Part shown: positions 1 through 53,069 of the stretch, piece after piece
Layout of the letters: each line of letters opens with the position of its first letter
Numbering within the stretch: position 1 is the stretch's first letter
Source of the DNA: a virus
IMG/VR virus record: IMGVR_UViG_3300008267_000065
Coordinates: 1 to 53,069 of that record
Reading direction: 5' to 3' (one strand)
Length of the DNA: 53,069 nt
Made by a program: the position numbers and the translations under genes
Notes under the pieces: model-generated
Database searches by the model: none
Told to the model about the DNA's origin: nothing
What the model saw: the letters and a program-made list of their open reading frames with translations, nothing else

Positions 1-792
1 TCTAGAATACGAAATAAAACATTAAATACAGTTGATAACTTAAGCAATTTATCTAGTTCATGTAACCTTGTCTCCTCTTCTCTAAATACTTTGTCGTCAT
101 CATATTTGACTTTTTCTAGTTCTTTGGAAGAAAAAGTTGAAATAAAAAATAGTGTTTATATACAAACAGGTTTATTTGTTTCTGGTAATGTGACACCACT
201 AGAGGATAATAAATATTCGATTGGTAGACTCGCTAATACATTATATGAAGTCGAGCAAAGATATTGGAAGAATATTTATTCTTATACCAGTTCTGCTGGT
301 TTACTTAACTCAACTAATATTGCTGTTAGTGAAACGGCATCAATTTCATCTATAGATGCAGATATTATAAATGTTGATAAAATAAAATTTAATAACTCTA
401 GTACAGATGCATTTTTGGATGACTACGAAGAGGGGGAATATACGCCATTAACAGGGTCGTATCACAGCTTTCAGTGGACAAACGTAGAAAATGTAACTGG
501 TAGATATATAAAAATTGGCAACTTGGTAACAGTTTGGATAACATTAACTGGTACTTCTGCTATAGATTTTGCCGCAGGCGCATATGTATCACTACCTATG
601 CGCGGAATTAATGAAACTGGTACAATTGTTGGAACCTGTACTCTTCATAAAGATGAATTGGCTGCTGACCGCGATTTACTTACGGTTATATTTAACAATA
701 CAATATTCGGCTCAGACCGGTTAATAATTTCTAAAGATAATAGTTATAACAGTAAATTAGTTAGTATTATAGCAAGTTACATTTCATTATAG
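1..792 (+). CDS. Tail fibre-like structural protein, 3' part only
   Basis: The frame is open to the left edge with no stop, so the gene begins outside the window; a TTG at 91 is only an internal codon. The C-terminal half carries 'FLDDYEEGEYTP' followed by an aromatic and beta-rich stretch including 'YIKIGNLVTVW'. From memory, this layout is common at the C-terminus of phage tail fibre and receptor-binding proteins. The protein is rich in Ser, Thr and Asn, as fibres are. It probably lies at the distal end of a fibre and contacts the host surface. A small ORF of a type often found behind fibre genes follows 10 bases later. The fibre identity is inference from composition and the short motif; no receptor specificity can be read. 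Confidence 0.6.
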   Translation, partial: SRIRNKTLNTVDNLSNLSSSCNLVSSSLNTLSSSYLTFSSSLEEKVEIKNSVYIQTGLFVSGNVTPLEDNKYSIGRLANTLYEVEQRYWKNIYSYTSSAGLLNSTNIAVSETASISSIDADIINVDKIKFNNSSTDAFLDDYEEGEYTPLTGSYHSFQWTNVENVTGRYIKIGNLVTVWITLTGTSAIDFAAGAYVSLPMRGINETGTIVGTCTLHKDELAADRDLLTVIFNNTIFGSDRLIISKDNSYNSKLVSIIASYISL

Positions 793-802
793 GATATATA
801 AA

Positions 803-1039
803 ATGTTAGAAGAAAAAAAATATATAGATAAAATAGAATTAGTAAAAGGTTGTATCCAAGTAAGAGAAGTTACAATAGTACTTAAAGATGGAAAAAAAAT
901 AGCCTCAAACTTACACAGAACTGTTTATTCAAAAGAAGACGACATTTCGAATGCCGATCCTCTTATAAAAGCTATTGGTAATTTACTATGGAGCACTGAC
1001 TTAAATTCTTCATTTAATAGTGATAATATTTTAGAATGA
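803..1039 (+). CDS. Small hypothetical protein downstream of the tail fibre
   Basis: This is a 78-residue ORF beginning 10 bases after the fibre gene and overlapping the next gene by four bases (ATGA). The centre reads 'REVTIVLKDGKKIASNLHRTV', then a charged 'EDD' stretch and a tryptophan near the end. This resembles a family of small phage proteins I recall beside tail fibre genes, with a beta-strand pair followed by a short helix. It has no signal peptide, membrane segment or catalytic motif that I can see. Its function is unknown. The position suggests a fibre-associated or accessory role, or simply an operon partner of ruvC. Confidence 0.6.
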   Translation: MLEEKKYIDKIELVKGCIQVREVTIVLKDGKKIASNLHRTVYSKEDDISNADPLIKAIGNLLWSTDLNSSFNSDNILE

Positions 1040-1566
1040 TTCTTGGATTAGACATAAGTACCTCAATAACTGGTATAACAGTATTAGATAGTGATAACAA
1101 TGTACTTCATAATGAAGCTTTAGATCTGACAAGTAAAAAACTAGATTCTATGTTTAAGAAGGCGGCGGCGGTAAGAGACAGGCTAACACAGATAAAACAT
1201 TTGTTTAACATCAAAAATGTTTTCATAGAACAATCTCTCAATGCCTTCCGTCCTGGATTATCCAGTGCACAAGTTATCTTGACTCTTGGAAAATTTAATG
1301 GTATAGTCAGTTGGATTTGCCATGAAATTTTTGGTATGGAACCAGAATATATTGGAGCCTCTACAGCTAGAAAATCTCTAGGAATTAAGGTAGAAAAAGG
1401 CCAAAACGCAAAAGAAGTTGTATTGGCGCATATTTTAGCCCTTGACCCCGCGTTTAAGGTCGAGTATACTGCTCATGGCAACCCAAAGAAGGGAACATAT
1501 GATCGGGCGGATTCATATGTTATTGCTAAAAGCGGGTATATTCTATGTCAGAAGCAAAAAAAGTAG
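1036..1566 (+). CDS. ruvC: RuvC-like Holliday junction resolvase
   Basis: The 176-residue protein has the RuvC/RNase H-fold layout. It begins 'MILGLDISTSITG' with the first acidic residue D6, has a second at E65 in 'VFIEQS', and ends with 'YDRADSYVIAKSGY', which supplies D156 and D159. These fit the four-carboxylate metal site of RuvC nucleases. It would resolve branched recombination intermediates before packaging. T4 uses the unrelated endonuclease VII (gp49), so this is a functional replacement if gp49 is absent elsewhere in the genome. The start ATG overlaps the previous stop, and the 3' end overlaps the primase start by 22 bases, so the three genes are probably translationally coupled. 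Confidence 0.85.
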   Translation: MILGLDISTSITGITVLDSDNNVLHNEALDLTSKKLDSMFKKAAAVRDRLTQIKHLFNIKNVFIEQSLNAFRPGLSSAQVILTLGKFNGIVSWICHEIFGMEPEYIGASTARKSLGIKVEKGQNAKEVVLAHILALDPAFKVEYTAHGNPKKGTYDRADSYVIAKSGYILCQKQKK

Positions 1567-2489
1567 ACATCTTAAAAGATATTTTAGGTAGCTACTCTCA
1601 AAGCGGTAATGAGTTAATTTTTAAGTGTCCTTTTTGTAATCATCACAAGAAAAAACTATCAGTAAATGTAAGTAAAAATGCGGCCAAATGTTGGGTTTGT
1701 GCTTGGTCAACTCCTAATTTAACAAGAATTATAAAAAGATTAGGAGACTATCAACAAAACCAACAGTGGAATGAGCTATGTGGTATTGTAGAAATTGCAG
1801 AATATGATAAAATATTTCAAGAATCAGAAATATTTGATGAACCAGAGCAAATTTTATCATTACCAGATGAGTTTCAAACACTGTGTACTAAAAAAAATTC
1901 ACTAACTTCATTAAAAGCTAGAAGATATCTAAAAGAAAGAGGTATAACCAGCTCAGATATCTATCGTTGGAAGCTTGGATACACAGTTTCAGGTGAATAT
2001 GAAGGCAGAATTATTGTTCCATCCTTTAATAACGATGGAAAAGTAAACTACTTTGTAGGAAGAAGATATGACGATAATCCCTGGGCAAAATATAAAAACC
2101 CAGATGTTAGTAAAGATATAGTATTTAATGAACTATATGTAGATTATTCATCTGATGTAGTTTTGGTAGAAGGTGTTTTTGATGCTATTAAAGCTGAAAA
2201 TGCTATTCCATTACTCGGAAGTACGTTAAAAGAAAATTCAAAACTATTCAAACAACTAATCAAGGAAGACCCAGCAATTTATATTGCTTTAGATCCAGAT
2301 GCAGAGCGAAAAGCTGAGAAACTTATCAAGGATTTACTAAATTATGACGCTGAGGTCTATAAAATAAACATCCCAACAAATAAAGATGTTGGTGACATGT
2401 CACATGAAGAATTTTCTTACTTTAAAAGTGAAGCTAAACTAATTAAAGACACGGATTACTTCCTGATTAATAAAATAATGAGCATTTAA
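1545..2489 (+). CDS. DNA primase, DnaG-like (zinc finger plus TOPRIM)
   Basis: This 314-residue protein has an N-terminal zinc-binding module with C28-x2-C31 and C49-x2-C52, then a DnaG-type region ('RGITSSDIYRWKLGYT', 'GRIIVPSFNNDGK') and a TOPRIM domain. The TOPRIM glutamate is E209 in 'VVLVEGVFDAIK', and the DxD pair is D250/D252 in 'IALDPDAER'. It would make RNA primers for lagging-strand synthesis with the DnaB-type helicase encoded at 49415. It is shorter than bacterial DnaG and lacks an obvious C-terminal helicase-binding domain, as is usual for phage primases. It plays the role of T4 gp61. It starts inside the ruvC gene and ends one base before the next gene. Confidence 0.9.
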   Translation: MSEAKKVDILKDILGSYSQSGNELIFKCPFCNHHKKKLSVNVSKNAAKCWVCAWSTPNLTRIIKRLGDYQQNQQWNELCGIVEIAEYDKIFQESEIFDEPEQILSLPDEFQTLCTKKNSLTSLKARRYLKERGITSSDIYRWKLGYTVSGEYEGRIIVPSFNNDGKVNYFVGRRYDDNPWAKYKNPDVSKDIVFNELYVDYSSDVVLVEGVFDAIKAENAIPLLGSTLKENSKLFKQLIKEDPAIYIALDPDAERKAEKLIKDLLNYDAEVYKINIPTNKDVGDMSHEEFSYFKSEAKLIKDTDYFLINKIMSI

Positions 2490-2490
2490 A

Positions 2491-3012
2491 ATGAAATTTA
2501 GTAAATTATATATAAAACAGTTGATAAGAGAAGAGGCAACTAACTATATCAATATGAAAAAAAAGCTAAAAAGCAGAGATGAAGGTACTAAGTTAGATGC
2601 ACTAAGAAGAGATTTAATAGATTTATTTATCAAATATAGACAAAAAAGCACAAGCCAAGTAAATGTCACATCAAGTGATGAAAAAGAAGCTTTAGATAGT
2701 GAACTAAAATTACTTAAATCTCAATATGGTTTAAATCATCTATCGTATATTAAGTTTTTTATGTTTGCTTTTCACATTTTACAAGGTAGAGTAGATCCAC
2801 AACTGTTAACATTTATAAAATCAGCCGCAAAAAGAGACGCTAGATTTGCTGGTCATCATGACAAATTAGATAATTACGGTATGTCTTCAACACCAGAAGA
2901 AGAGAAAAACAGTAATCAAATAAGAGATCCAGATCCAGACTTTATGAGAGTTCCAAAGAGCGATAATGCTGTTAGTGATCAAGAGGATCTAAGAAAATAC
3001 AGAAGAAACTAA
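2491..3012 (+). CDS. N-terminally tagged protein, putative capsid-targeted
   Basis: This 173-residue protein starts 'MKFSKLYIKQLIREEA', one copy of the short N-terminal tag shared by at least six proteins in this window. The tag contains I-R-E, which fits the [IL]-x-E cleavage rule of T4 gp21-type prohead proteases. The rest is mostly helical and charged: a Lys/Glu-rich segment (25-75), a more hydrophobic helix near 'YIKFFMFAFHILQG', and a polar acidic tail. It has no enzymatic motif that I recognise. It sits between the primase and the next tagged gene, so it is co-transcribed with early genes. Packaging into the head is inferred from the tag. The function of the mature part is unknown. Confidence 0.65.
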   Translation: MKFSKLYIKQLIREEATNYINMKKKLKSRDEGTKLDALRRDLIDLFIKYRQKSTSQVNVTSSDEKEALDSELKLLKSQYGLNHLSYIKFFMFAFHILQGRVDPQLLTFIKSAAKRDARFAGHHDKLDNYGMSSTPEEEKNSNQIRDPDPDFMRVPKSDNAVSDQEDLRKYRRN

Positions 3013-3020
3013 GGGAAAAT

Positions 3021-3347
3021 ATGAAAATTACAGAGACATACTTAAAAAAAGTAATTAAAGAAGAGTTGGAAGCATTACAAAATGAAGAAAGTTATGGTTA
3101 TCCATCTGAAGAGGAATTAAATATCCCACAGGCAAGAGAATCTGTTAGAAAAGCATTTGCAGAAATTTACAGTAAAGAACCAGAAGCTCTTGATGAATTT
3201 GTAAGAATATTTATGGATGAACCAGATCCACTAATGTATAGTATTCTTTGGGATATGTATGAAGTTGAAGAAGGATCTAAAAAATATTCTAGATTGGAAC
3301 AATTCTTTCAACCAATTTATGATTTTTTGAAAAAAAAATACCCATAG
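3021..3347 (+). CDS. N-terminally tagged small acidic protein
   Basis: This 108-residue protein begins 'MKITETYLKKVIKEELEAL', a clear copy of the recurrent tag with I-K-E as the potential protease triplet. The remainder is acidic and helical, for example 'EEELNIPQ' and 'DEFVRIFMDEPDPLMY', ending in a basic 'LKKKYP'. A Shine-Dalgarno-like AGGGAA precedes the ATG by a few bases. It lies 8 bases after another tagged gene, and its stop codon lies within the -35 hexamer of the promoter that precedes the SbcCD fusion. No known domain is recognised. Capsid targeting is inference from the tag; the role of the processed protein is unknown. Confidence 0.65.
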   Translation: MKITETYLKKVIKEELEALQNEESYGYPSEEELNIPQARESVRKAFAEIYSKEPEALDEFVRIFMDEPDPLMYSILWDMYEVEEGSKKYSRLEQFFQPIYDFLKKKYP

Positions 3348-3373
3348 ACTTTAAAAATTGATTGTTGTATACT
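3345..3373 (+). promoter_or_regulatory. Sigma70-like promoter for the SbcCD fusion
   Basis: TAGACT (3345-3350) and TATACT (3368-3373) are separated by 17 bases. The -10 is a 5/6 match and the -35 a 3-4/6 match to the sigma70 consensus. It lies about 50 bases upstream of the fusion gene and overlaps the end of the preceding ORF. Confidence 0.5.
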
Positions 3374-3402
3374 GATCCCGCTGGTAAAAACTGGCGGGAT
3401 CA
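3373..3402 (+). other. RNA hairpin upstream of the SbcCD fusion
   Basis: TGATCCCGC (3373-3381) and GCGGGATCA (3394-3402) form a perfect 9-bp stem with a 12-base loop. No T-run follows (AATTATTTGG), so it is not a canonical intrinsic terminator. It sits between the -10 element and the Shine-Dalgarno GGAG of the fusion gene. It may act as a weak terminator for upstream genes or as a stability element. Confidence 0.5.
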
Positions 3403-3418
3403 ATTATTTGGAGAATAA

Positions 3419-6400
3419 ATGAAGATCGCACACATTTCTGATACACATATTTTAAACCTTAAGAGGCACGATGAATATAACGCTATTTTTGAACAAATGT
3501 ATTCAACGTTAAAAAACGAAAACGTGGATCTTATTGTACATTGTGGCGATATTGCACATACAAAAACACACATTAGCCCTGAGTTTGTTGAAATGGCAAC
3601 AAAATTCTTGCGTTCACTAAGTGAAATTGCTCCAACTCACGTAATTCTTGGTAATCATGACGTAAATTTAAAAAATGATAATAGAACTGACGCTATTTCA
3701 CCTATCATTAACGCTATTAACTCACCAAATCTTACACTTTACAAGTATTCTGGTGAATTTGTTATTAGCGATACGCTAACCTTTAATGTATTAAGTCGTC
3801 TAGACGAAGAAAATTGGTGTAAGCCAACAGATCCATCAAAAATTAATATTGGTCTATATCATGGTGCAGTAGCTGGTTCAAAAACAGACGTTGGACACAT
3901 GATGAACGAAGGAGAACACACTATTAATGCCTTTGAGGGACACGATTATGTCTTTCTTGGTGATATTCATAAATCTAATCAACTACTGGACGAATCAGGA
4001 AAGGTTAGATACCCAGGATCTACTGTACAACAAAATTACGGGGAGACAGATGACAAGGGATTTTTAATTTGGGACATTCAGGATAAAGACAATTACACCT
4101 GTAAGCATTATTTGATCCCAAACCCAAATCCTTTTACTACAATTCAACTAGATAGTGACGGCAATTTACCAGAAGTGTCTGTAAAACAAGGTAGTCGTTT
4201 GCGAATTGTTGCAGATAGTAATATTGCACTAGATAAAATCAAGAAATCAACTGAAGTTGCTAGATCAAAGTTCTCTCCAATGTCAGTTGTATTTGTAAAT
4301 AAAGCAAATATTGCCGGTTCAGATATTGATGTAGTTTCAGATATTGTTTCAAATGATCAAAATCTTAGAGATATCAATGTACAAGAGGGATTGATCCGCG
4401 ATTATCTAAAAGATTTCAAAAGCGACGAAGAAGTAGTAGAACGTGTTGTATCATTAAACAAGAGATATAACAGTGAAATTGAAGATATTGATGAAGTATA
4501 CCGAGGGATTAATTGGAAGTTAAAATCTCTAAAGTGGGACAATCTATTTAACTATGGAGAAAACAACTCTATTAATTTTGAAAATTTAAATGGAATAGTT
4601 GGTATCTTCGGTAAAAATTATAGTGGTAAATCTTCTATTGTTGATAGCTTGCTTTATACAGTTTATAACTCTACATCCAAAAACAACCGCAAGAATCTAA
4701 ACGTTATTAATCAAAATAAAGATTCTGCAAATGGTCGAGTTGAAGTTGAAATAGATAATGAAATCTATACTATTGCTAGAAGCTCCAATAAGTACACCAA
4801 AAAATTAAAAGGTGTAACTTCGACTGAAGCAAAAACAGATGTAGAATTTAACACAAGTGGTGATAGCTTAAATGGTCTAGCAAGAAACGATACAGATAAA
4901 AATATTCGTAAGTTTTTTGGTAATGTAGATGACTTCTTTTTAACTTCCATGGCAAGTCAATTTGGTTATCTTTCTTTTATTGGTGAAGGTTCAACAAATA
5001 GAAAGGCTATTCTTGCAAAGTTTCTTGATCTTGAGCCATTTGAAAGAAAATATAAGAAAGCAAAAGAGGAAAGTGCTGAACTTAAGGCTCTTCTTAAGAA
5101 GTTAGAAGGCAAAGATTACGACCGTGATATAGCAAACGTAGAACTACAGGCAAAATCTGTAGAATATGACATTAACGCCAAAAAAGCTGAAGTAGTTAGC
5201 TTAAACAAGGAAGTAGAAGGGCTACAGCAAAAATACAACGTACTTGAGAAGGAACTAAGTAATATCCCAGTTGAAGTAATAGATATAAACAAGTGCAATA
5301 ACGATTTTAGTTATGTAACAAGTAAAAAGAAAGAACTACAAGAAAAAAATGTAGAGTTATCAGCAGAACAAGAAAAGCTTGAGTCACTAATTGTAAAAAT
5401 TGACAACTTCTTAAATTTAATTGATAAAAATAAGATAACAGAAGACGAAAAAGAGTTAGAACAACTTAGAGATTCAATGATCAGTCTTGAAAAAGAGATC
5501 TGTACCTTAGAATCAAAAATAAACGGACACAAAGTTAAGCTTAAATTACTAGAGGACATTCCCTGTGGCAATCAATTCACTAACTGTAAATTTATCAAAG
5601 ATGCATTCGAATCTAAAAATGAAATTGTGGCAGATGAAAGAAGCTATGTGGCTAATCAAAATACTTATAATAGTATTAACAATCGTTTTGACGAGATTGA
5701 TGCTGAAACTAGCGACAAAAGGAACAAGATTTCTGAAGCAAGCCGTAAAAAAGATGTTTCAAGGAACAAAATCCTAAACATTAGACTTGATATTGAGAAA
5801 AACAATCTACAAATTGAAAAAGCAGATAAACTACTAACTGAACTACAAAATAAAATCAATCTATATGAAGAAAACAGGGAAGCTATCGAAAATTACACAG
5901 ATAAAAAGACAAATTTAACTGAATATAAGAGTGAGATTGATGAAAAGCTCCGCAAAGTAAGTCAAATTGACAAAGAGGTTGTTAACCTATACAAACTTCA
6001 GGGTTCATCAGACGAAAAAATTGAATCTCTTAAGAGCAGTAAACAAAATCTTGAAGATTCAAGAAAGGAATATGCTGCTTACGATCTATTTCTATCTTGT
6101 ATGCACTCAAATGGCATCTCATATGAAATAATTAAGCAGAAGCTACCTGTAATCAACAGCGAAATTGCAAAAATACTATCAAACATAGTTGAATTTTCTA
6201 TTTTTTTGGTAAATGACGATGATAAGTTAGATATTATGATCAAACATCCAAAATATGATGCTAGACCTCTTGAAATGGGAAGCGGAGCGGAGAAAACACT
6301 AGCTTCAACAGCAATTCGCCTTGCGTTACTAAACGTAACAACATTACCACGCGGTGACATCTTTATTATGGATGAACCAGGTACTGCACTAGATGAAGAG

Positions 6401-6553
6401 AACCTTGATGGCTTTGTGAAGATCTTGGAACTAATTAAAACATACTTTAAGACTGTTATTGTTATTTCACACCTTGATAGTCTCAAAGATTGCGTAGATA
6501 TGCAGATCGTTATTGATAGAAACAAAGAAGGCTACGCACACGTAAACATCTAG
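3419..6553 (+). CDS. SbcD-SbcC (Mre11-Rad50; gp47-gp46) fusion
   Basis: This is one 1044-residue reading frame carrying both subunits of the SbcCD recombination nuclease. Residues 1 to about 360 are the calcineurin-like phosphoesterase (Mre11/SbcD/gp47): D8-H10 in 'ISDTH', D44 in 'HCGDIAH', N79-H80-D81 in 'GNHD', then 'YHGA' and 'LGDIHKS'. From about residue 365 comes the Rad50/SbcC/gp46 ATPase: Walker A 'GKNYSGKS' (398-405), long coiled coils, a hook-like C716-x6-C723 at the apex, the 'GSGAEKTLAS' signature, and Walker B 'IFIMDEPGTALDEEN' near the C-terminus, followed by the 'VISHLD' switch. In T4 these are two genes. The product would process DNA ends for recombination-dependent replication and degrade host DNA. 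The fusion fixes a 1:1 ratio. Confidence 0.93.
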   Translation: MKIAHISDTHILNLKRHDEYNAIFEQMYSTLKNENVDLIVHCGDIAHTKTHISPEFVEMATKFLRSLSEIAPTHVILGNHDVNLKNDNRTDAISPIINAINSPNLTLYKYSGEFVISDTLTFNVLSRLDEENWCKPTDPSKINIGLYHGAVAGSKTDVGHMMNEGEHTINAFEGHDYVFLGDIHKSNQLLDESGKVRYPGSTVQQNYGETDDKGFLIWDIQDKDNYTCKHYLIPNPNPFTTIQLDSDGNLPEVSVKQGSRLRIVADSNIALDKIKKSTEVARSKFSPMSVVFVNKANIAGSDIDVVSDIVSNDQNLRDINVQEGLIRDYLKDFKSDEEVVERVVSLNKRYNSEIEDIDEVYRGINWKLKSLKWDNLFNYGENNSINFENLNGIVGIFGKNYSGKSSIVDSLLYTVYNSTSKNNRKNLNVINQNKDSANGRVEVEIDNEIYTIARSSNKYTKKLKGVTSTEAKTDVEFNTSGDSLNGLARNDTDKNIRKFFGNVDDFFLTSMASQFGYLSFIGEGSTNRKAILAKFLDLEPFERKYKKAKEESAELKALLKKLEGKDYDRDIANVELQAKSVEYDINAKKAEVVSLNKEVEGLQQKYNVLEKELSNIPVEVIDINKCNNDFSYVTSKKKELQEKNVELSAEQEKLESLIVKIDNFLNLIDKNKITEDEKELEQLRDSMISLEKEICTLESKINGHKVKLKLLEDIPCGNQFTNCKFIKDAFESKNEIVADERSYVANQNTYNSINNRFDEIDAETSDKRNKISEASRKKDVSRNKILNIRLDIEKNNLQIEKADKLLTELQNKINLYEENREAIENYTDKKTNLTEYKSEIDEKLRKVSQIDKEVVNLYKLQGSSDEKIESLKSSKQNLEDSRKEYAAYDLFLSCMHSNGISYEIIKQKLPVINSEIAKILSNIVEFSIFLVNDDDKLDIMIKHPKYDARPLEMGSGAEKTLASTAIRLALLNVTTLPRGDIFIMDEPGTALDEENLDGFVKILELIKTYFKTVIVISHLDSLKDCVDMQIVIDRNKEGYAHVNI

Positions 6554-6562
6554 GAACACATC

Positions 6563-6787
6563 ATGAAAATTACAACACAATACCTAAAAAAAATAATTTC
6601 TGAGATACTAAGATTGAATAAGGATGGTGAAAAAGAAGAGTTTGGTCCACCAACTGAGATAGATGCAATTTATCACGATAGTACAAGAGATGATAACGTA
6701 AATGGTTATACAAAAGGTGGTAAAAAGCAATTTAATGTTCGTCTACTGAAAAGAAAGGAAGACGATACAATAGAAAAAATGGAGTAA
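6563..6787 (+). CDS. N-terminally tagged small protein
   Basis: This 74-residue protein begins 'MKITTQYLKKIISEIL', a member of the tag family, with I-S-E as the predicted [IL]-x-E protease triplet. After the tag come 'EEFGPPTEIDAIYHD' and a Lys/Asp-rich polar segment without clear structure. It begins 9 bases after the SbcCD fusion, with a weak upstream purine stretch, and ends just before the GTG start of the holin-like gene. If processed at the triplet, a roughly 60-residue hydrophilic peptide would remain, the size of a small internal head protein. It has no known domain, and the packaging role is inferred. Confidence 0.6.
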   Translation: MKITTQYLKKIISEILRLNKDGEKEEFGPPTEIDAIYHDSTRDDNVNGYTKGGKKQFNVRLLKRKEDDTIEKME

Positions 6788-6792
6788 CTAAT

Positions 6793-7053
6793 GTGGATGT
6801 TATTGACAACGTTAAACAAGAGATACAAGAAGAACTAGTGGAAAAAAATAATGATCGTGGTGTATTAGACATAATCACCGAAAAAGCTGTTTCAAGAAAA
6901 TTACTTGTTTGGGTTGTCTCATCCACATTTTTATGTTTAGGAAAAATAACAGCAGAAGAGTGGACAGCAATTTCCCTTGGTTATGTTGGAATCGAGGGAT
7001 TTGCTGATCTTGCTGTTAAGTGGAGAAGTTCAGGAAAATCAAATGGATTATAA
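6793..7053 (+). CDS. Small membrane protein, candidate holin
   Basis: The start is GTG at 6793, with GGAG nine bases upstream; an ATG two bases earlier is in another frame and stops quickly. The 86-residue product has a charged N-terminal helix (1-28) and two hydrophobic segments, 'LLVWVVSSTFLCLG' and 'WTAISLGYVGIEGFADLAV', followed by a basic tail 'KWRSSGKSNGL'. Size, two membrane spans and a charged C-terminus fit class II-like phage holins, and the second segment resembles holin-like phage families I recall. The next two genes also encode membrane-linked proteins, suggesting a lysis cassette, although no endolysin is adjacent. The role as pore-former is inference. Confidence 0.45.
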   Translation: MDVIDNVKQEIQEELVEKNNDRGVLDIITEKAVSRKLLVWVVSSTFLCLGKITAEEWTAISLGYVGIEGFADLAVKWRSSGKSNGL

Positions 7054-7399
7054 ATCTGTTGCTAGAATAATAGGTATTGTTTTAGGTGTTGTGTTGTCGT
7101 TTGTTATATGGAATAGTCATGTAAAAAGTGAAGTAGATAGAAGAATACAGCAAGAAAGAGAAAGCGCTGCAAAACAGTTAGCAGAAAGAACGATGCAACT
7201 AGATTCAGAGAGGCTACAATCTGAGAAAATTCTAAAGGAGCAAATTGTTACTCTGCAAGCAGACAAAGAAAAATGTCAAATACAATTAGAAGAAAATAAA
7301 AAAAAGCAAGAACTGCTGGAGCTTTCAAAAAAAGATCCAAGAAAATTTAAAGATGAAATAGATAAAACGTTTGGCGTTAAAGGTAAAAGTAAAAAATGA
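7043..7399 (+). CDS. Membrane-anchored coiled-coil protein, i-spanin-like
   Basis: I place the start at ATG 7043 ('MDYKSVARIIGIV'), preceded by AGGAAAA, rather than the in-frame ATG at 6977, which lies deep inside the upstream gene. The 118-residue product has one N-terminal membrane segment (about 7-24, 'RIIGIVLGVVLSFVIW') and then a long charged coiled coil (about 28-95) with a single Cys at 'KEKCQ', ending in a basic tail. This is the topology of an inner-membrane spanin (Rz): short cytoplasmic end, one span and a periplasmic coiled coil. It overlaps the preceding gene by 11 bases and the next by ATGA. Spanin identity rests on topology and neighbours only. Confidence 0.45.
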   Translation: MDYKSVARIIGIVLGVVLSFVIWNSHVKSEVDRRIQQERESAAKQLAERTMQLDSERLQSEKILKEQIVTLQADKEKCQIQLEENKKKQELLELSKKDPRKFKDEIDKTFGVKGKSKK

Positions 7400-7827
7400 A
7401 AATAGCATCATTATTAACAGTACTATTCTATATGTGTGCAATAACACCAGTAGTAGCTGAAGATAAATACGATTATGAATTAGTAAAAGCTGGTGATATT
7501 GTTTTGTATGACGGAGTACTTTTTACCAATGAAGGAATGTCAAAAGCAGTTGCCTCAACACAAGCAAAAGTTAGACTTATAGAAGTCCAAAAAATGGAAG
7601 AACTGCAGAAAGTTAAAATTGCTTTACAAAATATTATAGACACAAAAGATTCGGAAACCAGAGCAAAAGAAGAGATGTACTTGAAACAACTAGGAGTAAA
7701 GCAACAAACAATTGAAGCGCTGGTTACTGATTCACATTGGTCCAATATAAAAATAGTCAGTGGAGTTGTTATAGGTGTTGCAGCTGGTATACTGGTTGGA
7801 ATTGTTGCAACTAAATTAAGTAATTAA
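7396..7827 (+). CDS. Secreted or envelope protein with signal peptide and C-terminal membrane helix
   Basis: This 143-residue protein begins with a signal peptide ('MKIASLLTVLFYMCAITPVVAED', probable cleavage after VVA). It has a short 'DIVLYDGVLFTNEGM' motif, a charged helix (about 50-110) and a C-terminal hydrophobic segment ('KIVSGVVIGVAAGILVGIVA'). From memory, the 'APFDGVLF'-type motif followed by a coiled helix recurs in phage proteins near lysis genes. The ATG overlaps the stop of the i-spanin-like gene. It could be the outer partner of a spanin pair or another envelope-acting lysis factor, but there is no lipobox as in a classical o-spanin. Function unproven. Confidence 0.5.
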   Translation: MKIASLLTVLFYMCAITPVVAEDKYDYELVKAGDIVLYDGVLFTNEGMSKAVASTQAKVRLIEVQKMEELQKVKIALQNIIDTKDSETRAKEEMYLKQLGVKQQTIEALVTDSHWSNIKIVSGVVIGVAAGILVGIVATKLSN

Positions 7828-7877
7828 CAGCATTTTAAACAAAAAAGTACTAATTAGTGTATCTTAAGAGATATTAA

Positions 7878-8216
7878 ATGCAAAAAGATATAAATTATTT
7901 ACAAGCATTAGAAAAAGCCGTTAGAGAAAAATATGGCGATCTTGCCACTATGAACCCAAAACATTTTTGGGATGACAATAAAGAAAAAAGTTACATAGAA
8001 GAAACAAAATTAGTAGCAAAACGTGAATACAAATCAGACGAATCAAAAGAAAAAGTTGAAGTAGAAGGAATATTAGTTTCTAAAAAAGTTATGGGTATCT
8101 CAATAGATAGAACTTGTAAACATTGTGGAATTTACTCTTTTAGAAAAGAAGATGATGTTTACTTAAATAAGTTTAAATGCTGCTATAAATGTTATGTTTT
8201 GAAAGAGGAAAAATAA
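7878..8216 (+). CDS. Hypothetical protein with C-terminal zinc ribbon
   Basis: This 112-residue protein has a charged helical N-terminal half and a probable C-terminal zinc ribbon: C80-x2-C83 in 'CKHCG' and C101/C102-x2/3-C105 in 'CCYKC'. The motif 'PKHFWDDN' near residue 30 is distinctive, but I do not recognise the family. It ends immediately before the next gene with no gap and lies just upstream of the terminase. It could be a DNA-binding accessory or a regulator of late functions, but nothing in the sequence decides this. Confidence 0.6.
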   Translation: MQKDINYLQALEKAVREKYGDLATMNPKHFWDDNKEKSYIEETKLVAKREYKSDESKEKVEVEGILVSKKVMGISIDRTCKHCGIYSFRKEDDVYLNKFKCCYKCYVLKEEK

Positions 8217-8717
8217 ATGGCTGATGTAATGTCGGTAGTAAATGGAATTTCACAAGCCGTAGCAAATAAGCACCATGGAAGTGGTGCAAAAATTGGTTTA
8301 CGACGAGAAACAGAAGAATTAGTACAAGGTGTTTCACTATACGATGGGCGTGTAATGGATGGATTCGGAATTCAGATCATGAACGATCATCTTATTATTA
8401 GATACAATAGTGAAGTTCCATTATGTGATATACATGATAAAAATTTTGAAACAGAGATGAGAAGAACAATGAAAGATATTTCTTCTTTTATCAAAGACGA
8501 ATACAAGAAGGTAACACGCGAAACATTACGCTTAACCGAGTATGGTGATATTGATATCTTAGTACAAACTGTCAATCGTAGAACTGGTCTTGTAACTGCA
8601 TCTCAAAAATATGAGATAGGTAACTTAAAAGATATCAAGGTTCAAAAGAAGATGGAAGCTGAAGAAGCTGAATTTGAGGATATTGCCAAACGTTGGTATA
8701 TGAATGTTAGAAAATAA
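8217..8717 (+). CDS. Conserved-looking hypothetical protein upstream of terminase
   Basis: This 166-residue protein has an N-terminal segment 'VNGISQAVANKHHG', a mixed alpha/beta centre ('GFGIQIMNDHLIIRYNSEVPL') and a charged helical C-terminus ending 'DIAKRWYMNVRK'. It starts directly at the previous stop and ends 11 bases before the large terminase gene. In T4 the position before gp17 is held by gp16, the small terminase. I see no clear helix-turn-helix or coiled-coil multimerisation motif, so I do not call it gp16. A structural or packaging role is suggested by context only. Confidence 0.6.
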   Translation: MADVMSVVNGISQAVANKHHGSGAKIGLRRETEELVQGVSLYDGRVMDGFGIQIMNDHLIIRYNSEVPLCDIHDKNFETEMRRTMKDISSFIKDEYKKVTRETLRLTEYGDIDILVQTVNRRTGLVTASQKYEIGNLKDIKVQKKMEAEEAEFEDIAKRWYMNVRK

Positions 8718-8728
8718 GAGAGTTTTAA

Positions 8729-10306
8729 ATGTCGTATGAGTTATCTAAGCAGGAGATTACAAAAGAAATATTAAGATGCGGAAAAGATCCGGCATACTTC
8801 TTAGATAACTATGCAAGAATTACTCACCAAGAACGAGGAATAATTCCATTTAAAACTTTTGACTTTCAAAAAGAACTACTTAAAGACTTTCACGACTACA
8901 GATATAACATAATATTAAAAGCCAGACAGCTAGGTATTTCTACCATAGTGTCTGGCTATATTTCTTGGATGATGTTATTTCACAAGGAAAAAAATGTTCT
9001 TGTTATGGCTACAAAATTGCTTACTGCGATTGAAATAGTTGACAAAGTAAGAGACATCATTGAATCAATTCCTAATTGGCTAAAAATAGCAACTGTTTTA
9101 ACAAATAACAAAACTAAATTTGAATTAAGTAATGGTTCAAAGATTCAAGGTGTTCCAACATCAAAGGATGCTGGTCGTGGTCAAGCACTTTCGCTTCTTG
9201 TTATAGATGAAGCTGCCCACGTTGATGATATGGATGATTTATGGACTGGTTTGTTACCAACCATTTCAACTGGTGGTCGGTGTATCGCCCTATCAACCCC
9301 TAACGGCGTTGGTAATTGGTTTCATAAAACTTATATAGAAGCAGAGAGCCACGGTAACAATTTTAAATGTTCCAAACTACACTGGAGTGTGCATCCAGAG
9401 TATACTCAATCTTGGTTTGATAATATGACGAAGAATATGTCTCGTCAAAAAATAGCTCAAGAATTTGAATGTAACTTTAACGCATCAGGTGAAACAGTAA
9501 TTGCTGCTCAAGACATTGATAGAATGAAAAAAAATATCAAGGAGCCAAAGTATAAAACTTGGGTAGATAGAAATTATTATGTTTGGGAGGAATTCAAAAA
9601 TGACGGTTCTTATGTACTCTCTGCTGACGTTGCAAGGGGTGATGGGCGGGATTTTTCTGTATTCCACGTTATCAATGTTAGGACGATGGAACAAGTCGCA
9701 GAATACCAAGGAAAAGTAGATCTTGATAATTTTGCAAAATTGTTAACTGATGTTGGTCGTGAATATGGTAACTGCATGGTAGTTGTTGAAAATAACAACG
9801 TTGGATTTGCAGTGCTGACTAAATTAATAGATATGGGATACCCAAACGTATTCTATTCTACAAAAGCATCACACGATTTCATAGATTCTACGGCAGCGAT
9901 ATATTCCAGTAATTCTATTCCTGGTTTCTCAACAACAATGAAAACCAGACCTCTTATAATTGCAAAATTGGAGGAGTTTATAAGAAACAAACTATTAATA
10001 ATAAACTCACAAAGACTAATTAATGAATTAGATACATTTGTGTGGCATAATGGTAAACCAGAGGCACAAAAAGGCTATAATGATGACTTAGTAATGGCTA
10101 TGGCTATCGCTTGTTGGGTTCGTGATACAACTCTTATTAACAACGACAGAAATATAGAGTATTCTAAGGCGTTGCTTGGAGCAATATCTACAAGTAGACA
10201 AGTTTTTAACTCTACAATAAAAGGTATGCAAGGACACACTAGACAACAGGAATTATCCGACCAAGCAAAGATATATAGAGACTTTTCGTGGGTTATAAAA
10301 GGTTAA
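8729..10306 (+). CDS. gp17: Terminase large subunit, gp17-like
   Basis: This 525-residue protein has both terminase domains. In the N-terminal ATPase, 'FDFQKELL' is the Q-motif region, 'KARQLGIST' (64-72) is the Walker A, 'LLVIDEAAH' (156-164) is Walker B with the catalytic glutamate, and 'ALSTPNG' is the coupling motif. The C-terminal RNase H-fold nuclease shows 'SADVARGDGRDFS' with acidic metal ligands, 'VVVENNN' and 'KGYNDDLVMAMA'. It packages DNA through the portal using ATP and cuts concatemers at headful. Length is somewhat below T4 gp17 (610). It lies 3 bases upstream of the portal gene, so motor and portal are co-expressed. Confidence 0.95.
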   Translation: MSYELSKQEITKEILRCGKDPAYFLDNYARITHQERGIIPFKTFDFQKELLKDFHDYRYNIILKARQLGISTIVSGYISWMMLFHKEKNVLVMATKLLTAIEIVDKVRDIIESIPNWLKIATVLTNNKTKFELSNGSKIQGVPTSKDAGRGQALSLLVIDEAAHVDDMDDLWTGLLPTISTGGRCIALSTPNGVGNWFHKTYIEAESHGNNFKCSKLHWSVHPEYTQSWFDNMTKNMSRQKIAQEFECNFNASGETVIAAQDIDRMKKNIKEPKYKTWVDRNYYVWEEFKNDGSYVLSADVARGDGRDFSVFHVINVRTMEQVAEYQGKVDLDNFAKLLTDVGREYGNCMVVVENNNVGFAVLTKLIDMGYPNVFYSTKASHDFIDSTAAIYSSNSIPGFSTTMKTRPLIIAKLEEFIRNKLLIINSQRLINELDTFVWHNGKPEAQKGYNDDLVMAMAIACWVRDTTLINNDRNIEYSKALLGAISTSRQVFNSTIKGMQGHTRQQELSDQAKIYRDFSWVIKG

Positions 10307-10309
10307 AAA

Positions 10310-12295
10310 ATGGCAAATAATAAAAATTCGCGCAATCCAATACAAGCTGGTGAAAGAAGAAATCCAAGAAATGAAGAATCACCACTTTATTCTGGTCTAA
10401 CAAGACTATTCTCAGGTCCACTAGCTAATTTTAAATCCACATCACAGCTAAGATATAAAAGAAGAGACCTTGATCGCTTTAAATTTACGTCTGTAAGCGG
10501 CCAAAGCTTCAAGAAAAAAAGCTATAACCCATTTGAGTCAATTCAAAGCAACATAATGGCAAATCAGAGTCGTGCAGAGCGATATTCTGATTTTGATCAA
10601 ATGGAGTTCATGCCCGAATTGGCATCAGCACTAGATATTTATGCTGATGAAATGACAACAAGCAACCATTTCAGAAAAGTTGTAAACATAGAATCACAAA
10701 ATGATGAAATAAAACAAATTTTACACACACTATTCTACACAACATTAAATGTAGAATCAAACTTATTTGGTTGGTGCCGTACAATGTGTAAGTTTGGTGA
10801 TTTTTTCATGTATCTTGATATTGACGAGCAACTTGGTGTTAAAAGTGTTTTAGGTTTACCTTCGCCAGAAGTTGAACGTCTTGAAGGACAAGACGAAACA
10901 AATCCAAACTACGTACAATTTCAATGGAATAGTGCTGGCATGACTTTTGAGTCGTGGCAAATAGCACACTTTCGTATTCTTGGACAAGATAAGTATGCAC
11001 CATATGGAACTTCTATCTTAGAACCAGCTAGACGCATCTGGAGACAGCTACAACTCATGGAAGATGCTATGATGGCATATCGTGTTGTAAGAAGCCCAGA
11101 AAGAAGAGTATTCTATCTTGATGTTGGAAATACTCCTCCACAAGAAACAGAACAATTGATGCAACGTTTTATTACAAACATGAAACGTAATCAAATTGTT
11201 GATCCACAAACAGGTCGAGTCGATCTTCGCTATAATCCAATGAGTATTGATGAAGATTATTATATCCCTGTTCGCGGCAATCAAAGCGCCACAAAAATTG
11301 AAAATCTACCAGGTGGTCAATTCACTAGTGCAATTGATGACGTTAAATATCTAAGAGATAAGCTATTTTCTGCTATTAAAGTTCCACAATCTTATCTTGC
11401 CCGTGGAGAAAATGCAACAGAAGATAAAAGCACTCTTGCTCAAAAAGATATAAGATTTGCAAGAACAATTCAAAGACTACAAAAAACAATCGTTGAAGAA
11501 TTAGAAAAAGTTGCGATGATTCATCTCTATACTCTTGGTTTTAGAAATGAAGATTTATTAAAGTTTAAAATAAAGTTAAACAATCCATCAAGAATTGCAG
11601 AACTACAAGAAATAGAACATTTTAAGGCACAATTAGAGATTGCTGCATCAGCTAAAGAACAGGGATTCAGTAAGAGATGGGTGTTTGATAATATATTTAA
11701 GATAAATGAAAGAGAACTTATAAGAAATCAAAGAGATCTTTTCTACGACACTCAATTTGCTAAAAACTTAGAAGCTGTACAACCAGAGCCACAACCAGGA
11801 ATGCCTGCTGGTGCAACTGGAGATGTTGGTGCTGATGCTGGTGGTGATATGGGCGGTGGCGGAGGTATTGGCAGCTCTCTAGATATGAGTGGAACAGAAG
11901 AAACGCCACCAGCTGGAGATACTGGTGAAACCCCAGAAGGTGGAGAAGGTGGCGGTGAAGAATCTTCGCTCTTAGCAGCTCCAGCTAAAAGAAAAGATGG
12001 ATCACATTTAACACCGGGTTCAAAAGGAAAATGGTATAAACCAGTATCTGCTGACCATCGTGGTGCTGGGGCGTTTTCAAGACACACCAAAAACACTCAC
12101 TCACCACAATCAGTTTTGGGAACCTCCAAGAGAAGTATTTTTGCAGGAAAAAGTGATCTAGATTCATTTGCAAGAGGCATTAGAGAACAAGTTGAAGATA
12201 ATTATGAAAAAGATGAAACTCTCTTACTAGATGTAGAGAATAAGTTACAGCTATTATCAAATTTCTTGGATAAGAAAAATAAAGGCGAGGAATAA
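10310..12295 (+). CDS. gp20: Portal vertex protein, gp20-like, with extended C-terminus
   Basis: This 661-residue protein matches the T4-type portal. The diagnostic stretches include 'DFDQMEFMPELASALDIYADE', 'RIWRQLQLMEDAMMAYRVVR', 'APERRVFYLDVGN'-like text ('SPERRVFYLDVGN'), 'LPGGQFTSAIDDVKYLRDKL' and 'KVPQSYLARGE'. A ring of this protein forms the DNA entry channel, nucleates head assembly and binds the terminase. It is longer than T4 gp20 (524). After about residue 500 it has a Gly/Glu/Pro-rich low-complexity linker (about 505-560) and a further globular tail starting 'PAKRKDGSHLTPGSKGK'. The tail is an unusual addition and may be a packaged or scaffold-contacting extension. Confidence 0.95.
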   Translation: MANNKNSRNPIQAGERRNPRNEESPLYSGLTRLFSGPLANFKSTSQLRYKRRDLDRFKFTSVSGQSFKKKSYNPFESIQSNIMANQSRAERYSDFDQMEFMPELASALDIYADEMTTSNHFRKVVNIESQNDEIKQILHTLFYTTLNVESNLFGWCRTMCKFGDFFMYLDIDEQLGVKSVLGLPSPEVERLEGQDETNPNYVQFQWNSAGMTFESWQIAHFRILGQDKYAPYGTSILEPARRIWRQLQLMEDAMMAYRVVRSPERRVFYLDVGNTPPQETEQLMQRFITNMKRNQIVDPQTGRVDLRYNPMSIDEDYYIPVRGNQSATKIENLPGGQFTSAIDDVKYLRDKLFSAIKVPQSYLARGENATEDKSTLAQKDIRFARTIQRLQKTIVEELEKVAMIHLYTLGFRNEDLLKFKIKLNNPSRIAELQEIEHFKAQLEIAASAKEQGFSKRWVFDNIFKINERELIRNQRDLFYDTQFAKNLEAVQPEPQPGMPAGATGDVGADAGGDMGGGGGIGSSLDMSGTEETPPAGDTGETPEGGEGGGEESSLLAAPAKRKDGSHLTPGSKGKWYKPVSADHRGAGAFSRHTKNTHSPQSVLGTSKRSIFAGKSDLDSFARGIREQVEDNYEKDETLLLDVENKLQLLSNFLDKKNKGEE

Positions 12296-12298
12296 AAC

Positions 12299-13108
12299 AT
12301 GTCACATAATAAGAAAAGAAATACCGCTTTTCTTTTTGAGGTTTTAACGAGAGAAGGCACAAAAGCTATCTTGAATAAAGATACAGTAAGAGCAAACTTT
12401 ATAAAAACAATGCTCCTTGACTTTTTTGGTCCAAGAACTGAAATGAAGCGTGAACTTGTGTTATATAAGTCACTGCAAAAAGAGTCAGTAGAAAAAGATA
12501 TTGCAGAAAAATACTTAAACGAAGTAAAGAATAGATATGAAAAACTCGATAAGAAGAAGATCTTTAATGAACAGTCTACCCTTATTGGTGTCATCAATAA
12601 GTATCTTGGTTCTAAAGTATATAACAATTTTGTTCCAAACTATAAAAATCTGGCTACGATAGCTCAGATGTTTAATGACAATACTCCAATAAAAGAAAAA
12701 ATATTATTAGAAAATAATGTAATTAAAGAAATTTCTAAAGTAGAAGAACAAAAACAAACTCTAAAGCCTGTAGATAATATACTATTTAAAACATTTGCTA
12801 GCAAATTTAATGAAAAATACTCTGAGTTATTGTCTGAACAAAAAGATCTATTATCTAGATTTGTAGGGTCTTTTGCTGATGATGGTTTAGAATTAAAAAT
12901 TTACTTAAACGAAGAGATTGAAAGACTAAAAGAGGGTGTTAGTCTTGCCAAAAAAGAAGAAAATATCTCTAGCGATATGCATATGCTAGAAAAAACTAGA
13001 AACGTTGAAGAATTTTTAAAAACATTCAAGGATGCAAAAGAAATAACTCACGATATGCTTGAAAAAATACTAAAAATTCAACAATTTGTGCATGAGGTAA
13101 GTAAATAA
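12299..13108 (+). CDS. Putative prohead-associated protein of unknown function
   Basis: This 269-residue, strongly helical and lysine/glutamate-rich protein begins 'MSHNKKRNTAFLFEVLTREG'. It lies between portal and protease, where T4 has its small core proteins gp67 and gp68. It contains several predicted coiled-coil stretches and several [IL]-x-E triplets that a gp21-type protease could cut. I do not recognise a specific family. It begins 3 bases after the portal gene, and its TAA shares one base with the ATG of the next gene. A role in the prohead core is inference from position and composition. Confidence 0.6.
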   Translation: MSHNKKRNTAFLFEVLTREGTKAILNKDTVRANFIKTMLLDFFGPRTEMKRELVLYKSLQKESVEKDIAEKYLNEVKNRYEKLDKKKIFNEQSTLIGVINKYLGSKVYNNFVPNYKNLATIAQMFNDNTPIKEKILLENNVIKEISKVEEQKQTLKPVDNILFKTFASKFNEKYSELLSEQKDLLSRFVGSFADDGLELKIYLNEEIERLKEGVSLAKKEENISSDMHMLEKTRNVEEFLKTFKDAKEITHDMLEKILKIQQFVHEVSK

Positions 13109-13632
13109 TGTTAAAGGTGAAAATAACAGATAAGGTAACAGGTGTAGAAAAAGAAATACAAATAGCAAAAACCCTATCTGGTGATTTTATTCTACGCGAA
13201 CATCCAGAGATAGACGTTATTGTTATGCCGTCTAAGCAAAAAATACTTGCTCTACCTAAAAGTTCTCAAAATGAATATGTATATAACACTCAAGAGGAAC
13301 TATTTAAGACACTTGTTAAAAAAGGCGTCATAGAGCCGCAAAACGTCGGCGGCGGAAATGTGTTTGGATCATTGCAAGCATTTTATCCACAAGAAGCTCC
13401 TGGTGGTGAAGATCCGCTACAGGTTGTAATATACAACATAGCTTCTTTTATAGAAGATGAGCGACCAATAGTTGCTTATCAAAAAGCTTACGAAGATGAG
13501 TTAGAAAAAGCTCTAGTTGAACCAGATACAGAAGACTCTACAGAGTTGGGTGAAGTGCCACAAGATACATTTAAGGGTTCAATACCTAAATATGGATTCC
13601 CGGCCAGAGGAATTTATCGTTATAATTACTAG
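13108..13632 (+). CDS. Hypothetical protein in the head gene cluster
   Basis: This 174-residue protein has a beta-rich N-terminus ('MLKVKITDKVTGVEKEIQIA', 'GDFILREHPEIDVIVMPSKQ'), a Gly-rich loop ('NVGGGNVFGS') and an acidic C-terminal half ending in the aromatic 'GFPARGIYRYNY'. Residues 60-85 look like a helix. It overlaps the stop of the upstream gene by one base (TAATG), which indicates translational coupling. No known domain is recognised. It probably takes part in head assembly by position, but this cannot be shown from the sequence. Confidence 0.6.
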   Translation: MLKVKITDKVTGVEKEIQIAKTLSGDFILREHPEIDVIVMPSKQKILALPKSSQNEYVYNTQEELFKTLVKKGVIEPQNVGGGNVFGSLQAFYPQEAPGGEDPLQVVIYNIASFIEDERPIVAYQKAYEDELEKALVEPDTEDSTELGEVPQDTFKGSIPKYGFPARGIYRYNY

Positions 13633-13642
13633 GAGAAAATAG

Positions 13643-14263
13643 ATGAAAGTTACAAAAGATCATTTAGAAAATTTAATCAAAGAAGAAATAGAAAAAATGC
13701 AAGAATCTGGTGAATTGGACGAATTTAGTAATCCTTTTGCTGGTGTTGGTACAGGATTAGGTAGGACTTTTTCCGGGATGGCACAAAATTTTAGAAGAGG
13801 TCGTGTTAGTAAAAAGCTAACAAATGCTGTACAACAATTAGTAAAACAAAATAATGAGATGAAAACAACCTTGCAACAGCTAAGACAGGAAGCTGCAGCC
13901 GCTAATGTACAGATGCCAAAACAAATGAGAGAAGATATAAAAAATTTAATAAATCACATGAATAAATCTGCTCCGCTTGTTAGTACTTTGCAAAAAAGTA
14001 TAGCCGCAGAAGCAAGTGGAAAGGCTTACTCTCAACAACCCACAGCCACATCAAATCCCCGCCCAGCTCAAACAGCACAAACACCTTCAACACAACCAAC
14101 AACTCCGCAAGCTCAAGCACCAGCAGCAGCTTCACGACCACCGGCCAAACGAACCGCGGCGGCAACGCAAGTTGATAGAACCCAAACGCCAAAGAAAACT
14201 CGATCCAGTATTCCACCAAGAGACGATGAACAAGGGTTAGACGAACTTCCAACAGCTCCATGA
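13643..14263 (+). CDS. N-terminally tagged head protein with coiled coil and Pro/Ala/Thr-rich tail
   Basis: This 206-residue protein starts 'MKVTKDHLENLIKEEIEKM', a member of the tag family with an I-K-E triplet, and AGGAGA lies upstream of the ATG. After the tag come a Gly-rich region ('FAGVGTGLGRTFSGM'), a basic patch, a coiled coil (about 60-115) and a long low-complexity Pro/Gln/Ala/Thr tail (about 130-190) ending 'GLDELPTAP'. It sits inside the head cluster, directly upstream of the membrane protein and gp21. Its composition and the tag fit a cleavable internal head or core protein. Its stop overlaps the next ATG (ATGA). Confidence 0.65.
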   Translation: MKVTKDHLENLIKEEIEKMQESGELDEFSNPFAGVGTGLGRTFSGMAQNFRRGRVSKKLTNAVQQLVKQNNEMKTTLQQLRQEAAAANVQMPKQMREDIKNLINHMNKSAPLVSTLQKSIAAEASGKAYSQQPTATSNPRPAQTAQTPSTQPTTPQAQAPAAASRPPAKRTAAATQVDRTQTPKKTRSSIPPRDDEQGLDELPTAP

Positions 14264-14535
14264 TAAATTTAATAAGCTTCATATTAGCGTGTTACGGTAT
14301 GACCATGATTTTGGTCTATGGTAAAATTTTTAATCCCATAAGACCAACATCTGGATTTTTTGGTGATTTGCTAAAATGTACTATGTGTACTGGATTTTGG
14401 GTTGGAATATTTAACTGGATGTTTATGACAGTAGATTTTAACTTGCTAACAGCAGGTTTTATTAGTTCAGGAGCATCCTACTTTTTAAGCAAGATTGTTG
14501 ATGATGACGGTATACTATTTAAGGCAAAAAGATGA
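14260..14535 (+). CDS. Small membrane protein with CxxC, DUF1360-like
   Basis: This 91-residue protein has three hydrophobic segments: 'LISFILACYGMTMILVYG', 'GFWVGIFNWMFMTV' and 'LLTAGFISSGASYFLSKI'. Between the first two lies 'LLKCTMCTGFWVG', resembling the conserved C-x2-C-x-G-[FY]-W-x-G motif of the DUF1360 family of small membrane proteins that I recall from phages and bacteria. It is encoded by an ATGA overlap with the tagged protein and would be made together with head proteins. T4 heads assemble on the inner membrane, so a prohead-anchoring role is possible but unproven. Confidence 0.6.
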   Translation: MINLISFILACYGMTMILVYGKIFNPIRPTSGFFGDLLKCTMCTGFWVGIFNWMFMTVDFNLLTAGFISSGASYFLSKIVDDDGILFKAKR

Positions 14536-14571
14536 AAACAACACTAATTATCAGAAAGCGAGGTGATAAAC

Positions 14572-14649
14572 ATGAGAAATACACAAGAAATTACTTTTGT
14601 ACGTAGATACATGTTGCAACCAGTTCGTCGCTGCTGCAACGGATCTTGA
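14572..14649 (+). CDS. 25-residue mini-ORF with strong ribosome binding site
   Basis: An ATG at 14572 follows GAGGTG by six bases, one of the best Shine-Dalgarno matches in the window, and opens a 25-codon frame ending in TGA. The peptide is basic and ends 'VRRCCNGS', with two adjacent cysteines. A strong hairpin follows at once and then the gp21 gene. This could be a leader peptide that controls gp21 translation or a tiny independent protein. A 24-codon ORF from ATG 14532, overlapping the previous stop in another frame, is an alternative. Composition cannot prove coding at this length. Confidence 0.35.
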   Translation: MRNTQEITFVRRYMLQPVRRCCNGS

Positions 14650-14650
14650 A

Positions 14651-14685
14651 TATAGCCCACCTGACTAAAAATCGGGTGGGCTATA
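14651..14685 (+). other. Strong RNA hairpin in the leader of gp21
   Basis: TATAGCCCACC (14651-14661) pairs perfectly with GGTGGGCTATA (14675-14685). With one G-U pair and two more pairs inside, the stem reaches 14 bp with a 7-base loop. No T-run follows, so it does not look like an intrinsic terminator. It begins two bases after the mini-ORF stop and ends 20 bases before the gp21 ATG. Confidence 0.6.
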
Positions 14686-14705
14686 ACCTATAAGAGTGTA
14701 AAAAA

Positions 14706-15311
14706 ATGTCAAAACAGTTATTAAGAGAATTTTATGAATTATGTGAAGGTGGCTTTTGCGCTGATCTTTTAACAGAAGATGAAAAAAGATTGGTTAAAGA
14801 GGGCGTTGTTATATTAACTGGTGTTATGCAAAAAGCAGATCACCTAAATGGCAACGGAAGAATTTATCCAGAAAACATACTTCGTAGAGAAGTTCATAAT
14901 TATGAAAAATTAGTTGAAGATCGCCGTGCATTAGGTGAATTAGACCATCCAGATGATAGCGTCATAAACTTAAAAAATGCATCCCATATTGTTACAAAAG
15001 TATGGTGGGATGGAAATAATGTTATGGGTAAGGTAAGAGTATTAGACACTCCTTCTGGAAATATTCTTAAATCACTTGTAAAAAGCGGTGTAAAATTAGG
15101 TATAAGCTCAAGAGGATTAGGATCTACTCGCAAACAAGAAGGAAAAACAATAGTTGAAGATGATTTTCAACTTATTTGTTTTGATTTCGTTCAAGAACCA
15201 AGTACTCCCGGCGCTTTTATGATGAGTGAAGGCAAAGTGAGAAAGACAGAAGAAGTATTCAGCAAAGCTGATAGATTAAATCGTTTATTAAATGATATAG
15301 TGAGAAAATAA
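14706..15311 (+). CDS. gp21: Prohead core protease, gp21-like
   Basis: This 201-residue protein is a herpesvirus-type serine protease of the T4 gp21 family. Landmarks are 'LNGNGRIYPENIL', catalytic H81 in 'GELDHPDD', the serine in 'GISSRGLGS' (S134/S135), and 'FDFVQEPSTPGA'. The N-terminal 'LLREFYEL' could itself be a self-cleavage site. The enzyme matures the prohead by cutting scaffold, major capsid protein and internal proteins, in T4 after [IL]-x-E. Candidate substrates with that triplet here are gp23 (E61), gp22 and the tagged proteins. The leader contains a mini-ORF and a strong hairpin, hinting at post-transcriptional control. Confidence 0.93.
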   Translation: MSKQLLREFYELCEGGFCADLLTEDEKRLVKEGVVILTGVMQKADHLNGNGRIYPENILRREVHNYEKLVEDRRALGELDHPDDSVINLKNASHIVTKVWWDGNNVMGKVRVLDTPSGNILKSLVKSGVKLGISSRGLGSTRKQEGKTIVEDDFQLICFDFVQEPSTPGAFMMSEGKVRKTEEVFSKADRLNRLLNDIVRK

Positions 15312-15312
15312 A

Positions 15313-15708
15313 ATGGCAAATAACTATTATACAATTCAACCAGGTATCAGCAGTGTTGGTTCCTATCAAATGTCTGGAATTCCATGGGCTAGCTCATCTG
15401 TTGCTCCTGCAAATTCTTCCGAACCTTTAAAGATTGAATTTCCTTATGTAAGCAAGTTTGTTGTTATTAAAAACACAAACCCAACATCAGTAAATTTGCG
15501 AGTCGGATTCAGCGCAGAGGGTGTTAAAACAGATAACTACTTTTTGTTAAGCAAGGGTGAATCATTTGAAGGTGATTTAAGAGTTACTCAGCTATTTTTA
15601 CTTTCAGACAATTCTTCTCAAGTATCTGCTTCAATTGTAGCTGGTTTAACAGGAATTGATGCAAGTAATCTACCAAACAGCTGGTCCGGTTCAGCTGGTG
15701 TAGGCTAA
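15313..15708 (+). CDS. Virion structural protein, possible decoration protein
   Basis: This 131-residue beta-rich protein starts 'MANNYYTIQPGISSVGSYQMSG' and continues with 'KIEFPYVSKFVVIKNT', 'LRVGFS' and 'ESFEGDLRVTQLFLLSDN'. The 'PGISxVGSYQxSG' opening followed by a beta-sandwich is a pattern I recall from marine T4-like phage structural proteins encoded beside the head genes. It lies directly behind gp21 and ahead of a fibre-like gene. It could be a head decoration or a short fibre base; the exact place in the virion is unknown. Confidence 0.6.
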   Translation: MANNYYTIQPGISSVGSYQMSGIPWASSSVAPANSSEPLKIEFPYVSKFVVIKNTNPTSVNLRVGFSAEGVKTDNYFLLSKGESFEGDLRVTQLFLLSDNSSQVSASIVAGLTGIDASNLPNSWSGSAGVG

Positions 15709-15720
15709 GGAAATAAATAG

Positions 15721-17880
15721 ATGCCATTTAATGACGGATTTTCAACACAGGGTATACCATATACAACAGGTTCTGACGGTCAAGTATTAACTTGGAGTGA
15801 TGCACAACAACAATGGGTTGCAGCTGACTCAAGTGGTGGCGTCGGCGGATCATTTTTAGGTGTATTTTTAGATACTAACTCAAACCTTGAAGGTGTTGGA
15901 ACTTCCGGCGATCCATTAAAGGTTGCTGATAATGTTGATGTTAATTCTGTTACAGCATCTTTTAAAGGTGACGGTTCACAATTAACAAATCTTCCACTGT
16001 CAAATTATGCTACAAAAACAGATGTAACCGGTGCTATTGACAGTGCATTAGTGCCATACGCATTAACATCAAGCGTGTCTGGTGCCATTACAGGTGCTTT
16101 AGTTCCATATATAACCGGAGCAGTAACAAGCGGTAATATAACTGGAAGTGGTTTAAACAACAATCCAATAGTTTTAAAGGATAGTATATCATTAACAGCA
16201 GTAACTGCTTCGTTTGTGTCAGCAAGCGACATTATAACTGACTATATTAACTTTAAGAATACTTCAGATCCAGCTTGGGATAATGGTAGGGTTTGGTATA
16301 ACAACACAACCCATGAATTAAATTATTGGACAGAGGTTAATGGTTTTAATATAAAATTAGGACAACAACTTGTTCAAAGATGCCAAAACGATGAAAACGT
16401 TTTATTAACCAAAGGTACAGTAGTACACATAACAGGATCAACCAGCAGCGATACTCCAAGAATAAAATTGGCTGATTGGACAAATGATAATTTATCAGCT
16501 AACACTCTTGGATTAGTTGCGGAAGACATTGCAATAGGCGCAGCTGGTTATGTAATCGTACAGGGAATACTAAAAGGTATTAACACAGATACATATAATG
16601 CTGGTGCTATGTTATTTCTATCTTCCAGCGGACAGATAACAGGTACAAAACCATCTGCTCCAAAGCACCTTGTTTCTGTAGGCCAAGTAGTTAGAAAACA
16701 ATCTGTCAATGGTTCAATCTATGTATCAATTCAAAATGGTTATGAAATAGGCGAACTACATGATGTTTTAACAAACGGAAAAACAAACGGAGATATGCTA
16801 GTTTGGGATAGTTCAATTCCTGCATGGAAAAATTCAACAAGTTTAAGTGGATCATATAATTTTACAAATATAAACAGCCTTACAGCTTCAAACGCATATA
16901 TATCTGGTCGCGTTACAATAAACGGTACTGCAAGTATAGCTCATTTAGATACATTAGAGCAAAATAACCTTAAAGTTGGCGATAAATATATAACAATACT
17001 TTCTGGTGGTAATACTCACGTAGATTTGGATGGAGCTGGTTTACTATATGGAAGTGGAAGTACAGATGAAACAACCGGTGACGAAGGCTCAGTAGCATAT
17101 GCTCTTTTTAGAAATGCATACAACAAAGTAGAGATATTCCCAGGACTTAGAGTGTCTGGCAGCTTAACAGCATCTTCCGGAATCTCAGGATCCTTTGTTG
17201 GCGACGGAAGTGGGTTAATAAACGTCCCAGCGTCTGCAGTTAATTTATCTTCATATGCAACTTTAGCCGGTGTTTCATCATCATTTGCAAGTTTAAATTC
17301 TGCTAACAATTTTACTGCCAATCAAACAGTAACCGGTTCAGTGTTTGTAAATACTTCAATAAGTTCTTCTCAAATTACAGGTTCCTTTAGCGGTAGTGGT
17401 GCTGGCTTATATGATATTCCGGCAAGCTCTATATCATTAACAGGATATGCTAAATTAGATACTGCTAATATATTTACTGCAAATCAAACTATTTCTGGTT
17501 CTCTCTACGTCTCTTCAAGTTTAAGTACTTTAGACGGATTAACAGGTAGCGCAATTACATCTTCAAACACGCTACAAGTCGGTGGACAATCAACATTTGG
17601 TGGTGGAGTTAAACTACCAATTAAAACAGTTACAAACAACTACTCACTAGTAGCGTCAACTGATTATATAGTTGCATTTAGTGGAAGCAATTTAACTGGA
17701 ACATTGCCAAACGCAAGTGGTATCGGAGGCTCTACGTTTATTATTAAAAACTTACACACTTCATCATTACTTGTTAACGATGGTGGAAGTACAATAGACG
17801 GTCAATCTTCAATAACAATTTATAATCAATATTCATCGTATACATTTATTTCTGATAATACAAACTGGTTAATAGTATAA
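15721..17880 (+). CDS. Fibre-like structural protein with GDGSxL repeats
   Basis: This 719-residue Ser/Thr/Gly/Asn-rich protein contains at least three copies of a fibre repeat: 'FKGDGSQLTNLP' (about residue 81), 'FVGDGSGLINVP' (about 494) and 'FSGSGAGLYDIP' (about 557), each preceded by 'ASF', 'GSF' or 'TGSF'. Similar GDGSGLTN repeats occur in many tail and head fibres. The N-terminal 'SDGQVLTWSDAQQQWVAA' is also typical of such proteins. The C-terminus is a beta-rich domain ending 'SSYTFISDNTNWLIV', like phage trimeric fibre tips. Position among head genes suggests a head or whisker fibre, but a tail fibre is possible. It would mediate host or surface contact. Confidence 0.7.
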   Translation: MPFNDGFSTQGIPYTTGSDGQVLTWSDAQQQWVAADSSGGVGGSFLGVFLDTNSNLEGVGTSGDPLKVADNVDVNSVTASFKGDGSQLTNLPLSNYATKTDVTGAIDSALVPYALTSSVSGAITGALVPYITGAVTSGNITGSGLNNNPIVLKDSISLTAVTASFVSASDIITDYINFKNTSDPAWDNGRVWYNNTTHELNYWTEVNGFNIKLGQQLVQRCQNDENVLLTKGTVVHITGSTSSDTPRIKLADWTNDNLSANTLGLVAEDIAIGAAGYVIVQGILKGINTDTYNAGAMLFLSSSGQITGTKPSAPKHLVSVGQVVRKQSVNGSIYVSIQNGYEIGELHDVLTNGKTNGDMLVWDSSIPAWKNSTSLSGSYNFTNINSLTASNAYISGRVTINGTASIAHLDTLEQNNLKVGDKYITILSGGNTHVDLDGAGLLYGSGSTDETTGDEGSVAYALFRNAYNKVEIFPGLRVSGSLTASSGISGSFVGDGSGLINVPASAVNLSSYATLAGVSSSFASLNSANNFTANQTVTGSVFVNTSISSSQITGSFSGSGAGLYDIPASSISLTGYAKLDTANIFTANQTISGSLYVSSSLSTLDGLTGSAITSSNTLQVGGQSTFGGGVKLPIKTVTNNYSLVASTDYIVAFSGSNLTGTLPNASGIGGSTFIIKNLHTSSLLVNDGGSTIDGQSSITIYNQYSSYTFISDNTNWLIV

Positions 17881-17881
17881 A

Positions 17882-18334
17882 ATGCTTTCTACATCCTTTA
17901 GACAAGAATATTTAAATTTTGACTTAAGAAGATTTCAAGCAGTTTCTTCTTTTACTTCGTCCATACAGGGATCTGAGCAAACTCTTAAAATATTTACAGT
18001 ACCACTTCAATATAAATTTTATGCAACCGAGTTCTGGTTTTTTAACCTTTCAACTGGCGTGCAATTATCAGCAAAGTTTACAGCTTCTGGAAGTGAATAT
18101 CAAGCAGCAAGAACTCAAGTGTTTTCAGCTGCAGTGGCAGCAAACTCACTAAGACAATTAGCAATACAGGCACAAACAACTACAAGAATATGGCAACAAC
18201 CTGGGACTGATTTTAATATGGGTTGGACAAGTTCAGCTGGTAGTAGTGTTATAAAAGTGTATGTTAATGGATTTCTAGTACAAGATAACCCAGAAGTTAC
18301 AATATTTGAACCAATAGAATACCCACCAGAATAG
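17882..18334 (+). CDS. Small structural protein, fibre/decoration type 1
   Basis: This 150-residue protein begins one base after the fibre gene. It is beta-rich with 'LKIFTVPLQYKFYATEFWFFNLS', an Ala/Gln-rich helix in the middle, and a C-terminal strand 'SSVIKVYVNGFLVQDNPEVTIFE'. It is the first of three consecutive proteins of about 145 residues. It resembles small virion surface proteins, but I do not recognise a family. Expression would be coupled to the fibre gene. Function is inferred from position and composition only. Confidence 0.55.
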   Translation: MLSTSFRQEYLNFDLRRFQAVSSFTSSIQGSEQTLKIFTVPLQYKFYATEFWFFNLSTGVQLSAKFTASGSEYQAARTQVFSAAVAANSLRQLAIQAQTTTRIWQQPGTDFNMGWTSSAGSSVIKVYVNGFLVQDNPEVTIFEPIEYPPE

Positions 18335-18338
18335 AATT

Positions 18339-18767
18339 ATGAGCTTAAATAAAAATTTAGATAATATATGCAATTATTATTTTATACATGTAGTTACTCC
18401 ATTTGAGTTTGGAGGAGCAACTGGTACTTATAATTTGTTTACCTGGGCAGAATCAAATAGAATATTTATACCTTGTAATTTATCTTTTGTTGTTATATCT
18501 AGAAGAAATAATACGTGGACTACTTCACCAACTTGCTCAATCGGTACAAATTCTACAAGCTTCAATAATTGGATTGCTTCTTCAACCGCAACAATTCCAT
18601 TGTCAAACATGAATATGGTAGGACAATTTAATATATCTACGTTAATAACGGGTATACCTGCGATGACTAGCGGTACTATATTAAAATTAAACAATACAGC
18701 GCTAGGAACAGCAAATGCGTATTCAACATTAGAATTTACAATAGAGGGATATGCACTACCAGCATAA
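18339..18767 (+). CDS. Small structural protein, fibre/decoration type 2
   Basis: This 142-residue beta-sandwich-like protein contains 'FIPCNLSFVVISRRN', 'CSIGTNSTSFNNW', 'SGTILKLNNTALG' and a terminal strand 'STLEFTIEGYALPA'. The order IGT-x-S, then a Gly/Thr-rich loop, then 'NN', then a terminal 'EFTIEGY' strand is repeated in the next gene ('IRIGTES', 'KIVINNASG', 'FLVELIARGFYL'). The two therefore look like paralogues with the same fold. It may decorate the head or form short fibres. No enzymatic motif is present. Confidence 0.55.
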   Translation: MSLNKNLDNICNYYFIHVVTPFEFGGATGTYNLFTWAESNRIFIPCNLSFVVISRRNNTWTTSPTCSIGTNSTSFNNWIASSTATIPLSNMNMVGQFNISTLITGIPAMTSGTILKLNNTALGTANAYSTLEFTIEGYALPA

Positions 18768-18773
18768 AAAAAT

Positions 18774-19208
18774 ATGAGTTATTATAATCCACAATTTCAT
18801 TCACCATTAGAAAGAATATATTACTCTGGTATTATTGATTACACGACTCTTTCTGTTAGTGGAGGGCCAACATTTTTTACAACAGAGGCTGATGAAGGAA
18901 ATTTTTATTTTAAAGAAATAGTACTTAGAGTTAAATCTGTTTCTGGTGTATCAGGAATTCCATCCATAAGAATAGGAACGGAAAGTGTTAGAAACTGTGT
19001 ATGTGCGGATTCTTCCATCTCTTCTGGTCTCGCTAACAATCAAACTTATAAATTAACATTAAGCAATTCAGGAGCAACAAGTCCCGCAACGGGATTTTAT
19101 ACCGCTCCTCCTAATACAAAAATTGTTATCAATAATGCTTCTGGTGCTTCTGCTACCATTTTTCTTGTTGAGCTTATTGCTAGAGGTTTTTATTTAGGAT
19201 CTAGTTAA
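18774..19208 (+). CDS. Small structural protein, paralogue of the preceding gene
   Basis: This 144-residue protein starts 'MSYYNPQFHSPLERIYYSG'. The core 'PSIRIGTESVRNCVCADSS', 'FYTAPPNTKIVINNASGA' and the terminal 'ATIFLVELIARGFYLGSS' follow the same order of strands as the upstream gene, so a duplication is likely. The pair differs mostly in loops, as expected when a surface protein diversifies. It lies just ahead of a late-promoter-like sequence and the core-protein cluster. A virion surface location is inference. Confidence 0.55.
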   Translation: MSYYNPQFHSPLERIYYSGIIDYTTLSVSGGPTFFTTEADEGNFYFKEIVLRVKSVSGVSGIPSIRIGTESVRNCVCADSSISSGLANNQTYKLTLSNSGATSPATGFYTAPPNTKIVINNASGASATIFLVELIARGFYLGSS

Positions 19209-19215
19209 TTTATTC

Positions 19216-19225
19216 ACTATTTATG
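19216..19225 (+). promoter_or_regulatory. Candidate late promoter ACTATTTATG
   Basis: ACTATTTATG lies 24 bases before the ATG of the gene at 19250. The same core ACTATTTAT recurs in intergenic DNA at 23980, 26421 and 46212, with close variants at 19974, 24590 and 29127, mostly just upstream of structural genes. No -35-like hexamer is needed to align them, as in T4 late promoters. Confidence 0.4.
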
Positions 19226-19249
19226 TTAGAATGACGCAAAGAGGCAAAC

Positions 19250-19633
19250 ATGGATAAAGCAGTTTTAAAAAAAGTAATAAAACCACTCATAAAAGAGTGT
19301 TTAAAAGAAGTTTTGGTAGAAGAAGGACTAGTTAAGGTTGTTAATGAATGTACAACCCCTTTAGTAAAACAAACGTTAACTAATGTACCTGAGTCAAAAG
19401 ATTTTATTAGAAACCTAAAAAAAGAATCTGTAGAAAAGAAAGCAACAACAACCAAAGATATTAAAAAGATAGCAGCTTCAACTTTAGGTTTTGATCTTTT
19501 TGAGGGAACAAAGCCAGCTCCAGCAGAAGGTGAATCTTATGAGGGTGAAGGTGTAAATATAGAATCTTTAATAAACGAGAACATAGGTTCTTGGACAAAT
19601 ACATTGGGAATCTCCCAAAGAAAGAAAGCGTAG
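19250..19633 (+). CDS. Tagged-like small core protein, variant N-terminus
   Basis: This 127-residue protein begins 'MDKAVLKKVIKPLIKECLKE', then 'VLVEEGLVKVVNE'. This is a longer amphipathic helix than the common tag but again holds I-K-E and L-K-E triplets suited to a gp21-type protease. I recall similar openings ('KPLIKECIKEVL.EEG') in marine T4-like phage proteins encoded near gp22 and gp23. The remainder is Lys-rich and then acidic, with 'LGFDLFEGTKPAPAEGESYEGEG'. It precedes the bS21 and scaffold genes. A prohead-core role is inferred. Confidence 0.6.
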   Translation: MDKAVLKKVIKPLIKECLKEVLVEEGLVKVVNECTTPLVKQTLTNVPESKDFIRNLKKESVEKKATTTKDIKKIAASTLGFDLFEGTKPAPAEGESYEGEGVNIESLINENIGSWTNTLGISQRKKA

Positions 19634-19639
19634 GATAAT

Positions 19640-19930
19640 ATGGCAAGAGCAGGATTACTAGAAGTAAAACTCCCACTAGGAGTTAACCCATCAAGCGAAT
19701 CAACTGAAATGTTGATCAAAAAATTCTTAAAAGAGTGCAGCAAGGAATCACTTGTACAATATCTTTATGAAAATTGTGCTTACACAAAACGTTTTGTCAA
19801 GAAAAGTGTAAAAGAGAGACTAAAACGTAATAAGTACAAGAAAAATGCAAGAAATCACAACGAAGAACTAAATGGTGACAAAGTAGAAGTTCCAAAAAAG
19901 AAGAAAAAAGTTGTTGAAAAGAAACAATAA
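19640..19930 (+). CDS. rpsU: Ribosomal protein bS21-like
   Basis: This 96-residue protein matches bS21 over residues 8-72. It has a short strand 'LEVKLPLGVNPSSESTEML', the helix 'LIKKFLKECSKESLVQYLYEN', then 'CAYTKRFVKKSVKERLKRN', ending in a Lys-rich tail. This follows the pattern of bacterial S21 ('ALRRFKRSCEKAGV', 'FYEKPTTERKRAK'). The extra C-terminal acidic-basic segment makes it longer than E. coli S21 (71). bS21 sits near the anti-Shine-Dalgarno end of 16S rRNA and affects initiation. A phage copy could join host ribosomes and favour phage messages. It lies between core-protein genes and the scaffold, so expression is probably late. Confidence 0.8.
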   Translation: MARAGLLEVKLPLGVNPSSESTEMLIKKFLKECSKESLVQYLYENCAYTKRFVKKSVKERLKRNKYKKNARNHNEELNGDKVEVPKKKKKVVEKKQ

Positions 19931-19973
19931 AAGTATCTTATCACTCAATTTTAGTCATTTTGACCTAGATTAC

Positions 19974-19983
19974 ACTATTTAAT
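19974..19983 (+). promoter_or_regulatory. Candidate late promoter ACTATTTAAT
   Basis: ACTATTTAAT is a one-base variant of the ACTATTTAT motif in the 92-base gap before the gp22 scaffold gene, 40 bases upstream of its ATG. The scaffold and capsid genes are expected to be transcribed strongly at late times. Confidence 0.35.
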
Positions 19984-20022
19984 TACAAAAGTATACTGAA
20001 ATTCCTGTACGGGAGAAATTTA

Positions 20023-21501
20023 ATGTCAACAATGCTAGAACAAGCAATTATAGATGCAGCTGCATTACGTGAAACAGCAATTAAAAATGCAGAGTCAGCT
20101 CTAATTGAGAAATACGCAAAAGAGTTTAAAGATACTGTAGAAAAACTACTAGAACAAGAAGAGGTAACACCACCTGCGCCACCTGATGAAATGTCACCAG
20201 AGGCAGCTGCTGCTAATGCAGAAGATCCAATGGGTCCAACCGTAGTAGATGAACCAGTAGCTGATCCAATGCTTGGAGCACAACCAGTTCAAACAAGCAC
20301 CGTTTTTGATAAGGTTAAAAACGCTTTTTTTGATCTTGATGGTGATGAAAACGAACTACTAACAATTAACTTTGATGGTCTAACCTCAAAACCAGGTGTT
20401 GATGTTACAGCTGGAGCAAGTGCTGCTTCAACTCCTGCTTCTCCAATTCAACAAGCTGCTCCAATGATGGAAAAACTTCGCATTGGAATGAAAACCTCTA
20501 AAAAAACAGAAAATCCTTTAGCTGCAATGGTAGCAGGTCAAGTTTTATCTAACGTGGCTGGTAATGCAATATCAAGTGCGCTAGATGATGACGATAAAGA
20601 GGAGGTTGATGAAGAGTGGGAACTAGAGGAAGAAATTGAATTTAATTTTGAATCTTATGATCGTAATTTAGATAATGAAAGATATCACGAATCGCAAGAA
20701 GAAGAACTAGAGGAAGAAATAGAGTTAGATGAAGCGGAAGAAGCCTCAATTCCAGTAGTGGATAGCGGATCTGCAAAAGATAAATCAGACGCTGCTAACT
20801 TGGAAGCTCAAGCATCTAAACTAAAGGCAAAAGCTGGTTTAAAAGACGCAGAAGCTCAGAAAAAATCAGCTGAGGTTGCAAAATCTCAAGGTTCTGAAGA
20901 AGCTCAACAAATGGAAGAAGATATTGAACTAACAGAAGAAGAGTTAAATGAACTTGAAGAATCTTTACGTGTTGATATGACAAATGTTTCTGATGGGTAT
21001 ATTGGAACACATAGAAAAGAACAAAGAGAAGCACATACTGTTGCTCATGCGGAAGCACGTGACGAAAAGAAAGTAGAGCGTTATGAAAAGAAGATGAAAG
21101 CAATTCAAGATCTTCAAGAAGCACTAAGCAACAGCGAAGAAGAAAAAGAAGAGCTTATATCAGTCATCAACACGCTAAAAGAGCAAGTTAGCAAGATAAA
21201 CCTATCAAACGCAAAATTATTATATACAAATAAAGTTTTAAGTAGTGTCTCCTTGAATGAGCGACAAAAAAACCATATTGTCGAAAACATTACTAAGGCT
21301 TCAAGTGTATCAGAGGCAAAGACAATTTACGAAACACTTCAAAGCACAGTGGCGAGTATAAAAAATAAAACTCCAAAATCACTAAGCGAAGCATTAAATC
21401 GTAATTCATCGCCTTTCTTAGTAAGAAAACAACCAGCCTCACCAAACGACAACATGATAGATCGTTTAAGAGCATTAGCTGGAATTAAACCATTAAACTA
21501 A
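20023..21501 (+). CDS. gp22: Prohead core scaffold protein, gp22-like
   Basis: This 492-residue, highly charged and helical protein lies directly upstream of the major capsid gene. Its N-terminus 'MLEQAIIDAAALRETAIKNAE' with 'EKLLEQEE' resembles marine T4-like scaffolds. It has Pro/Ala-rich acidic stretches (50-90), a very acidic block (about 187-245, 'DDDDKEEVDEEWELEEEIE'), an Ala/Lys-rich helix and a C-terminal coiled coil (about 345-415) ending 'LRALAGIKPLN'. Many L-x-E and I-x-E triplets make it a good gp21 substrate. It would build the inner core on which gp23 assembles and be degraded before DNA packaging. Confidence 0.88.
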   Translation: MSTMLEQAIIDAAALRETAIKNAESALIEKYAKEFKDTVEKLLEQEEVTPPAPPDEMSPEAAAANAEDPMGPTVVDEPVADPMLGAQPVQTSTVFDKVKNAFFDLDGDENELLTINFDGLTSKPGVDVTAGASAASTPASPIQQAAPMMEKLRIGMKTSKKTENPLAAMVAGQVLSNVAGNAISSALDDDDKEEVDEEWELEEEIEFNFESYDRNLDNERYHESQEEELEEEIELDEAEEASIPVVDSGSAKDKSDAANLEAQASKLKAKAGLKDAEAQKKSAEVAKSQGSEEAQQMEEDIELTEEELNELEESLRVDMTNVSDGYIGTHRKEQREAHTVAHAEARDEKKVERYEKKMKAIQDLQEALSNSEEEKEELISVINTLKEQVSKINLSNAKLLYTNKVLSSVSLNERQKNHIVENITKASSVSEAKTIYETLQSTVASIKNKTPKSLSEALNRNSSPFLVRKQPASPNDNMIDRLRALAGIKPLN

Positions 21502-21514
21502 ACAGGAGACTAAA

Positions 21515-23296
21515 ATGGGCAATAAAGTATTAGAACAATTAACAGAAGGCATGGTCGAAAGAAACATGCTAAAAGAAACTCAAGGACTAGTTTCAAAGTG
21601 GGAAAAGAGCGGACTACTAGAAGGTCTAAAATCCTCACGTCAAAAGAGCACAATGGCTCGTCTACTAGAAAACCAAGCCGCAGAACTTCTACGTGAAGCT
21701 AACAGCATGGCAAACGGCGACGTTCAAGGTTTTGCCGCTGTAGCGTTTCCAATCGTTCGTCGTGTATTTGCTGGTCTAATCGCAAACGATCTAGTATCAG
21801 TACAACCAATGAGCCTACCATCAGGTCTAGTATTCTTCATGGATTTCCGTCGTGGAACTGACGTTGGTAACACCAGTGATGCTGTATTTGAAAAAGGTAA
21901 GTCATTCTTTGGTGATCGTCTAGGCGTTGAAATTACCGGTGGTGTTCGCGTTGACGGTGTTGATTATGCTGAAAAGGGTTTCTACAACCTAGCTAACGGC
22001 TATAGCACTGCTCGCTATCACTCATCTGTAACTGCAAGCGATCTAGCAACTCCTTATACAAGTTTTGGACTTGCATCTGCTGATGAACTACAAAAACAAG
22101 CAGTACGTTGGGACGCTGATCTACTAACCGATTCTAACTATGTTTCGGCTTCTGTTTTCCGCATTCCACTTACAAAACTATCACAATATGACCTACTAGC
22201 TGAAAACGATGTATTTTCATTATCAGTTGTCAGACACTCAGCAGCCGTATCAGGCGCTTATGATTATACCGGTTCACAAAGTGCATTAGGCGGAACCAGT
22301 AGCAAACTAGTTCGTCGTTTAACCAGAGTTGTCAGTGTTAACGATATTAAAAATCTAGAATTTGTTGTTGTTTCAAGTGGTTCAGCCGATGCAGCAACTC
22401 TATTTGGAACTGGCCAAGTTGTTATGTCATATCCAATCAAGGATAACCTAAACAACGTAGGCGAGAATGCTCTAGGTGCTCTAGTTGGTGCAAACCCATG
22501 GGTACTAGAAGGTACTTCAGTAATTCCAGAAGTTGAACTAAAAGTTGACAGCTTCTCAATTACTGCTCGTTCACGCAAACTACGTGCAAGCTGGACCCCA
22601 GAACTAGGTCAAGATCTAAACGCTTATCACAATCTAGATGCCGAAGTTGAACTAACTTCAATGTTAAGCGAACAAATCGGTCTAGAAATTGATCAAGAAA
22701 TCCTAAACGATCTAGTCAAGGGTGCAACTGCTGGTGTCAAATACTGGTCACGTCGTCCAGGTAAGTTCGTAGATCGCAACACAGGTGTAGATATCGGTGC
22801 TACAACCTCACCACAATACACCGCTCCACCAGATTTCACTGGTAACGTTTCAATGTGGTATGAAACCCTAGTTGAAACCATCAATGACGTATCTGCACAA
22901 ATCCACCGTAAGACTCTACGTGGTGGTGCCAACTTCCTAGTTTGTGGTCCAGAAGTAGCAAACATCCTTGAATTCACTTCAGGATTCCGCGCTTCAGTAA
23001 CCGCAACTGACGAAAAAGGAACCGTTGGTGCTGTTAAGGTCGGTGATATGAACAAGAAATGGGATATCATCGTTCATCCATACTTCCACCGTAACGTAAT
23101 TCTAGTTGGTCGTAAGGGTGGTTCATTCCTAGAGAGCGGTTATGTTTACGCTCCATACGTACCACTACAAGCTACTCCAACCATCTTTGATCCAAACACC
23201 TTCGTACCACGCAAGGCTGTTATGACCAGATATGGTAAGGCAATGGTCAGACCAGACATGTACGGTCTCTGCATAATCCAAGATCTACTTGGTTAA
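21515..23296 (+). CDS. gp23: Major capsid protein precursor, gp23-like
   Basis: This 593-residue protein is the HK97-fold major head subunit of T4-type phages. It begins with a helical propeptide, and 'ELLREANSM' offers cleavage after L59-R60-E61, close to T4's cut after E65. Then follow 'PIVRRVFAGLIANDLVSVQPM' and 'GLVFFMDFRRG', the classic gp23 signature, and later 'RSRKLRASWTPELGQDLNAYHNLDAEVELT', 'RGGANFLVCGPEVANIL' and 'YAPYVPLQATPTIFDP'. It forms the capsid hexamers. Leucine is almost always CTA, suggesting selection for very high expression. AGGAGA precedes the ATG and a clear terminator follows the gene. Confidence 0.97.
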   Translation: MGNKVLEQLTEGMVERNMLKETQGLVSKWEKSGLLEGLKSSRQKSTMARLLENQAAELLREANSMANGDVQGFAAVAFPIVRRVFAGLIANDLVSVQPMSLPSGLVFFMDFRRGTDVGNTSDAVFEKGKSFFGDRLGVEITGGVRVDGVDYAEKGFYNLANGYSTARYHSSVTASDLATPYTSFGLASADELQKQAVRWDADLLTDSNYVSASVFRIPLTKLSQYDLLAENDVFSLSVVRHSAAVSGAYDYTGSQSALGGTSSKLVRRLTRVVSVNDIKNLEFVVVSSGSADAATLFGTGQVVMSYPIKDNLNNVGENALGALVGANPWVLEGTSVIPEVELKVDSFSITARSRKLRASWTPELGQDLNAYHNLDAEVELTSMLSEQIGLEIDQEILNDLVKGATAGVKYWSRRPGKFVDRNTGVDIGATTSPQYTAPPDFTGNVSMWYETLVETINDVSAQIHRKTLRGGANFLVCGPEVANILEFTSGFRASVTATDEKGTVGAVKVGDMNKKWDIIVHPYFHRNVILVGRKGGSFLESGYVYAPYVPLQATPTIFDPNTFVPRKAVMTRYGKAMVRPDMYGLCIIQDLLG

Positions 23297-23317
23297 TGTG
23301 TTTGTAGAATAAAAATG

Positions 23318-23354
23318 GAAAAGCCCTTGTCTATTGACGGGGGCTTTTCTTTTT
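23318..23354 (+). terminator. Intrinsic terminator after gp23
   Basis: GAAAAGCCC (23318-23326) pairs with GGGCTTTTC (23341-23349), a 9-bp stem with a 14-base loop, followed by TTTTT. It lies 21 bases after the gp23 stop codon. The 3' arm sits inside the spacer of the promoter at 23334-23362. Confidence 0.8.
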
Positions 23355-23362
23355 GTTATACT
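23334..23362 (+). promoter_or_regulatory. Sigma70-like promoter overlapping the gp23 terminator
   Basis: TTGACG (23334-23339) and TATACT (23357-23362) lie 17 bases apart, each a 5/6 match to consensus. A TG one base before the -10 (TGTTATACT) also fits an extended -10. It would drive the GIY-YIG gene independently of gp23 transcription. Confidence 0.6.
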
Positions 23363-23377
23363 GCAAAAGGAGAAAAA

Positions 23378-23944
23378 ATGCAAGCTATATACAAAATAAC
23401 AAATAAAATTAATGGCAAATTTTATATTGGAAGTACAAACAATATTACTAAAAGGTGGAATAACCACAAATCTAAGTTAAATAACGGAATCCATGAAAAC
23501 AGCTATCTTCAATTAGCTTGGAGTAAATATGGTGAATCTTCATTTGAGTTTTCCATTTTAGAAGAAGTATCAAACGATAATAGAATAGAAAGAGAAATAT
23601 ACTATTTAAATGAAACTAAATGTTATAAAAGAGATATTGGATATAATTTTGATAAAAACCCAGTAGATAAAAGTGGGTCCAATAATCCATTCTATGGTAA
23701 AAAACATTCTGTATTGTCATTAAATATTATGAAAGAAAAAGCTAATAACAGAAATGAAGAAGTTAGAAAGAGAATGGGAGAAAAGAATAAAGGAAAAGGT
23801 ATAAAATTAAATATAGAATTGGCAAGAGAAATAAGAAAATTGTATAGTACCGGCAATGAAACCTATCGTTCATTAATGAAAAAATTTAATGTAGCACAAG
23901 GAACAATACAAGCTATTCTAACCAATAGAATATGGGTTGAGTAG
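23378..23944 (+). CDS. GIY-YIG homing endonuclease, free-standing
   Basis: I choose ATG 23378, preceded by AAAGGAG; a longer frame from 23315 would overlap the terminator and promoter. The 188-residue protein has the GIY-YIG core 'AIYKITNKINGKFYIGSTNN', then 'ITKRWNNHK' with the catalytic arginine, and 'RIEREIYYLNE' with the metal-binding glutamate. Next comes a NUMOD3-like DNA-binding motif 'NPFYGKKHS' and a C-terminal helix-turn-helix ('EIRKLYSTGNETYRSLMKKF', 'TIQAILTNRIW'). It resembles the T4 Seg enzymes. It would cut related phage genomes lacking the gene and spread by repair. It sits between gp23 and the next tagged gene, with its own promoter. Confidence 0.85.
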   Translation: MQAIYKITNKINGKFYIGSTNNITKRWNNHKSKLNNGIHENSYLQLAWSKYGESSFEFSILEEVSNDNRIEREIYYLNETKCYKRDIGYNFDKNPVDKSGSNNPFYGKKHSVLSLNIMKEKANNRNEEVRKRMGEKNKGKGIKLNIELAREIRKLYSTGNETYRSLMKKFNVAQGTIQAILTNRIWVE

Positions 23945-23979
23945 TATTTCTGCATTTTTTTTCTCTACCTCAGAATCAA

Positions 23980-23989
23980 ACTATTTATA
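23980..23989 (+). promoter_or_regulatory. Candidate late promoter ACTATTTATA
   Basis: ACTATTTATA lies in the gap after the homing endonuclease, 30 bases before the ATG at 24019. It is an exact match to the recurring ACTATTTAT core. Its reverse complement contains TATAAATA, but all genes nearby run on the + strand. Confidence 0.4.
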
Positions 23990-24018
23990 TGTAAAAGTTG
24001 TATAAAAGGAGAATACAC

Positions 24019-24504
24019 ATGAAAGTAACAAAAGATTATCTAAAGAAGTTGATCCGTGAATCACTAGAGGCTGAAGGTGTAAAAGTTGATATGGGCCATT
24101 CAGAGCGTGGAGGGGATTATTCAAGAAATATAATGGACTCTGAGAAGGTTTCCGAAAATTTCGGAGTTGAAATAGGTCATAAGTTTACAAAACTTGGTAA
24201 AATCGAAGCATCACATATTTTTAGAGTACTTAAGAGTAATGTAAGTAACGGAAAAGCTCATGCTGTGAAAAATCTTGATGCCGAAAATTTTGTTAAAGGA
24301 TTTAGAAAAGCTACACTAGGAAAACGCGCCGCAAAAGCTATTGATGATGGTATGTTGACAAGAATGTTTGAAAAAGCAAAAAATAAAGCATTAGAAGGAG
24401 TAGACCCAGAAACAATTAAGGGACCAAGAAAAATAAAAGGTTCTATGGCAGCTGGTGGTGGAGCTTATGAAGATGTCTATGGTGATTATTACGACGAAGA
24501 TTAA
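24019..24504 (+). CDS. N-terminally tagged protein downstream of the capsid gene
   Basis: ATG 24019 is chosen because AAGGAG precedes it; an upstream in-frame start would add seven untypical residues. The 161-residue protein begins 'MKVTKDYLKKLIRESLEAEG', the most typical copy of the tag with I-R-E. The rest is basic and probably globular ('VEIGHKFTKLGKIEASHIFRV', 'FVKGFRKATLGKRAAKAIDDG') and ends in an acidic Tyr-rich tail 'YEDVYGDYYDED'. A late-promoter-like motif lies upstream and a strong terminator downstream, so it may be a one-gene late transcript. It is a good candidate for a packaged internal protein. No known domain was recognised. Confidence 0.7.
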   Translation: MKVTKDYLKKLIRESLEAEGVKVDMGHSERGGDYSRNIMDSEKVSENFGVEIGHKFTKLGKIEASHIFRVLKSNVSNGKAHAVKNLDAENFVKGFRKATLGKRAAKAIDDGMLTRMFEKAKNKALEGVDPETIKGPRKIKGSMAAGGGAYEDVYGDYYDED

Positions 24505-24526
24505 ACAATAATTATATAAGTATAAT

Positions 24527-24563
24527 CCCCGTCAGTCTTAAGTGATTGGCGGGGTTTTTATTT
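24527..24563 (+). terminator. Intrinsic terminator after the 24019 gene
   Basis: CCCCGTCAGTC pairs with GATTGGCGGGG through 11 positions including G-U pairs (24527-24554) and is followed by TTTTTATTT. It lies 22 bases after the stop codon. Confidence 0.8.
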
Positions 24564-24589
24564 GCTTATTGTTTCCACTAAAACTAATT

Positions 24590-24599
24590 ACTATATAAC
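24590..24599 (+). promoter_or_regulatory. Candidate late promoter variant ACTATATAAC
   Basis: ACTATATAAC lies between the terminator and the neck gene, 27 bases upstream of ATG 24617. It shares ACTAT-T-A with the ACTATTTAT motif, and a similar ACTATATAAT precedes the tail tube gene at 29127. Confidence 0.3.
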
Positions 24600-24616
24600 A
24601 TTTGAGGAAAAACTAT

Positions 24617-25888
24617 ATGGCATTGCCAATTTTAACACCAGCTTCACTTTCTAGCAAGGTTATACTACCACCAGTAGGAAATCCTGCAAACGTAAACAGT
24701 TCCTCATTACCATTTGCTGTATACGTAAATGAAGATTATTGGACAGAACAACAGATAGCTCTTTTTAAAAGCGGATCAGTAGAAGAAGTTGCACACGTAT
24801 ATAAAAAATTAGGCGGAGATGTACTAGATATTGAATTAGTAGAAACTCAGGTATATGCTGCATACGAAGAAGCAACATTAGAGTATTCATATTTAATAAA
24901 CTTGCATCAATCTAAGAATTCTTTACCATTCTTATTAGGTCAAGCTACTGGATCTTTTGATAATCACGGACAAATAAGCGGAAGCGAAATTCCATCCGAT
25001 GTTTCTCTTAAGCTACCTAAATTCTCTATTGGATACGCAAAAAATATAGGCTTATACACAGCCACTGAAGCGCTTTTAAACGGTGCTGAACCTATATACT
25101 CTGCATCATTTGTTCCAACTGCTGGAAGGCAAGATTATGATCTACAAGAGGCAGTTGAAGCATATGCATCAGCAAACGGATTAGATATAGAAAACAAAAG
25201 AGTTGTCATCAGAAAGGTTTACTACAAGACTCCTGGTGCAATGTGGAACTTTTATGGTTATTTCGGTGGATTAAATGTTGTCGGAAACTTAAGCACATAT
25301 GGACAATATGCTGACGACAGCACCTTTGAGGTTATCCCAGCTTGGCAGAACAAATTGCAAGCAATGGCATATGAAGATGCGATAAAAACAAGAGTTTCAG
25401 ACTGGTCATTTCAATTAAGAAATAACGTACTAAGGTTGTTTCCAACTCCAGCTGCAACAAGTCCTCTTAAGTTCTGGTTTGAGTTTACAATAGAACAAAA
25501 CGGATGGGATAGCGGAACATCAAATGCCTCCGACAGCGTTAATGGTATAAACAACATGAACTCATTACCGTTTTCAAATCTTCCATATGATAAAATAAAT
25601 TCAATTGGTAAACAATGGATTCGTAGATTTGCTCTTGCCTTATGCAAAGAGATGCTTGGACAAATACGTAGCAAATTTGCAACAATACCAATTCCAGGTG
25701 AAAGCGTAACACTTAATGGTGATAAGTTAATAAGCGAAGGTAAAGAAGAGCAAAAAGAATTACGTGAAGAATTAAAGACTCAATTAGCAGAGATGGTGTA
25801 CACCAAGTTAGGTGAAGATAACGCTAAAATAGTGGAAGATGCATCAAAAATTCAGAACTACATTCCACAACTTATTTACGTTGGATAA
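24617..25888 (+). CDS. Neck protein, gp13-like (tentative)
   Basis: Start ATG 24617 ('MALPILTPASLSSKV') has GAGG nine bases upstream, better than the in-frame ATG at 24602. The 423-residue protein includes 'PFAVYVNEDYWTEQQIALF', 'ATLEYSYLINLHQSKNSLPFLLG' and 'GKQWIRRFALALCKEMLGQIRSKF', with a charged C-terminal helix. It lies directly before a gp14-like gene and the sheath, as gp13 and gp14 do in T4-type neck modules, and similar proteins in marine T4-like phages are annotated as neck proteins. It would join the portal to the tail. The assignment rests mainly on position and remembered similarity. Confidence 0.6.
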   Translation: MALPILTPASLSSKVILPPVGNPANVNSSSLPFAVYVNEDYWTEQQIALFKSGSVEEVAHVYKKLGGDVLDIELVETQVYAAYEEATLEYSYLINLHQSKNSLPFLLGQATGSFDNHGQISGSEIPSDVSLKLPKFSIGYAKNIGLYTATEALLNGAEPIYSASFVPTAGRQDYDLQEAVEAYASANGLDIENKRVVIRKVYYKTPGAMWNFYGYFGGLNVVGNLSTYGQYADDSTFEVIPAWQNKLQAMAYEDAIKTRVSDWSFQLRNNVLRLFPTPAATSPLKFWFEFTIEQNGWDSGTSNASDSVNGINNMNSLPFSNLPYDKINSIGKQWIRRFALALCKEMLGQIRSKFATIPIPGESVTLNGDKLISEGKEEQKELREELKTQLAEMVYTKLGEDNAKIVEDASKIQNYIPQLIYVG

Positions 25889-25893
25889 AATAA

Positions 25894-26397
25894 ATGGCAC
25901 GCAAAAAGAAAGAGAATATAGTTCAATTACCACCGGATGCACCCCCTCCACCACTGTTTACTGGTGAGAAGGAACGTAATCTTGTTAAACAGGTAAACGA
26001 TGAATTAATAGAACGTGTTATAGGTCAAGCAATTATTTACTATCCAATAAGTCGTGAACACACAGATTATCATCCTATATATGGAGAGGCAATACAAAAA
26101 ACATTTCTATCTCCAATAAAAATAAATGCTCTTATAGAATGGGAAGGAAGTAAAACAGCAGCAGATCAATTTGGAGTTGACCGCGTTACTTCAATAATTG
26201 TTAAATTTCAACGCAGAAGATTAACCGAAGATCAAGATTTATATATAAGAGAGGGTGATTTTGTTTTATACGGTGATTCATTCTATGAAATTGTTTCGCT
26301 AAATGAATCAAAAAATTTGTTTGGACAAATAGATAATAAATTTGAAATAGTTGCTAAGTGCATTAAGTCAAGAGAAAGCGTATTTAATGCAAAGTAA
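25894..26397 (+). CDS. Neck protein, gp14-like (tentative)
   Basis: This 167-residue protein has a basic and then proline-rich N-terminus ('MARKKKENIVQLPPDAPPPPLF') and a beta-rich body: 'IIYYPISREHTDYHPIYGEA', 'LSPIKINALIEWEG', 'TSIIVKFQRRRLTEDQDLYIREGDFVLYGDSFYEIVSL'. This resembles the head-tail connector beta-barrel of gp14-type neck proteins, where a 'GDFVxYxxxxYEI' strand pair is typical. It starts five bases after the gp13-like gene. It would complete the neck above the tail terminator. No other function is suggested. Confidence 0.6.
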   Translation: MARKKKENIVQLPPDAPPPPLFTGEKERNLVKQVNDELIERVIGQAIIYYPISREHTDYHPIYGEAIQKTFLSPIKINALIEWEGSKTAADQFGVDRVTSIIVKFQRRRLTEDQDLYIREGDFVLYGDSFYEIVSLNESKNLFGQIDNKFEIVAKCIKSRESVFNAK

Positions 26398-26420
26398 AAT
26401 TGCATTTCAGTTTGTCTGTT

Positions 26421-26430
26421 ACTATTTATA
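26421..26430 (+). promoter_or_regulatory. Candidate late promoter ACTATTTATA
   Basis: An exact ACTATTTATA copy lies in the 75-base gap before the tail sheath gene, 43 bases upstream of the ATG. The sheath is needed in large amounts, which suits a separate late start site. Confidence 0.42.
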
Positions 26431-26472
26431 GTAAATATTGTAACATCGAGTAACATCAAGGAGACATAAAGA

Positions 26473-29115
26473 ATGTCAGTAGATAAATTTAGATTTGTAA
26501 GCCCAGGTGTTTATGTAAACGAAATAGATGAAACTGGTATACCACGTTTACCTGGACCAACCGGCCCAGCTATTATAGGAACTTCAGAAAAGGGTCCAAT
26601 CATGAGACCTGTTGTTCTAAAAGATTACCAAGACTTTGAAGCAGTCTTTGGTGCACCCTCTCCTGGTGATGCATATTCTTCTCCAACCTATGGTGCTTTT
26701 GCGGCAAGAGCATATAAAGCAAGAGGTCGTGGAATTGGAAATGTAACCTTTGTTCGTCTTGGTGGTTTTCAACATGAAAATGCTTCTGAGCAAGGTAAAG
26801 CTGGATGGAAGATGAACAATGCTTATGGTTTATTTGTTCTACCGGTAAATTCTGGTAGTAATGGATATGACGCTACTGGTTCTGTTGCTGCAAACGCTCC
26901 ACTTGCTGCAATAATATATACTTCTGGTTCAGACTATGGCTTAAGTGGCAAAAAACTAGATGGAACCTCGGTCGCTACTGCTGTTACCGGAACATGGATT
27001 ATGGCTAATGCAAATAATCTAGAGTTTACCATTTCGGTTGATGGAAGTCCACAAATAATTGATTTTAGTGGTGGCGATAAGCATATTTCTAAAATCTTGA
27101 ACACTAACCCAGTTAAAACAAATTCTAATATTGCTACAGAGCCAGATGATTATTTCTTAAGTGAAGTTTACACTGATTTCGTTGTAAATAAAGTAGGTTC
27201 AATAAACAATAAAAATTTTGCTGGCGTTCTTGTAAAGTTAAACAATGCCGATGCTGGTGTAGATTTTGCTAATTTCAAAGAAGGAGCTAAAGAAGCACAA
27301 AGCGGTTGGATTGTATCTCAAGACACTTTTGCAACTGGCTCTTTCGAAGCGGGTCCAGACGGGTTTTATCCATCTGTTAAGAAATTATTTAAAGTAGTTG
27401 GCTTAACAGAAGGAAAATGGGCAAACGAAAAAATTGTTATCTCAATAGAAAATATAAAGCAAGGCAGTACATATCAACCATATGGAACCTTTGATTTAGT
27501 TGTAAGAGATGCAACAAAAGCCTCCTTACCTCAATTAAAAGTCTATTCTGGTCTAAATTTAGATCCAAATTCTGCTAATTATATAGCTAAGAAAGTTGGT
27601 GATAAATACCGCAAGTGGGATTACGATAGGGCAGAATATGTTGAATATAATACATATGAAAATAACGACAAAGACATTAGAGTAGAAATGCACCCAGACG
27701 TAAATGCAGGCTTACTAGATAAATCTCTTTTACCTTTTGGTTTCTATGCTCCTCCTAAATTTGCAGATGCGAAAGTTTCCGGTTCTTTTATAGAATCTGG
27801 TATACCTTTTATAGATGGAGATATTACAGGAAGTAATGAAATTTCTGCCTCATTTATGTTACCAGAAATACCAGTTGTTTCATCCTCTACATCAGATAGT
27901 ATACTAGGCATAAATATGAAAAAAGGAGCAATCATAAATCCTGATATTACTCATTATTTATCTTCAAAACCAGTTAATTTTACAGATAGACCAGCGTTTT
28001 TATTCTCTCTTGATGATTTATCCGGTTCATACGTTGGAACAACTTTAAGAAGTGTTACATGGAATATTGGTAACAGAAAAGGTAATAACTCTTTAACTAG
28101 CAACAATAAACTATCAGAGATTATAGAAAAAGGTTTTAACAAATTTCAATTTGCATTAGCTGGTGGAAGTGATGGTATTAACAAGCTAGAAAAAAATCCT
28201 TTCGCTAAATCTATTCTAGAAGCATCAGAAAATGAAACAGAAAATTATGCTTATAATAGTGTCAAGGTTGCTATAGACAGCATCTCAAATGCTGAGATAG
28301 TTGATATGAACGTAGCTGCTATGCCTGGTATAGATACTACTAGTCTTACAAATATGTTAATAGAAAAATGCGCTAACCGCGGTGATGCATTAGCTATTAT
28401 TGATCTAGATGGCGATTATAATCCAGAAAATGGAAGTGTCAACCTAGATGTTAAGACTGTAGTTAGTAACTTAAGGGCAAGATCATTAAATAATAGCTAT
28501 GGATGTGCGTATTTTCCATGGGTTAGAACAGCAGAGAATAATATACCACTACCTCCATCAGTTGCGGCTTTAGGTGTATTTGGTCACACAGAATCAACAA
28601 ATGAACTTTGGTTTGCACCAGCTGGTTTCAATCGTGGTGGATTATCTAATGTAGGTTTAGCATCACCGGTAATGCAATTATCAGCAAAAGAAAGAGATGA
28701 ACTTTATGAAAATAATATAAACCCAATTGCAAATTTCCCAGGAAATGGTGTTGTTATTTTTGGACAAAAGACTCTACAAGTAACTCCAAGTGCTCTTGAC
28801 CGAATCAATGTTCGTCGTATGATGATCTATGTTAAAAAAGAAATTAGTAGAATGGCAACAAACGTTCTATTTGATCCAAACGTACAGGTAACTTGGAGTA
28901 GATTTACAAATCTTGCTGTTCCATTCTTACAAAATGTTAAATCACGTTTTGGATTAAGTGATTTTAGAGTGGTACTAGATGAAACAACAACAACATCAGA
29001 ACTTGTAGATAGAAATATTGTTTACGCTAAGATAATGTTAAAACCAACAAGATCAATAGAATTTATAGCTCTTGACTTTGTTATTGCTCCAACTGGTGCT
29101 TCTTTTGACCAATAA
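26473..29115 (+). CDS. gp18: Contractile tail sheath protein, gp18-like
   Basis: This 880-residue protein has the typical sheath opening 'FVSPGVYVNEIDETGIPRLPG' followed by 'GPAIIGTSEKGPIMRPVVLKD'. The conserved C-terminal domain includes 'INVRRMMIYVKKEISRMATN', 'PNVQVTWSRFTNLAVPFLQNV' and 'RSIEFIALDFVIAPTG'. The variable middle (about 100-560) would be the outward-facing domains. It is longer than T4 gp18 (659), mainly in that middle part. It polymerises around the tube and contracts on infection. A late-promoter-like motif and an AAGGAGA site lie upstream, and the tube gene follows. Confidence 0.95.
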   Translation: MSVDKFRFVSPGVYVNEIDETGIPRLPGPTGPAIIGTSEKGPIMRPVVLKDYQDFEAVFGAPSPGDAYSSPTYGAFAARAYKARGRGIGNVTFVRLGGFQHENASEQGKAGWKMNNAYGLFVLPVNSGSNGYDATGSVAANAPLAAIIYTSGSDYGLSGKKLDGTSVATAVTGTWIMANANNLEFTISVDGSPQIIDFSGGDKHISKILNTNPVKTNSNIATEPDDYFLSEVYTDFVVNKVGSINNKNFAGVLVKLNNADAGVDFANFKEGAKEAQSGWIVSQDTFATGSFEAGPDGFYPSVKKLFKVVGLTEGKWANEKIVISIENIKQGSTYQPYGTFDLVVRDATKASLPQLKVYSGLNLDPNSANYIAKKVGDKYRKWDYDRAEYVEYNTYENNDKDIRVEMHPDVNAGLLDKSLLPFGFYAPPKFADAKVSGSFIESGIPFIDGDITGSNEISASFMLPEIPVVSSSTSDSILGINMKKGAIINPDITHYLSSKPVNFTDRPAFLFSLDDLSGSYVGTTLRSVTWNIGNRKGNNSLTSNNKLSEIIEKGFNKFQFALAGGSDGINKLEKNPFAKSILEASENETENYAYNSVKVAIDSISNAEIVDMNVAAMPGIDTTSLTNMLIEKCANRGDALAIIDLDGDYNPENGSVNLDVKTVVSNLRARSLNNSYGCAYFPWVRTAENNIPLPPSVAALGVFGHTESTNELWFAPAGFNRGGLSNVGLASPVMQLSAKERDELYENNINPIANFPGNGVVIFGQKTLQVTPSALDRINVRRMMIYVKKEISRMATNVLFDPNVQVTWSRFTNLAVPFLQNVKSRFGLSDFRVVLDETTTTSELVDRNIVYAKIMLKPTRSIEFIALDFVIAPTGASFDQ

Positions 29116-29126
29116 TTTATCTTAAA

Positions 29127-29136
29127 ACTATATAAT
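29127..29136 (+). promoter_or_regulatory. Candidate late promoter variant ACTATATAAT
   Basis: ACTATATAAT lies in the 39-base gap between sheath and first tail tube gene, 28 bases before the ATG. It shares the ACTAT start and spacing with the other candidates. Confidence 0.3.
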
Positions 29137-29154
29137 AATATTGGAGAAAAATAA

Positions 29155-29793
29155 ATGCCAGATACACCAACAGCAGGTTTTTGGACAAGCAGTTTTGAGC
29201 CTTTAAGACAATATAGATGGTATATGTCGTTTGGCGTAGGCACCGAAAACACGACCGGCAAATTAATGGATGAACATATTTACACGCTTAAAAAAGTAGA
29301 TAAGCCAAAAATGAAGTTGAACACTTTTCAACATAAATTTGTAAATCATTATTATAACTTTCCTGGTAGGGTGGAGTGGGAAGAAATTAGTTTGACGGTT
29401 GCTGCCACACAGGAAAGTTCAAAAGCTTTTTATGCTGCTTTAACAGGTGCAAATTATACATTTGATGTAGCCGCAGTTGCGGACAATAAATATAAAAATA
29501 TATCAAAGAGTAAATTTAAATCAACTACCGGGAATCTAAAAATAATCCAGATAGACGCTGAAGGCAATGAATTAGAAACTTGGCAATTGATCAATCCTAT
29601 ATTTACTTCTATTCAAAATGGATCCCTGGATTATAGCAGTGATGAAATTGTAGATATAACCTGTAATATAGCTTATGATTATGCAAAATTTACATTACCC
29701 GGCGCTGGAGGAGGTGGAGCAGCTGGTGGAGCAGCTGGTGGAGCAGCTGGTGGAGCAGCTGGTGGAGCAGCTGGTGGAACCGGACAAACCTAA
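29155..29793 (+). CDS. gp19: Tail tube protein, gp19-like, paralogue 1 with GGAA repeats
   Basis: This 212-residue protein has the T4-type tube signature: 'EPLRQYRWYMSFG', 'YTLKKVDKPKMKLNTFQHKFVN' split by 'HYYNFPGRVEWEEISLTV', then 'LKIIQIDAEGNELETWQLINP' and 'GSLDYSSDEIVDITCNIAYDYA'. It would stack in hexameric rings inside the sheath. After residue 182 comes a low-complexity Gly-Ala tail encoded by five perfect 12-bp repeats, which T4 gp19 lacks. Two related genes follow in tandem. Its position directly after the sheath makes it the likely main tube subunit. Confidence 0.93.
   Translation: MPDTPTAGFWTSSFEPLRQYRWYMSFGVGTENTTGKLMDEHIYTLKKVDKPKMKLNTFQHKFVNHYYNFPGRVEWEEISLTVAATQESSKAFYAALTGANYTFDVAAVADNKYKNISKSKFKSTTGNLKIIQIDAEGNELETWQLINPIFTSIQNGSLDYSSDEIVDITCNIAYDYAKFTLPGAGGGGAAGGAAGGAAGGAAGGAAGGTGQT
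29713..29772 (+). repeat. Tandem 12-bp repeat in the tail tube gene
   Basis: Five perfect copies of GGTGGAGCAGCT are joined head to tail, with a partial sixth (GGTGGAACC). They encode Gly-Gly-Ala-Ala units at the C-terminus of the first tube protein. Copy number could change by slippage without breaking the frame. Confidence 0.95.
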
Positions 29794-29823
29794 AACATTA
29801 ATATTCATATTTGGAGAAAATAA

Positions 29824-30390
29824 ATGGCATTTTGGAGCACAGGTGAGCCTTTTAGACAATTTAGGTGGTACATGATATTTGGAAATTCCGATGGAGCAGA
29901 GACAGCAGTTCCAACACTAACAGATAATATTGCTAAAACGGTAACAGAGTTTAATTCTATAAAATTAGATAACAACACGTTTCTATTAAAAAAAGTAGAA
30001 AAACCAAAGGTTAAAGTAGGAAAAATACAACACAAATATTTAAATCACTTCTATAATTACCCAGGAAGAGCAGAATGGGAAGATATTCAAGTTACATTTG
30101 CAGGAACTGCTGATTTATCTAACAGACTTGAAAATATATTTTTAAATAGCGGTTATAGCGCACCAAACTCTGAATCTAATAGAAAAACAATTTCTAAAAC
30201 CAATATTGTAAAAAATACTGGTGCAACAATTCAAATAGTTCAAATTTCTGACGAAGGTGCAGCTCTCGAAACTTGGTCATTAAAAAACCCAATGTTTGTA
30301 TCCGTACAATTTGGATCACTTGATTATTCAAGTGAAGATGGTGTAGACATACAGTGTACTATAAAATATGATAGTGCTTCTGTTTCATAA
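29824..30390 (+). CDS. Tail tube protein paralogue 2
   Basis: This 188-residue protein aligns along its whole length with the preceding tube protein: 'EPFRQFRWYMIFGNS', 'LLKKVEKPKVKVGKIQHKYLN', 'HFYNYPGRAEWEDIQVTFAG', 'IQIVQISDEGAALETWSLKNP' and 'GSLDYSSEDGVDIQCTIKYDSA'. It lacks the Gly-Ala tail and has an extra loop after residue 18 ('AETAVPTLTDN'). Either it forms part of the tube, or it makes the first or last ring. T4 encodes tube-related initiator proteins gp48 and gp54, and a similar division of labour is possible here. Confidence 0.88.
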   Translation: MAFWSTGEPFRQFRWYMIFGNSDGAETAVPTLTDNIAKTVTEFNSIKLDNNTFLLKKVEKPKVKVGKIQHKYLNHFYNYPGRAEWEDIQVTFAGTADLSNRLENIFLNSGYSAPNSESNRKTISKTNIVKNTGATIQIVQISDEGAALETWSLKNPMFVSVQFGSLDYSSEDGVDIQCTIKYDSASVS

Positions 30391-30404
30391 AACAATAACA
30401 TACA

Positions 30405-30977
30405 ATGGCATTCTGGAATAATCCAAGCGAAATATATCCTTTAACACAATACTCTTGGACTTTAGAGTTAAGTACAGATATTAATACACTAGCCGGGTTC
30501 GCAACTGATGAATTGCAGGTTGTTCTAAAATCGTGTACAAAACCTTCTTTTGAGATAGGTGTATCAGAACATAAACTCCTAACTCAAACAGAAAAATTTC
30601 CTACAACACTAAAGTGGAATCCGATAGAAGTTAAATTAGTGGCCACAAAAGATACCGAAAGAAAAATAGAATTAGTTATTAATAGATTAGGTTATAACAC
30701 TCCATATACTGAAACTGATTCAGATACAGAATACAAACATCAAAGTATTAAAAAACTTGATGAAAGAGCACAATATGTTACAATAAAACAATTTAGTGCT
30801 GATGCGGAAGAATTGCAAAAGTGGCAACTTTACAACGCATTTATATCGTCTGTTAATTATGGAAATTTATCGTATGAAACAGACGGATTTGTAGAAACGT
30901 CATTAACAATTCAATATGATTATGCTATATTAGGTGGGTCTATCATAGAACCCCAACCCCCCGCCCGCCCCGCGTAA
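30405..30977 (+). CDS. Tail tube-like protein paralogue 3, diverged
   Basis: This 190-residue protein keeps the tube pattern in weaker form: 'YPLTQYSWTLELS', 'LQVVLKSCTKPSFEIGVSEHKLL', 'FPTTLKWNPIEVKLVAT', 'VTIKQFSADAEELQKWQLYNA' and 'GNLSYETDGFVETSLTIQYDYA'. It is clearly more distant than the first two. It ends with a proline-rich 'EPQPPARPA' encoded by a C-run. The upstream spacer is only 14 bases. Because it is closest to the baseplate genes, it may be a tube initiator or cap rather than a main tube subunit. That role is inference. Confidence 0.8.
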   Translation: MAFWNNPSEIYPLTQYSWTLELSTDINTLAGFATDELQVVLKSCTKPSFEIGVSEHKLLTQTEKFPTTLKWNPIEVKLVATKDTERKIELVINRLGYNTPYTETDSDTEYKHQSIKKLDERAQYVTIKQFSADAEELQKWQLYNAFISSVNYGNLSYETDGFVETSLTIQYDYAILGGSIIEPQPPARPA

Positions 30978-30995
30978 TAAAGAAAGCAGGAAAAT

Positions 30996-31856
30996 ATGAG
31001 AAACAATGAAGATAGAATAGGAATAAATAAACAACTACAAGATGTTACACCTCCAAATGTTTTACAAGCAAATAATCAAACACTAAATTTAAATTTTGTT
31101 GTTCCAACAGAATTTGTTGAACTACCTTCAAAGGGTAGATTTTATGATCCGTCGCACCCTTTACATGGCAAAGAAACAATTGAAATAAAACAGATGACCG
31201 CCAAAGAGGAAGATATTTTAACCTCAAGAAGCTTACTTAAAAAAGGCGTTGCACTAGACAAATTACTAGAATCAATCATTTTAGATAAATCAATAAATCC
31301 AGATACGCTAACTATTGAAGACAGAAATGCAATTATAGTTTCAACAAGAATTAGCGGATACGGTCCACAATATACAACTTCAGTTATTTGTCCTTCTTGC
31401 GAACAAAAAACAAGGTATACTTTTGACCTTTCTAACAAAATTAATTCTATTGAAACCGAAGAATTTGAACAGGATCCAGAAACAGTAATTGACGAAAATG
31501 GTAATTTTTCTTTTGTACTTCCTTCTACAAAGTGGAATGTTGTTTGCAGGGCATTAAACGGAAGAGATGAAAAAACAATTTCAAATCTATCAGAAGCAAA
31601 AAAGAAAAGCTCAAACGACTCTTTTTTAATTGATCAACTACTATTAATGGTTGTTTCAATACAAGAAGTAACAGATAGACAGGTTCTTCAAAATGCATTA
31701 AACGCCATTCCAGCAAGCGATTCAAGATTTTTAAGAAAAATGTATAGAAAAGCTGTTAAACCTTTTGAAATGAAACAAAGTTTCTATTGCTCAAATTGTT
31801 CTCACGAAGCGGATTTGGAGGTTCCGCTTTCAGCAGACTTCTTTTGGTTTAAGTGA
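30996..31856 (+). CDS. gp26: Baseplate hub / tail assembly protein, gp26-like
   Basis: This 286-residue protein matches the T4 gp26-type family: 'ELPSKGRFYDPSHPLHGKE', 'IKQMTAKEEDILTSRSLLKKG', 'EDRNAIIVSTRISGYG', then two zinc-ribbon-like cysteine pairs, C132-x2-C135 ('ICPSC') and C265-x2-C268 ('CSNC'). It would be part of the baseplate hub or a tail assembly chaperone. It is placed just upstream of the tape measure gene. The stop TGA at 31854 is overlapped by a second open frame in +1 that has no start codon and probably forms a frameshift extension (see 31846). Confidence 0.85.
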   Translation: MRNNEDRIGINKQLQDVTPPNVLQANNQTLNLNFVVPTEFVELPSKGRFYDPSHPLHGKETIEIKQMTAKEEDILTSRSLLKKGVALDKLLESIILDKSINPDTLTIEDRNAIIVSTRISGYGPQYTTSVICPSCEQKTRYTFDLSNKINSIETEEFEQDPETVIDENGNFSFVLPSTKWNVVCRALNGRDEKTISNLSEAKKKSSNDSFLIDQLLLMVVSIQEVTDRQVLQNALNAIPASDSRFLRKMYRKAVKPFEMKQSFYCSNCSHEADLEVPLSADFFWFK

Positions 31857-32028
31857 TGAATATCAAAAGAATATCTATGAGAGCTTCTTCTATTTAAAGT
31901 ATTATGGAGGTTTCTCACTTTTTGAAAGTTATAATCTTCCAATACAGCTAAGAAACTGGTTTATAGATAAATTAAGCAATCAATTAAAGGTAGAAAGCGA
32001 AGAGATAAAAAAAGCATATAGTAAATAA
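31846..32028 (+). CDS. Start-less ORF, probable +1 frameshift extension of the gp26-like protein
   Basis: The frame +1 to gp26 is open from 31774 to TAA 32026-32028 and has no ATG, GTG or TTG codon. Its protein-like part reads 'DEYQKNIYESFFYLKYYGGF', 'SLFESYNLPIQLRNWFIDKL' and a charged tail. This resembles the small gp51-like proteins I recall after gp26 in marine T4-like phages. gp26 ends TTC TTT TGG TTT AAG TGA. A +1 slip of the Phe tRNA from UUU to UUU in the run of four U (31842-31845) would join the frames, giving about 343 residues. The layout recalls the G/GT tail chaperones before the tape measure of lambda-type phages. An ATT start at 31813 is possible but weak. Confidence 0.6.
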   Translation, partial: GLSDEYQKNIYESFFYLKYYGGFSLFESYNLPIQLRNWFIDKLSNQLKVESEEIKKAYSK

Positions 32029-32031
32029 TAG

Positions 32032-32063
32032 GTGAGGCATGTAAAGTGCCTCACTTTTTTTTT
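32032..32063 (+). terminator. Intrinsic terminator before the tape measure gene
   Basis: GTGAGGCA (32032-32039) and TGCCTCAC (32047-32054) form a perfect 8-bp stem with a 7-base loop, followed by nine T. It ends the tube/gp26 transcript. TTTATTTATC just downstream may be a weak copy of the late-promoter motif for the tape measure gene. Confidence 0.88.
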
Positions 32064-32108
32064 ATTTATCTAATTATTATACGTTGTTTCAATACAGGGA
32101 AATAAAAG

Positions 32109-35087
32109 ATGGCAGATCCTAAAAACCCAAAAATAGAACAGATAGAAAATATAAGTGGTGATATAAAGAAAGCATCAGAAACAGAAGATGCTTATCTTGA
32201 TAGGATTCTTGCAAAATATAAAGCAAGCAATGCCGAAATAGCTAAAAAAGTAAAAGAGACTAAAAAACAGCTGGAATTGGAAAAAGAAATCCTTAAGATA
32301 CAGAAAGAGCGAGAAGGTCTAGACAAAAGAGAAGCAGACATAAACAAGAAAAAATCTTCTTCAAATCAAGAGAATTTAAAAGAATCACAAAAGCTATTAA
32401 AAAATTTAAAAGAGCAATACGAAGAAGCAAAAAGAAGTGGCGATTTAAATGAAGAGAAGACAAAAAAGTTAAAAAAGCAACTTGATGAACAAGAAAAGAT
32501 ACACAAAAAATTAAAACAAGAAGTAGAAGAATTAAAAAAATCAAATAAAGAAGCAAAAGAATTAGACGAAGAATTTAAAGAGGTTGACAAATCTGCTGGC
32601 GGTGTTGTTGGTACATTAAGCAAAATAGGAAGTGGAATTAGTGGCCTTGTCGGCGGTGTTGTTAGTCTGGGAACCAGTTTAATAAGTGGTATCTATAATG
32701 GTATCAAAGGTTTAGCTTCTGGAATTCATGGGGCTTTTGATGTTATTTCCGGTGGTATGCTTGGAAATATAACTGGTACATTTGGTAATATTACAGGATT
32801 TATAAAAGATGGTATCCGCGAATTAATGGACCGCCAAAAAGAATTTGCATCTACAACTGGTGTTGCAGCAAAAAGTGTTGGTGTTGACCTAGCAAGAATG
32901 GGTAAATATTATGGCAATCTTGGTGTGGATGTTGATTCAGTTAACAAAACATATTTAAGATTATTTGAGTCAATGTCTAAATTTTCTAGACTAAGCACAA
33001 AAGAACAAGAACGGTTATCTGTTCATACAACGCTTATGGGTAATTTTGGTATTTCGCAAGATGCAGTTGCGAGAAATTACGAAATATTAACAAGATCCAT
33101 GGGAAAGTCAACAGCACAACTAACACAATTTTCAGATAGACTGATGAGACATGCCATAGGAGCAGGAATTGCACCAAAGAAGATGGTTGAAGAGTTTGCT
33201 CAAGCTGCTCCAAGGTTGCTTGCTTACGGACAAAGAGCAGAAGAAGTTTATATAAAGTTAGCTAAAGCAGCAAAAGGTTTAGGTGTAGAAATGTCTACAC
33301 TAACTGGCGTTTTAGGAGATCAATTTGATAGCTTTGAGGGATCTGCAAAAATAGCCGGTCAATTAAATGCTGTTCTAGGTGGAAATTATTTAAATTCAAT
33401 AGAATTATTAAACGCATCAGAAGAGCAGAGACTAGTAATTTTAAGAAGAAGCTTGGATATGGCTGGTGTGTCGTTTGGAGCTTTGGATAAATGGGGCAAA
33501 AAAACAATTGCAACAATTATGCAAACAAGTGATATGGATCAACTTACAAGAATGTTTGGTGGATCCACAGCTGATTTAACTAAGCAGATGAATAGTCAAG
33601 CTGCAACTCAAGATAAACTAATGGCAGGATTAAAAGAAGCCGCCGACCCATTAAAGAAAATATCAGCTTTCTTCGATACATTTAAACAAGAGTTGATGCC
33701 ATTTGCTGAAAAAACAAATGAGATGCTAAGTACTATAGCGAGTCCAGAAGTAGCCAAGAAAATAGAGGGTGTTATAGAACAGATAAAATCGTTTTTAATG
33801 AATTTGTATGAAACAGCTAAAGGCTATATAACAAACTTTATGAATGATAATAACATAACTTTTGATTCCCTGCAAGAGAGTTTTATGAAAAAAGTCGGAA
33901 GTATGCAGGAAGGTTTAATGGGTGCATTTGAAACCGCTAAAGTATTCTTAATGGATACATTTAATGAAATAAAAGCATTTTTTGAGGGAGATGAAAGCAT
34001 AACAGACCTTATAAAAAGAAAATTTTTAGATTTAGCAGGATTTGTAAGCGAAAACTTGTCTAAATTTGCTCCTAGTTTTAAAACAGTAGCTATAGCAGTT
34101 GGCGCTATTGCATTAGCTGTGTGGGGATGGGGCAAAGCATCAAAAACAGCCGCACCTGAAGTAGCTGGTTTGACTTTTGAGATAGTTGCAATTGGAGCAG
34201 CGATTGGAATAGCTGGTTGGGGTATTTCCAAAGTTGGCGAAGGTATAAAATTTGTTCTTGATGGATTAGGTGGATTAATAAAAGATATCTTTGGCTCCAT
34301 AGTGGAATTAATTAAAGCACCAGCTGCAGCTGTAAAGGACTTTGGTCAGGGCGTAAAAGATCTTTCTGCTGCTGCTTCTGATATTGGTCTTGTTAATCTT
34401 GGTAAATTAGTTGTAATTATTAAAGATATGGCAGGGGTGGGAGATGCTTTCGCTGCAACACAAATTACATATAGTAAACTTACTTATTCAATAAACAATC
34501 TAAATGTTGGAAACATAGACAGATTAGAAAAACATATGACAACAATTAGAGATTTTGCTTCTGTAGATAAATATAGTGACAATCTGGCTGCGTTAGGGTC
34601 ATCAATGGAAAAAATGTCACAAAGTTTTAACACTCTTCCAGCAGATAAACTATTATCTTTTAACCAATCTTTGGTTAATTTTGACAAGCTAATATCAAAT
34701 TCAAATTTGGTTGCTTCATCAAAAGCAATTGTTGAAGCTGTAACAATGATATCCTCAGCATTAAACAGTATGCCAGAGAACAAAAAAGTAATGCTTGAAT
34801 CTGTTGTCAGTACAATAAACACTGTCAAACAAATTTCAGATGATCAATTAAAACCATCAAAACAGTTTTTTGAAGTAGTTACTAAATACTATGAAGCGCA
34901 AGCTAATTCAAAAACAGCTGACCAAGATGCTGTTGTTCAAGCATTAAAAGAAGCAACAAGGGCGATAGTTGGTGAATTGAAAGAATCAAGAGATTCTCAA
35001 CCTACAATTAATGTTAAAGTTGATTCTACCGGAAACGTAATCAGAATGAATACACCAGCTAAGGATGTATTATACACACCAGGATAA
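32109..35087 (+). CDS. Tail tape measure protein
   Basis: This 992-residue protein has the make-up of a tape measure: a highly charged coiled coil (about 30-165), a Gly-rich hydrophobic stretch ('GIGSGISGLVGGVVSLGTSL', then 'GMLGNITGTFGNITG'), long helical regions with few strong motifs, and further hydrophobic helices near 655-730 ('VAIAVGAIALAVWGWG', 'FEIVAIGAAIGIAGWG'). These could enter the host membrane on DNA ejection. It sets tail length and is the longest tail gene except the hub. T4 gp29 is about 590 residues, so a longer tail than T4 is expected. It follows the gp26/frameshift pair across a terminator. Confidence 0.85.
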   Translation: MADPKNPKIEQIENISGDIKKASETEDAYLDRILAKYKASNAEIAKKVKETKKQLELEKEILKIQKEREGLDKREADINKKKSSSNQENLKESQKLLKNLKEQYEEAKRSGDLNEEKTKKLKKQLDEQEKIHKKLKQEVEELKKSNKEAKELDEEFKEVDKSAGGVVGTLSKIGSGISGLVGGVVSLGTSLISGIYNGIKGLASGIHGAFDVISGGMLGNITGTFGNITGFIKDGIRELMDRQKEFASTTGVAAKSVGVDLARMGKYYGNLGVDVDSVNKTYLRLFESMSKFSRLSTKEQERLSVHTTLMGNFGISQDAVARNYEILTRSMGKSTAQLTQFSDRLMRHAIGAGIAPKKMVEEFAQAAPRLLAYGQRAEEVYIKLAKAAKGLGVEMSTLTGVLGDQFDSFEGSAKIAGQLNAVLGGNYLNSIELLNASEEQRLVILRRSLDMAGVSFGALDKWGKKTIATIMQTSDMDQLTRMFGGSTADLTKQMNSQAATQDKLMAGLKEAADPLKKISAFFDTFKQELMPFAEKTNEMLSTIASPEVAKKIEGVIEQIKSFLMNLYETAKGYITNFMNDNNITFDSLQESFMKKVGSMQEGLMGAFETAKVFLMDTFNEIKAFFEGDESITDLIKRKFLDLAGFVSENLSKFAPSFKTVAIAVGAIALAVWGWGKASKTAAPEVAGLTFEIVAIGAAIGIAGWGISKVGEGIKFVLDGLGGLIKDIFGSIVELIKAPAAAVKDFGQGVKDLSAAASDIGLVNLGKLVVIIKDMAGVGDAFAATQITYSKLTYSINNLNVGNIDRLEKHMTTIRDFASVDKYSDNLAALGSSMEKMSQSFNTLPADKLLSFNQSLVNFDKLISNSNLVASSKAIVEAVTMISSALNSMPENKKVMLESVVSTINTVKQISDDQLKPSKQFFEVVTKYYEAQANSKTADQDAVVQALKEATRAIVGELKESRDSQPTINVKVDSTGNVIRMNTPAKDVLYTPG

Positions 35088-35091
35088 AGAT

Positions 35092-35778
35092 ATGCCAGTT
35101 GAAGTTAATACAATTTATATTTATTCTTTTGTTGCAGATATGCAATTTAAATTTCCTGCTTATTTAACTAATTTTGCAGATAATAGAAATTGTAATTGGT
35201 CAACAAGTGAAATATATGGTAGAAAAGATCCTATATATACATATAAAAATACTACAAGAACTATAAATTTAGAATTTGACATACCGTGTATATCGGAAAA
35301 TAGTTCAAACCCCATCCAATCTTCTCTTCAATTTTTTAAATACAAAACGATGTATCCAATTTATGGTAATTATAAAAATAATAATATTTTAACAGTTCCT
35401 CCATACCACAGAGTTAGATTATGTAATCTAATCAAATCAGAAGAAACATATACACATACAAAAACGGTCCAGCGCAATACTGAGACAAAGACTATAGAGC
35501 TTACAAAAGACGGCTTATTGTGTTGGATTTCAGAATTTTCTTATTTTCCAAAAGTAGATAATGGGTTTTTTATTAATAACTTTGATAATAATATTTATGC
35601 AAAATTATTCTCCGTTTCTTTAACATTAAATGTTATTCACGAAAATTTATTGGGTTATAAGGAAAGTAGTGGTACTATAACAAAAAGAAGTGACAATAAT
35701 ACATCTGATACACCTCCACCCCGCGCCGTTGCTTCAACACCAGCTGAATCAGCCATCGAAGATGGAGTACTTGCATGA
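35092..35778 (+). CDS. Baseplate/tail protein, paralogue A
   Basis: ATG 35092 ('MPVEVNTIYIYSF') lies five bases after the tape measure stop; the in-frame ATG at 35065 would overlap it. The 228-residue protein contains 'YGRKDPIYTYKNTTRTINLEFDIP', which recurs in the next gene as 'YSRMDPIYTYKMTKRKINMSFDVP', so the two are paralogues. Both continue with 'MYPIY', 'PPYHRVRL' and 'PKVDNGFFINN'-type segments. I recall this fold in marine T4-like phages between tape measure and LysM proteins. It probably forms part of the baseplate or the tube-baseplate junction. Its C-terminus is Pro/Ala-rich. Confidence 0.6.
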   Translation: MPVEVNTIYIYSFVADMQFKFPAYLTNFADNRNCNWSTSEIYGRKDPIYTYKNTTRTINLEFDIPCISENSSNPIQSSLQFFKYKTMYPIYGNYKNNNILTVPPYHRVRLCNLIKSEETYTHTKTVQRNTETKTIELTKDGLLCWISEFSYFPKVDNGFFINNFDNNIYAKLFSVSLTLNVIHENLLGYKESSGTITKRSDNNTSDTPPPRAVASTPAESAIEDGVLA

Positions 35779-36701
35779 GTGATATATCTATAACTTGTCT
35801 TTCTTCTGACAAAAAAGTTGATTTTAAACCCTATCTAACAGATTTTAAAGACACAGTAACTCCATCGTGGACTTCTACCGATACATATTCAAGAATGGAT
35901 CCAATATATACATATAAAATGACAAAAAGAAAAATAAACATGTCATTTGATGTCCCAAGTGCAAATTCTAGTTCTGCTAAGGAAAATTATGATAAAATGA
36001 ATACATTATTAGACTCAATGTATCCTATTTTTGATGAAAAAAATTCTGATATGTATGGATCTGCTATTATAAATGGCCCTCCGTTATTTAGAATAAATTT
36101 TAGTAATTATGTTGATAATACATTGGGTGTTATAACATCGCTTTCTTTTAAACCTGAGTTAGAAAATGGTTTTTTTGTTATAACAGGATCAAACACTACC
36201 GATCCCATGATATACCCAAAATTATTCAAAGTAAATATTTCTTTTGATGTTATACATGACAACGGTAATAGTGACTTTAATGCAGCTAGTGGACAATTAA
36301 CAGTAACGCCTCCAGCGCAACAAGGCGCCGGATCGCGCGATGCAGCTACGACCAGCACCGATGCTGCTGGGGCGCCTAATGATTCGACACAAACAAACCC
36401 TCAAAATCCGGCTGGAGATGTCACTCCGCCGCCACCAGCATCTTCAACTTTACCTGATTTAGATAAACTTATAGATGATGCAATTAAAAGTTTTAATGGT
36501 GATCCTCCTCCGAAAAATCCAAAATATAAAAGAGGTAATATAGGAGATGGAGGAATGAAAAAAATTAGAGAGCTATATACACAACTTACAGAAGATGGAA
36601 ATTTCCAAAGACACATATGGATAAGAAAAGGTAAAGCGTCTAAAGATACAGAAGAGTACAAATTAAATGAACTTATTGCAACATTGTCCAAGGGTAAATA
36701 A
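35775..36701 (+). CDS. Baseplate/tail protein, paralogue B with extended C-terminus
   Basis: This 308-residue protein overlaps the previous gene by ATGA. Residues 1-175 are the paralogous domain ('DTYSRMDPIYTYKMTKRKIN', 'NGPPLFRINFSNYV', 'LENGFFVI', 'IYPKLFKVNISFDVIHDNG'). Then come a low-complexity Ala/Thr/Pro linker (about 180-225, including 'PPPPASS') and a new C-terminal helical domain ('LDKLIDDAIKSFNG', 'MKKIRELYTQLTEDGNF'). Paralogue A lacks the last domain. A structural role in the baseplate is inferred from the neighbours. The two genes probably arose by tandem duplication. Confidence 0.6.
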   Translation: MSDISITCLSSDKKVDFKPYLTDFKDTVTPSWTSTDTYSRMDPIYTYKMTKRKINMSFDVPSANSSSAKENYDKMNTLLDSMYPIFDEKNSDMYGSAIINGPPLFRINFSNYVDNTLGVITSLSFKPELENGFFVITGSNTTDPMIYPKLFKVNISFDVIHDNGNSDFNAASGQLTVTPPAQQGAGSRDAATTSTDAAGAPNDSTQTNPQNPAGDVTPPPPASSTLPDLDKLIDDAIKSFNGDPPPKNPKYKRGNIGDGGMKKIRELYTQLTEDGNFQRHIWIRKGKASKDTEEYKLNELIATLSKGK

Positions 36702-37040
36702 ATGATAAACAGGTACAGATCAAGAAATGTAATAACAAACGATAATGACATGTACTCAGAAGTCTTTAATGAACGAAACATGAAAATTGTAAGACAATAT
36801 GAAAGTCCAAATGATTATCGCCCACCACCGGCAGATTACAAAAAAGTCCAAACAGTAAGGCATGTTTGGACAGTTGGAGATAGGTATTATAAATTAGCAT
36901 ATCAATACTATGGTGATGTAAAAGATTGGTGGATAATAGCTAAATTTAATAATAAACCAACAGAAGCGCACATAAAACTAGGTGAAGTTATACTTATACC
37001 AACAAGAATAGAAGAAGTTATAAATCTTTTTAGATTATAG
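36702..37040 (+). CDS. LysM-like baseplate protein, gp53 candidate
   Basis: This 112-residue protein has a polar N-terminus and a C-terminal LysM-like domain (about 54-100): 'RHVWTVGDRYYKLAYQYYGD', 'VKDWWIIAKFNNK' and 'IKLGEVILIPTRI'. The 'VxxGDTxxxIAxxYYGD..WWxIAxxN' pattern is typical of LysM modules in contractile tail baseplates. T4 gp53 also carries such a domain and joins baseplate wedges. It lies between the paralogue pair and the large hub protein. A peptidoglycan-binding role is possible but less likely than a structural one. Confidence 0.68.
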   Translation: MINRYRSRNVITNDNDMYSEVFNERNMKIVRQYESPNDYRPPPADYKKVQTVRHVWTVGDRYYKLAYQYYGDVKDWWIIAKFNNKPTEAHIKLGEVILIPTRIEEVINLFRL

Positions 37041-37054
37041 AAATGAGGTTGTAG

Positions 37055-40000
37055 ATGGCAGATGTTGACCCTGGCAATAAAATAAGGACTGAAAAAGGTT
37101 TAGTTGTTAGAGATAAAAAAGATGGTGGTGCACAATACAGACTATATTGGGGTTCTTTTAAAGGTGCAACTGGTACGCACACTACCTATTTTTTTAATCA
37201 AAATAACAGTATTTTAGAACCTGGCAATTCAGTTTTTACAAAATTAAAAAAATACTACGTGGATGATCCCTCAAACTGTGATATTTATTTTTATTTTTTG
37301 ACAGCTTTTGACTATTCAAGGATTATAGATTATTTATTTTATACTAAAAATATAAATATTCAAAAGGCTAGGGAATATTATAACGATCCCAACTACAAGA
37401 CAAACCCAGGAGGATTTGGCTTGCTGCAGCGCGCCGTCAGTATTGCAAAAGATTTTGCTAATAACTTATCAAATAAAGCGCAAATTTACATAATAGGATC
37501 AGAAGGTCATAATCTTAAGCCGATGCGGACGGAACTTGATCACCAAAGCACCTTTATAAGAAATTCGGGTTATAATAAAGAACAAATATACGAAGGACAA
37601 CACTGGGAGCCTTTTGTTAGATTAATAAATGGCCTTATTGGCAGTAGCAGTCCCGTTACTGAAGAACCAATTAAATTTATTAAATTTAGAAATGGCTTAA
37701 CCTATCCACAATTTGAGCAAGAAGTTAGAGAATTTATACACCAACAACAAGCAGCGAGACTTATCGTCAAAGGAGCAGGTATAAACCATAATCTTGATGA
37801 ATATCTTGTTAAAAAACCTGCAGATGCACCAAGAGCAACAACAAAACCATCCACCTCAACATCCTCCTCCACTTCATCACCCTCATCATCCACACCTACA
37901 TCTCCTCCAACCGCACCAACTGAAACAGATGACGTTCGCCAAAAACGTGAACAAAAAATAATAACAGCAAATAAAACAAGAATAAATGAACAAGCCGCAT
38001 TAATCATAAATGCTGACAGGTTTTTAGCACAGAAATATAATATTGTCGATAAAGCTAATGATCAAAGGACTTCTAAGCTGGCAAGAAAGGACGAAGTCTA
38101 TGAAAACTTTGTTTTATATAGAAATGGTAGCGCTGACGGCGCAGGTGGTCATATTGACTTTACAAAAAATCTGATCAAAACAGAAGAGTTCAGATCTCTC
38201 CTAAGAGACGCCGATCCTGCATTATTATCTGCTTTGACACCAGCTATAAGAATATATAAAGTATTCTATCCAAGCAAAACAAAAACAGGTACAAAAAGAG
38301 GAAATCAATCTTTTTCTTGGTTGGTTCCTTTTGATGAAGTTCCGTTTAATGTAAAAAGAGGAGAAGTTGCAAAAACATCTGCTTATTTAGGAACCAATAA
38401 ACAAGATTCAATAAATAAAATACTAAACGGAGAATCAAAGCTCCATGGAGCAGGAATAAAATCGTTTAGTTACAAGTTCATAGGAACAAATCCAGCAGAA
38501 GTAAACAGTAGAATTGACGCTGATTTAGAACTATATTTCCAGGATGTAAGAGACTTAATAAAAGTAATAGATGTTGGAGCACAAGATAAAAATTTTATTG
38601 GTGACCCTAAACCAACTGCTACACTAAAGTTTTCATACGCCGATCTTATTGCCGATTCTCCATTGTATAAATCAACCGATTCAAATCCTATAATAAATGA
38701 AGATTATTATAGAATAAAAATAGCGGTTGGATATTCTATTCCTCCAAAGTCTTATCTAAAGAAGTTGTTAAATGAAGACGATGATTCTAAAATACAAAAA
38801 CTAATAGATGCTCTAAAAAAAGCAACTGTTGTGCTTTATTTAAACCCTCATACACATCAAGTTTCATTTGATGAAACCGGTTCTGTCATACTAAAAATTA
38901 AATATACCTGTGCTATGACAACAGATAAAACAAATTTAAACTGTTTAAGAATTGCTAAAGATTCCTATACAAAACTTAAAACAGCAGAGGAAGCTTATGA
39001 TAATGCTTTATCAAGTGCTACTACCTCCGACAATAAAGAAAAAGCAAAGAAAGCTTTATATAAAGAATTGGCAGATGTTGAATATAACAAAAACGAAGTA
39101 TATGCAGAAATTTTTTCAAGATTAACTGGTGTGCATAGAAGTACAAACACAACTAAATATAAATTATTTGAAGCAGTTTTTAACGCAGAAGCGCTTGGTT
39201 TAACACCGACGGGTGAATTACAAACAGACACAACAAAACTTTATGAAAATTTAGATAAAGCAAGACAAGTTAAATCCTTTCAAACTACAAAATTTGGTCA
39301 AGAGGATCGTGGATATTATTTAACTCAAAATCCTGCTATTCCGGACGATGCGATTATCAAACCAGATATGAATGACGCACAGCGCAACGACGCCGTTGCA
39401 AAATTACGAGAATATTATTCTAATTTAGCACCACAAACAAATTTAAGCAAAACTGACCCAAGTTTAGCAAAAGGTTTGTTCCCTGTAAAATTCATGTTTT
39501 TTGGAGACATATTTGACACATTTTGTGAAATATTAGATAACGTAGATTACGAAGAAGATAGACCAAAAATAGTATTAACCGAATTTGCTCTTGATATACC
39601 AGTTTCTTATAAAAGTGGTGAAGGTCAAAATGGCATAAAATATCAAAATTTTGTTTTTAACATAGCTGACATACCTGTATCTCTTGAAATGTTTAGATAC
39701 TTTTTTATGGAACGAGTCGTAAAACAACGCCTATCAAAATATGATCTATTCTCCTTAATAACAGATCTTCTTGTGGATGTTATATCAAACTCGGTCTCTA
39801 CATCCTATTTTGGATCCAAAGGTGTATTAAATAATTCTGTACGTATGACTTCTTTATCTTTATCTTTCCCAAAAGCAAAAGATAAGGATGTATTAGAAGG
39901 TATCAGAGAAAGAAATTCTGGTGCACCACAAAAATACAATGGCATAATACTTGGAACAAACATTAAAGATAAAAGACAAGAACTAATACAGTCTACTACA

Positions 40001-40522
40001 TTAGAGACATTTTCAGGAAATATAAGCAATTATTCAATAATGCATACATCTAATCAATTTCCACAAATTATTAGAAGTAATAATGGAGTTGTTGACAAAG
40101 ATGAAGCAGCAGGTATATTTCATATGTACGTTGGATCAAACAGGGGTTTAATTAAAAAAATAGATTTTGTTAAGCAGGATATGCCTTTTTATAAAGAGAT
40201 GAAGTTTAGATCTAGTTTTGGTGAAAAAAGTTTAGGAAGATTATTAGAAGTTTATGATGCAAACATAACAATGTTTGGAAATAATATTTATAGACCTGGT
40301 GATTTTTTGTATATTGAACCTATATTTTTTTCAACCAGTCAGGCAGCAGCAGATTTAGGCAGATTAGGTTTGGGCGGCTATTATATGGTTATGGACGTTG
40401 AAACAAAAATGTCGTCTGATAGCTATGAAACTGTTCTAAGAACAAAAATAGTTGGAAGGGTAGAAAATGGTAGTGTAGAATCCTTTGCGCCATATCGAGG
40501 CGGCGCGCCGATTAAACTATAG
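37055..40522 (+). CDS. Large baseplate/hub structural protein
   Basis: This 1155-residue protein has three parts. Residues 1-260 form an unassigned domain ('YFYFLTAFDYSRIIDYLFY', 'AQIYIIGSEGHNLKP'). About 262-292 is a Ser/Thr/Pro linker. The remaining part resembles large virion proteins of marine T4-like phages: 'FSYKFIGTNPAEVNSRIDADLELYFQ' (split here by strands), 'VPFNVKRGEVAK', 'YFGSKGVLNNSVRMTSLSLS' and 'GDFLYIEPIFFS' near the end, where the fold looks like a hub beta-barrel. It probably sits at the centre of the baseplate. I see no clear lysozyme or peptidase motif. T4 has no single equivalent of this size. Confidence 0.65.
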   Translation: MADVDPGNKIRTEKGLVVRDKKDGGAQYRLYWGSFKGATGTHTTYFFNQNNSILEPGNSVFTKLKKYYVDDPSNCDIYFYFLTAFDYSRIIDYLFYTKNINIQKAREYYNDPNYKTNPGGFGLLQRAVSIAKDFANNLSNKAQIYIIGSEGHNLKPMRTELDHQSTFIRNSGYNKEQIYEGQHWEPFVRLINGLIGSSSPVTEEPIKFIKFRNGLTYPQFEQEVREFIHQQQAARLIVKGAGINHNLDEYLVKKPADAPRATTKPSTSTSSSTSSPSSSTPTSPPTAPTETDDVRQKREQKIITANKTRINEQAALIINADRFLAQKYNIVDKANDQRTSKLARKDEVYENFVLYRNGSADGAGGHIDFTKNLIKTEEFRSLLRDADPALLSALTPAIRIYKVFYPSKTKTGTKRGNQSFSWLVPFDEVPFNVKRGEVAKTSAYLGTNKQDSINKILNGESKLHGAGIKSFSYKFIGTNPAEVNSRIDADLELYFQDVRDLIKVIDVGAQDKNFIGDPKPTATLKFSYADLIADSPLYKSTDSNPIINEDYYRIKIAVGYSIPPKSYLKKLLNEDDDSKIQKLIDALKKATVVLYLNPHTHQVSFDETGSVILKIKYTCAMTTDKTNLNCLRIAKDSYTKLKTAEEAYDNALSSATTSDNKEKAKKALYKELADVEYNKNEVYAEIFSRLTGVHRSTNTTKYKLFEAVFNAEALGLTPTGELQTDTTKLYENLDKARQVKSFQTTKFGQEDRGYYLTQNPAIPDDAIIKPDMNDAQRNDAVAKLREYYSNLAPQTNLSKTDPSLAKGLFPVKFMFFGDIFDTFCEILDNVDYEEDRPKIVLTEFALDIPVSYKSGEGQNGIKYQNFVFNIADIPVSLEMFRYFFMERVVKQRLSKYDLFSLITDLLVDVISNSVSTSYFGSKGVLNNSVRMTSLSLSFPKAKDKDVLEGIRERNSGAPQKYNGIILGTNIKDKRQELIQSTTLETFSGNISNYSIMHTSNQFPQIIRSNNGVVDKDEAAGIFHMYVGSNRGLIKKIDFVKQDMPFYKEMKFRSSFGEKSLGRLLEVYDANITMFGNNIYRPGDFLYIEPIFFSTSQAAADLGRLGLGGYYMVMDVETKMSSDSYETVLRTKIVGRVENGSVESFAPYRGGAPIKL

Positions 40523-40530
40523 GAGACAAA

Positions 40531-41820
40531 ATGACTTTTGATGATAAATTATATTATCCCTCAAGAAGCAAAAACGATACCGATTCAACAACTGTTTTGT
40601 TTGAGGCAAGAGATTTCTTTAAAAAATATACAACTCCTTATGCTGAATATCGTGCGCTAACTTCTATTAACTCTAAAGTTAGTTTTGAAAATAGAAGAAT
40701 TATTCCTTTTAGTGATTTATACAGAGAAAACAGTTTATATGGAACAATAGATGATGAAGGTGATATAATATCACCGCTACCAACTATGAGTAATTTTAGA
40801 AGTGTTGGAAATGATATTGATGGAAATATAATTTATTTACAAAATTTTGTTGCAGACGCTATGACAGATATGGTAAAGTATCTAGATGATCGAATGACAG
40901 CTGGATGTGTTGGAGCTTTACCAGCAGATATAGCAGGATCACAATTTTTACATTTAAAAGTAAAAAAAGCATACAAGCCGTCCTCTGAAGTATCAAGTTT
41001 ATACTCAGCAAATGCAGTAATAACAGCAAATAAATTTAAAGAATACTGCAATTCAAATAAAGGACTCGACTCAGCGATTAAAGATCCTGTAGAATTTACA
41101 AAGCATTATTTGTACTTTTTAAAAGACCACATAGATATCATACCTGCAACAAAAACAAGATTTCAAGCGGCCATGTATTTTGAATCGTTAAATAACGGTA
41201 TTACATTCTCTTTATCCGACGATGACTGTGGAGATGATGAAAACAAATATGAAAAATATATGTTAGATAAAATGTTTCTAATGTTTTCAGATGCATGTAT
41301 ACGTTATGGATTTAGGATGGATAAAAATAATATTTTTCTTCTACACGCAGATTTAAATTCGCCAGCTATGAAACCATATTTACAAAAATATGGATTAACA
41401 GATTATAAAGATGTGTTTAAAAAAAGATATAAAAAAATATATGTAGAAGACATAGAATCATTAAAAGAATATTTTATAGATTCTTATAAATCATTTTTAA
41501 CAAATAATAACTATTATAAAAAATATGTAAATGAAGTTAAGTATGTTAGTGAAATAAAAATTTTAACAAGAAAAACACTAGAAAGTGAACAAGATGAAAA
41601 AAATTATTTTAGAAAATTTCCTGATTCATTTTGGATAAAATTATATATTCAATATAAATCTTCTGAGTTAAAATACAACTTTAATAATAAAGAAATAGAG
41701 TATCTAACTAGGAAAACATCTTCCATGTATTCGCTTAACAAAAAAGACGGATTAAAATATATAAATGATAAATTTAATGAATTAAAAAATAACATGAATT
41801 TTTCCTCTTCCAAGAAATAA
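40531..41820 (+). CDS. Virion structural protein, end of the baseplate module
   Basis: This 429-residue protein starts with an AGGAGA site eight bases ahead. The N-terminal half includes 'FFKKYTTPYAEYRALTSINS' and 'VADAMTDMVKYLDDRMTAG'. The second half is Lys/Tyr/Asn-rich with 'FTKHYLYFLKDHIDIIPATK', 'YGFRMDKNNIFLLHADLNSP' and 'MKPYLQKYGLTDYKDVFKK'. The last elements, 'ADLNSPxMxxYxxKYG', are a pattern I recall from marine T4-like proteins encoded next to the hub. It is the last structural gene before the polymerase. Its exact position in the virion is unknown. Confidence 0.6.
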   Translation: MTFDDKLYYPSRSKNDTDSTTVLFEARDFFKKYTTPYAEYRALTSINSKVSFENRRIIPFSDLYRENSLYGTIDDEGDIISPLPTMSNFRSVGNDIDGNIIYLQNFVADAMTDMVKYLDDRMTAGCVGALPADIAGSQFLHLKVKKAYKPSSEVSSLYSANAVITANKFKEYCNSNKGLDSAIKDPVEFTKHYLYFLKDHIDIIPATKTRFQAAMYFESLNNGITFSLSDDDCGDDENKYEKYMLDKMFLMFSDACIRYGFRMDKNNIFLLHADLNSPAMKPYLQKYGLTDYKDVFKKRYKKIYVEDIESLKEYFIDSYKSFLTNNNYYKKYVNEVKYVSEIKILTRKTLESEQDEKNYFRKFPDSFWIKLYIQYKSSELKYNFNNKEIEYLTRKTSSMYSLNKKDGLKYINDKFNELKNNMNFSSSKK

Positions 41821-41836
41821 TTTGCCGTGCTATTCT
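41808..41836 (+). promoter_or_regulatory. Promoter upstream of DNA polymerase, extended -10 class
   Basis: TTCCAA (41808-41813) and TATTCT (41831-41836) are 17 bases apart. The -10 has TG one base upstream (GTGCTATTCT) and is preceded by TTTGCC, similar to the TT(A)GCGTG block before gp32, uvsX and the helicase gene. It marks the switch from structural to replication genes. Confidence 0.45.
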
Positions 41837-41861
41837 ATGCAGAAGTTAAAATGAGGTTAAA

Positions 41862-43070
41862 TTGATATTTCAAACACTAGACGACAAAAAAGAATGTATT
41901 GGAGTATATGCAGAAGGAAAGTTAAACACGGGTAATATACCAAATAACCTAACAGAAACCTGGTCTTATTCATCTTTTTTAAAAGGTAAAGATATAGAAT
42001 ATGCCAAACTATATTGTGAAGGAAAGAATATAGCGGACATATGTCCAGAAAACTTAAAAGAAGAGTACGATAAAGTAGTTAAAAAACTACACTCATTCAA
42101 TAATTCATTTAAAGAAGCTAAGATAGATTTATCAGAAAATTGTTTTTTTGATTTAACTCCAAAGAAGTTTTTAATTGACTATTGTGAAGTAAAAAACAAA
42201 ATAACAAAACACGTACTAGAAACATATAAAAAACCAGTAGAGTATGACTTTTATAGAAGATTTAATGAAATTATTGTAGATATAGAAGAACGTGAATTAA
42301 ACGTAGATTTTGAGCAGATGAAGAAAAACATCGCTAAAGACAAAGATTTAGTTCACTATCGCAGATTGTTAAATGTTGATGATAAAGTATCTTACAATCT
42401 TTTTGGCTCAATAACAGGTAGGCTATCTACAAATAAAAATAGCTTTCCAATTCTTAACTTCCCAAAAAGTTTTAGAAATGTTATAAAACCTCAAAATGAT
42501 TGGTTTGTTGCATTTGACATGAATGCAGCAGAACTAAGAACTTCTCTTGCACTAGTAGAAAAAGATCAACCAGAAGAAGATCTATATGAAACTATTTCAA
42601 GAGAAATTTACGAAGATAAGCATACAAGAAAAGAAGTAAAAGAAGCTACAACTGCTTGGCTATATAATTCTAATAATGAACTTGCAACAAAATACGCAGA
42701 TAAGCTAGATGAAATGTTTTGGAAAGAAACACTTATAAACACACATTGGGATGGAAAATATGTTTATACACCATTTAATAGAAAAATTGAAAGTGATAAG
42801 TTCCATGCTATTTCGTATCTAAATCAAAGTACGTTTATAGATTTATGGCATAGACAAACAATAAAAGTAGATGACTATTTATCAGACAAAAAATCTTTTA
42901 TTGCTTTTCTTCTGCATGATGAATTAGTGCTAGATATAACCGACGATGAACGCGGTGATCTACCAGAAATTATAAAACTAATACAAGATACTCAATTTGG
43001 TAAATTTCTTGTTAATGTAAAAGCTGGTAAAGATTACGGCAATATGAAGAAACTAAAAATTAAGGTATAA
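41862..43070 (+). CDS. polA: DNA polymerase, family A, minimal polymerase domain
   Basis: The start is TTG 41862 with GAGG five bases upstream; the nearby ATG stops at once. The 402-residue protein carries the family A motifs: 'GSITGRLST' (182-190), motif A 'AFDMNAAELR' with D219, motif B with R256, K260 and Y268 ('TRKEVKEATTAWLY'), and motif C 'LLHDELVL' with H352-D353-E354. The first 110 residues have no recognisable DEDD exonuclease motifs, so proofreading would come from another gene. T4 uses a family B enzyme (gp43). Rhodothermus phage RM378 is, as I recall, a distant T4 relative with a split family A polymerase. It is followed at once by the FtsZ/tubulin-like gene. Confidence 0.88.
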   Translation: MIFQTLDDKKECIGVYAEGKLNTGNIPNNLTETWSYSSFLKGKDIEYAKLYCEGKNIADICPENLKEEYDKVVKKLHSFNNSFKEAKIDLSENCFFDLTPKKFLIDYCEVKNKITKHVLETYKKPVEYDFYRRFNEIIVDIEERELNVDFEQMKKNIAKDKDLVHYRRLLNVDDKVSYNLFGSITGRLSTNKNSFPILNFPKSFRNVIKPQNDWFVAFDMNAAELRTSLALVEKDQPEEDLYETISREIYEDKHTRKEVKEATTAWLYNSNNELATKYADKLDEMFWKETLINTHWDGKYVYTPFNRKIESDKFHAISYLNQSTFIDLWHRQTIKVDDYLSDKKSFIAFLLHDELVLDITDDERGDLPEIIKLIQDTQFGKFLVNVKAGKDYGNMKKLKIKV

Positions 43071-43072
43071 AA

Positions 43073-43897
43073 ATGACTGTTATAGGATTGGGTGAAGCTG
43101 GATGTAGTATTGCTGAGTTGTTTGAAGGTAACGATAAATTTAACGTTAAATTGTTTGATACAAACATAGAGGGTGATAACTGTTTTTCACTTCAAAAACA
43201 AGCATCTCCGGAATCGTATGAAAAACACTTCCCAGATGTTCAAAAGTTTCTTGAAGATAGTGATGAGGAAATTTTATTCTTTGTAGCTGGTGGCGGTAAT
43301 ATAAGTGGTGCTACATTGAAGCTATTAAATTATGTTAAGGACAGAAAAATATACGTTGTATATATAAAACCAGACATTCAATCGTTAGACAATATGCAAA
43401 AAATGCAAGATAGACTTGTATATAACGTATTGCAGGAATATACAAGAAGCGGTATGTTTACTGGTATGATTGTTGTTTCAAATGAACAACTAGAGAATGT
43501 ATGTGGCGAAGTCCCAGCATACACGTATTATCTAACGCTAAACAAGCTGCTTGTTAACACAATACTTGCTATAAAAAATGGTATGCAAAAAGAGCCAATA
43601 TACGACACATATTCTAGTCCAAGAGAAGTAGCGTGTATTGCTACATATGGTGTATATGATTTAAAAACAGATGAAGAAAAATTTTTTTATGATCTATCCA
43701 ACATAGAAAACAAATGTTACTATTTTTTCATAAACAAAAATAGGTTAGAAAATGATGGTCATCTATTTAAAGAAATAAAAAATACGATGAAAAAAAAATC
43801 TGTTGACAGCGTAAAAATTTCCTGTATAATACATGAAACTGACTCGGAAGAAGATTTTTGTTATGTAACAGCAAATTCTTCAAAAATCCAAAGATGA
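43073..43897 (+). CDS. FtsZ/tubulin-like protein
   Basis: This 274-residue protein follows the FtsZ order of motifs. It has an N-terminal glycine loop 'VIGLGEAGCSIAELF' (residues 3-17), 'LFDTN' (28-31), a tubulin-signature-like loop 'FVAGGGNISGATLKLL' (70-85), then 'IYVVYIKP', and a guanine-recognition-like region 'MIVVSNEQLENV' with N137 followed by a helix with N157 and N162. The T7 loop region 'YDTYSSPREV' lacks the N-x-D-x-x-D pattern, so hydrolysis may be weak or absent. It could be a filament-forming or GTP-binding factor. It starts two bases after polA, suggesting a replication-linked role, for example positioning DNA as proposed for PhuZ. The fold call is inference from motifs. Confidence 0.65.
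   Translation: MTVIGLGEAGCSIAELFEGNDKFNVKLFDTNIEGDNCFSLQKQASPESYEKHFPDVQKFLEDSDEEILFFVAGGGNISGATLKLLNYVKDRKIYVVYIKPDIQSLDNMQKMQDRLVYNVLQEYTRSGMFTGMIVVSNEQLENVCGEVPAYTYYLTLNKLLVNTILAIKNGMQKEPIYDTYSSPREVACIATYGVYDLKTDEEKFFYDLSNIENKCYYFFINKNRLENDGHLFKEIKNTMKKKSVDSVKISCIIHETDSEEDFCYVTANSSKIQR
43803..43830 (+). promoter_or_regulatory. Perfect-consensus sigma70 promoter inside the FtsZ-like gene
   Basis: TTGACA (43803-43808) and TATAAT (43825-43830) are both exact consensus and lie 16 bases apart, within the last 100 bases of the FtsZ-like gene. It would drive the 79-residue gene and gp32 without polA. This is the strongest promoter sequence in the window. Confidence 0.7.
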
Positions 43898-43904
43898 GAA
43901 TATT

Positions 43905-44144
43905 ATGAAAACTTTTAGAGCAACATTTAGAAAAAAAGACGGCTCGATTAGAGAAATGTTTTTTGCAAAATTAAAAGACTTGCCGCCAGAATTTTTAGCT
44001 GGTAAAGTAAAGGGGAAGAGTTCGCCGCCTCTCAAAGAAGGAACAGAATTGGTTTGGGATTTAGATCTAAATGAATTTAGAATTGTAAATTGGACAACTG
44101 TTCTTGGCGACGTAGACGAAAAAGAAGAAAATATTGTACTTTAA
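43905..44144 (+). CDS. Small SH3-barrel-like protein, WYL_2/DUF2693-like
   Basis: This 79-residue protein reads 'MKTFRATFRKKDGSIREMFF', then 'LKEGTELVWDLDLNEFRIVNW'. The alternation of short strands, with an early 'KKDGSIRE' and a later 'VWDLDxxEFRxxN', resembles the small phage Sm/SH3-like proteins grouped as WYL_2 (DUF2693). These are often encoded near replication genes. It begins 7 bases after the FtsZ-like stop and has its own upstream perfect promoter. A nucleic-acid-binding or regulatory role is plausible but not shown. Confidence 0.6.
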   Translation: MKTFRATFRKKDGSIREMFFAKLKDLPPEFLAGKVKGKSSPPLKEGTELVWDLDLNEFRIVNWTTVLGDVDEKEENIVL

Positions 44145-44153
44145 CTCTCCATT

Positions 44154-44168
44154 TTAGCGTGGTAGAGT
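44154..44168 (+). promoter_or_regulatory. Extended -10 promoter upstream of gp32
   Basis: TTTAGCGTGGTAGAGT lies 9 bases after the preceding stop. TAGAGT with TGG just before fits an extended -10. The -35 position (TTTAAC, 17 bases upstream) is weak. The block TTTAGCGTNGTA recurs at 45012 and, less exactly, at 49381 and 41821. Confidence 0.45.
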
Positions 44169-44219
44169 TCACAGCAAGTTCGGCGGGAGATTTACCGACC
44201 GACTCACAGGAGAAATAAA

Positions 44220-45002
44220 ATGGCTATTGATATCAAGAAGATGAAGGCAAAACTTGACGCACTAAACAGTAAGGGTGGAAGTGGTAACAAGACTTCGTTC
44301 TGGAGTCCAAAAGAAGGTAACAGTTATTCAGTACGTATTGTTCCAACACCAGACGGTGATCCATTTAAGGAATACTGGTTTCACTATGAACTAGGTACTC
44401 AAGGAGGCTTCCTATGCCCGAAGAAGAACTTTGGTGATAATTGCCCAGCTTGTGATTTTGCCAGCAAGCTATATAAAGAGAAGAATGAAGAAAGTGCCAA
44501 AATGGCTAAAAAGTTTCTTCCACGTCAACGATTCTTCTCACCAGTTGTTGTAAGAGGTGAAGAATCAGACGGCATTAAGATTTGGGGATATGGCAAGCTT
44601 GCATATCAGGATATGATTAATCTTGTACTAAATCCAGACTACGGAGATATTACAGACCCAGAAGAGGGTACAGATCTAACAATTGCTTCCAGCAAAGCTC
44701 CTGGTCAATCATTCCCAACAACCAAGATCACACCAGCTCGTAAAACCAGTAAACTATGCCAAGGTAGTTCACAAGATTGTAAGGAACTACTAGACTCTAT
44801 GCCAGATTTTGAGAAGCTACATACTCGTAAATCTTCAAGTGAAGTTGGTCAGATTCTAGATGAGCATCTAGCTGGTGCTGACGCAGAAGAAGAAAGCAGT
44901 GAGACTGTAAAGTTTGGCAGCAAACAAGCTGTTAAACCAGTTGTCCGCAAGCAAGAACGCAATCCAGTCGATGAAGCATTTGATGCACTTTTGGACTCTT
45001 AA
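44220..45002 (+). CDS. gp32: Single-stranded DNA-binding protein, gp32-like
   Basis: This 260-residue protein matches T4 gp32. A basic N-terminal cooperativity region ('MAIDIKKMKAKLDAL') leads into an OB-fold core with the gp32 zinc ligands H55, C66, C75 and C78 ('HYELGTQGGFLC', 'CPAC'), 'ARQRFF'-like 'LPRQRFFSPVVVRG' and 'IKIWGYGKLAYQDM', and ends in an acidic tail ('DEHLAGADAEEESSE'). It coats single-stranded DNA during replication, recombination and repair and organises polymerase, helicase loader and UvsX. Its 75-base leader carries an extended -10 promoter and a GC-rich stretch that could allow gp32-type self-regulation. A terminator follows. Confidence 0.92.
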   Translation: MAIDIKKMKAKLDALNSKGGSGNKTSFWSPKEGNSYSVRIVPTPDGDPFKEYWFHYELGTQGGFLCPKKNFGDNCPACDFASKLYKEKNEESAKMAKKFLPRQRFFSPVVVRGEESDGIKIWGYGKLAYQDMINLVLNPDYGDITDPEEGTDLTIASSKAPGQSFPTTKITPARKTSKLCQGSSQDCKELLDSMPDFEKLHTRKSSSEVGQILDEHLAGADAEEESSETVKFGSKQAVKPVVRKQERNPVDEAFDALLDS

Positions 45003-45027
45003 CAACAAAAATTTAGCGTAGTATAAG
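44999..45027 (+). promoter_or_regulatory. Promoter upstream of uvsX
   Basis: TTAACA (44999-45004, a 5/6 match that includes the gp32 stop codon) and TATAAG (45022-45027, 5/6) are 17 bases apart. The sequence before the -10 is TTTAGCGTAG, nearly identical to that before gp32. Confidence 0.55.
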
Positions 45028-45060
45028 AAGGGAGTGGGTGCAAATCTGCTCCCTTCTTTC
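45024..45060 (+). terminator. Hairpin terminator between gp32 and uvsX
   Basis: AAGAAGGGAG (45025-45034) pairs with CTCCCTTCTT (45049-45058), a perfect 10-bp stem with a 14-base loop. The T-run after the stem is short (TTC), so termination may be partial. The stem begins inside the -10 of the uvsX promoter. Confidence 0.6.
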
Positions 45061-45076
45061 ATAATCCGAGGAAAAT

Positions 45077-46210
45077 ATGGCTAAAAAAGCACCATCATCA
45101 GCAGGAAAAATAAGTATCGCAGATATGCGAGCAATGATTAACAAAAAAAGTGGAAGAGAAGTAGCATATGATCTTCAAGATCAAAATCCAACAGAAGTAA
45201 CTGAGTGGATTCCAACAGGCTCACGATGGCTTGATTCAATTATTTGCAGGGGTAAACTAGCTGGTGTTCCTGTCGGTAAGATTAGCGAACTAGCAGGCGA
45301 AACAGCCAGCGGCAAAAGCTATATGGCTGCACAGATTGCAGCAAATGCCCAAAAAATGGGTATTTCTGTAGTCTATTTTGATAGCGAAAGCGCTATTGAC
45401 CCAGACTTTCTAGAAAAAGCAGGGTGTAATATTGAGAATCTGCTATATGTTCAAGCAGACTCTGTTGAGTTTGTTCTTGAAACAATTGAAGATCTGTTGA
45501 AGAGTACAGATGATAAATTCTTGTTTGTATGGGATTCAATGGCACTTACACCAAGCAAGACTGATATTGAAGGTGATTTTGATCCACAATCATCAATGGC
45601 TGTTAAACCAAGAATTCTATCAAAAGGTTTATCAAAGCTAATCCAGCCAATTGCCAATAAGCAAAGCACCCTGCTTATTCTTAATCAATTAAAGACAAAT
45701 CTAAATGTACAAAATATTAAATACGCAACAGATAGTGAAAAGTATACAACTCCAGGCGGAAAAGCTCTTGCATATTCTTATAGTCTCCGTATATGGCTAA
45801 CAGGTCGTAAGGGAAAAGATGATTATGTAAATGATGAGCGTGGTTATAGAATTGGTTCAAAGGTTAAAGCAAGGCTAGAAAAATCACGATTTGGAACACA
45901 AGGCAGGGAGTGTCTATTCCGTATTATGTGGGGTACTGAACAAGTAGGTATTCTTGATGGAGAAAGCATCTTTGAAGCCATCAAACCATTTATTAAACAA
46001 AGTGGTGCATGGTACGAAATTGAAGTAGACGGTAAACCAAAGAAGTTCCAGCAATCTCAATGGGACGATCTTATGAAAGATGACAACTTTAGACAGACTG
46101 TTTATAGACTAATGGACGAAGAAGTAATTGTTAAATTTGATAACAGAGAGGGAGAGTCTAGTCTTTTTTATAATATCGAAGGTTCTGAACCAACCGAACA
46201 GGCGGTATAG
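45077..46210 (+). CDS. uvsX: RecA/UvsX-like recombinase
   Basis: This 377-residue protein is a RecA-fold strand-exchange ATPase. It shows 'IPTGSRWLDSIICRGKLAGVP' (45-65), Walker A 'GETASGKS' (74-81), 'VVYFDSESAIDPDFLEKAG' with the catalytic acidic residues, Walker B-like 'KFLFVWDSMALTPSK', 'STLLILNQLKTN' and 'TTPGGKALAYSYSLRIWL'. The GETxSGKS form and the 'PGGxAxxYxxSxR' loop fit T4-type UvsX. It would catalyse recombination-dependent replication with gp32 and the SbcCD fusion. A promoter and hairpin separate it from gp32. No intein or insertion is seen. Confidence 0.93.
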   Translation: MAKKAPSSAGKISIADMRAMINKKSGREVAYDLQDQNPTEVTEWIPTGSRWLDSIICRGKLAGVPVGKISELAGETASGKSYMAAQIAANAQKMGISVVYFDSESAIDPDFLEKAGCNIENLLYVQADSVEFVLETIEDLLKSTDDKFLFVWDSMALTPSKTDIEGDFDPQSSMAVKPRILSKGLSKLIQPIANKQSTLLILNQLKTNLNVQNIKYATDSEKYTTPGGKALAYSYSLRIWLTGRKGKDDYVNDERGYRIGSKVKARLEKSRFGTQGRECLFRIMWGTEQVGILDGESIFEAIKPFIKQSGAWYEIEVDGKPKKFQQSQWDDLMKDDNFRQTVYRLMDEEVIVKFDNREGESSLFYNIEGSEPTEQAV

Positions 46211-46211
46211 T

Positions 46212-46221
46212 ACTATTTATG
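46212..46221 (+). promoter_or_regulatory. Candidate late promoter ACTATTTATG
   Basis: An exact copy of the ACTATTTAT motif lies immediately after uvsX. A related ACTATTTAC occurs at 46338-46346, 50 bases before the tagged gene at 46396. This suggests that the tagged gene, although inside the replication block, is expressed late like the other tagged genes. Confidence 0.38.
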
Positions 46222-46225
46222 TTTA

Positions 46226-46399
46226 ATGATTGGTATACTATTCTTTGTATGCATGTTTTATATGGTCAAGTTTATTTTTACGAGTGAACAAAATCCAAAA
46301 ATTACATTCTTAAGAATGAGAATAAAAGCAAAAATATACTATTTACGTATACAAAGGTATTTAAAATACATAAAATGTAAAATAGGAAAAAGAAAATGA
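46226..46399 (+). CDS. Possible small membrane protein, 57 residues
   Basis: An ATG at 46226 opens 57 codons ending in TGA that overlaps the next ATG (ATGA). The product has one N-terminal hydrophobic segment ('MIGILFFVCMFYMVKFIF') and a strongly basic tail rich in Lys, Arg and Tyr. No good Shine-Dalgarno is visible, which lowers confidence, but the coupling overlap and lack of another use for these 170 bases favour a real gene. It could be a small inner-membrane protein with cytoplasmic basic tail. Function unknown. Confidence 0.4.
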   Translation: MIGILFFVCMFYMVKFIFTSEQNPKITFLRMRIKAKIYYLRIQRYLKYIKCKIGKRK

Positions 46400-46713
46400 A
46401 GCTAACAAAAAATTATGTAAGAAAGCTAATTCGTGAACAACTAGAAAACATGCAATCACTAGAACAAGAAGGTGCTATGACGGGTGTTGCTGCTGGAGTT
46501 GGTTTAACATTATTTACAGCTCTTGCTGGAATGTCAGCAAAACAACAGGTTGACAGATTTGGACAAATTATGCAAAAAGTTCAAGCTGATAATCGTGGTT
46601 GGGATGAACTCTCTAGAATTTATATGGAAAAGACTGGATCTGACCCAAAAGCTGATAATATGGATCTAGAAGATCTAAAAATATTTGCTGCCGGCGGCGA
46701 ATTAAAAAAATAA
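46396..46713 (+). CDS. N-terminally tagged small protein with hydrophobic helix
   Basis: This 105-residue protein starts 'MKLTKNYVRKLIREQLENM', a clear copy of the tag with I-R-E. A second [IL]-x-E triplet occurs in 'SLEQEG'. After the tag a hydrophobic Gly/Ala/Val helix follows ('AMTGVAAGVGLTLFTALAGM'), which might cross a membrane. The remainder is helical and ends 'FAAGGELKK'. AGGAAAAAG precedes the ATG. It is the only tagged gene within the 3' replication block and is bounded by a strong terminator. If packaged and ejected, the hydrophobic helix could act in the host envelope, but this is speculation. Confidence 0.65.
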   Translation: MKLTKNYVRKLIREQLENMQSLEQEGAMTGVAAGVGLTLFTALAGMSAKQQVDRFGQIMQKVQADNRGWDELSRIYMEKTGSDPKADNMDLEDLKIFAAGGELKK

Positions 46714-46727
46714 AAAATTTATAGAAC

Positions 46728-46756
46728 TTGACCAATTTAGCCCACTGTGATATTCT
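46728..46756 (+). promoter_or_regulatory. Sigma70-like promoter for uvsE
   Basis: TTGACC (46728-46733, 5/6) and TATTCT (46751-46756, 4/6) are 17 bases apart, with TG one base before the -10. The spacer holds the 5' arm of the terminator hairpin, so terminator and promoter share DNA. Confidence 0.6.
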
Positions 46757-46776
46757 GCTGTCACAGTGGGTTTTTT
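46741..46776 (+). terminator. Intrinsic terminator after the 46396 gene
   Basis: CCCACTGTGA (46741-46750) and TCACAGTGGG (46761-46770) make a perfect 10-bp stem with a 10-base loop, followed by six T. It ends 15 bases upstream of the uvsE ATG. Confidence 0.9.
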
Positions 46777-46791
46777 ATTTGGAGAATAATA

Positions 46792-47721
46792 ATGTCTATG
46801 GGTTTGTGTTGTCAGTTCCTACAGGAGAAGAAAAAACGGAATGGTGATACTATTTATCAAAATATCATCAAAGAGAAATCTTTACAGTTAGGAGCATATA
46901 AAAATGGAAGATATGATACACAAAGAATACTTGAAACATATAGAAACAATATCAAAGAGCACTTGCGAGTCATTCCTAAACTCAATGAACTCAGCATTAA
47001 GTCTTTCAGAATATCAAGTTCTCTTTTTCCACTTTTTGAATTCAATGCAGGTCTTGCAAAACGAGATGGAGAGATTCTCTCAGGGCTTAGACTTCTTGGA
47101 GAAGAGTTCAAAAAAAGCGGAATCCGAGTAACGACACACCCAGGGCAGTTTACTGTCTTGTCAAGTGATAAAGATTCTGTTGTACAAAATTCTATAAAAG
47201 AGCTAGAATATCATGCATGGATTTTTGATCAGATGGGTTTTGATCAAACGCCTTATTATGCAATTAATATTCATGGTGGTAAGGCTAAACGTGGAGAGCG
47301 TTTAATTGATGTAATTAATTCTTTGCCAAAATCAGTAAAAAATAGACTAACGTTAGAGAACGATGAAAAGTCATATTCCATCTCTGATCTACTTCAGATT
47401 CATAGTAGTTGCAATATCCCTATTGTATTTGATTCTCACCATCATAATTTCAACTCTAACAGTATTAAGCCAGTTGATGCTTCTAATCTTGCAGTTTCTA
47501 CATGGGGTAAGATTAAACCTTTGCAACATCTATCCAACACCGAACCAGGCAAAGAAAATGCTGGCTTCAACGATAGAAGATCGCACTCACAATTAATTCA
47601 CAATATTCCAGATTTTCAACTTCAGTATCTAGTTGAAGATTCTGTTGATATTGATATTGAAGCAAAAGCTAAAAATTTGGCAATAATTAAAATTAGAAAA
47701 GACTTTAAAGTGGAGTGTTAA
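46792..47721 (+). CDS. uvsE: UV-damage endonuclease UvsE/UVDE
   Basis: ATG 46792 is chosen because GGAG lies seven bases upstream; the longer frame would start inside the terminator. The 309-residue TIM-barrel nuclease shows the UVDE order: 'SMGLCCQFL', 'SFRISSSLFPLFEF', 'RVTTHPGQFTVLSS', 'YYAINIHGGKAKRGERL', 'RLTLENDEKSYS' and 'IPIVFDSHHHNF', which supply the metal-binding His, Glu and Asp residues. It nicks DNA 5' to UV photoproducts and some abasic lesions, starting excision repair. T4 uses the unrelated DenV. A marine phage exposed to sunlight would benefit. It has its own promoter. Confidence 0.92.
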   Translation: MSMGLCCQFLQEKKKRNGDTIYQNIIKEKSLQLGAYKNGRYDTQRILETYRNNIKEHLRVIPKLNELSIKSFRISSSLFPLFEFNAGLAKRDGEILSGLRLLGEEFKKSGIRVTTHPGQFTVLSSDKDSVVQNSIKELEYHAWIFDQMGFDQTPYYAINIHGGKAKRGERLIDVINSLPKSVKNRLTLENDEKSYSISDLLQIHSSCNIPIVFDSHHHNFNSNSIKPVDASNLAVSTWGKIKPLQHLSNTEPGKENAGFNDRRSHSQLIHNIPDFQLQYLVEDSVDIDIEAKAKNLAIIKIRKDFKVEC

Positions 47722-48150
47722 ATGAGAGAAGAGTATATACAAACCTTAACAACAAAATACCCAGAAATGTTTCTTGAAGATAACAAACTTAGGTGTGAAA
47801 TATCTATTGGTGATGGATGGTATGAATTAATTAATTCTTGCTGTAATATTATAACTGAGCACATCAAGTGGAACCGTAAATATAATAAATGGGACGAGTC
47901 GATAACAGTTAAGTGTATTCAGATTAAAGAAAAATTTGGTGGCCTAAGATTCTATATTTATGGTGGAGATGAATTCTGTCGTGGAGTAATAAACATGACA
48001 GAATCTATGTCATACAAGACGTGTGAAAGTTGCGGCAACATTGGCTCCTTAAGAGAAGATGGCTGGATGAGAACGTTATGCGATTCTCACGAACAGGAAA
48101 GACGATGGAGGCAAAATGATAAATCCAAAACAGTTCTACCTGATAGTTGA
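47722..48150 (+). CDS. Hypothetical phage protein with CxxC
   Basis: This 142-residue protein starts directly at the uvsE stop. It contains 'ISIGDGWYELINSCCNII', 'VKCIQIKEKFGGLRFYIYGG' and 'SYKTCESCGNIGSLREDGWMRTLCDSH', the last with a C-x2-C pair and a later Cys and His that may bind zinc. From memory, the 'GDGWxxL', 'VxQIKEKFGxLRFY' and 'CExCGxxG' combination occurs in small hypothetical proteins of many phages. Function is unknown. It may act with neighbouring nucleic-acid enzymes. Confidence 0.65.
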   Translation: MREEYIQTLTTKYPEMFLEDNKLRCEISIGDGWYELINSCCNIITEHIKWNRKYNKWDESITVKCIQIKEKFGGLRFYIYGGDEFCRGVINMTESMSYKTCESCGNIGSLREDGWMRTLCDSHEQERRWRQNDKSKTVLPDS

Positions 48151-48268
48151 CAAGTGGGGAAACATAATTGCATATAGAGACTTTGATTGGAAGCCAAGTG
48201 ACTGCTCTCCATATAAAGTATTCCAGTGGACAGGCATAACGTTTATTGAAGTTATTACAAAGGGATAA
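48116..48268 (+). CDS. Small hypothetical protein, 50 residues
   Basis: ATG 48116 follows GGAG by five bases and opens 50 codons. It overlaps the upstream gene by 35 bases. The product 'MINPKQFYLIVDKWGNIIAY', then 'RDFDWKPSDC', looks like a compact beta-hairpin protein with several aromatic residues. The good ribosome binding site and protein-like composition support expression. No known domain was recognised. Confidence 0.5.
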   Translation: MINPKQFYLIVDKWGNIIAYRDFDWKPSDCSPYKVFQWTGITFIEVITKG

Positions 48269-48270
48269 AA

Positions 48271-48411
48271 ATGTATAAATTATTGATTTTGACAACAATT
48301 TTTTCTTGTGCTAGTATCGACAAAACAGAGATGAGAGAAAAATATAAGGAACCATCGTTTTGTAAAAATACTCTTCAACATGACATTCATAGAAATGAAT
48401 GTCTGAGGTGA
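48271..48411 (+). CDS. Putative small lipoprotein, 46 residues
   Basis: ATG 48271 lies two bases after the previous stop. The 46-residue product starts with a short hydrophobic signal and lipobox-like end, 'MYKLLILTTIFSCAS', with C13 as possible lipid attachment site. It is followed by a charged segment and two further cysteines ('SFCKNT', 'NECLR'). Small phage lipoproteins can act as outer spanins or superinfection-exclusion factors; neither can be decided here. It ends just before the flap exonuclease gene. The reading frame is short, so confidence is moderate. Confidence 0.45.
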   Translation: MYKLLILTTIFSCASIDKTEMREKYKEPSFCKNTLQHDIHRNECLR

Positions 48412-48413
48412 TT

Positions 48414-49379
48414 TTGGAAAAGAAAAAAGTATTAATCATAGACGGCAATAATAACTATTTTAGAGCATATATTGTAGATCCAAGTGTTTCCACCAATGGT
48501 CAACCTATTGGTGGAATTACTGGTTTTTTAAAAATCCTCCAGAAACTTATTCGTGAAACAAATCCAAACAGAGTTGTTATATGTTGGGACGGTCAAGGAG
48601 GATCGGCTAAACGTAAAGGAATGAATAAGAATTATAAAGAAGGTAGAAAGCCTATTAGACTGAATAGAAATATAAAAAATCTATCAGAGAGTGAAGATAT
48701 AGACAATAAAATTTGGCAAATGACAAGACTAGCAGAGTATATTAATACAATGCCTATTATTCAATTGCTATTAGATGGGGTGGAAGCAGATGATATCATT
48801 TCTGCTGTAGCTAACCACAAGAGTCTACAATCATACAATAAAGTGATTGTATCTAGTGATAAAGATTTTATTCAGCTATGTAACAATTCTACAATTTTGT
48901 ATAGACCCGTACAACATGAAATCTTAAACAAGAATAAGGTTATTGAAGAATATGGAATTCACCCAAATAATTTCTGTCTTGCTAGAGCTTTGTCTGGTGA
49001 TAAATCAGATAACATAGATGGTGTTGAAGGGATTGGTTTGCCTACTGTTGCTAAACGTTTTCCAATCCTATCAGAAGAAAAAGTTTATACAGTTGATGAG
49101 TTAGTAGATTATTGTATAAAAAGTGAATCAAAGGTAAAAGCTTACTCAAGCGTAGTAGAACAGCAGGATAAAATTAGAGACAATTATAAGATCATGCAAC
49201 TGGCGATACCAAACATCTCGGTTCAAGATTCTATGAAAATAGATTATGCTATGGAAAATAGTGAGTGTACATTTAATAAACTTGATATCGTAAAGATGAT
49301 GATTGAAGATGGATTTCCTTCTTTGAATTTAGACGAACTATTTATTCATCTAAAAAAGATTGTTCTTGAAAACTGTTAA
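48414..49379 (+). CDS. 5'-3' exonuclease / flap endonuclease (RNase H-like of T4)
   Basis: I prefer TTG 48414, with GAGG five bases upstream, like the polA start; an in-frame ATG at 48399 lacks a ribosome site and overlaps the lipoprotein. The protein of about 321 residues is of the FEN/PIN family: 'KKVLIIDGNNNYFRAYI' with the first aspartate, 'NRVVICWDGQGGSAKRK', 'LLDGVEADDIISAVA', 'KVIVSSDKDFIQLC' and 'ALSGDKSDNIDGVEGIG' with the helix-hairpin-helix. These acidic clusters bind two metals. It would remove RNA primers during Okazaki fragment processing, as T4 RNase H does, and complements the polymerase, which has no such domain. Confidence 0.88.
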   Translation: MEKKKVLIIDGNNNYFRAYIVDPSVSTNGQPIGGITGFLKILQKLIRETNPNRVVICWDGQGGSAKRKGMNKNYKEGRKPIRLNRNIKNLSESEDIDNKIWQMTRLAEYINTMPIIQLLLDGVEADDIISAVANHKSLQSYNKVIVSSDKDFIQLCNNSTILYRPVQHEILNKNKVIEEYGIHPNNFCLARALSGDKSDNIDGVEGIGLPTVAKRFPILSEEKVYTVDELVDYCIKSESKVKAYSSVVEQQDKIRDNYKIMQLAIPNISVQDSMKIDYAMENSECTFNKLDIVKMMIEDGFPSLNLDELFIHLKKIVLENC

Positions 49380-49394
49380 ATTGCGTGGTAGATT
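49366..49394 (+). promoter_or_regulatory. Promoter upstream of the replicative helicase
   Basis: TTGAAA (49366-49371, 5/6) and TAGATT (49389-49394) are 17 bases apart. The -10 is preceded by TTGCGTGG, matching the GCGTGG block before gp32 and giving an extended -10 (TGGTAGATT). Confidence 0.5.
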
Positions 49395-49414
49395 GTTGGA
49401 AATCTGGAGAGAAA

Positions 49415-50815
49415 ATGGCCGAGAAAGATAACAAAAATTTTATCAATGAAAAAGCCTCATTTGAGAAGTTTGGAACTAAATTTCAAGAAAACCTAGTGCA
49501 ACTAATGCTAGACGATAGAACCTTCTGTGATCAATTAACAGAAGTTATGGATATACATTTCTTAGATCTAAAATACCTAAGAGTCTTTGTTGAAAAGATG
49601 ATTCAATACCGTAAAAAATATGGTACTCATCCGTCACGCGATACAATGACGATGATTCTAAGATCAGATATAGATAAAGAAAACGAAGTCACCCAGAAAC
49701 AAGTACGTGATTTCTATGCAAGAGTACAAGCTAACGAGTTCAGTCTTGATGGTGAACAACATATCAAGGATGTATCGCTTGATTTCTGTAAAAAGCAGAA
49801 ACTAAAAGAGGCGATGATTAAAAGCGTCGGCCTTATTCAGAACTCATCTTTTGATGAAGTAAGCAAGATTATCAATGATGCTCTAAAGCTTGGAATGGAC
49901 AATGATCAAGGGTATGATTTTTTCCTTGACTTTGAAAAGCGTTTTGAGTTGAAAGCTAGAAATCCAATCAGCACTGGTTGGGAGCTAATTGATAATATTA
50001 CAAAGGGTGGTTTAGGTAGAAGCGAGCTTGGTGTTGTTGTTGCTCCAACTGGTGCCGGAAAGAGCATGGCATTAGTTCATCTTGGAGCAGCAGCTTTACA
50101 AGCTGGATTGAACGTGGTACATTACACTCTGGAATTGCAAGATAAGGTTGTTGCTCTACGTTATGATTCCTGCATAACAGGCATCTCTCTACAAGACGTT
50201 AAAGAACAGAAAGATCAAGTTTGGGAGGGAATTAAAGACGTTAATGGTAAGCTTATTATTAAAGAATATCCTACAAAAAGCGCATCAACTAATACCCTCA
50301 AAAATCATCTTGAAAAACTAAAAAGACGAGAACATCGTGTTGATATGGTTATTGTTGATTACGGCGATCTACTTAAACCAGTTTCTGCACAAAAAGAGAA
50401 ACGAAACGAACTAGAAAGCATCTATGAAGAATTACGTGGTCTTGCACAAACTTATGGATGTAGTATCTGGACTGCCTCTCAAACAAACCGGAGTGGATTG
50501 AATGCAGAAGTTATCACAATGGAAAGTATTTCAGAGGCGTTCAATAAGTGTTTCGTTGCTGACTTCATCTTCACGGTTTCTAGAACAATAAAAGATAAAA
50601 ACACAAACGAAGGTCGGATCTTTGTTGCAAAGAATCGAAATGGACCCGATGGATTAGTATTCCCAATTTTTATGGATACAAGCAATGTCAAGATAAAAGT
50701 CCTAAGTCAGAGTACTGAAACCGCAACAGAAATTATGGAAAGTGCAACAAAAAAACAGGAAGAAGAACTACGTAAGAAATACAAGAATTATCGTAAAGAG
50801 CAAAAGGCATCTTAA
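49415..50815 (+). CDS. gp41: Replicative DNA helicase, DnaB/gp41-like
   Basis: ATG 49415 ('MAEKDNKNF') follows GGAGAG; the longer frame from 49385 would begin inside the promoter -10. The 466-residue protein has a small N-terminal helical domain and a RecA-like motor: 'ISTGWELIDNITKGGLGRSE', Walker A 'APTGAGKS' (210-217), 'VHYTLELQDKVVALRYDS', Walker B 'VDMVIVDYGDLL', 'GCSIWTASQTNRSG' and an arginine-finger-like 'GRIFVAKNRNGPDG'. It would form the hexamer that unwinds the fork and bind the primase at 1545. It is preceded by a promoter of the same class as gp32 and uvsX. Confidence 0.92.
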   Translation: MAEKDNKNFINEKASFEKFGTKFQENLVQLMLDDRTFCDQLTEVMDIHFLDLKYLRVFVEKMIQYRKKYGTHPSRDTMTMILRSDIDKENEVTQKQVRDFYARVQANEFSLDGEQHIKDVSLDFCKKQKLKEAMIKSVGLIQNSSFDEVSKIINDALKLGMDNDQGYDFFLDFEKRFELKARNPISTGWELIDNITKGGLGRSELGVVVAPTGAGKSMALVHLGAAALQAGLNVVHYTLELQDKVVALRYDSCITGISLQDVKEQKDQVWEGIKDVNGKLIIKEYPTKSASTNTLKNHLEKLKRREHRVDMVIVDYGDLLKPVSAQKEKRNELESIYEELRGLAQTYGCSIWTASQTNRSGLNAEVITMESISEAFNKCFVADFIFTVSRTIKDKNTNEGRIFVAKNRNGPDGLVFPIFMDTSNVKIKVLSQSTETATEIMESATKKQEEELRKKYKNYRKEQKAS

Positions 50816-50826
50816 AGGAGAATAAA

Positions 50827-51075
50827 ATGAAAAAAGTGCTAATGTTTTCAGCTAGTTGGTGTGGTCCATGTCGTCAAGCAAAGCCAGTATTTAATCAACT
50901 AAAAGAGTCAAGAGCGGATGTAGAATTCCAGGTTGTAGACATTGATGAAAATCCAGTAATGGCAAATAATTTTAGCATCTCAGGCGTTCCTACATTTGTT
51001 GTTATGGAAGGTGATACTGAGGTACAGCGAATTGTTGGCGGTGGCAATGTAATGAAACTTAAGGAAGTTCTATGA
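50827..51075 (+). CDS. Thioredoxin-like protein
   Basis: This 82-residue minimal thioredoxin fold has the active site 'ASWCGPCRQAKP' (C12 and C15) and the cis-proline loop 'ISGVPTFVVM'. It is shorter than E. coli thioredoxin (109) and close to the small phage thioredoxins. It lies two genes upstream of a class II ribonucleotide reductase, which needs external dithiol reduction, so it is the probable electron donor. AAAGGAG precedes the ATG, and its stop overlaps the next start (ATGA). Confidence 0.9.
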   Translation: MKKVLMFSASWCGPCRQAKPVFNQLKESRADVEFQVVDIDENPVMANNFSISGVPTFVVMEGDTEVQRIVGGGNVMKLKEVL

Positions 51076-51254
51076 AATCAGAAGAAGATATATTGAAAGA
51101 AATGGAGCTAAGAACAGGAAAAAAAATAGAATTTTCTCCTGTTCACTGGGATGAGTATAACAGCAGAGCAGTAAGATATATTATGGTAGATAGTCAAGTA
51201 AAAAATGATCAATCGTTGGTTGATTTAGCTTATGAAATTGCAAATGGAGAATAA
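51072..51254 (+). CDS. Small hypothetical protein between thioredoxin and RNR
   Basis: This 60-residue protein, 'MKSEEDILKEMELRTGKKIE' and onwards, overlaps the thioredoxin stop by ATGA and ends four bases before the RNR start. It is acidic and mostly helical, with a central 'FSPVHWDEYNSRAVRYIMVD'. The tight coupling on both sides suggests a link to the thioredoxin-RNR pair, perhaps as a regulator or accessory. I do not recognise a family. Confidence 0.6.
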   Translation: MKSEEDILKEMELRTGKKIEFSPVHWDEYNSRAVRYIMVDSQVKNDQSLVDLAYEIANGE

Positions 51255-51258
51255 TTAA

Positions 51259-53069
51259 ATGTCAAATTGGTCTAATCTAGCTAAGGTTGTATATAAAAGA
51301 ACTTATGCACGTAAAGACAGTGGCCCATTAGAAAATTGGGACAATACTGTCGAGCGCGTTATTAGTGGAAATATTGCAGGACATAATGTAAGTGAGCAGG
51401 AAGTAAATCGCTTACGATATTACCTATCAGAACGTAAAGCTGGACCAGCTGGACGTGGTTGGTGGTATTCGGGTGCTCCATCACATAAAAAGCTAGGTGG
51501 TGTAGCATTAAATAATTGTTGGTTTACCGCTGGTGATGATTGGACCAATTTTGTTCTTGCTCAAGATCTACTTATGTTAGGTGGTGGAGTTGGTATGTCT
51601 GTTGAACACAGATTTGTCAGTAAGCTACCTAAAGTAAAAAACGGTGTACAAATTGTAAATCGTGATAGCAAAGATGCTGATTTTATTGTACCCGACAGCC
51701 GCGAAGGGTGGAATGAACTAACCCGACGTATTTTGGAGAGCTACTTTGTCACTGGTAAGTCTTTTAGCTATAGTACTGTATGCATTCGTCCTTCTGGTGA
51801 GCCTATACGCGGCTTTGGAGGTTCTTCGTCAGGTCCAAAACCTCTTATCTCGTTTGTCGAAAAACTATGTGGAATCCTCAACGCCAGAGGCGGAAAACAC
51901 GTTAAACCTCTTGACGCTGCTGATATCCTGTGTTCAATTGCTGAGATGGTCGTTGCCGGTAATGTTCGTCGTTCAGCTATTATTATTCTCGGTGATCCTT
52001 GGGATAAAGAGTACCTAAAGGCTAAACGCTGGGATCTTGGTAATATTCCAACTCAAAGAGCGATGGCAAACTTCTCAGTTGTTGTAGATGACGTAGAAGA
52101 CCTACATCCATTATTCTGGAAAACATATGAAGAGGGTGAACCATTTGGTATCGTTAATCGCACCAATATGCAAAAATATGCTAGAATGGGTGAGCTAAAG
52201 GCTGATAGTGCTGTTGGTGTTAATCCGTGCGCTGAAGCAACTCTTGAAGATGGTGAACCATGCAACCTACAAGAGATTTCACTACCAAATCTAGCAAATG
52301 AAGCTGAATTTGTTGAAGTTGCTCGCCTTATGCATCGTTGGGGCAAACGTGTAACTATGGAAAAGTATCATCAACCAAAATGTGATGCTGTTGTAAAGCG
52401 TAATCGTCGTATTGGAACTGGTATTACAGGTTGTTTACAGAGTCCATTATTTAAACCAGAGATTCTAGATCGCGCTTATGAGGCTATCCAAGATGAAAAT
52501 CGTGAATACTCAAGACACCTAGGAATTCCAGAAAGTATCAGAACTACAGTAATTAAACCTTCTGGGACTATCTCAAAAGTATTTGATTGTTACGAGGGAA
52601 TCCACCCAGGTTACTCCAGATACATCATTCAACGTGTAAGGTTTGCTGCAAATGATCCGCTTATTCCGCTATTGAAAGAAGCTGGTCACCACATGGAACC
52701 AACAATTCGTTTTGATGGTAGTCTTGATCACAACACTCTTGTTGTTGATTTCTATGTTGCAGCACCAGATGGTGCACCGGTTGCTGATGAGGATTGGACA
52801 ACTTGGAAACAATTAGATGTTGTCAAGATGGCCCAAAAGCACTGGGCTGATCAATCTGTGTCTGTTACTGTTTACTACAAGCGTGAGGAAATTTCTCAAC
52901 TAAAGAAATGGCTAGGAGAAAATTTGAAATATCTAAAAACTATTTCATTCCTATGTCACAGCGAACACGGATTCCTACAAGCTCCAAAAGAAAAGATCAC
53001 CAAAGAACAATATGAAAAACTATCAGCTAAAATTAAGCCAATTAATGATGATGGTATCGGTGAAGGTGA
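51259..53069 (+). CDS. Ribonucleoside-triphosphate reductase, class II (adenosylcobalamin-dependent), 5' part
   Basis: The frame from ATG 51259, directly after an in-frame TAA, stays open to the right edge, so about 603 residues are visible and the C-terminus is missing. It matches the monomeric B12-dependent RTPR type: 'KVVYKRTYAR', 'GVALNNCWF' with C87, 'DLLMLGGGVGMSVEHR', 'EMVVAGNVRRSA', 'VGVNPCAEATLED' with N322, C324 and E326, C335 in 'EPCNLQE', 'RRIGTGITG' and 'VIKPSGTISKV'. It reduces NTPs to dNTPs for phage replication using cobalamin. The final C-terminal cysteine pair would lie outside the window. Thioredoxin is encoded just upstream. Confidence 0.92.
   Translation, partial: MSNWSNLAKVVYKRTYARKDSGPLENWDNTVERVISGNIAGHNVSEQEVNRLRYYLSERKAGPAGRGWWYSGAPSHKKLGGVALNNCWFTAGDDWTNFVLAQDLLMLGGGVGMSVEHRFVSKLPKVKNGVQIVNRDSKDADFIVPDSREGWNELTRRILESYFVTGKSFSYSTVCIRPSGEPIRGFGGSSSGPKPLISFVEKLCGILNARGGKHVKPLDAADILCSIAEMVVAGNVRRSAIIILGDPWDKEYLKAKRWDLGNIPTQRAMANFSVVVDDVEDLHPLFWKTYEEGEPFGIVNRTNMQKYARMGELKADSAVGVNPCAEATLEDGEPCNLQEISLPNLANEAEFVEVARLMHRWGKRVTMEKYHQPKCDAVVKRNRRIGTGITGCLQSPLFKPEILDRAYEAIQDENREYSRHLGIPESIRTTVIKPSGTISKVFDCYEGIHPGYSRYIIQRVRFAANDPLIPLLKEAGHHMEPTIRFDGSLDHNTLVVDFYVAAPDGAPVADEDWTTWKQLDVVKMAQKHWADQSVSVTVYYKREEISQLKKWLGENLKYLKTISFLCHSEHGFLQAPKEKITKEQYEKLSAKIKPINDDGIGEG

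Follow-up and report, generated by a model that had tools for sequence, protein, structure and literature searches.

A tubulin/FtsZ-fold protein encoded beside a compact family A DNA polymerase in uncultured T4-related phages: a candidate replication partner

To our knowledge, the characterised tubulins of phages, TubZ and PhuZ, are GTPases whose filaments move DNA or virions. TubZ is the partition tubulin of plasmids and of Clostridium and Bacillus phages. PhuZ is a GTPase that forms filaments and requires its C-terminal tail (PMC3678025). FtsZl1 and FtsZl2 are divergent FtsZ-like families of cells, tied to membrane-remodelling genes (PMC2875224). A gene of this kind beside a phage polymerase has not been described in the open-licence literature found, and neither tubulin nor FtsZ is mentioned in the text of the paper by Roux et al. 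on Far-T4, a set of uncultivated phages (PMC4360716).

The DNA analysed here, referred to as the window, is a stretch of 53,069 nucleotides from the IMG/VR record IMGVR_UViG_3300008267_000065. Gene X, an ORF on the plus strand with an ATG start, encodes 274 amino acids and begins 2 nucleotides after the stop codon of a DNA polymerase gene (Table 1). A preliminary description of this DNA, made from the sequence alone, had placed an FtsZ/tubulin-like protein directly behind the polymerase, with its motifs in the order of FtsZ. Both the position and the motifs are as it described: GLGEAGC lies at residues 5-11, AGGGNISGA at 72-80, IYVVYIKP at 93-100 and VVSNEQL at 134-140, followed by a long helix (residues 149-172) that carries N157. 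X is not a chance frame, as invariant columns are common to 84 non-redundant homologues of at least 265 amino acids each.

Table 1. Positions in the window of gene X, its motifs and the neighbouring replication genes.
Feature	Position	Strand	Basis
Compact DNA polymerase, predicted family A, 402 aa, without exonuclease domain	41862..43070	+	Pfam, AlphaFold2, Foldseek
Gene X, predicted tubulin/FtsZ-fold protein, 274 aa	43073..43897	+	ORF, AlphaFold2, Foldseek, homologues
T1 glycine loop GLGEAGCS, residues 5-12	43085..43108	+	Aligns with FtsZ GVGGAGCN
Degenerate T4 signature loop AGGGNISGA, residues 72-80 (FtsZ counterpart GGGTGTG)	43286..43312	+	Alignment, conservation
Family-specific motif QEYTRS, residues 121-126, end of helix H5	43433..43450	+	Column conservation
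T6 loop S136-N137, position of guanine-contacting FtsZ Asn	43478..43483	+	FtsZ alignment
Core helix H7, residues 149-172, with N157 (second guanine-contacting position)	43517..43588	+	AlphaFold2, alignment
Short link replacing T7 loop and H8, residues 173-187; conserved acid and predicted helix absent	43589..43633	+	AlphaFold2, conservation
WYL_2-like small protein, in part of the group	43905..44144	+	Pfam E 2.7e-5, below cut-off; synteny
Single-strand DNA-binding protein (SSB)	44220..45002	+	PHROG 1192 E 2e-26
UvsX-like recombinase	45077..46210	+	PHROG 97 E 2e-53
5'-3' exonuclease, PolI N-terminal type, separate from polymerase	48399..49379	+	Pfam 5_3_exonuc_N E 7e-33
DnaB-like replicative helicase	49385..50815	+	PHROG 19 E 6e-74

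Sequence alone makes a weak case for a tubulin identity, and the structural match is strong. The top Pfam match of X is Tubulin (E = 0.01, half of the cut-off score), matched in one of 14 family members, and searches against PHROGs, NCBIfam (including TIGR00065, FtsZ) and PDB sequences returned nothing meaningful. An hhalign comparison of the X profile with 27 FtsZ sequences placed residues 1-167 in register (P = 6e-4, against P = 0.91 for the reversed profile; reported probability 28%), and its global mode gave nothing usable. The AlphaFold2 model of X, computed from a 14-sequence input, has a pLDDT of 89.8 and a pTM of 0.88, with lower confidence in the T7 region. Its secondary structure follows the order of FtsZ, i.e. 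S1-H1-S2, a strand and short helix, S4-H4-S5-H5-S6-H6, a 24-residue core helix and a C-terminal domain. Searched against the PDB with Foldseek, which was the kind of test proposed in the preliminary description, the model gave 573 matches below 0.001, of which the top 50 are all FtsZ or TubZ over the whole length of X; the best is an FtsZ (E = 1.4e-12, TM 0.72). The viral structures that resemble it are PhuZ proteins and a protein annotated as FtsZ from an uncultured phage. The model and the top Foldseek matches place X, by its predicted fold, in the tubulin/FtsZ superfamily. An ordinary Rossmann dehydrogenase was also considered, as TrkA_N and alcohol dehydrogenase weakly matched the first 30-60 residues; this reading was dropped because the top fold matches are exclusively FtsZ and TubZ.

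X shares with FtsZ the whole two-domain fold, the positions of the guanine-contacting asparagines and a near-identical T1 loop (GLGxAGC(N) in X, GVGGAGCN in FtsZ), but it is only 274 amino acids long and is tied to a DNA polymerase gene. B. cereus TubZ is matched by fold (E 2.4e-11) and, as X, is found on mobile DNA; X differs from it in lacking the C-terminal tail and extra helices and in lying within a polymerase-SSB operon, with no partition genes seen among its neighbours (polymerase, WYL_2-like protein, SSB and UvsX). The fold match to PhuZ, likewise a phage protein of the tubulin superfamily, is weaker (BFVD, E 1e-5). The PhuZ gene of phiKZ lies several kilobases from the polymerase gene whereas X adjoins it, and X has no PHROG match, which places it outside the PhuZ PHROG. 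As with X, FtsZl1 and FtsZl2 are deeply divergent families of the FtsZ superfamily that were first noticed through weak profile matches, and their description as cellular and linked to membrane remodelling sets the polymerase-linked X apart (PMC2875224). In its position X resembles the gp45 clamp and gp44/gp62 clamp loader of T4, accessory genes that also adjoin the phage polymerase gene; however, the folds are unrelated, and the T4-type versions went undetected in the genomes tested.

Conservation was counted over the 84 homologues. The glycines of the T1 loop are retained in nearly all of them (G7 in 84, G5 in 77 and G10 in 72). Unlike in FtsZ, the T4 signature is degenerate, reading GGGNISGA in X and GGSGxISGA or more divergent forms in its relatives, none of which matches GGGTG[TS]G. 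N137 is present in 74/84 sequences and N157 in 76/84; both align with guanine-contacting asparagines of FtsZ, at positions which we take to be those touching the guanine base in FtsZ and tubulin. Further departures from FtsZ lie toward the C-terminus, where the AlphaFold2 model has no predicted H8 helix and X ends right after its last strand, at residue 274, so that helix H11 and the C-terminal linker and tail are absent (alignment, model). The preliminary description had noted that the acidic pair of the T7 loop was not evident, and this is borne out across the family: no conserved acidic column occurs in residues 165-191 among the 84 sequences. The degenerate T4 loop and the missing T7 acids make it unlikely that X hydrolyses GTP.

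The two asparagines tend to be lost together, as eight of the ten sequences without N137 also lack N157 (Fisher test, uncorrected for relatedness), and these double losses fall in three separate branches of the tree. The paired loss suggests that N137 and N157 form one site in the remaining members, and also that this site is dispensable for whatever retains gene X. The conservation peak of X lies elsewhere, in the motif QEYxRS, which closes H5 and adjoins a short segment that FtsZ lacks. Q121, Y123 and R125 are invariant (84/84) and the glutamate and serine are each present in 83/84; the motif is family-specific and not common to FtsZ. All three lineages without N137 and N157 keep both QEYxRS and the linkage to the polymerase. 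Statements about surfaces of X rest on secondary structure and alignment. The median pI of the family is 5.5, which gives no hint of nucleic acid binding.

The linkage between X and the polymerase is nearly complete. Where at least 700 bp of sequence precede X (94 genes), the polymerase lies upstream in the same orientation in 92 cases; 70 of the 94 X genes lie within 20 nt of it and 51 overlap it, 29 of these by 4 nt. The contigs of the two exceptions start about 2 kb upstream of X, and in one of them the stretch upstream is filled by a 663-aa open frame like the ORFs inserted in relatives. Conversely, with a different reference sequence, X was found downstream in 76 of 79 polymerase loci, and the other three contigs end within 314 bp of the polymerase. 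Since the sampled loci are the closest matches to the queries, these percentages hold for this group. In none of the sampled polymerase loci were the polymerase and X found fused into one ORF. Almost all relatives have the order polymerase, X, (WYL_2-like protein), SSB, UvsX, which is kept despite insertions of up to about 2.5 kb. ORFs of 640-800 aa lie between polymerase and X in a few relatives (L005:7320-9713, L070:2025-4406 and L097:1466-3391); L005 had been taken for a locus without X, and X is present there behind the inserted 797-aa ORF. By distance-matrix correlation, X follows the polymerase only slightly more closely than it follows UvsX. Two further genes precede the polymerase in most relatives, at 37055-40522 (1155 aa) and 40531-41820 (429 aa) in the window, and their products have no PHROG match and no Pfam family above cut-off.

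Searches with the single protein returned no relatives (INPHARED by tblastn, IMG/VR by patterns, PDB sequences). The adjoining polymerase as query gave 21 IMG/VR loci, nearly all with an X homologue directly behind it, and the X alignment then found at least 596 relatives in IMG/VR, of which 80 were retained. At the sensitivities used, the family has no representative in Pfam, PHROGs, NCBIfam, INPHARED phages (two members as queries) and PLSDB plasmids (one member as query). RM378, a cultured distant T4-like phage, has no match to X, the polymerase, the SSB or UvsX. The GTDB species genomes contain one relative, inside a metagenome-assembled WOR-3 genome. There, a block of polymerase, X, SSB and UvsX lies between bacterial genes with runs of N nearby (L103:2508-8230, CP070664.1), and it may be what remains of a phage or the product of a chimeric assembly.

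The polymerase matches Pfam DNA_pol_A just below cut-off (E 2e-8). Its AlphaFold2 model has a pLDDT of 93 and is matched by Bst, Klenow and Taq fragments in Foldseek, so that its predicted fold is that of family A. At about 400 residues it has no room for a full 3'-5' exonuclease domain. At its start (41862-41930) the protein has a short, strongly conserved beta hairpin, FQTLDDKxEC, which could be what is left of an exonuclease domain or could serve for docking. Three of nine large genomes encode a proofreading-type exonuclease (RNase_T). Elsewhere in the window, a 1044-aa ORF at 3419-6553 matches SbcD-like and SbcC-like phage families and appears, from these matches, to be a fused T4 gp47/gp46 pair.

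The preliminary description had called the phage T4-like, and the virion module is indeed T4-related (terminase, portal and major head protein). Across eight large genomes of the group, PolA matches were confined to one ORF each and no family B polymerase was matched. The Pfam model of the gp45 clamp found nothing in these eight genomes; among the controls it detected T4, P-SSM2 and HTVC008M and missed S-PM2. Profiles built from T4 and marine T4-like proteins found none of gp43, gp44, gp45, gp62 and RegA in two genomes of about 187 kb. The clamp loaders of T4-like controls gave strong AAA matches at a typical size (E about 1e-19 to 1e-22), whereas in phages of the group most AAA matches are weaker and incomplete and fall in proteins of about 360 aa; one strong match was seen, in a 428-aa frame of G035. 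The genomes of the group are environmental contigs of uncertain completeness, and since the clamp model also missed S-PM2, a divergent clamp may exist. A second FtsZ-like protein of 345-383 aa with an intact GGGGGTGS loop is encoded in three of ten large genomes (L249:3284-4435, L250:2887-3981 and L251:2805-3845); in L249 its gene lies directly behind a gene for an SbcC/D-like protein of about 1035 aa, and its match to TIGR00065 FtsZ is below cut-off (4e-15).

Taken together, we consider it fairly probable that X is a non-hydrolysing partner from the tubulin superfamily, dedicated to a minimal family A polymerase and its compact replisome in a large set of uncultured phages distantly related to T4. 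The case for a polymerase partner comes from the shared operon, the overlapping genes and the near-complete co-occurrence, which speak for it indirectly, and from the survival of QEYxRS where the nucleotide site has probably gone. X and the polymerase would be produced together by translational coupling, and X may bind the polymerase or a polymerase-SSB complex through a family-specific surface, e.g. the QEYxRS corner, and serve as an accessory or scaffold subunit where the T4-type clamp and clamp loader went undetected. In most members a guanine nucleotide is probably still bound in a structural role, with hydrolysis unlikely, and some lineages have probably lost the site. X would thus have departed from the way of life of a GTPase filament, and ordinary protofilaments are unlikely. 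A narrower proposal is that X is a processivity or holding subunit, a pseudo-GTPase tubulin that would stand in for both the sliding clamp and its loader in this group. The failure to detect a T4-type clamp makes it appealing, but we regard it as rather doubtful; that failure would be explained equally well by use of the host's clamp, by a clamp that went unrecognised or by a polymerase that is processive by itself.

The remaining readings place X outside the replisome. It could form filaments that position DNA, in the manner of TubZ and PhuZ, with its gene sitting in the replication operon by chance. It has the fold of that superfamily, the guanine-contacting positions are mostly retained and phage tubulins with such roles are known (PMC3678025). 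A filament system is nevertheless unlikely for a protein without the T7 acids, a predicted H8 or a C-terminal tail, the last being important in the polymerisation of PhuZ (PMC3678025); moreover, the nucleotide positions were lost three times while the gene was retained, and the second, more FtsZ-like gene of three large genomes could serve instead. The absence of the T7 side would make X a natural chain terminator, and its fold could mimic an FtsZ subunit, so that X might cap or poison filaments of host FtsZ or of the phage's second FtsZ-like protein and block host division. Genes for host takeover tend to be early and variable, whereas X stands behind the polymerase with hardly an exception. 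Its conservation peak, QEYxRS, is absent from FtsZ. This role is possible yet improbable, as it leaves the universal polymerase linkage unexplained. We hold it just as improbable that X is a sensor of guanine nucleotides or a regulator of replication-gene expression, comparable to T4 RegA in position and not a subunit of the replisome. Its place in a replication operon, the non-detection of RegA in the two genomes of about 187 kb and the guanine-contacting positions conserved in most members fit such a role, but the independent loss of both asparagines in three branches that kept the gene argues against nucleotide sensing as its essential role, and the acidic pI speaks for no regulator that binds nucleic acid. 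Among the roles offered in the preliminary description, the near-complete linkage favours the replication-linked one, while no positive evidence was found for a filament cap or an inhibitor of host FtsZ.

The pairing of gene X with the polymerase gene suggests that a cytoskeletal fold is now part of a viral DNA-copying machine. Hundreds of uncultured T4-related phages carry this shortened tubulin/FtsZ-shaped protein, which appears to lack the residues that cut GTP; its gene nearly always adjoins that of a very small DNA polymerase. A T4-related replisome in which no T4-type clamp is detected raises the question of what holds a 400-residue polymerase on DNA. A widespread, polymerase-tied family, with some branches apparently lacking the nucleotide site, would show a tubulin fold working without hydrolysis or filaments.
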